Virus record (IMG/VR): IMGVR_UViG_3300046003_003268
Location: 1-21,380 of that record
Origin: a virus
Reading direction: 5' to 3' (one strand)
Length of the DNA stretch: 21,380 nt
This document shows, piece after piece, positions 1-21,380 of this stretch; the stretch's first letter is position 1, and each line of letters starts with the position of its first letter. The notes under the pieces were generated by a model that was not told the origin of the DNA, ran no database searches, and saw nothing but the letters and a program-made list of their open reading frames with translations. The position numbers and the translations under genes are program-made.

Positions 1-193
1 ATGTCCCAACCGTTGCAATACGTTCCATCGACGTGCCTTCAATGCTCAATCGCTGGCGTGATGTGCCGACCAAGGACAGTCGAGTGGTGACGATTGCAAC
101 ATTCGTTTCCGCATCACCCCCAGCCAGCCCCCACGTCCGAAACGCAAACGACTGAAACGCAAACCCCCGTTGTGCAAATCTTCCCGTGCTCAT
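1..193 (-). CDS. Hypothetical phage structural protein, 3' part outside window
   Basis: This gene starts at an ATG at 193 that overlaps the TGA of the preceding gene (ATGA junction). It reads without a stop for 64 codons to the left edge. The visible protein begins MSTGRFAQRGFAFQSFAFRT and continues with a valine/threonine-rich stretch (ETNVAIVTTRLSLVGTS). The N-terminal repeats of the R-F/G-F-A-F type resemble short phage proteins that sit after tail fibre genes, but I do not recognise a family. Its place at the end of a coupled series of virion genes suggests a small structural or fibre-associated protein. Only the N-terminus is seen, so length and function are open. Confidence 0.6.
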   Translation of the reverse strand, partial: MSTGRFAQRGFAFQSFAFRTWGLAGGDAETNVAIVTTRLSLVGTSRQRLSIEGTSMERIATVGT

Positions 194-1494
194 GTCTTAG
201 TCAGCGTTGGAGCTGTCCTTGTTCCAGTGGATGTCTGCCCAGCCATGTCGACCGTGAACGTGCTTCCGAACACCGTGATTGCGTAAGTCTCACTGGCTGT
301 CTGCGGATCTGCACATGCTCCGGCTAGAACAGCCAAGAGATAGCCCGATGCGTTTTCAATGTTCGTGATCTGCGTACCAACAGCGGAGTCCAGTTCCGCT
401 GCTGAATCCACCTTGTTTGCAACGGTAAACGTGAGCTGATCTGTTTTCGTTTTGATCGCTGCAACTTCAGTACTGAGTCCTGATTGAATTTGATCAACCA
501 CGTCTGCGTCCAATGGATTGCCCGACCCTGATCGCGTCCACTCAATGCCGTTACCGCTTCCCGATCCTGTTAGTGTGATGTTTGGTGTTGACCCGGAAAC
601 GTCGATTGTCACTGCACCAAACGTGATTGCTGGTTGTGTTGTTGCGAGTGTAACTCCATTGGTCACAGTCGAAACAGTCGGAATCACTGCCCCTGTGTGA
701 GTCACGGCAGCAAGTGTAACCCCAGTTGCCGCCGTGATGTTTGTTGGTGTCGCCAATCCGGTTTGGATCTTCGTAACCGCTGCGGCTGAAATCTCAGCGG
801 AACCAATCGCGTCAGTAGCGATTGCCGCCGCATCAATTGCACCAGCAGCGAATGAGGCTGTCGTAATAGCTCCCGTGGAAACGGTTGTCACGCTGCCAAC
901 AGACCCGGACAGATTGCCCGTGATATTTGCTGTCTGGTTGCCGAGGCCCGTTCCTGCCGTCAGTGAGTAGCCGGTTTTATCGCTGACCGTCGAAACTGTG
1001 TATCCGGTCTTGTCATTGTTGGTCGTCACAGTCACGCCAGCCGTTACCGAAGCAACAGCACCGCCAGCATAACTCGAAACTGTCGAAGGGAAAGTAGCTG
1101 CCAAGAAGCCAGTGGGCTGCGTGTACGAAGCCATTCGACTAGAGACTGCAGCATCAAGGTTAGGCAGCACTGCTGAAGTGTGAGTTACAGGAGCTAACAA
1201 GACTGTACCAGACGTAGCGGAATTGCTTGTAATCACCGTTTTGCTGACTGACGTACACGAAGCCTTGTATGCACCGACGACAAAATAATCCGCGTTCGTC
1301 TCTGCCTGAGTCGGTGCGTAAGTCCATATGCCGCTTGTTGCATCACATGCAAGTGTACCGGCACCAGCACCCCAAGCACCTGTGCCGATGCGAACACGGA
1401 CAGAAGCTCCTGTCGTCTGCTGCGTGCCGTCAGACTTGAGAACGATTTCACCCAAGTCTATGACTGGAGGAGTTGCTGCGTTTCGCGGGTACAT
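190..1494 (-). CDS. Tail fibre-like structural protein, 434 aa
   Basis: Residues 10-100 look like a beta-sandwich module (DLGEIVLKSDGTQQTTGA... then SGIWTYAPTQAETNADYFVVG). The rest is very rich in Thr, Val, Ala and Ser, with recurring units such as DKTGYTVSTV/SDKTGYSLTA near residues 161-180 and TGVTLAAVTHTGAVIPTVST. A short helical, coiled-coil-like segment lies near residues 330-380 (DADVVDQIQSGLSTEVAAIKTK). Such alternating beta-repeat and helical parts are typical of trimeric phage fibre or neck-appendage proteins. The start is an ATG overlapping the TAA of the 54-residue gene (TAATG), and the 3' end overlaps the next start (ATGA). Many conserved phage proteins of this type carry no experimental function, so the fibre role is inferred from composition and place. 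Confidence 0.8.
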   Translation of the reverse strand: MYPRNAATPPVIDLGEIVLKSDGTQQTTGASVRVRIGTGAWGAGAGTLACDATSGIWTYAPTQAETNADYFVVGAYKASCTSVSKTVITSNSATSGTVLLAPVTHTSAVLPNLDAAVSSRMASYTQPTGFLAATFPSTVSSYAGGAVASVTAGVTVTTNNDKTGYTVSTVSDKTGYSLTAGTGLGNQTANITGNLSGSVGSVTTVSTGAITTASFAAGAIDAAAIATDAIGSAEISAAAVTKIQTGLATPTNITAATGVTLAAVTHTGAVIPTVSTVTNGVTLATTQPAITFGAVTIDVSGSTPNITLTGSGSGNGIEWTRSGSGNPLDADVVDQIQSGLSTEVAAIKTKTDQLTFTVANKVDSAAELDSAVGTQITNIENASGYLLAVLAGACADPQTASETYAITVFGSTFTVDMAGQTSTGTRTAPTLTKT

Positions 1495-1658
1495 TACTGA
1501 ATACCTCCACCGATAATTACCGAATTTCGTTGAATCAAATACACACTAAACCCCGGTCCTACTGCCGAAAATCCTCCTGCCCCTCCGTAGTGCCACACGA
1601 ACAGACTATAATAGCCCGCTTGTGTAGTTGTTGGGGATTGCAGGAGTGTTAGCAACAT
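1494..1658 (-). CDS. Small hypothetical phage protein, 54 aa
   Basis: This short gene reads MLLTLLQSPTTTQAGYYSLF and then a Gly-rich VWHYGGAGGFSAVGPG stretch, ending GGGIQ. Its TAA overlaps the ATG of the 434-residue fibre-like gene (TAATG). An AAGG ribosome-binding sequence lies about nine nucleotides before the ATG at 1658. The hydrophobic N-terminus with aromatic and glycine residues recalls short linker proteins found between virion genes of siphoviruses. I do not know its function. Support comes from the coupled spacing on both sides: it fills a gap in an otherwise gapless operon, and no competing frame does so. Confidence 0.7.
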   Translation of the reverse strand: MLLTLLQSPTTTQAGYYSLFVWHYGGAGGFSAVGPGFSVYLIQRNSVIIGGGIQ

Positions 1659-1668
1659 GACATTGGCC

Positions 1669-1830
1669 TTACAGTGTGTTGAGCTGCACTAAGGTGGTTT
1701 CGGTTTCCAAGATGTCAGCATCTAAATCGACGAGCCTTTCAAGGTCTCCGTTGGCCTCAGCTAAAATCCTATTGTCTCTGAGTCGCGTGAGACGGTTCGT
1801 TAGGATTCGGATCAGAAATTCAATATTCAT
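1669..1830 (-). CDS. Small helical hypothetical phage protein, 53 aa
   Basis: The product begins MNIEFLIRILTNRLTRLRDN, continues with an acidic helical part (NGDLERLVDLDADILETE) and ends TTLVQLNTL. It is probably entirely alpha-helical, with regularly spaced leucines that would form a helical hairpin or coiled coil. I recall similar proteins (N-terminal NIEFL-R-L-NRL, then GDLE-LV-LD-EIL-T) lying between tail genes of many phages. They have no known function and may be small structural or scaffolding pieces. The gene starts six nucleotides after the TAG of the 877-residue gene and is followed after ten nucleotides by the next small gene. No strong ribosome-binding site is seen, so re-initiation after the long upstream gene is likely. 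Confidence 0.75.
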   Translation of the reverse strand: MNIEFLIRILTNRLTRLRDNRILAEANGDLERLVDLDADILETETTLVQLNTL

Positions 1831-1836
1831 GTGTGT

Positions 1837-4470
1837 CTACCAGAATAAGAGGCAACGGAAGCATTCTTGAAATGACGCACGATTGAGCCACAGATATTTC
1901 AGTCCATCTTTGGTCGTGAAGATTTCCATGCGGTTTCCGATAATCGCAGTCGGAGCAACGTAGGGGTACATCGAACCGCCGTTGACCTTGCCGGTGACGA
2001 CATCCAAATACATCACACGCTGCGTTGCATCCTTATGGAAGTAGATGCGGTCGCCACCATCGTAGGCAGTCATCGTTCCGGTTGATAGAGTCTCGGTGAG
2101 TGGTGCTGTGTTGATCACAGAAATGCGGTCTGTACTTAAATCAACACGCTCGAAGCCATAAAAACCGCCTCCACGAGAAACAAACATATATCGACCACGG
2201 TAGGCAGCGAGCGAAGTCCCAAACGCCCAGTTGGCGTTGGTTCCGACGCCCTTAGCGTTACCTTCCAGAATCACGTACTGAGTTGCCGCCGCAGTCGGTG
2301 CCGTGATTGTCGAGACGGTTAACGTGTTAGACGTGTTTGACGCGACGATCACCTCGATGGGTCCACCCGTCGAAGTCAGCACACGAACGCGACGACCAGC
2401 GTAGAGGTTCACCGCCCAGCTTTTGCTGGTATCTTGAATCGTCGTGGTAGACTGTGTACCAGTCGCGACTCCAAAGTCTAAAGCACCAATCGCAGAGCCA
2501 ATGGCAATTGAGTATCGACTAACACCGTTTGTCGGTGCTGTCACTGTGTTAGCAAAGGTGAGTGTCGTTGCTGTGTTGCTCGCAACTCGAACAATCTGTC
2601 CGGTAGCTGCACCCGTTCCGACCGTGTAGGCATTCGTATTCAAATACACCAGTCGCCCGAGATGCTCGTTGGTCGTCCAGTTTTTGGTCAGGTCGGTCAG
2701 AGTGGTCGTGGACTGCGAGCCTGTGAGCGTACTGGCCGCTGGCGTACCAGCCATCGTGTACGTGAAAGTGGTAGCACTTGCTACGGTTGCGATAGCTACG
2801 TTCGTTACGTTGTAGTTTGAGTCTGTCGCACCCCTAACTGTCACCAAATCACCAACACGGTATTGGTGAGCGTGAGCAGTCGTAACGGTCGCTGTCGTTG
2901 TTACGTTTGACAACGAAGCAATTGCCACTGGTTGATGACCACCAACGGTCGCCGCAGCATTTCGAGCGATACCCCAGTCTCGTTGCCGTCCCCATGTTGC
3001 AACCTGCGAATCCATGTTGTGCATAAGGAGTCCGGCATTGCCACCACATACCATGTAAATCTTGTCGGCATCGCCTTGGACGACAAACACCGAATCTGTC
3101 GATGGGTTCGTATCCCATGCGTTCTGCACCGTTAAAACGGTTGCCGTATTACTTGCAATCGTCCGTGTCTGCCCTCGACCTGTGCCATGCAGAATACGAA
3201 CAGAATAGTTAGCCCACCGATTCGTGGCCCAAGCCTTGGTCGAATCGGTCAGCGAGGTCGATGCACCCGCTGTCGCAGTACCAGCGTCAAAGCCAATAAT
3301 CAGATAACGACTCGTTGTGTCCGGTGCTGTTCCAGCCGTTGACCAAGTAAGAGTCGTCCCTGTGTTGCTGGCAATCTGACGGATCTGCCCAGCCCCGGTG
3401 CCGGAGTAAATGAACACCCAATACCCAACATACTCATTCGTTCTCCAAGCTGCGAAGTCCACACCATGAGATGCGTTGACAAGCGTTGTCGTAGTGCCGC
3501 CTGTTGCAATGCCACGTTCCCAGATTGAAGAGTTTTCGGTCGTGCGTTCAATCGAGAAATCGGTGAGTGCAGCAGCGAAAAGGTTTGTATGACTTGGCAG
3601 GATATACCAAGTATCCGTGAGCACACAGTACGCTTGATACGTGTAAAACGGAGCCGCAGCAGCACCAGACGCACACAGCACCATCCCGCTTTGGATACGG
3701 AATACAGAGGTCGAATCAGGGGTCGTTGCCCATGCCGAGTCAACCGTCACGACTTGCGACTCGATGCTGTAAAACGTCTGCGAGCCAGCCGTTGCCGAAA
3801 TTGCTGGAGAGAAAATGGCAGGGTTGTGCCACTGCTTATTCATCTGAGCCGAATCGCCAACCGTCAGGATCGTTCCCGTATTGCTCAGGATTCGACGGAT
3901 CTGGCCTGAGCTACCAGCAGGAGTATTAGCGACTCGCAGTGTGTATCCTGCGTACTGATTGCCGCCGAAAGACTTCAGCGTATCAGTGATTGAAATTGCT
4001 CCTGCCGTGTTAGACACTGCCGTTGGAACACCACTGGCATGAACGACTGGTTCGGCCACTTCCGTAATCGTTCGGCGTTGTCCGGCACCTGTACCTGAAA
4101 TAATGACAACATCGTAACCGACAAGACTTCCCTGCGTGACTGCCGCAATCTCAAGTGTAGTTGATGTAGCCGAGATAACTCGGTCTTCCACGCCCAAAGC
4201 ACCTGCAAACTTCATCGCGGAGAAAGTCACAGGAGCAATCGCTGGCGATTGCAACTGCTGATACATGTCCGTCCATGTGTCGTACCGCGAAAAGTTCGTG
4301 GCCGAGATCAGGTAGTAGATGTAACGGCCATGCTCTGACTGCAAGAAATTTCCATTGTCTGCGGAGCAAGACGATGAGATTGCAGACGACACCGCAGGAG
4401 CAAAACGAGTCCATTCCCACGTTGGCAAATCGACTGCTTGGGTCAAAGTATTTTTATTGAGTGCTGGCAT
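1837..4470 (-). CDS. Large repeat-containing tail structural protein, 877 aa
   Basis: Residues 1-90 form a conserved-looking N-terminal part (PTWEWTRFAPAVSSA... GRYIYYLISATNFSRYDTW). There follow about six copies of a 60-70-residue beta module, clearest at residues 325-392, 402-466, 586-657 and 671-736, with weaker copies near 100-150 and 158-260. Each has the pattern T-L-D-TKSW-N-YAG-VRI, then GTGAGQ-R-IASNT-TLT, then PDTTSRYVI. Residues 740-860 look like a beta-propeller-like end (RGRYMFVSRGGGFYGFERV, YDGGDRIYFHKDATQRVMYL). This fits a tail hub, tail needle or fibre protein that binds a surface or another virion part. The ATG overlaps the preceding stop (TGATG). It is the longest gene here, as expected for a tail component. 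Confidence 0.85.
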   Translation of the reverse strand: MPALNKNTLTQAVDLPTWEWTRFAPAVSSAISSSCSADNGNFLQSEHGRYIYYLISATNFSRYDTWTDMYQQLQSPAIAPVTFSAMKFAGALGVEDRVISATSTTLEIAAVTQGSLVGYDVVIISGTGAGQRRTITEVAEPVVHASGVPTAVSNTAGAISITDTLKSFGGNQYAGYTLRVANTPAGSSGQIRRILSNTGTILTVGDSAQMNKQWHNPAIFSPAISATAGSQTFYSIESQVVTVDSAWATTPDSTSVFRIQSGMVLCASGAAAAPFYTYQAYCVLTDTWYILPSHTNLFAAALTDFSIERTTENSSIWERGIATGGTTTTLVNASHGVDFAAWRTNEYVGYWVFIYSGTGAGQIRQIASNTGTTLTWSTAGTAPDTTSRYLIIGFDAGTATAGASTSLTDSTKAWATNRWANYSVRILHGTGRGQTRTIASNTATVLTVQNAWDTNPSTDSVFVVQGDADKIYMVCGGNAGLLMHNMDSQVATWGRQRDWGIARNAAATVGGHQPVAIASLSNVTTTATVTTAHAHQYRVGDLVTVRGATDSNYNVTNVAIATVASATTFTYTMAGTPAASTLTGSQSTTTLTDLTKNWTTNEHLGRLVYLNTNAYTVGTGAATGQIVRVASNTATTLTFANTVTAPTNGVSRYSIAIGSAIGALDFGVATGTQSTTTIQDTSKSWAVNLYAGRRVRVLTSTGGPIEVIVASNTSNTLTVSTITAPTAAATQYVILEGNAKGVGTNANWAFGTSLAAYRGRYMFVSRGGGFYGFERVDLSTDRISVINTAPLTETLSTGTMTAYDGGDRIYFHKDATQRVMYLDVVTGKVNGGSMYPYVAPTAIIGNRMEIFTTKDGLKYLWLNRASFQECFRCLLFW

Positions 4471-4910
4471 CAGACAAACTCCAGTTTAGATCGAAGCGAA
4501 TTTGCGTAAGTGTTCTTTGCGATGTTGATGTACTGCTCGCGGTCCATGCCAGCGTTTGCTACGATGTTGGTAAGAGTACCGGCTGAAATGTTAGACACTG
4601 TGGTAACTGTGCCCACTGTGGTAACAGTTGCCAAGGTCAACGATCCTGTGATCGCGTCTAGCGTGATACGCTGTCGCTGTTGCTGATCAACAACCGCATT
4701 GCATTCCAAAATCTTGACCAGCCGAGAAAGCATACGAAGCAAGTCATCCGACTGATTCGCAACCGACGGCATTGGGTTAGACATACTGACATCAACTGCC
4801 GAGCCGTCTTCCCCGATGGCTGGCTTGATGCGTTGGAACTGAACGCCGCCGATGTCATCGGTAGCGATCGTCGTTCCAGTCCCTGGCGTATATCCTACAT
4901 TATCAGCCAT
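4470..4910 (-). CDS. Conserved phage structural protein, 146 aa
   Basis: The protein starts MADNVGYTPGTGTTIATDDI and has a GGVQFQRIKPAIGEDGSAVDV segment. A mid-part (residues about 50-85) is helical (DDLLRMLSRLVKILE), followed by a Thr/Val repeat stretch (LATVTTVGTVTTVSNIS), and it ends in a helical, charged tail. The N-terminal DNVGYTPG-G--IA-D-IGG--FQR-K pattern recurs in many phage genomes near tail genes, without assigned function. The short beta-repeat stretch could join trimeric fibre or neck proteins. It is coupled on both sides (TAATG upstream, TGATG downstream), which places it firmly in the virion operon. I am sure it is a gene but not of its role. Confidence 0.85.
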   Translation of the reverse strand: MADNVGYTPGTGTTIATDDIGGVQFQRIKPAIGEDGSAVDVSMSNPMPSVANQSDDLLRMLSRLVKILECNAVVDQQQRQRITLDAITGSLTLATVTTVGTVTTVSNISAGTLTNIVANAGMDREQYINIAKNTYANSLRSKLEFV

Positions 4911-5551
4911 TATTGTATCCCTGTGATCGGGTCAGCCGATGCGTTAGTTGTCAGCGTTTTGGTAAACCGGCTTGTGCTACCGTCAGTACCTTTTATGGTG
5001 AGTGTCGATCCACTGATGGAGTGTTCCAGCATCGCGAGGATGATCGTCCCAAGGCAGTGCTCCGGCATAGTTGTTTCAACGTTCGACACGTTGCGCGACA
5101 GGATTGCGTCGATGCTGGCGGTTAACATTTCCGCTGTTGGTACTCCGCTGTTGAACGTGCCATTCGTGCCGCCGAACTTCTTTACATCAACCGGCAGCGG
5201 CCTGCAATCAATCCTCAATGCAGTCGGTAACAGATTAGTCGCACCGTACAAATACAGCGTGACAAATCCTTCCGTGTCAACTGCTGCGTTCGGCAAGTCG
5301 AGCCGATAAACGCCCTTCATGTCCGTTGCATCAATTTCGACAAAGCCACCACTGGACCACGCACCGCCAACCGTCTGAGTTGCCAGCGTGATCGCCGTGC
5401 GTGATCCTGTCGCACCTTTGCGATACGAGGCGACAAGACTCGCTGAGTTGAATACCAGACCAGCCAGCCCTTGGCCCGTTGAACTGCTTGAGTCCTGCAG
5501 GAAGATGTCAATTGTCTGTGATGTAAGACCAGCATAAACGTATTCGCTCAT
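4910..5551 (-). CDS. Conserved phage virion protein, possible BppU-like N-terminal module, 213 aa
   Basis: Residues 1-110 form a beta-sandwich-like module: VYAGLTSQTIDIFLQDSSSS, GLAGLVFNSASLVASYRKG, then GGFVEIDATDMKGVYRLDLP. This order (ligand-like DSSS-TG-GL-GL, then GF-E-D---GVYRLDLPNA) is common in phage proteins near the baseplate or tail tip, and it resembles the N-terminal domain of receptor-binding baseplate proteins. Residues 120-213 hold a helical stretch and a short beta hairpin (SGSTLTIKGTDGSTSRF). Its start overlaps the TGA of the beta-helix gene (ATGA) and its TAA overlaps the next ATG. The role in the tail tip is inferred from module order and neighbours. Confidence 0.8.
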   Translation of the reverse strand: MSEYVYAGLTSQTIDIFLQDSSSSTGQGLAGLVFNSASLVASYRKGATGSRTAITLATQTVGGAWSSGGFVEIDATDMKGVYRLDLPNAAVDTEGFVTLYLYGATNLLPTALRIDCRPLPVDVKKFGGTNGTFNSGVPTAEMLTASIDAILSRNVSNVETTMPEHCLGTIILAMLEHSISGSTLTIKGTDGSTSRFTKTLTTNASADPITGIQ

Positions 5552-6993
5552 CTCATTCCCCCGTGCATTCCGCGAGCGATTGGGATTCCGCCACCGCCAG
5601 AATCCTGATGCTGTGCAGCCCCAATGTCCGGATATCCAACCGTTCCGGCGTAGCCTGACTGAGACTGGCAGAACACGCCTCGACCCGCACCTTTTGCCTC
5701 AACGAGACTAATCCGGAAATCACCGTTTGCGGCATCGGTCCACGGACTCGCATTACTTGCATACGCGACAGATCCCGACAAATCCGCGTAAGTCGTGCCA
5801 TTAGTTTGCCCAAGCGCGTTTGCTTCCGTGCCTGCACCAAATCCACACGTAACAATGCGTGTCACCGCTGTGCTAACGATGCTGGAAATATTGATTCCAT
5901 AGCCAGCGTTTTTCGTAAAATTGCACGACTCAATCAGCGTAAAGCTGTTTCCAGCAGACGAGTTTCGAACTCCATCTCTGCCGTTGTTATAGGCATCGCA
6001 GTTAATCAACGACACTACTCCTACCGTCGTATCAAGAGTCCATCCGTCTCGACCATTCGTGTCTGCAATGCAACGAATAAAATTTGGGGACGATCCACCA
6101 GCCCCGACAACAAAGCCAGTGTTATTTGAACCACTGTTGTCGTGTGCGATACATCTAACAAGCGTACTACTGGAACACACAAAGCCTCCCAAACCAGAAG
6201 TGTTGCTTTGGTTGCATAGGTACGCTTCACACTCTACTGCAATCGCCCCTGACGTTAAGCTAATTCCGTTACCTCGCACGTTATTGACGACGACACCAGT
6301 CAGTAGACATCGCGCACCACCGCCGGACATTTGCAAGCCTGTTGCAGAGCCAGTTGCTCCGTTGTTCTGCAAAATGCAGTTTTCGAGCCATTGATTGTTG
6401 AGCGTAAACGTCAACAGAGTGTAAGAGACTCCAGATGTTCCGCCATCGATAATAAATTTGCCGGTATCTCCATACGTTGCGTTATAGCCTCTGTAGCATA
6501 CCGGACCCGTTGTCCCGCATGAAATGGCTGCAGTGATTGAATAGGTAGCGTCATTTTTGAAATTGACCCGTGGCAGCTCGGAAGACGTGTTTTGTAAAGA
6601 CGATGACACGAGCGTAAACGGAAACCCCGATGTTCCTGATGGGCCAGCCCATGCTCCACCAATTTTAAGCGTCCGATTGCTTGTTCCGTCTGTGGTTGTG
6701 CCGCTTTTTGCTGTCGTGCTCACCGTTATTGTCGTCGATGTGCGAGCGGTAACGCGACCGACTAGCGTGGTGACAGACGCCCCATCAGCATAAACAGACG
6801 CAAAATCACCCACTGCAACACCATCAGTCACGGGGTTTCCTGATGCGACTGTAAACACACCTGTAGCCGACACCCATGTTCCGCTTGCATAGGTTAGATC
6901 CGCAGCGGTTCCCGGCTCGGTACTGTTTCCAGTGCGAGTTCCTGCGTTAAGATTCGATCCGCCTGAGCGGCAGCAGAATTCCGTGAACGCCAT
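5548..6993 (-). CDS. Right-handed parallel beta-helix tail spike-like protein, 481 aa
   Basis: Residues 1-110 are a beta-rich head (ATGVFTVASGNPVTDGVAVG, GRVTARTSTTITVSTTAKSG) that resembles the module in the 877-residue neighbour and probably attaches the protein to the tail. Residues about 150-440 are a series of short turns typical of parallel beta-helix (PbH1) repeats: GNGISLTSGAIAVECEAYLC, FIRCIADTNGRDGWTL, LINCDAYNNGRDGV, IESCNFTKNAGYGINISS. The N-G---GI/V pattern with buried Cys and Asn ladders is characteristic. Phage proteins of this fold often bind or cut host surface polysaccharide, and no catalytic residues can be assigned here. It is linked to both neighbours by TAATG and ATGA overlaps. 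It is a good candidate for the host-recognition protein. Confidence 0.85.
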   Translation of the reverse strand: MAFTEFCCRSGGSNLNAGTRTGNSTEPGTAADLTYASGTWVSATGVFTVASGNPVTDGVAVGDFASVYADGASVTTLVGRVTARTSTTITVSTTAKSGTTTDGTSNRTLKIGGAWAGPSGTSGFPFTLVSSSLQNTSSELPRVNFKNDATYSITAAISCGTTGPVCYRGYNATYGDTGKFIIDGGTSGVSYTLLTFTLNNQWLENCILQNNGATGSATGLQMSGGGARCLLTGVVVNNVRGNGISLTSGAIAVECEAYLCNQSNTSGLGGFVCSSSTLVRCIAHDNSGSNNTGFVVGAGGSSPNFIRCIADTNGRDGWTLDTTVGVVSLINCDAYNNGRDGVRNSSAGNSFTLIESCNFTKNAGYGINISSIVSTAVTRIVTCGFGAGTEANALGQTNGTTYADLSGSVAYASNASPWTDAANGDFRISLVEAKGAGRGVFCQSQSGYAGTVGYPDIGAAQHQDSGGGGIPIARGMHGGMR

Positions 6994-7589
6994 TAGAATT
7001 GCTTCCCGGCAAGTGCAGCGTTTACGCCAGTACGATCACCAACAGCGATCAAGGGATTGATTGTTTCATTAAGCCACGACACCCACTCCGATTGAAACTG
7101 TTGACGATCCGCCTCCGCTGCTGCCGCGTTTCGCTGTGCCGCAAATTGTTCCGCCGTTAGATCCGCAAACAACCAGCCGCCACCCAATGCTGCAACCGCC
7201 GCGAAGTCTGCAGCCGATGGCATGTTTTGCAGGCCACCCATTGACTGAGCTAATGCCCAAAATGGTGCAGAAAACTCAGGTACGGTCGTATCGAAAAACT
7301 GATTTCTGTCGTTGGTGATGTGACTAAACCACTGATTGACAGCAGCCGCATGTTGTGGTGAACCGCCAGCATTAACAGCCAAAACCATGTTTACGACTGT
7401 GCCGGACCACTTTTCTCCTGTGTCGACGGGTCGAATTAGACGCACCAACATACCGCGATTATTGAGCGTAAACAGCAGGTCTGCCAAAGCAATCTTTGAC
7501 GCTGTCAGGCCAGTCACTTTCAGTGCCGCAACGATCTCCGCGTCCGTGCCGGTGAGTCCAAGGCTTTGAGCTTTTTCGTATGCGTTCAT
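6993..7589 (-). CDS. Conserved hypothetical phage protein, 198 aa
   Basis: The product starts MNAYEKAQSLGLTGTDAEIV and has two helical N-terminal repeats, then a middle part with Trp and aromatic residues (EKWSGTVVNMVLAV, VNQWFSHITNDRNQFFDTT). A low-complexity Ala/Gln-rich helix (LTAEQFAAQRNAAAAEADRQ) follows, before the end VNAALAGKQF. Proteins with this layout (Y---A-SLGLTGT--EIV--LK-TG-TA) occur beside tail and fibre genes in other phages and have no known function. A GGGGGA ribosome-binding sequence sits four nucleotides before the ATG at 7589, just after a hairpin with a T-run. This suggests that the gene begins a new expression unit of the tail block. Confidence 0.8.
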   Translation of the reverse strand: MNAYEKAQSLGLTGTDAEIVAALKVTGLTASKIALADLLFTLNNRGMLVRLIRPVDTGEKWSGTVVNMVLAVNAGGSPQHAAAVNQWFSHITNDRNQFFDTTVPEFSAPFWALAQSMGGLQNMPSAADFAAVAALGGGWLFADLTAEQFAAQRNAAAAEADRQQFQSEWVSWLNETINPLIAVGDRTGVNAALAGKQF

Positions 7590-7598
7590 GGTTCCCCC

Positions 7599-7627
7599 AA
7601 AAAATCAACAGCGGATCAACGATCCGC
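7599..7627 (-). terminator. Hairpin with T-run between lysis-like and tail genes
   Basis: On the minus strand GCGGATC and GATCCGC (7621-7627 and 7611-7617) pair perfectly around a 3-nt loop. Six T residues (7599-7604) follow after a 6-nt spacer. The gap between stem and T-run is longer than in a classical intrinsic terminator, so termination may be weak. The T-run leads directly into the GGGGGA ribosome-binding sequence of the 198-residue gene, leaving no room for a separate promoter. The element may lower, rather than stop, transcription into the tail genes. Confidence 0.45.
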
Positions 7628-7629
7628 GT

Positions 7630-7725
7630 TTACTGCAACTGCTTCCAAACTGAATAAATCAGCCCGCCCGTTGCGTCCCAAATCATTGACAACAAAAATG
7701 CCACAACATTGATAACCGCCGTCAT
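7630..7725 (-). CDS. 31-residue single-span membrane protein
   Basis: This very short gene starts at an ATG at 7725 whose bases overlap the TGA of the preceding gene (ATGA) and ends in TAA at 7630. The product is MTAVINVVAFLLSMIWDATG followed by GLIYSVWKQLQ. Residues 2-16 are strongly hydrophobic, and a Lys lies near the C-terminus, so a single membrane helix is likely. It lies right after a TTG-started gene with one membrane segment and a coiled coil. Together the pair resembles small lysis-accessory sets such as holin with antiholin or XhlA-type proteins. The role is inferred only from hydrophobicity and location. The coupled start and the exact fit into the gap support that it is a gene. 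Confidence 0.6.
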   Translation of the reverse strand: MTAVINVVAFLLSMIWDATGGLIYSVWKQLQ

Positions 7726-7943
7726 TTATGGTCACTCAATCGGCCTTCAAGCCGTCCTACTGTTGTGCTGATTTCAGCAATGTTTTGGTGCATCTGCTCT
7801 ACTCGCTCATTCAGCGATTTCCGATCGTCTTTGCACTCACGCAGTTCAGCATTAAACCACACCCACATTTTGCCAACAGCCCCACTCAGGACCGCACCGA
7901 GTGCTGTAATCACTCCCAAAATGACTTCTGCCGAGATATTCAA
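7722..7943 (-). CDS. Small membrane/coiled-coil protein with TTG start, XhlA-like layout, 73 aa
   Basis: I place the start at a TTG at 7943. It shares bases with the TGA of the preceding gene (TTGA) and has a strong CAGGAG ribosome-binding sequence eight nucleotides upstream. A longer reading from an ATG at 8030 would overlap the neighbour by 91 nt and is less likely. The protein has one hydrophobic segment (AEVILGVITALGAVLSGAVG, residues 4-23). A charged coiled coil follows from about residue 33 to 73 (ELRECKDDRKSLNERVEQM, then IAEISTTVGRLEGRLS). Haemolysin XhlA-type phage proteins also pair a coiled coil with one membrane helix, though usually in the reverse order. A part in lysis is plausible but unproven. 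Confidence 0.7.
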   Translation of the reverse strand: MNISAEVILGVITALGAVLSGAVGKMWVWFNAELRECKDDRKSLNERVEQMHQNIAEISTTVGRLEGRLSDHK

Positions 7944-8236
7944 TGTTGCGGCTCCTGTTGCCAAATTCGTTTTCTGATCGCTGCGACAATCCACATGAGA
8001 AGTTCCGGAGCGATCTGCCAGAACAGCCACGCCATAATTGGAGTTATCGCCCTTGCGATTTCCTCGTCTGTGTCCGTAGATTTGATCCGCTTTTTCTTTT
8101 CCAGTCTCAACATCCGCCGACCATAAAAGTCGATTGTCTCACCCTCTTTGCTTACTGCTAAGTCCCCAGCCCATGCTCCACATTGCGCGGCTCGCTCGTA
8201 AAGCAGGCTGGTCATGATTGTGTCATCGCGGCTCAT
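7940..8236 (-). CDS. Hypothetical protein with a C-terminal membrane-like segment, 98 aa
   Basis: Residues 1-45 are polar (SLLYERAAQCGAWAGDLAVS, then ETIDFYGRRMLRLEKKKR). Residues 50-90 hold a hydrophobic, Trp-rich segment (ARAITPIMAWLFWQIAPELL, MWIVAAIRKR) that could cross or lie on the membrane, with a basic end. The start overlaps the previous stop by one base (TGATG), and its own TGA overlaps the TTG start of the next gene. I do not recognise a family. Its position among small membrane proteins suggests it belongs to the lysis or membrane-interaction group. Confidence 0.7.
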   Translation of the reverse strand: MSRDDTIMTSLLYERAAQCGAWAGDLAVSKEGETIDFYGRRMLRLEKKKRIKSTDTDEEIARAITPIMAWLFWQIAPELLMWIVAAIRKRIWQQEPQH

Positions 8237-8508
8237 CAGTAATTGATCCTTACCTGACTCAACCTCAGATCCACCAAAGCATGATCTTCGTAAGCTGTTA
8301 CCCGCAAAACGTCCGGGCTGATTGGCCCCGGAATATCAACTTCAACCGTCCCGTCTGTGATGGTCAGGATTGCCTGTTCGCCGTCATGCTTGAGCTTCAG
8401 GTTGACCGTCTCCGACCATTCGATCCGTTCGATCCGTCCGCTGATCACCGCTTGGATCGCTTCGCGGATGTTCATGTGTCGCAGATCGACTGGCTTGATC
8501 AAGTTCAT
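8236..8508 (-). CDS. Hypothetical protein, 90 aa
   Basis: The product begins MNLIKPVDLRHMNIREAIQA with a short helix. It is then mostly beta-strand (GRIERIEWSETVNLKLKHDG, QAILTITDGTVEVDIPG) and ends DLRLSQVRINY. It has no membrane segment or signal peptide. The ATG overlaps the TGA of the lipoprotein gene (ATGA) and the stop overlaps the next ATG by one base. No family is recognised. The acidic, beta-rich sequence would fit a small cytoplasmic or virion-associated protein. Confidence 0.7.
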   Translation of the reverse strand: MNLIKPVDLRHMNIREAIQAVISGRIERIEWSETVNLKLKHDGEQAILTITDGTVEVDIPGPISPDVLRVTAYEDHALVDLRLSQVRINY

Positions 8509-9119
8509 CTAAACAAGCCTCCGAAAAGTCCTCGTCGTCGCTGTGTTCGATTTGTCGGACACATTCCGCCGGGACAATTCGAAACCGCACCCGCATTTTT
8601 AACCCTGACTGCTGAAACTGGAATCTGTTTGCCATCATGAATCGACGCATGAATGTCAGCCATTTCTTGGTGAGTCATACCGTTTGTGTCGATGCCGTGA
8701 TCCGCTCCAAGGTGCCGCGATGTTTCGAGTATTGTCGGACTCCAGTTGCCCTCGACATTCCACCGCAAAACGGTTCCGTCTGATGCAACACGAGAAGAAG
8801 TCCCCGGCGTAGCGACGTTTAGAAGGGCTTGTTGGGTGTTCGCCTTTGCCGGGGACTCGGGAGGAACAGACTGGATCACTTCCTTTCCGTTAGGCTCCGG
8901 AACTGACAAGGACGCTTCCAGTTTTGTTTCTATCCGTTCCAATGCTGCTGTGTTTTCTTTCAGAATCACCACAGCAGCATCGGTTTTTTCTTCGACAGCC
9001 TTCGCAACTTCAACCGCCTCAACGCTGCCATCTCGCATCGATTTCTGCCATGTGGTCAGCTCGGTCGCACCTTCGGAGCATCCAATAAAACACAGCACGA
9101 ACCAGATCAGATTTTTCAT
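8505..9119 (-). CDS. Probable phage lipoprotein, 204 aa
   Basis: I choose the ATG at 9119: it overlaps the TGA of the peptidase gene (ATGA) and has AAAGGA upstream. The N-terminus MKNLIWFVLCFIGCSEG has a basic start, a hydrophobic core and a possible lipobox ending at Cys14 (FIGC, slightly atypical at -3). Residues 25-70 form a helix with heptad character (VEVAKAVEEKTDAAVVILKE, NTAALERIETKLEAS). A linker rich in Pro and Ser follows. Residues about 110-165 hold a compact part (LRWNVEGNWSPTILETSRHL, then DHGIDTNGMTHQEMADIHAS). The end is NCPGGMCP plus a basic RRRGLFGGLFR tail. Anchoring to the membrane next to the peptidase suggests a spanin-like or superinfection role, which is inference. Confidence 0.75.
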   Translation of the reverse strand: MKNLIWFVLCFIGCSEGATELTTWQKSMRDGSVEAVEVAKAVEEKTDAAVVILKENTAALERIETKLEASLSVPEPNGKEVIQSVPPESPAKANTQQALLNVATPGTSSRVASDGTVLRWNVEGNWSPTILETSRHLGADHGIDTNGMTHQEMADIHASIHDGKQIPVSAVRVKNAGAVSNCPGGMCPTNRTQRRRGLFGGLFR

Positions 9120-9928
9120 ACTCGCAATCCTTTCTGCCATTGGTCCAGGCTGAATTCTCGCGGCTTAACGTTTGGCATGTCAGACAGCCCAACAAACGTC
9201 GTGAATCGATGCTGGCACATCTGATTGACCGCTGTTGGGCTCCATTCCTGCCAGCCTTTATTCCCAAACGACTCCGACCAACTGTTGGCGATCCATGAGT
9301 ACGGCTCACCATTTCGATCTTTTCGTTCTGATAGGCAAAGAGCGGCGATTGAATGCCCACCGCCGCCAGGACTGAACGACTCAACAATCGCTTTGTTCAT
9401 TGAGTTACCCCAACTGATTCCAGTGTGAATTCCTCCTTGGCCTGATCCGAGCCAAGTCTTCCACTGCTCCCAGCTTGTGATGTTTACAGCCTTTGCTATC
9501 CGGTATTTCTCGGCGTTTGCTTGCCAATCGTTTCCGGGTTTTGTGCGGCTGTAGCTTGAGGGGTAAGGCCACAGGCTTTCCTCTGGCAGTCCTGTTTCCA
9601 AGGCAACTTTTACGCCAGAGGAAACAACGCTTCCTGAATCGGTCCTGATCCCGTCGCGGTCCTGAGCGAGTATGTATCCAGCCATTCGCGACAACTGGAT
9701 TATCTGGCCCCCGGTGGCAATGCAATAAAGCCATTCAAGGTTTGAAGATAATGAATGCCCGGCGCAACTCCCCATAGACTTTTGGTTCTCGACCCTGATG
9801 AGCTTGCGAGGGTCAAGAGACTGTTCACGGTACGAACCGACCAATTGCAACACTTCCTCGCCGCTCGTCAGCGATGAAATGAAGAATTTGTCTTCAGCCT
9901 CTGGGTTGTATCCCGTGAAATCACTCAT
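9116..9928 (-). CDS. Papain-like (C1 family) cysteine peptidase, 270 aa
   Basis: I choose the ATG at 9928, which overlaps the TGA of the HNH gene (ATGA). A further 17 residues upstream (MGDKKSKSGEQKKQQET) are open but lie inside the HNH gene. Papain-family motifs are in order. NQKSMGSCAGHSL has the oxyanion-hole Gln49 and catalytic Cys55. GGGGHSIAAL has His192. WIANSWSESFGNKGWQEW has Asn215 and the usual N-S-W-x(5-6)-G-x-x-G-W shape. The full Cys-His-Asn set is present, so the enzyme is probably active. It lacks a clear signal peptide and propeptide. In this cassette, between holin-like and lipoprotein genes and with no recognisable peptidoglycan hydrolase nearby, it could act in cell-envelope breakdown or virion maturation. 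The fold is well supported; the role is open. Confidence 0.85.
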   Translation of the reverse strand: MSDFTGYNPEAEDKFFISSLTSGEEVLQLVGSYREQSLDPRKLIRVENQKSMGSCAGHSLSSNLEWLYCIATGGQIIQLSRMAGYILAQDRDGIRTDSGSVVSSGVKVALETGLPEESLWPYPSSYSRTKPGNDWQANAEKYRIAKAVNITSWEQWKTWLGSGQGGIHTGISWGNSMNKAIVESFSPGGGGHSIAALCLSERKDRNGEPYSWIANSWSESFGNKGWQEWSPTAVNQMCQHRFTTFVGLSDMPNVKPREFSLDQWQKGLRV

Positions 9929-10398
9929 GGTTTCTTGCTGTTTCTTCTGTTCGCCTGATTTACTTTTCTTGTCACCCAACGGCAGTTGTCTTTTTGATAA
10001 CCACGATTGTTGTCAATGCGGTCTAATTGCAAATCATCCGACTCAGGCATACCGACATCGGAAAGAAATATCTCAAATGATGCTTTCCAGTCCTCACAAA
10101 CTGTGATTCCTCTTCCCCCATACCTTGCAAAATTTGCTGCGTTTTGGTTACAGCATCTATGTTTCATTCCTTGCCACACTCGATAAACATGGCTGTATGA
10201 TTCTCCGTGTGTTGTCGCCCCGTAATTACATCCGCAATTGTTCGTCCTTCCACTGGCGACGTGATCTTTTCTCAGTACCTTTCTCTCGCCACACTGACAC
10301 AAAAACACAGCATGTCTGTATTTACCAAGCTTCACGCTCAGCCCTGCTTGCCTCAAATAACCATTGACAACCATCGTCTCATCGTGTTGAATCTTCAT
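9925..10398 (-). CDS. HNH/AP2-type homing-like endonuclease, 157 aa
   Basis: Residues 30-60 hold a small zinc ribbon (FLCQCGERKVLRKD, then TNNCGC, with Cys34, 36, 55 and 57). Residues 64-105 show HGESYSHVYRVWQGMKHRC and the hallmark YGGRGITVCEDW. Residues 125-141 read LDRIDNNRGYQKDNCRW, followed by a basic tail (VNQANRRNSKKP). This set is typical of small phage DNA-binding endonuclease-like proteins with AP2/HNH character, which often behave as selfish free-standing elements. The expected HNH metal-site pattern is only partly visible, so catalytic activity is uncertain. A GAGAGGA ribosome-binding sequence precedes the ATG by eight nucleotides. The gene interrupts the lysis-like cassette and is preceded by a hairpin, consistent with a later insertion. 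Confidence 0.85.
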   Translation of the reverse strand: MKIQHDETMVVNGYLRQAGLSVKLGKYRHAVFLCQCGERKVLRKDHVASGRTNNCGCNYGATTHGESYSHVYRVWQGMKHRCCNQNAANFARYGGRGITVCEDWKASFEIFLSDVGMPESDDLQLDRIDNNRGYQKDNCRWVTRKVNQANRRNSKKP

Positions 10399-10431
10399 CT
10401 CTCATTCCTCTCAATCAGGTTTGGGACACTT

Positions 10432-10464
10432 CCCCGGATGGCGACAACCATCGCGGGGTTTTTT
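10432..10464 (+). terminator. Intrinsic terminator pointing against the operon
   Basis: CCCCGGATGG (10432-10441) and CCATCGCGGGG (10448-10458) form a stem with one bulged base around a 6-nt loop. Six T residues follow at 10459-10464 on the plus strand. Read on the minus strand, the stem is not followed by T residues. The best signal therefore stops plus-strand (antisense) transcription, although no plus-strand gene is seen. It lies in the 74-nt gap between the K/A/P-rich membrane protein gene and the HNH gene. The hairpin may also protect the end of the upstream minus-strand transcript. Confidence 0.6.
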
Positions 10465-10472
10465 CTTTCGAT

Positions 10473-10919
10473 CTACTTGCCCTCCAGCTTATCGGCAAAC
10501 GCCTTGACCGCATCAACACCAGCATCAGCCGCAAAGCCCAGCTCGTCGGTGTAGGGAATCCAATCTGTAGGCCGAGCCGCAATTCTCTGCTCGTTCAGCC
10601 ATTTTTGGGCATCTGGATCGCCGGAGAAGGTCTTGCCAGCATACTCGCGAAGAATGCGGATCTGACTGGCTCGATCGTTTGTGTGCGATTGTGCGAGCGA
10701 GTCTGTGTAGACAACTGGCCCCGGCCCGATCGGAATGCCACCGGCTGCATAGATTCCGCCGACAGCCCCGACAACAATCAACGCGGCAGCCTTGGCCCCA
10801 CCTACTAGCCAAGACCGCCACGCGATTGACTTCGATGGCACGACGACAGCAGCAGGGGCTTTCTTAGCCGCTGGCTTTCGCTTTGCTGGTGCCTTCTTTG
10901 CGGGGGCTTTCTTGGCCAT
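10473..10919 (-). CDS. Membrane protein with histone-H1-like N-terminus, 148 aa
   Basis: Residues 1-30 are a Lys/Ala/Pro repeat (MAKKAPAKKAPAKRKPAAKK) of the type seen in histone H1-like bacterial proteins. Residues 35-62 are a hydrophobic segment (WLVGGAKAAALIVVGAVGG, IYAAGGIPIG), probably one membrane helix. Residues 70-148 form a soluble helical part (NDRASQIRILREYAG, DAQKWLNEQRIAARPTDWIP, AVKAFADKLEGK). The ATG shares one base with the TAA of the holin-like gene (TAATG). The polycationic tail would lie in the cytoplasm and could bind DNA or acidic phospholipid, with the C-terminal part outside, as the positive-inside rule suggests. In this place it may help the holin or act as a spanin-like factor. 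No family is recognised. Confidence 0.75.
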   Translation of the reverse strand: MAKKAPAKKAPAKRKPAAKKAPAAVVVPSKSIAWRSWLVGGAKAAALIVVGAVGGIYAAGGIPIGPGPVVYTDSLAQSHTNDRASQIRILREYAGKTFSGDPDAQKWLNEQRIAARPTDWIPYTDELGFAADAGVDAVKAFADKLEGK

Positions 10920-11107
10920 TACTTTGCCGCCTTACCAAAGTCTGCGAGACCTTGGCTCACAACGTAGGCAGCAATCGCGCCGATGATCTGCGTAATGGCC
11001 TCTTCGGGAAGTTGCAGGCCAATTCTGTTACTGGCCACAATCAACACGCCCGCCATCGTCGCGATGGCTTTTTTGCTGGTCAGGATTTCCCCGATTAGCT
11101 TCCACAT
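10919..11107 (-). CDS. Holin-like small membrane protein, 62 aa
   Basis: I choose the ATG at 11107 because a GGGGTG ribosome-binding sequence lies about six nucleotides upstream. An ATG at 11140 would add 11 residues but has no such site. The protein reads MWKLIGEILTSKKAIATMAG, then VLIVASNRIGLQLPEEAITQ, then a second hydrophobic helix (IIGAIAAYVVSQGLADFGKA). Two hydrophobic segments joined by a short loop, with the AYVV-QG-ADFGK ending, are common in small phage holin-like proteins. It is the first gene after the promoter-bearing gap at 11108-11391, as expected for a lysis cassette. Membrane location is well supported; holin function is inferred. Confidence 0.7.
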   Translation of the reverse strand: MWKLIGEILTSKKAIATMAGVLIVASNRIGLQLPEEAITQIIGAIAAYVVSQGLADFGKAAK

Positions 11108-11391
11108 TCGCACACCCCACGACGCGATTATCCGGCGCATTTCTGAGGCCGGGAGCAGTCATAGGATTGAATTAGAGATCACAGGGGTGCCGACAGTCTA
11201 CCAGGGTTTTAGTCGCTGTCAATGGCTTCATGAGGATCGGAGTTCCGAACCGCTGGTTGTTCTAAAACGCCTTTGGTCCCCGCTTATGGCTCTGGCGGCA
11301 GGGGCGGTCGATTGAGTATAGCCTCGCGCCACGCTGGCACTCTCACGACTCGGTTGCTCCATTGGCAACTGCGCAACTCAGCAGAGGACAG
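11108..11391. other. 284-bp gap with one good promoter and no supported gene
   Basis: This non-coding stretch separates the accessory block from the lysis-like block. I looked for a tRNA cloverleaf and found none; a GGTTCGGAACTCC stretch on the minus strand resembles a T-loop but has no matching acceptor or anticodon arm. A minus-strand reading of 44 codons (MEQPSRESASVARG...) exists but lacks a ribosome-binding site and looks non-coding. The only supported signal is the extended -10 promoter at 11195-11222. About 75-80 nt of leader would precede the holin-like gene. Confidence 0.5.
11195..11222 (-). promoter_or_regulatory. Extended -10 sigma70-type promoter for the lysis-like/tail operon
   Basis: On the minus strand TTGACA (11217-11222) is a perfect -35 box. 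After 16 nt comes TAGACT (11195-11200), preceded by TGG, which gives an extended -10 element. The predicted start site is near 11188, about 80 nt before the holin-like ATG at 11107. It is the best promoter match in the window and lies in one of the few real gaps. It probably drives the late genes toward the left edge. Confidence 0.6.
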
Positions 11392-11631
11392 TTATTCCGC
11401 TGTTAGTTTGGCTTTGTTTTTTTTCCTAGCCCGCACCGCTTTTTTCTGCAGCTTCGCGGCCTTCTCTGGAGCCATTGCAGCAAAACCCTGCAGCATCTCA
11501 GGGGCATCCGTTCCCAGTTCTTTTGCAAGTGCAATTCTTAGCACATCGCTGGGCGTTTCGCCGGTACGCTCACACCGCTTAAAAAGCGGCCCGGCCAAAG
11601 GACCGAGCCGCAAACTCATCGGGTCTTTCAT
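11392..11631 (-). CDS. Ribbon-helix-helix-like small protein, 79 aa
   Basis: Residues 5-40 (MSLRLGPLAGPLFKRCERTG, then ETPSDVLRIALAKELG) match the layout of Arc/CopG/MetJ-type proteins: a short strand (SLRLG), a helix, a T-P-S turn, then a second helix (SDVLRIAL). The C-terminal half is helical and very basic (EKAAKLQKKAVRARKKNKAK), which would add DNA contact. The ATG overlaps the TGA of the preceding gene (ATGA). It is the last gene before the promoter at 11195-11222, so it could regulate that promoter. The family call rests on pattern only. Confidence 0.65.
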   Translation of the reverse strand: MKDPMSLRLGPLAGPLFKRCERTGETPSDVLRIALAKELGTDAPEMLQGFAAMAPEKAAKLQKKAVRARKKNKAKLTAE

Positions 11632-12023
11632 CGGTCATACTCCGTCGCTCGAACGCACTTTCCGAGAACCTTCACCAGTGGTTCTCCATCCGATCCCCAT
11701 CCGACAACCTCACCCTTCCCAATGAATGCCGGCCGGGATGCAATGTCGAACCAAAACCCGACGTATTTAACCTCTAATCCAGCCAGCAAATAACACGACA
11801 TTCCTACTTCTAATGTTCCGTCCTGATGGTTTGTACTAAACTCAACTGGGTTTCCGTGTCTCACAAACTCAACAATATCACCAACAGATACACCGCACTT
11901 CCTTGCCAGCTCCTGGCGTCGATATCGCTCGTCACGCGCATGTGACCTTTCCCAGTAACCACCGCAAGACTCAAGCTTCAACAGATCAGCGTCAGTCATA
12001 CTTGTTATCTGATTTTCGCTCAT
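11628..12023 (-). CDS. Hypothetical protein, 131 aa
   Basis: I choose the ATG at 12023 with AAAAGG upstream. The frame is open further to 12191, but that part (VTLPLFFFQHPEKS...) looks non-coding. The product begins MSENQITSMTDADLLKLESC with helical residues and an RDERYRRQELARKCGVSVG stretch resembling a short helix-turn-helix. It is then beta-rich (DIVEFVRHGNPVEFSTNHQD, LEVGMSCYLLAGLEVKYVGF, AFIGKGEVVGWGSDGEPLVK). The second half may be a small beta-barrel (SH3-like). No known family is recognised. Its stop overlaps the start of the ribbon-helix-helix gene. Confidence 0.65.
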   Translation of the reverse strand: MSENQITSMTDADLLKLESCGGYWERSHARDERYRRQELARKCGVSVGDIVEFVRHGNPVEFSTNHQDGTLEVGMSCYLLAGLEVKYVGFWFDIASRPAFIGKGEVVGWGSDGEPLVKVLGKCVRATEYDR

Positions 12024-12172
12024 CGCGGTAAACCTTTTCTGTCGCACAACCCGTGTCAGTCGTTCGCTGCACTTCTTCGTTGCGACGGGTGTAGTATCGT
12101 CTATTCGTGGGACGAACGCAACGGATAATCCGAAAGATTTTTCTGGATGCTGAAAAAAGAACAGAGGTAGCG
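12024..12172. other. 149-bp gap, weak promoter-like sequence only
   Basis: On the minus strand TTGCGT, 17 nt and GATACT form a weak promoter-like pair. Further on, ACCCGT and ACGGGT arms could form a long-loop hairpin. The open frame through this gap joins the 131-residue gene but has unusual composition and no ribosome-binding site. I see no clear gene or RNA here. Confidence 0.3.
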
Positions 12173-12370
12173 TCACTCCGATGGTGCCCACTCTGTCGGC
12201 TTAACCACCGATTCGTCCCACCAAATGCGGATCGGACCCGCAACACCAAACAACATGCCGGTCCATTGGCTCCGGCCAAAGCTCCATTGCATCAGCACTG
12301 GGACGACTCCCGGAGCACGCAACCACACCGGCTTATGGTGATTCGCTGATTCTATTGGCTTCCAGTCCAT
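12173..12370 (-). CDS. DUF551-like small phage protein, 65 aa
   Basis: The protein begins MDWKPIESANHHKPVWLRAP, has W residues in the middle (MQWSFGRSQWTGML, IRIWWDE), and ends VVKPTEWAPSE. The order W-P-I-x-x-A at the start and P-T-x-W-x-P at the end is that of the DUF551-type family found in many phages and prophages, whose function is unknown. A GAGGT ribosome-binding sequence lies about five nucleotides before the ATG. No membrane segment is seen. The family assignment is by pattern, not by search. Confidence 0.7.
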   Translation of the reverse strand: MDWKPIESANHHKPVWLRAPGVVPVLMQWSFGRSQWTGMLFGVAGPIRIWWDESVVKPTEWAPSE

Positions 12371-12405
12371 GCTTACCTCAATGAAATCGGAGTACCAGAC
12401 CGCGT

Positions 12406-12606
12406 TTACTTTTTACGTTTCGACCGAGGAAGTTTGCCGCGTTTCTTCGGCCCAATCGCCTTCTGTTCTTCCGTCGCCGATCCTTCCGGACGCTTCGTAT
12501 TCAGTTGTTTGATTCGTTTCCGTGTGTCCGGGATTATCTGAATTAACGGATCGAGGCCGCCAAACGCCGCCATTGTCGCAAATGCACTAAGCAGATTTCT
12601 TCGCAT
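12406..12606 (-). CDS. Small protein with hydrophobic N-terminus and basic C-terminus, 66 aa
   Basis: I choose the ATG at 12606, with GGAAG six nucleotides upstream; a TTG at 12618 would add four residues. The N-terminus MRRNLLSAFATMAAFGGLDP looks like a short signal or membrane-associated helix. The rest is strongly basic (DTRKRIKQLNTKRPEG, then KKRGKLPRSKRKK). The product could bind DNA or RNA, or sit at the membrane with a basic tail. No family is recognised. It follows the 62-residue gene by 44 nt and precedes the DUF551-like gene by 35 nt. Confidence 0.65.
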   Translation of the reverse strand: MRRNLLSAFATMAAFGGLDPLIQIIPDTRKRIKQLNTKRPEGSATEEQKAIGPKKRGKLPRSKRKK

Positions 12607-12650
12607 GATGACTTCCAAAACTCAGGGACAGAAAAACCACGATCCGATCT

Positions 12651-12839
12651 TCAAACCAACGCCTCTCCAGTAACGCGATGCCAGATCGCCGCACAGGCCA
12701 TCATAATGCCAGTCTGATATTCCATGTTTGCCGCTTCCGGAATTTCCTCGCGAAGACTTTCCGCTGATCGATACAGATTCAGCAGTTCGGCTTTCCAGCG
12801 AGAATCGGGACGGCTCATTTTTCTTTCTTCGACTGTCAT
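12651..12839 (-). CDS. Small helical hypothetical protein, 62 aa
   Basis: The product reads MTVEERKMSRPDSRWKAELL, then NLYRSAESLREEIPEAANME and YQTGIMMACAAIWHRVTGEA. It is predicted to be almost all helix, with a charged first half and a hydrophobic, small-residue second half. A CAGGTGA ribosome-binding sequence lies five nucleotides before the ATG. A frame shifted by one at 12622-12846 is also open but has unlikely composition and a poorer start. I do not recognise the protein. Confidence 0.65.
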   Translation of the reverse strand: MTVEERKMSRPDSRWKAELLNLYRSAESLREEIPEAANMEYQTGIMMACAAIWHRVTGEALV

Positions 12840-12871
12840 AACTCACCTGTTATTGGAACGGAATACCGCTG

Positions 12872-13036
12872 TTACTCTTGTGTCGCCAGTTCGCGGCGTG
12901 ACCTTCTTAAACGCCAAATCCTCAGGTTGTTTACCGCGTTGCACTCCTCGCAGCGAAAGCGAACGCTCGGCACCTTGCCGCACATCGCGCACAGCCCTTT
13001 GTCCCTGCGAATCTGCATACATTTGTTCTTTGTCAT
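12872..13036 (-). CDS. Small zinc-finger protein, 54 aa
   Basis: I choose the ATG at 13036, which overlaps the TGA of the 69-residue gene (ATGA); a longer frame to 13075 lies inside that gene. The product starts MTKNKCMQIRRDKGLCAMCG and has a CAMCGK...RCEEC zinc-binding pair spaced about 14 residues apart. A basic tail follows (NLRIWRLRRSRRELATQE). Short phage proteins of the form RR-GLC--CG-----R--C--C are common. They are thought to bind nucleic acid or act as HNH fragments, but their function is unknown. Confidence 0.7.
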   Translation of the reverse strand: MTKNKCMQIRRDKGLCAMCGKVPSVRFRCEECNAVNNLRIWRLRRSRRELATQE

Positions 13037-13242
13037 CGCACCGCCCACACGTCGAAGAACAGACCATCGACCCACTGGCCGTCAAGAACACATGCGACTC
13101 CGGCCTTAAAGCACCGCTTCACCGCTTCCGCTTCCCGAGGCCCAAAATAAATCTCCACCTTTCGGCCCTCCGCAGACAACAGTCTCCCGGTCCTTTTGTC
13201 CAAGTCGATCTGCCGAATCTCCCCCGTCAGTTGCTGAGACAT
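13033..13242 (-). CDS. Small hypothetical protein, 69 aa, overlapping the DUF6884-like gene
   Basis: The product begins MSQQLTGEIRQIDLDKRTGR and continues LLSAEGRKVEIYFGPREAEA, ending DGQWVDGLFFDVWAVR. The G-I--ID---RTG-L----G--V-I-FG pattern resembles a small beta-barrel (OB or SH3-like) found in phage proteins. A GAAAGG ribosome-binding sequence lies eight nucleotides before the ATG at 13242. Its first 137 nt overlap the C-terminal end of the DUF6884-like gene in another frame, which is unusually long. The start site and composition make it the more convincing of the two readings in the shared stretch. Confidence 0.7.
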   Translation of the reverse strand: MSQQLTGEIRQIDLDKRTGRLLSAEGRKVEIYFGPREAEAVKRCFKAGVACVLDGQWVDGLFFDVWAVR

Positions 13243-13765
13243 TGATTACCTTTCGTGTGTACTTCCTGATTCGTTTCTCGACTGGTTTCGCCTGGCAATA
13301 CCACGCCAACTGCTCGCCGATCCCGAGGCCAGCCAGCGGCAGTTCGACGGCAATTCCCACTGCTCGCAGGATCTCCGCCAGCGGATGGCAGTAGTCAGCA
13401 CCGGCGTGGATCTCTACCGTAAGTTCTGACGGCTTGATTGAACTGACTGCCCTTCCGAGATTGTAAGACTCCCAAAGCTCCTCCATGAGCCTCTGAGCGA
13501 CTCCGACGTGCCAAGCTGCAATCTCTGCCGCCTCCATGTCTGCGAACGTCTGGTCGTATGCCTTGAGCCCAATGTGCGGGAACCAAACGCCGTATCGCGC
13601 AGACAGGACGGCCCAACGCATTCCCCTGGCTTTCGCGTAGTCAACTCGCTTCGTGAAAAGCTGCGATCCGTAAAGTTGCTCCGGAATGACGCGACCGCCT
13701 GTCCGTGGATCGAAGTCGACAGCCTTTTTTGTCTTGCTGCAGCCGATCAGCATTAGTCGTGTCAT
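13106..13765 (-). CDS. DUF6884-like protein, 219 aa
   Basis: The N-terminal motif MLIGCSKTKK, then EQLYGSQLFTKRVDYAKARG, WAVLSARYGVWFPHIGLKAY and DQTF are the signature of DUF6884-type proteins (GCSK-K ... A--LY-S-LF---R-YA ... LSA-YG). Function is not established; some related phage and bacterial proteins are linked to 7-deazaguanine or nucleotide metabolism, which I would not assert here. Residues 115-165 form the second half of the domain (AGADYCHPLAEILRAVGIAV). The last roughly 45 residues (KVINVSATDGGDSADRLGQK...) are low complexity and overlap the next gene, and may not be part of the original protein. GGAG precedes the ATG by about eight nucleotides. Confidence 0.75.
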   Translation of the reverse strand: MTRLMLIGCSKTKKAVDFDPRTGGRVIPEQLYGSQLFTKRVDYAKARGMRWAVLSARYGVWFPHIGLKAYDQTFADMEAAEIAAWHVGVAQRLMEELWESYNLGRAVSSIKPSELTVEIHAGADYCHPLAEILRAVGIAVELPLAGLGIGEQLAWYCQAKPVEKRIRKYTRKVINVSATDGGDSADRLGQKDRETVVCGGPKGGDLFWASGSGSGEAVL

Positions 13766-13785
13766 TTGAAAAACTCCAATGTTTT

Positions 13786-13833
13786 CAGGAACAGCGGATG
13801 CAATTACCTCTGTTCAACCATGAGCAGCGGATG
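13786..13833 (-). repeat. Imperfect 15-bp direct repeat between ribbon-helix-helix and DUF6884-like genes
   Basis: CAGGAACAGCGGATG (13786-13800) and CATGAGCAGCGGATG (13819-13833) agree at 13 of 15 positions and start 33 bp apart. GAACAG (13789-13794) and CTGTTC (13810-13815) also form an inverted pair between them. The site lies in the 78-bp gap after the ribbon-helix-helix gene and before the DUF6884-like gene. Such paired sites are typical operators, so the neighbouring ribbon-helix-helix protein may bind here. This is inference. Confidence 0.4.
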
Positions 13834-13843
13834 TTCCACTCCG

Positions 13844-14017
13844 CTAGTCTTCAGCCTCATCAATTAGCCTGCCAATCGCCTCCGACACGCTGATGCCTTG
13901 CCGTTTTGCACGGGCCTTAATCTTCCTTTCACGCTTCGGACTGATCCACAGCGACGTGACCTTGGCTCGCATTCCTGCGGAATGTTTCGGGCGACCTTTT
14001 GAGGCTTTCTTTTTCAT
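13844..14017 (-). CDS. Ribbon-helix-helix (CopG-like) DNA-binding protein, 57 aa
   Basis: This short gene reads MKKKASKGRPKHSAGMRAKV, then TSLWISPKRERKIKARAKRQ, and ends GISVSEAIGRLIDEAED. The basic N-terminal arm, one strand (TSLWIS), a helix (PKRERKIKARAKRQ), the turn G-I-S-V-S and a second helix (EAIGRLIDEA) are the classical ribbon-helix-helix fold of small transcriptional repressors. It stands alone just after the repeat-rich gap at 14018-14428, with a plausible promoter at 14038-14067, and has no clear ribosome-binding site. It is well placed to control its own promoter or the nearby repeats. A role in plasmid-type copy control or partition is also possible. Confidence 0.8.
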   Translation of the reverse strand: MKKKASKGRPKHSAGMRAKVTSLWISPKRERKIKARAKRQGISVSEAIGRLIDEAED

Positions 14018-14037
14018 GCACTAAAACTAATAGGTTT

Positions 14038-14067
14038 ATTATGGGAAGTCAACAGTTATCTTTTCAA
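14038..14067 (-). promoter_or_regulatory. Promoter-like sequence for the ribbon-helix-helix gene
   Basis: On the minus strand TTGAAA (14062-14067) and CATAAT (14038-14043) are separated by 18 nt; each differs from the sigma70 consensus at one position. The predicted start is near 14031, leaving a leader of about 14 nt before the ATG at 14017. This would explain the absence of a ribosome-binding site. Confidence 0.45.
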
Positions 14068-14196
14068 TTGTGATCCTCTGTACACTTGCCGCCGACCCCC
14101 CTTCTGTCAAAAGGGGGACCATGATAGAGGATAGATTAAAAACATTGGTGTTTTTGATCTCTAAAAACTCAACAGGGTCCCCCCCCCTTGACGTAG

Positions 14197-14362
14197 TGAC
14201 GGAAGGGGGTAAAAGAGTATCTTTATAAGCGCTAAAAAAAATTTTTCCCCTATTTTATAGGGTTTTATATAGTGTACATTTGCTATGGCTTCCGTCAAAT
14301 CAACCCTTGACGGAAGGGTGACGGAAGGTGACGGAAGGGTCATTTTTCGAAAACTTCCGTCA
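14197..14362. repeat. Iteron-like array of TGACGGAAG
   Basis: Exact copies are at 14197-14205, 14308-14316, 14319-14327 and 14329-14337 in plus orientation, and at 14289-14297 and 14354-14362 in minus orientation. The three central plus copies follow one another at about 10-11 bp, which is one DNA helical turn, so a bound protein would sit on one face of the DNA. The inverted flanking copies frame them. Several copies extend to TTGACGGAAGG. The helical phasing and mixed orientation argue for protein binding rather than coding chance. Confidence 0.75.
14271..14298 (-). promoter_or_regulatory. Possible promoter overlapping one repeat copy
   Basis: On the minus strand TTGACG (14293-14298), 16 nt and TACACT (14271-14276) resemble a sigma70 promoter. 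The -35 box is part of a TGACGGAAG copy and the -10 box is part of a TGTACACT copy. A protein bound to either repeat would compete with RNA polymerase. The transcript would run through the AT-rich tract toward the ribbon-helix-helix gene and could also serve to open or prime an origin. Confidence 0.4.
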
Positions 14363-14379
14363 AGATCCGACATGAACAA

Positions 14380-14413
14380 AAAAAGCCGTTTCGATTGTCC
14401 GAAACGGCTTTTT
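14380..14413 (-). terminator. Strong intrinsic terminator after the replication genes
   Basis: AAAAAGCCGTTTCG (14380-14393) and CGAAACGGCTTTTT (14400-14413) form a perfect 14-bp stem around a 6-nt loop. It is symmetrical, with A and T runs at its ends, so it can stop transcription on both strands. It begins 15 nt after the TAG/TAA of the primase-helicase gene on the minus strand and closes the replication operon. It also separates that operon from the repeat region. Confidence 0.85.
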
Positions 14414-14428
14414 GTACACTATCGAAAA

Positions 14429-16591
14429 TCACTCAATAGCCTGAAACGTGACAGCTAATCGCCCGCCAGTTTCCCTCTCACCTTGCTGAACGCAGCCAGA
14501 TTGAATCAAGGTTGCCAAGATGTCGGCTCTGTCCCTTGGCTTCAATTTTTGCGTTCGTCGAGTTATTTCATTCATCCCCCATTCCCCTGGACGCGATCTG
14601 AGCAGCGTTCTCATCTCATTGACCATCTGACCGAACGGACTGCCTGAAACGTGCCTATCGGCCTGCTGGAGGATTTTGCGCGTGATCCAGTTGTTGAGGC
14701 GGATTGCAAGTTCGGCATCTTCCGCTTGGATCGTTGGAACATACTGACCCGACGCGCGAGAGCAGGCGAACAGCATTGCGAGCTTTACTGTTTTTTCCGC
14801 CGCCCTAGACCAGATGGCTGCTGTAATTGGCTCCTCTGTCATTCTCCGCTTGGAGATCTTGACAGCATGTTCGTGCAACCTTGCGTGAGCCGCTTCGTCT
14901 CTCTGGATGCAGATTGGAGACGATCCGTCCGACTGGTCAGCCAGATTCCCGGCCGATGTCCTCAGTTGCAGCCACCATGCCGCCTGATCAATTATTGACT
15001 GGGGGATCGGTTCGTTGGATGGATCTTGATAATCGACATACTTCGAAGACTCAAAGATCAGGCAGCGGCCAATCAGCCCGCCGGTCAAGTTCTTCTCGGT
15101 CATCGATTCCCAAAAATCTTGAGGAACTGCAGTCCCGTGCAAAACAAGATGAGGATAGTGCAGAGTTTTTACCTTCGCCCGATCACCGTAAGCGTCGCCG
15201 GTCCAGATGTCGTCAGCGGATGAAAACACCTGCATCAGCACGCTTGCGATCTGGACTAGATGCGGACTTGATCTGTCCTGCATCGCCATTGCCAAGTGAT
15301 GGATCTCATCCACTTGGAAAAGCATGTTCCATTGTTCTGATAATGCGGACAGAATCCCGGCATGACTTCCAATCCGTTCTGGCCCGATCATCCGATCACC
15401 ACCGCACAATCTCAGGATCTTGCGGTTGAGCTTCCGCCCGTGATCCTTCCCAGCTCCCGAAAGAGCTAGGCTGATAATCATCAGATTGGTTCTCGCTCCG
15501 CGATCCGATACCTTGCCGCCGGTCAGCGTCGATAGGAGCGATAACGCCGCGCCCATCGCGACTTCTGGAAGAGGGTAATGAGCAGTCGATAAATTGTATC
15601 GGATCAAATCCCCGAGGAATCCCGGCAGCGATTGGCAGTCAATCGGGAATGGCTCCAGCGTCGTCTTTGCCGCTTCCCGCGTGTTGAGGATCAAACTTAG
15701 ATCGACGTGAGAATGTGACTGCTGAATCAAAGCCATCGGCGGCTTGTCTTCGCGTGGCGTCCCGTTCTTGCGACCGTTGACGGATGCCTCTCTAAGCTCG
15801 CTGTCTCGAAGTGGCGGATTGTTTTTCTGATTCCAGTCGCAGAGCAACTGATACACTTCGTCATCGGTCAAACGAGCGTGAAACTCATCTTTCATCGAAT
15901 GCAGATGACCGGCCAGAGAAAACGCTGCGTTTCTCAGATTTCCTTTCGCTTCACCCGGAACTTTTTCAACATATTTCGCCCCGCGTTGCATCAGCGATTC
16001 GGCTTCAATCCTTGGCGGCGCTGGCTCATGCTTAACGGTCCCTTTCTTCTCCTGCTCTCCGCTCAGGTAAGTTTTGCACAGCCAGTCAATAACGGCCTGC
16101 CCATCACCAATCTCATCATTGCCGTTGTAGACATCGCCCGTGATCGTCCAGAATCGATCATGGTCGTAGCATTCAATCTGCTGCTTGTCGTCCTTGCCGG
16201 GATTGATCTTGTGAAGGCAACGAAAGCCTTCAGGCTTGCGTGCCTTCGTGATGAACTTGACGCCTGTTTTGCTTGGCGAAATTTCCGCGTAAGCAACTCC
16301 GTCAAGCCTCGCGATGATCGGCAAAGCCCAGTCGCGGAAGTCCCCGTCTTCCGTCAGACAGTTGTCAAGATCGATGCCGGTGTAAGGCTCAGCGATAACC
16401 GTGGCGATGCCCTGATAATAGATTGAGGAATCAACCGCGATATCGAAAGCACACCATGCAGACGGATCTGTGGAGCTTCCGGCATCGCCGCCGAGCCTGA
16501 GCGGAATCTTTGTTCCCTTGCTGTTGTAGTTCCACAGCATCCATCGCTTTAGGTCTTTCAGTTCTTGCGGAACGCGATCGTAGTCATTCAT
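14429..16591 (-). CDS. Primase-polymerase fused to DUF3987-type helicase ATPase, 720 aa
   Basis: I choose the ATG at 16591, which overlaps the TAA of the preceding gene by one base; a TTG at 16606 would add five residues. Residues 1-165 are a primase-polymerase domain like that of NrS-1-type phage enzymes: VPQELKDLKRWMLWNY, the catalytic-type GIDLDNC (72-78), EISPSKTGVKF (103-113) and IECYDHDRFWTITGD (139-153). Residues 195-280 look like a helical linker of the PriCT type. Residues 320-600 are an ATPase: Walker A SGAGKD (378-383), with Asp after the Lys as in this family, and Walker B FQVDEIHH (425-432). The C-terminal part may be a winged helix (EWGMNEITRRTQKLKPRDRA). It probably primes and unwinds DNA at the phage origin. 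Confidence 0.85.
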   Translation of the reverse strand: MNDYDRVPQELKDLKRWMLWNYNSKGTKIPLRLGGDAGSSTDPSAWCAFDIAVDSSIYYQGIATVIAEPYTGIDLDNCLTEDGDFRDWALPIIARLDGVAYAEISPSKTGVKFITKARKPEGFRCLHKINPGKDDKQQIECYDHDRFWTITGDVYNGNDEIGDGQAVIDWLCKTYLSGEQEKKGTVKHEPAPPRIEAESLMQRGAKYVEKVPGEAKGNLRNAAFSLAGHLHSMKDEFHARLTDDEVYQLLCDWNQKNNPPLRDSELREASVNGRKNGTPREDKPPMALIQQSHSHVDLSLILNTREAAKTTLEPFPIDCQSLPGFLGDLIRYNLSTAHYPLPEVAMGAALSLLSTLTGGKVSDRGARTNLMIISLALSGAGKDHGRKLNRKILRLCGGDRMIGPERIGSHAGILSALSEQWNMLFQVDEIHHLAMAMQDRSSPHLVQIASVLMQVFSSADDIWTGDAYGDRAKVKTLHYPHLVLHGTAVPQDFWESMTEKNLTGGLIGRCLIFESSKYVDYQDPSNEPIPQSIIDQAAWWLQLRTSAGNLADQSDGSSPICIQRDEAAHARLHEHAVKISKRRMTEEPITAAIWSRAAEKTVKLAMLFACSRASGQYVPTIQAEDAELAIRLNNWITRKILQQADRHVSGSPFGQMVNEMRTLLRSRPGEWGMNEITRRTQKLKPRDRADILATLIQSGCVQQGERETGGRLAVTFQAIE

Positions 16592-17082
16592 TATTGCTTC
16601 GCCCAAGGGTTACGTGTCGCAATTGGCTTTTCAACTCGCAAGACCTCAGCGAAAATAACTCGCTCAAGATCCCTCACTCTCGATTCAAGTTTTTGAATAA
16701 TTTCGAGCAAGCAGGCATCGCCATCATTTCCTGTCTTAGACGACTGCGACTTTGCCTTTTCTTTCTTGCGACTTTGCAGAACATGTTGCGGCTCAGGCTC
16801 TTTCGGAATCACAAGTTCGTGGAAAACACTTGCCACAATCTCTCGCCTTCTTTCTGAGTCGAATCCAACGGACTCTTCCTCATCGTCTGAAAGCCATGTT
16901 TCTTGAATCATGAAGTCTCTGCCGAGATGGCCTCTTGCGTTCTTCATGTCTAGAGCCTGAAGCAACCCGAGTCTCTGCCGATCGTTTTTGTGAAGATAAG
17001 CAAATCTTCTGTGCTGCATGTTCCCGCAGATAACCCGAGTGTTATCGTCGATCTTGTATGATGTTTCAGAACGGACAGTCAT
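16591..17082 (-). CDS. Hypothetical protein with C-terminal coiled coil, 163 aa
   Basis: I choose the second of two adjacent ATGs (17082), since GGGGTGG lies just upstream. The frame is open further to 17148 inside the helicase gene, but that part is unlikely to be coding. The product begins MTVRSETSYKIDDNTRVICG, continues RRFAYLHKNDRQRLGLLQAL and FMIQETWLSDDEEESVGFDS, and then becomes charged. Residues about 125-150 form a coiled coil (LLEIIQKLESRVRDLERVIF), and it ends NPWAKQ. No family is recognised. It overlaps the helicase gene by 17 nt and the primase gene by one base. A role as a helicase partner or loader is possible from place only. Confidence 0.7.
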   Translation of the reverse strand: MTVRSETSYKIDDNTRVICGNMQHRRFAYLHKNDRQRLGLLQALDMKNARGHLGRDFMIQETWLSDDEEESVGFDSERRREIVASVFHELVIPKEPEPQHVLQSRKKEKAKSQSSKTGNDGDACLLEIIQKLESRVRDLERVIFAEVLRVEKPIATRNPWAKQ

Positions 17083-18751
17083 CATCCACCCCACTGAAAA
17101 CTTTTGTCTCTTCCTGCTGTGCCAACTCCGTCGGCTTCTCCGATTCAAAGAAGCACTCCGTGATGCGATGCCAGCGCCCGTCCTTCTTCGTCGTGATCCT
17201 GACCGGCCTCCGGCAGACGCCCATGTTGATCAGGGCCACAGCGTCCGTTGCGTTGTCGGGTGGATCGCAAAGACTTCGAGCGTCCCACCATGCCAAGAAC
17301 TTTGAGCGAGCAAAGCCCTGATGCCCTGGGCAGGTCCACTCAGCAATGGTGATCGTTGCGAGGTTTCCGGATTCGCCTTTTTTGGTGCAAACGTAATCAA
17401 CACGGACTGTCTGCGGAGCTTCGCCGTCATCCTTCTTTGTGTGGACTCGAACGACAACGTCTTTAACGTCCCATTCTTCGGGAGGCATTGAGCCTGTCAA
17501 CTGGCTGCTTTCGTCCGCCGTCGTGTCGTGCTTCAGTTCCCGCTCACGAGGAAAAATGAAATTGCACTCAGGGCAGGCGACTGTTGCCGGAGACACATCC
17601 AGCTCGCAGGACGGGCATTTCTTCCCGCGTCCGTTTTCGGCAGCAACCCCCGCTCGCCCTTTGCCCTCCGACCGCCCAAAGTTCTCGTCATCAATTGAAC
17701 CATGCCGAGCGATGTTTCCGCCAAAGTCTAAGAGTAGGCAGTTGGCTTTGCTGGCATGCAAGCGCAACCCGCGACCGACCATCTGACAGAAAAGCCCTGG
17801 CGACATCGTTGCGCGAAGGATGGCAATCGCATCGACGCATTTCGCGTTGAAGCCTGTGGTGAGAACATCGACGTTTACCAAAAAGCGAAGCTCACCCGCG
17901 ACAAATCTCCGCAGCGTTTCCGCCCGTTCGATTGGCAGCGTCTCGCCAGTGACGACAGCAGACCCCGGCAGCAACTCCGCGATCTGTTCCGCGTGATGAA
18001 CCCCGGACGCAAAGACCAGCACACTGTGCCTGCCCTGTGTCTTCTCAAGGATCTCCGCACAAGCGGCCTGAACCTTTTCGTCGACATCGAAAGCCGCCTG
18101 CATTTCCGATTCGACGAACTCACCACCGCGAAGCGAAACTTTGTCAGTGTTAACCTCCGCGTCTGCGACTTTGTTGGTGATCGGACAAAGAAAACCTTCA
18201 GCAATTAGCTGAGCCGTCTTCGCCTCAAAAACGATCCGCTGGAACTGTCGATCAGGTCCGCAGATTGGACCGGCCCCGGTTCTGAACGGGGTAGCGGTCA
18301 GGCCCACAATGCGGAGTCCTTCGTTGGCCTTCATGGCCGTAAGGAATTGGCCATACATTGATTCTTCGAGATCGCTAATGAGGTGAGCTTCATCAACAAT
18401 CACAAGGTGCCGCCTGCCGAGATCGTCAGCCTTGCGGAACACGGACTGAATGCCAGCGACAACAACCGCGTTATGAATCTCTTTCGATTTCAGACCTGCT
18501 GAATAGATCCCGACATCAACGCCCGGAATCAATCCCCTGATCTCATCAGCGTTCTGCTGCAGCAACTCTTTTCGGTGAGCCAACACGACAACACGGCCAC
18601 CGAACTCAAGAGCCTGCTGAATCAGTAGGGCAATCAACAGGCTTTTCCCGGCTCCCGTCGGCAAGACGACAACGGGGTTCCCGGATTTCTCATTGAGATA
18701 CTTCCAGACGGCTTCGTTGGCTTGTGACTGATACCATCGAGGGGACAGCAT
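17066..18751 (-). CDS. Superfamily 2 DEAH-box helicase with zinc ribbon and SSB-like tail, 561 aa
   Basis: Motifs are complete and in order: Q-motif region RWYQSQANEAVWKYL, Walker A PTGAGKS (31-37), motif Ia VVVLAHRKELLQQ, DEAH (120-123), motif III TATPFRTG (152-159), motif V VDVLTTGFN (294-302) and motif VI QMVGRGLRLH (323-332). This is the SSL2/RadD-like type found in phage replication modules. Residues 379-396 hold a four-Cys zinc ribbon (CPSC ... CPEC). The protein ends VDDDCPF, which closely resembles the acidic DDDIPF tail of bacterial single-strand-binding protein. It begins directly after the TGA of the preceding gene, with GGAG upstream. It probably remodels replication or recombination intermediates. 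Confidence 0.9.
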   Translation of the reverse strand: MLSPRWYQSQANEAVWKYLNEKSGNPVVVLPTGAGKSLLIALLIQQALEFGGRVVVLAHRKELLQQNADEIRGLIPGVDVGIYSAGLKSKEIHNAVVVAGIQSVFRKADDLGRRHLVIVDEAHLISDLEESMYGQFLTAMKANEGLRIVGLTATPFRTGAGPICGPDRQFQRIVFEAKTAQLIAEGFLCPITNKVADAEVNTDKVSLRGGEFVESEMQAAFDVDEKVQAACAEILEKTQGRHSVLVFASGVHHAEQIAELLPGSAVVTGETLPIERAETLRRFVAGELRFLVNVDVLTTGFNAKCVDAIAILRATMSPGLFCQMVGRGLRLHASKANCLLLDFGGNIARHGSIDDENFGRSEGKGRAGVAAENGRGKKCPSCELDVSPATVACPECNFIFPRERELKHDTTADESSQLTGSMPPEEWDVKDVVVRVHTKKDDGEAPQTVRVDYVCTKKGESGNLATITIAEWTCPGHQGFARSKFLAWWDARSLCDPPDNATDAVALINMGVCRRPVRITTKKDGRWHRITECFFESEKPTELAQQEETKVFSGVDDDCPF

Positions 18752-18958
18752 TCAAAACTCCTTATGCGAATCCCACTCTGTTATTGAATCAACGCCATCG
18801 CTGACGGCTGGCGTCAGTTCCTTCGGGACCACAACCGTTACGCCAGCCTCAACCAGCATCACGGCTTTGCAAATCTTTTTGAGCGGTAGTCGCAGAATCT
18901 CCGCTGGCATTGGCTCCCCGGTCTTCTTCAGCCATCTGGCTTTTAGTTCGCTGAACAC
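18752..18958 (-). CDS. Small hypothetical protein with GTG start, 68 aa
   Basis: The start is a GTG at 18958 with a strong AGGAGG ribosome-binding sequence nine nucleotides upstream. The TGA is directly followed by the helicase ATG. The product reads MFSELKARWLKKTGEPMPAE, then ILRLPLKKICKAVMLVEAGV and TVVVPKELTPAVSDGVDSIT, ending EWDSHKEF. It has a basic amphipathic N-terminal helix and a beta-strand part. No family is recognised. Its position suggests a small partner of the helicase. Confidence 0.7.
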   Translation of the reverse strand: MFSELKARWLKKTGEPMPAEILRLPLKKICKAVMLVEAGVTVVVPKELTPAVSDGVDSITEWDSHKEF

Positions 18959-19040
18959 GTTCAGTTGCCTCCTGTAAGATTTGAAGAGACTGGCGAAGCC
19001 AATTGCCGTCGCCAGTCTTTTTGTCGTAGGTGTCGATCAT
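18849..19040 (-). CDS. Possible small protein overlapping the GTG-started gene, 63 aa
   Basis: The ATG at 19040 overlaps the TGA of the DUF1351-like gene (ATGA), the same coupling used all over this operon, and the frame fills the 78-nt gap up to the GTG start at 18958. The first 35 residues look like a real protein (MIDTYDKKTGDGNWLRQSLQ, then ILQEATERVQRTKSQ), mostly helical. The second part, which shares 110 nt with the next gene in another frame, is low in hydrophobic residues (GANASGDSATTAQKDLQSR). Either a true overlapping gene, or a gene whose stop was lost so that it now runs into its neighbour, would explain this. Confidence 0.45.
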   Translation of the reverse strand: MIDTYDKKTGDGNWLRQSLQILQEATERVQRTKSQMAEEDRGANASGDSATTAQKDLQSRDAG

Positions 19041-19978
19041 CGACATTGCACCAATGAGATGATGGTTGCGCCGCAGTTCCTGATTGCGTGCATCGCATCG
19101 CTACCCCACTCAGGATTCCCCAGGTGAATCAGAGAATCCTGAGCGTCCGTGATCATGCACTCGGCAAAGCTCTGAGCCTTTTCAATTTCCGGCTTCAGTG
19201 CTTCGAGCCTTGCGGCTTCAGCGGCTTCGCGTTCGGCTTTGGCTTTCGCTTCGGCTGCTTTTCGAAGTTCCTCCTGCTGCTGTCGCAATGCTTCCCGCTC
19301 TGCCTCCATGGCCTTGCGTTGTTCCGCCAAGGCGGCTTCGTCAGCCAGTCGTTGCCTTTCCATTTCGGCCGCGCGGATGCGAAGTTCTTCGGCCTGTCGC
19401 TTCGACTCTTCAGCCATCTTCGCGGCCAGTTCTTCGCGTTCCTTGCGTTGCTTCGCCTCAAATTCTTGAGCGATGCGTTTCTCTTCAGCAATGATCGCGG
19501 CCTGCTCCGCAGCGGCTTTCTTTGCCTTAGAGAACCACCACATCCATTCTTCTTCCGGAAGCTCAGCCGCAGCCCAATCAATGGCGATGCCATTGGCAAC
19601 CATGTCGTTGATGCGGATTTGTTTCTTCGCGACTTTCTCAGCTTCCTTTGCAGCCTTCTCGGCTTTCTCAACAGCGTCAAAGGCGTCGCGTTCGGCCTTC
19701 AATTTTGCTTCGACTCCGTCGACTTTTTCAGTCAACTGTTTCGCGATGCTGTCGACCGTCCGCCCGTATTCCAGAGCGTCGGCCTTCAGTTCTTTTCGCT
19801 TCTTCTCAATGTTCGCGTTTAGTTTCTTGACGAACTTGTGAGCCTCTTCAACCTGTCCGATTCCGGCCTCTGCCACGGTCAAAAGACCATAGGGCAAAAC
19901 CTGTTCAATCATCGCATTAAATGTCGATAGTTCCTGCACGGCCCTGTCTGTCATCGTGAGTTCAGTCGTCGCTGTCAT
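19037..19978 (-). CDS. DUF1351-like coiled-coil protein, 313 aa
   Basis: Residues 1-100 form a helical N-terminal part (LPYGLLTVAEAGIGQVEEAH, KFVKKLNANIEKKRKELKAD) like that of DUF1351-type phage proteins, which occur next to recombination genes. Residues 90-265 are one very long charged helix rich in Ala, Glu, Lys, Arg and Gln, interrupted near residues 122-150 by a compact element (INDMVANGIAIDWAAAELPE, then EEWMWWFSKA). The C-terminal 45 residues are again globular (FAECMITDAQDSLIHLG). The ATG at 19978 has an excellent GGAGGTG ribosome-binding sequence. It probably acts as a scaffold or DNA-binding partner in phage recombination; function is inferred from context. Confidence 0.8.
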   Translation of the reverse strand: MTATTELTMTDRAVQELSTFNAMIEQVLPYGLLTVAEAGIGQVEEAHKFVKKLNANIEKKRKELKADALEYGRTVDSIAKQLTEKVDGVEAKLKAERDAFDAVEKAEKAAKEAEKVAKKQIRINDMVANGIAIDWAAAELPEEEWMWWFSKAKKAAAEQAAIIAEEKRIAQEFEAKQRKEREELAAKMAEESKRQAEELRIRAAEMERQRLADEAALAEQRKAMEAEREALRQQQEELRKAAEAKAKAEREAAEAARLEALKPEIEKAQSFAECMITDAQDSLIHLGNPEWGSDAMHAIRNCGATIISLVQCR

Positions 19979-20219
19979 TGATCACCTCCACCTTGATATC
20001 GAAACAAGTAATTCCATGCTGCGACCGCAGCTTCCCGCACATCTCCGTGATCCATTGATCACCTTGCATTTGTTTGACCTGCCACGGTTCCAAAAACAGA
20101 ACAATCACTGTCTCCTGAACTGGCCTGCTTTTGCTTTTGATGTCGGCCTGAATGTGACTCACCAACATCGCTGGCCATGGTTGCTGAACCTCAGTTGTCA
20201 GCGTCATTCGGCATTGCAT
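19962..20219 (-). CDS. Hypothetical protein, 85 aa
   Basis: I choose the ATG at 20219, because GGAGG lies eight nucleotides upstream; another ATG two codons earlier is too close to this site. The product begins MQCRMTLTTEVQQPWPAMLV, continues SHIQADIKSKSRPVQETVIV and LFLEPWQVKQMQGDQWITEM, and ends DIKVEVINDSDD. It is predicted mixed alpha/beta with an acidic end. Its last 17 nt overlap the DUF1351-like gene. The ribosome-binding site starts just after the T-run of a strong terminator. I do not recognise a family. Confidence 0.65.
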   Translation of the reverse strand: MQCRMTLTTEVQQPWPAMLVSHIQADIKSKSRPVQETVIVLFLEPWQVKQMQGDQWITEMCGKLRSQHGITCFDIKVEVINDSDD

Positions 20220-20238
20220 CTGCATTCCCTCCGTCGAT

Positions 20239-20266
20239 AAAAAAGGCGCGGAGATTGCCCCGCGCC
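20239..20266 (-). terminator. Strong intrinsic terminator inside the recombination operon
   Basis: On the minus strand GGCGCGG (20260-20266) and CCGCGCC (20245-20251) pair perfectly, with an 8-nt loop, followed at once by TTTTTT (20239-20244). It lies 13 nt after the TAG of the DUF669-like gene. The next ribosome-binding site follows within a few nucleotides, so there is no room for a new promoter before the next gene. It may set relative amounts of upstream and downstream genes or be a target of anti-termination. Confidence 0.85.
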
Positions 20267-20279
20267 TATGTTGTTGATA

Positions 20280-20729
20280 CTACCAGCCAGCAGGCTTGCC
20301 AGCGGTTGCTGTCTTTTCCGCAGGAGCAGAAGACGACGCGGGAAGGCAGGCTTTGTAGCCCTTCACTTCGTTCTGGTTGTTGCCGTTGTATTCCTTCACA
20401 GCCAGCTTGATCATCAGCGGTTTCATGTGCAGGGCTGAAGAGTCCGGAGGCTTCGGAATGTTCAGTGCCTCGCAAACCTTCTTAAACTGCTGCTGAGCGA
20501 TCGTCGTTGCCTCTGGATTCTTGTTCCAAAGGTTGAACCGATCAATCACGGTTCGATTCTTAAACGGCCCGTCGACGATCTGCAGCTTGACCTGCAACAA
20601 CTCGCTCGCCCCGTCCTTCGTTTTCTTGCGTTCGCTCTCGGTCATGACAGCGCGATACTCGCCCGCAGGCAAAGCCTCAAACTCGCTGTCCTTCACTTGC
20701 GATGCGTCATATCCACCTAAATCAGCCAT
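20280..20729 (-). CDS. DUF669-like phage single-strand-DNA-binding-type protein, 149 aa
   Basis: The layout matches DUF669: a short acidic start (MADLGGYDASQVKDSEFEAL), then PAGEYRAVMTESERKKTKDG, ASELLQVKLQIVDGPFKNRT and VIDRFNLWNKNPEATTIAQQ. A helix with VCEALN follows, then a beta-rich end (KPLMIKLAVKEYNGNNQNEV) and a Pro/Ala/Lys-rich tail ending in GW. DUF669 proteins sit next to Sak4-type recombinases in many phages and are thought to bind single-stranded DNA. The start lies two nucleotides after the stop of the Sak4-like gene, with AAAGG upstream. A strong terminator follows directly. Confidence 0.85.
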   Translation of the reverse strand: MADLGGYDASQVKDSEFEALPAGEYRAVMTESERKKTKDGASELLQVKLQIVDGPFKNRTVIDRFNLWNKNPEATTIAQQQFKKVCEALNIPKPPDSSALHMKPLMIKLAVKEYNGNNQNEVKGYKACLPASSSAPAEKTATAGKPAGW

Positions 20730-20730
20730 C

Positions 20731-21380
20731 TCAATTACCTTTCAAAACTTCACTCGGGACAAAAAACTCTGCATACTTCTCGAACGAAAACTCAACCATT
20801 TCTTCCGGCATGTTCAAACGGTTCTTCGCGCGGACTCCCGCCGTTGGCTGAGTCCTGACGAAACGCTCGCTTCCACCCGCCGCGATGTTTCGAGTGCGAT
20901 TGAATCCGGTGTCTTCTTTGACTGCGTAAGTTCGGAACGATCCAAAGAAAACTTCCTGGCACCAGTCGCAAAGCAGATCACGAGCGAACTCACAGACGGA
21001 CGGCTCCCACCGCTCATAGGACGGTGCATCTGGCGGAGTGATCTTCACGGCTTCGCTGTGTGCCAGCAGGATGATTCCCAGCCCGCGTTCAGTGTGCAGC
21101 CAGTCCAATTGGAACTTGATCTTGTCCCACATGGCCTCAATGAATTTGTTGCCCTTGCCATACGAAAACTTGTCGTCGGCCATGCTTTCGACGTTCTTTT
21201 CTTTGCAGATCTGCTTTTCAATGATCCGCTGCAAAGCGTCGATTGTATCAATGGCAATCCAGCGATAAGGAAACTCACCTTTTGCGGCCGCTGTGTCGCA
21301 ATGCAACCAAAACTCCTGCCACTCGTCCCACGTTCGAATCGGGGGCGTCTTATCCATGTCAACGTCTCGATCGTCTTCGA
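20731..21380 (-). CDS. Sak4-like RecA-type ATPase, N-terminal part outside window
   Basis: The reading frame is open to the right edge (EDDRDVDMDKTPPIRTW at the boundary), so the gene probably starts beyond it and the Met at 21357 is internal. The Walker B strand YRWIAIDTIDAL, the KNVESMADDKFSYGKGNKF stretch, the sensor-type GLGIILLAHSEAVKI, and the end NRLNMPEEMVEFSFEKYAEF are typical of the AAA_24/Sak4 family of phage RecA-like single-strand annealing proteins. The Walker A loop would lie in the missing part. The neighbouring DUF669 gene supports the call. It probably pairs DNA strands during phage recombination and replication. Confidence 0.85.
   Translation of the reverse strand, partial: EDDRDVDMDKTPPIRTWDEWQEFWLHCDTAAAKGEFPYRWIAIDTIDALQRIIEKQICKEKNVESMADDKFSYGKGNKFIEAMWDKIKFQLDWLHTERGLGIILLAHSEAVKITPPDAPSYERWEPSVCEFARDLLCDWCQEVFFGSFRTYAVKEDTGFNRTRNIAAGGSERFVRTQPTAGVRAKNRLNMPEEMVEFSFEKYAEFFVPSEVLKGN

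Follow-up and report, generated by a model that had tools for sequence, protein, structure and literature searches.

In the window analysed here, which comprises a complete virus record of 21,380 bases, what looks like a strong transcription terminator lies inside a run of recombination and replication genes, directly behind the gene for a DUF669 protein. This raises the question of what such an element does at this place, and of how the genes behind it are reached.

The hairpin behind the DUF669 gene

The genes of the run are encoded on the minus strand. In the coding direction the stop codon TAG of the DUF669 gene (positions 20282-20280) is followed by 12 nt, the hairpin (20267-20244), the run TTTTTT, the stretch ATCGACGGAGGG and two possible start codons, ATG 20225 and ATG 20219. 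The hairpin, which reads AGGCGCGGGG-CAAT-CTCCGCGCCT from 5' to 3', has ten base pairs (eight G-C, one A-U and one G-U), a loop of CAAT and an energy of -18.3 kcal/mol; the first T of the T6 tract (20244-20239) pairs at the base of the stem. An earlier note on this DNA had described a perfect GC-rich stem with six T residues between the DUF669 gene and a next gene starting within about 20 nt. The element is indeed present at 20267-20239 on the minus strand, and the T-run is separated from ATG 20219 by about 20 nt; the stem has its ten GC-rich pairs, but it is not perfect, as pair 9 is a G-U. The hairpin is oriented along the operon only, its plus-strand reading being without a T-tract.

A stable GC-rich stem with a short loop and a T-tract placed directly at the stem is what defines an intrinsic (Rho-independent) terminator, and by these features the junction element is a predicted member of that class. 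Its d'Aubenton-Carafa score is +38, the value of a predicted strong terminator. None of 200 shuffled sequences was equally stable (z = -4.68). A strict scan for stems of at least 10 pairs, at least 8 of them G-C, with a loop of 3-8 nt and a T5, found two sites in the real window and none in 400 shuffled windows that preserved the dinucleotide composition. A looser terminator scan of the region returned 27 candidates as compared with 21.6 ± 6.0 in shuffles, a number not above chance. It is the quality of the DUF669 hairpin, rather than the count of hairpins, that stands out. The other site in the strict scan is an 11-pair GC-rich hairpin with T5 on the minus strand (11611-11586), located in the first codons of the ORF 11631-11392; its core is present in 0 of 471 loci.

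The genes around the junction

Upstream of the DUF669 gene (20280..20729, minus strand; PF05037, 1.8e-20; phrog_6015, SSB, 1.4e-28) lies the gene for a Sak4-like RecA-type ATPase or annealing protein (20731..21378, minus; PF13479 AAA_24, 1.9e-17; phrog_124, Sak4-like, 8.5e-23), whose 5' end is beyond the record. The ORF behind the hairpin (19962..20225, minus) encodes 87 aa from ATG 20225 or 85 aa from ATG 20219. The latter is the likelier start, because ATG 20225 is only 1 nt past the Shine-Dalgarno box GGAGGG that we read from the sequence (20227..20232, minus), whereas ATG 20219 is 7 nt past it; this start also agrees with the beginning MLCR... in the relative L035. The ORF overlaps by 17 nt with the gene for a coiled-coil-like protein (19037..19978, minus), and neither of the two found a match in Pfam or PHROG. 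Further downstream, the same gene run contains a DNA helicase (17066..18751, minus; PF04851, 2.5e-22; phrog_16, 2.3e-90) and, as its final replication gene, a primase (14429..16606, minus; phrog_3022, 4.1e-72). A second strong terminator behind the primase (14380..14413, minus), readable on both strands, is likely the end of the run.

Two further features of the run were observed. Between helicase and primase (17148-16591) the gene differs among relatives, with counterparts in the records G001 and G009, as if insertions had been recurrent. A terminator-like hairpin with a T-rich tail (18985-19018, -18.7 kcal/mol) occupies the intergenic space between 19037 and 18958; it is read on the plus strand, against the operon, and may block antisense transcription. 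Its core was recovered in 33 of 471 loci, many of which share a contig with another.

The DUF669 protein of the window matches the PF05037 family model with 73.9 bits (cut-off 21) as well as PHROG families of single-strand DNA-binding proteins (SSBs), and on these matches we assign it to a phage SSB family. A sequence search against solved structures gave no match. The best match of its structure model (pLDDT 78.8, pTM 0.63) is PrgE, a plasmid ssDNA binder that was solved with DNA (Foldseek 1.6e-6; Z 11.2, rmsd 2.3 over 99 residues), and several SSBs match more weakly; the protein would thus have an OB-type ssDNA-binding fold, a likeness that by itself shows no function. The fold search also found the C-terminal part of RadD to be similar to the model (Z 7.1-7.9). 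The DUF669 protein of phage HK620 is described as an SSB in vitro that stimulates the neighboring Sak4: with Sak4 at 0.5 uM, annealing was enhanced by SSB-HK620 once the latter exceeded 640 nM, and an ssb gene is reported next to as many as 80% of sak4 genes (PMC5928155). In LUZ100 and LUZ7, SSB genes are described as preceded by tandem promoters (PMC10134795).

Conservation of the hairpin and exchange of the next gene

A DNA similarity search found no isolated phage with DNA similar to the window junction, and a genome scan based on the helicase returned three relatives only, in assemblies labelled as spirochaete, with a best segment 41% identical. Relatives of DUF669 were found in 40 viral contigs, 39 of them close. 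The hairpin is present in 36 of these 39, and the other three (L038-L040) end inside DUF669, so that it is found in 36 of 36 informative relatives, always with its T-tract (T5 in 18 of the 36, otherwise T6). The fortieth relative (L041) is distant and carries a hairpin of its own. Variants among the relatives preserve the stem, with C-G replaced by U-G, G-U by A-U, an extra pair lengthening both arms, or a different loop; covariation is nevertheless weak because the 3' arm of the hairpin is almost invariant. Of 17 records searched, 13 contain a single copy of the hairpin core; the four without it (G014-G017) came in through loci that stop short of DUF669 or within it. A terminator scan of nine records found the hairpin in seven, the remaining two (G014 and G016) ending before the junction; in five records a terminator follows the primase.

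The gene behind the hairpin is far less constant. Reading 12 loci of the family and the window, we found at least five different next genes among close relatives, encoding proteins of 84-87 aa, a coiled-coil-like protein of 331-387 aa that is reached directly, and proteins of 70, 156 and 116 aa. As the hairpin is kept in every informative relative in front of these different genes, it appears to travel with DUF669. The position behind the SSB terminator (20225-19962 in the window; also L002, L026, L036 and L037) has the look of a gene-exchange site, in which the gene is swapped and the hairpin and Shine-Dalgarno box mostly stay.

DUF669 junctions in other phages

Twenty-eight diverse DUF669 phage loci formed an annotated set, of which 26 were scored; L132, which is without annotation, and L141, whose gene is annotated on the opposite strand at the record end, were left out. 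Hairpins of -8 kcal/mol or better follow DUF669 in 15 of the 26 phages, as compared with 21 of 293 other co-directional junctions, and at -11 kcal/mol the counts are 14 of 26 and 15 of 293. When gaps of at least 20 nt are considered, the difference persists (15/24 versus 20/117). The records of PaMx25, Bhz54 and PaMx42 already carry a terminator annotation at the DUF669 junction.

Three scans added 240 loci to the 40 relatives and the 28 phages, and in this wide set of 308 the DUF669 ORF was present in 306 cases, with 100 nt available behind its stop in 283. A terminator of -11 kcal/mol or better follows DUF669 in 142 of these 283 loci, a sample that is not random but follows the queries and is biased toward their relatives. 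Clusters, which are not fully independent and for which Fisher tests are therefore descriptive only, have at least one such terminator in 51 of 107 cases at 80% identity (47 by majority) and in 25 of 48 at 60% identity (20 by majority). When each 80% cluster is represented by one locus, DUF669 is followed by a terminator in 48 of 107 (0.45), and ten other operon positions in 34 of 741 (0.00 to 0.12). Other co-directional junctions have a terminator in 68 of 1520 cases, or in 32 of 526 when the gap is at least 15 nt. The d'Aubenton-Carafa score is positive for 34 of 51 DUF669 terminators and for 10 of 68 candidates at other junctions. The layout occurs in phages of many hosts, and the hairpins differ in sequence between phages; therefore it is the position, and not ancestry alone, that is kept. 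Strong hairpins without a T-tract are also present at some DUF669 junctions (Vid5, L136, -35.8 kcal/mol; Halfdan, L130; and L143), perhaps as processing or protecting stems.

Promoter room and read-through

The distance from the end of the stem to the next start preceded by a Shine-Dalgarno box has a median of 21 nt behind DUF669, and 33 of 41 distances are 45 nt or less. Under a wider definition of the box, 49 DUF669 clusters have both a terminator and an identifiable next start, and in 37 of them the space is at most 30 nt. A promoter-like site between terminator and next start was found in 4 of these 49 clusters, the search having covered sigma-70-like sites. The about 20 nt before the next start in the window hold no restart promoter of this type, and the early promoter region of the operon is outside the record. 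The earlier suggestion that the downstream genes depend on read-through is thus supported, both by the lack of room for a promoter at this junction and by the short distances in most clusters.

A probable leaky terminator and its alternatives

SSB is required in bulk, and the enzymes encoded behind it in small amounts. The explanation that we consider probable is that the SSB gene is capped, within a recombination-replication operon, by an intrinsic terminator that leaks. A fraction of the transcripts would end at the hairpin, which would protect their 3' ends and leave plentiful mRNA for Sak4 and SSB, and the remaining transcripts would read through without a new promoter, so that the helicase, the primase and other catalytic genes would be expressed at a lower level. 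A leaky terminator directly behind the SSB gene would in this way provide a ratio of high SSB to low enzyme from a single transcript. That termination occurs in vivo, that it is partial, and that the SSB-to-enzyme ratio is its purpose is what we infer. Leakiness has to be assumed, since the high score of the window terminator predicts strong termination. Two further points count against this explanation: 59 of the 107 DUF669 representatives are without a terminator by our scoring rule, and the gp32 family of SSBs uses a promoter-like site downstream. If leaky termination does set the ratio, the position of a terminator would be a predictor, from sequence only, of the stoichiometric product in phage replication operons. 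For phage annotation the finding is a caution that predicted terminators are poor grounds for splitting operons. We regard as unlikely the more far-reaching version in which the promoterless SSB-capping terminator is a valve shared by the recombination-replication operons of phages, with SSB itself, or the ribosomes finishing its gene, regulating read-through and coupling exonuclease, helicase and primase to the amount of SSB.

The earlier note had pointed to attenuation or an anti-termination system acting on the early transcript, and had proposed a search upstream for the anti-terminator. An N- or Q-like phage protein, or a nut- or put-like site in the early RNA, would let the polymerase pass this and later terminators, and the hairpin would then separate in time the early SSB from the delayed replication genes. 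In favor of this, the terminator is predicted to be strong, the genes that follow it look essential and no promoter would fit in between; the second strong terminator behind the primase points in the same direction, and for the DUF669 phage MMDA13 a Q-like antiterminator gene is reported at another place in the genome (PMC7472734). However, an Rfam search of the window and five stretches from relatives matched no family, and no antiterminator family was recognized among nine upstream proteins from two relatives. Moreover, terminators mark the SSB junction and not operon junctions in general, the hairpin accompanies the SSB gene even where a different gene follows, and for a layout shared by phages of many hosts a single leaky terminator setting a step in expression is the simpler account. 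We consider anti-termination unlikely, on a record that does not reach the early promoter region.

The hairpin might also act on the mRNA without terminating transcription: the stem would block 3'-5' exonucleases and stabilise the SSB mRNA after cleavage of a long transcript, and the T-tract would be of minor importance. Of all T4 mRNAs, that of gene 32 is described as the most stable, with an RNase E cut near the gene end (PMC3014915), and the hairpins of Vid5 and Halfdan that are without a T-tract fit a protecting stem better than a terminator. Evidence against a purely RNA-protecting stem comes from the T-tract present in all informative relatives and from the asymmetry between strands. Terminators are found at 112 of 216 DUF669 junctions on the forward strand versus 25 of 216 on the reverse strand; reverse-strand terminators at other junctions number 122 of 1520. 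Antisense ORFs were called behind DUF669 in 67 of the 283 loci; they were excluded from these 216 co-directional junctions and retained in the counts of 283 loci and 107 clusters. When hairpins were chosen without demanding a T-tract, T-rich tails followed 30 of 92 junction hairpins versus 16 of 525 in the coding background, a test that understates T-tracts because it picks the most stable stem. Taken with these counts, a purely protective role is improbable.

It is quite improbable that the hairpin is a local RNA switch, in which ribosomes ending DUF669 12 nt upstream, or a pairing between the Shine-Dalgarno region and the CUCCG of the arm, determine whether transcription terminates or how the following gene is translated. 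The distance from stop to stem is short (12 nt in the window, median 16 nt in the wide set), and the CGGAGG stretch at the Shine-Dalgarno box has the sequence to pair with the hairpin's 3' arm, one pair being G-U. But the distance is variable among phages (6 to 33 nt between the 10th and 90th percentiles), as is the next gene, and the minimum-energy fold of the whole junction keeps the stem and leaves the Shine-Dalgarno box unpaired with it. The same stem-retaining fold, the 12 nt to the stop codon and the negative Rfam result are what a test for a riboswitch or leader attenuator returned. A recombination linker, in which hairpin and Shine-Dalgarno box form a conserved boundary for the exchange of downstream genes, fits the at least five genes found behind the same hairpin in close relatives and is very improbable, as a homology linker would not predict that hairpins of other phages share the position and not the sequence.

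Comparison with known systems

In the anti-termination systems lambda N/nut, Q and HK022 put, genes behind strong terminators are reached by read-through. The DUF669 junction differs from these in that no modifying protein or RNA site was found, either with Rfam or in the nine upstream proteins. A terminator directly behind the gene of a very abundant product, the major capsid protein, is described for T7-like phages such as LUZ100; there, however, the gene is a capsid gene, a phage RNA polymerase is involved, and a local promoter is present (PMC10134795). A search for a T7-like RNA polymerase in the window and 11 relatives, 12 records in all, gave no match; as control genomes gave none either, this result carries no information. 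The T4 mobE terminator, between nrdA and nrdB, is an intra-operon terminator that ends about 30% of transcription and was proposed to balance NrdA and NrdB. It differs in being placed within the coding sequence of a homing endonuclease, and a separate middle promoter serves nrdB (PMC2988022).

The closest parallel in position is gene 32 of T4-like phages, where, as in the window, a terminator directly follows the SSB gene. In T4 itself, a strong hairpin with T6 lies 22 nt past the stop of gene 32 and is followed by a promoter-like TTTACA/TACTAT, for which the T4 relative L389 was also used. In a set of 80 gp32 loci, likewise biased toward relatives of the query and 76 of them scorable, a terminator of -11 kcal/mol or better follows gp32 in 47 of 76, versus 8 of 430 other plus-strand ORF stops; grouping at 80% identity gives 26 clusters, and in 17 of these most loci have the terminator. 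Terminators behind gene 32 had already been predicted in 5 of 6 T4-like genomes (PMC1524935). The gp32 terminator is thus in print; a promoterless DUF669 version was not found described in the open-licence literature, where many matches were unrelated.

The two groups differ in what comes after the terminator. The room to the next start behind gp32 has a median of 89 nt, and a promoter-like site is present in 10 of the 13 clusters with a located start; six further clusters lack a recognisable next start in the 600 nt that follow. The DUF669 terminators typically leave some 20 nt, free of promoter-like sites. T4 restarts with a promoter, whereas the DUF669 phages seem to rely on read-through alone, and this contrast lends support to read-through. 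The DUF669 and gp32 families are presumably unrelated by sequence. The comparison yields a testable rule: in at least two phage families a terminator closes off the SSB genes, mostly with a restart promoter behind it in the one and without any in the other.
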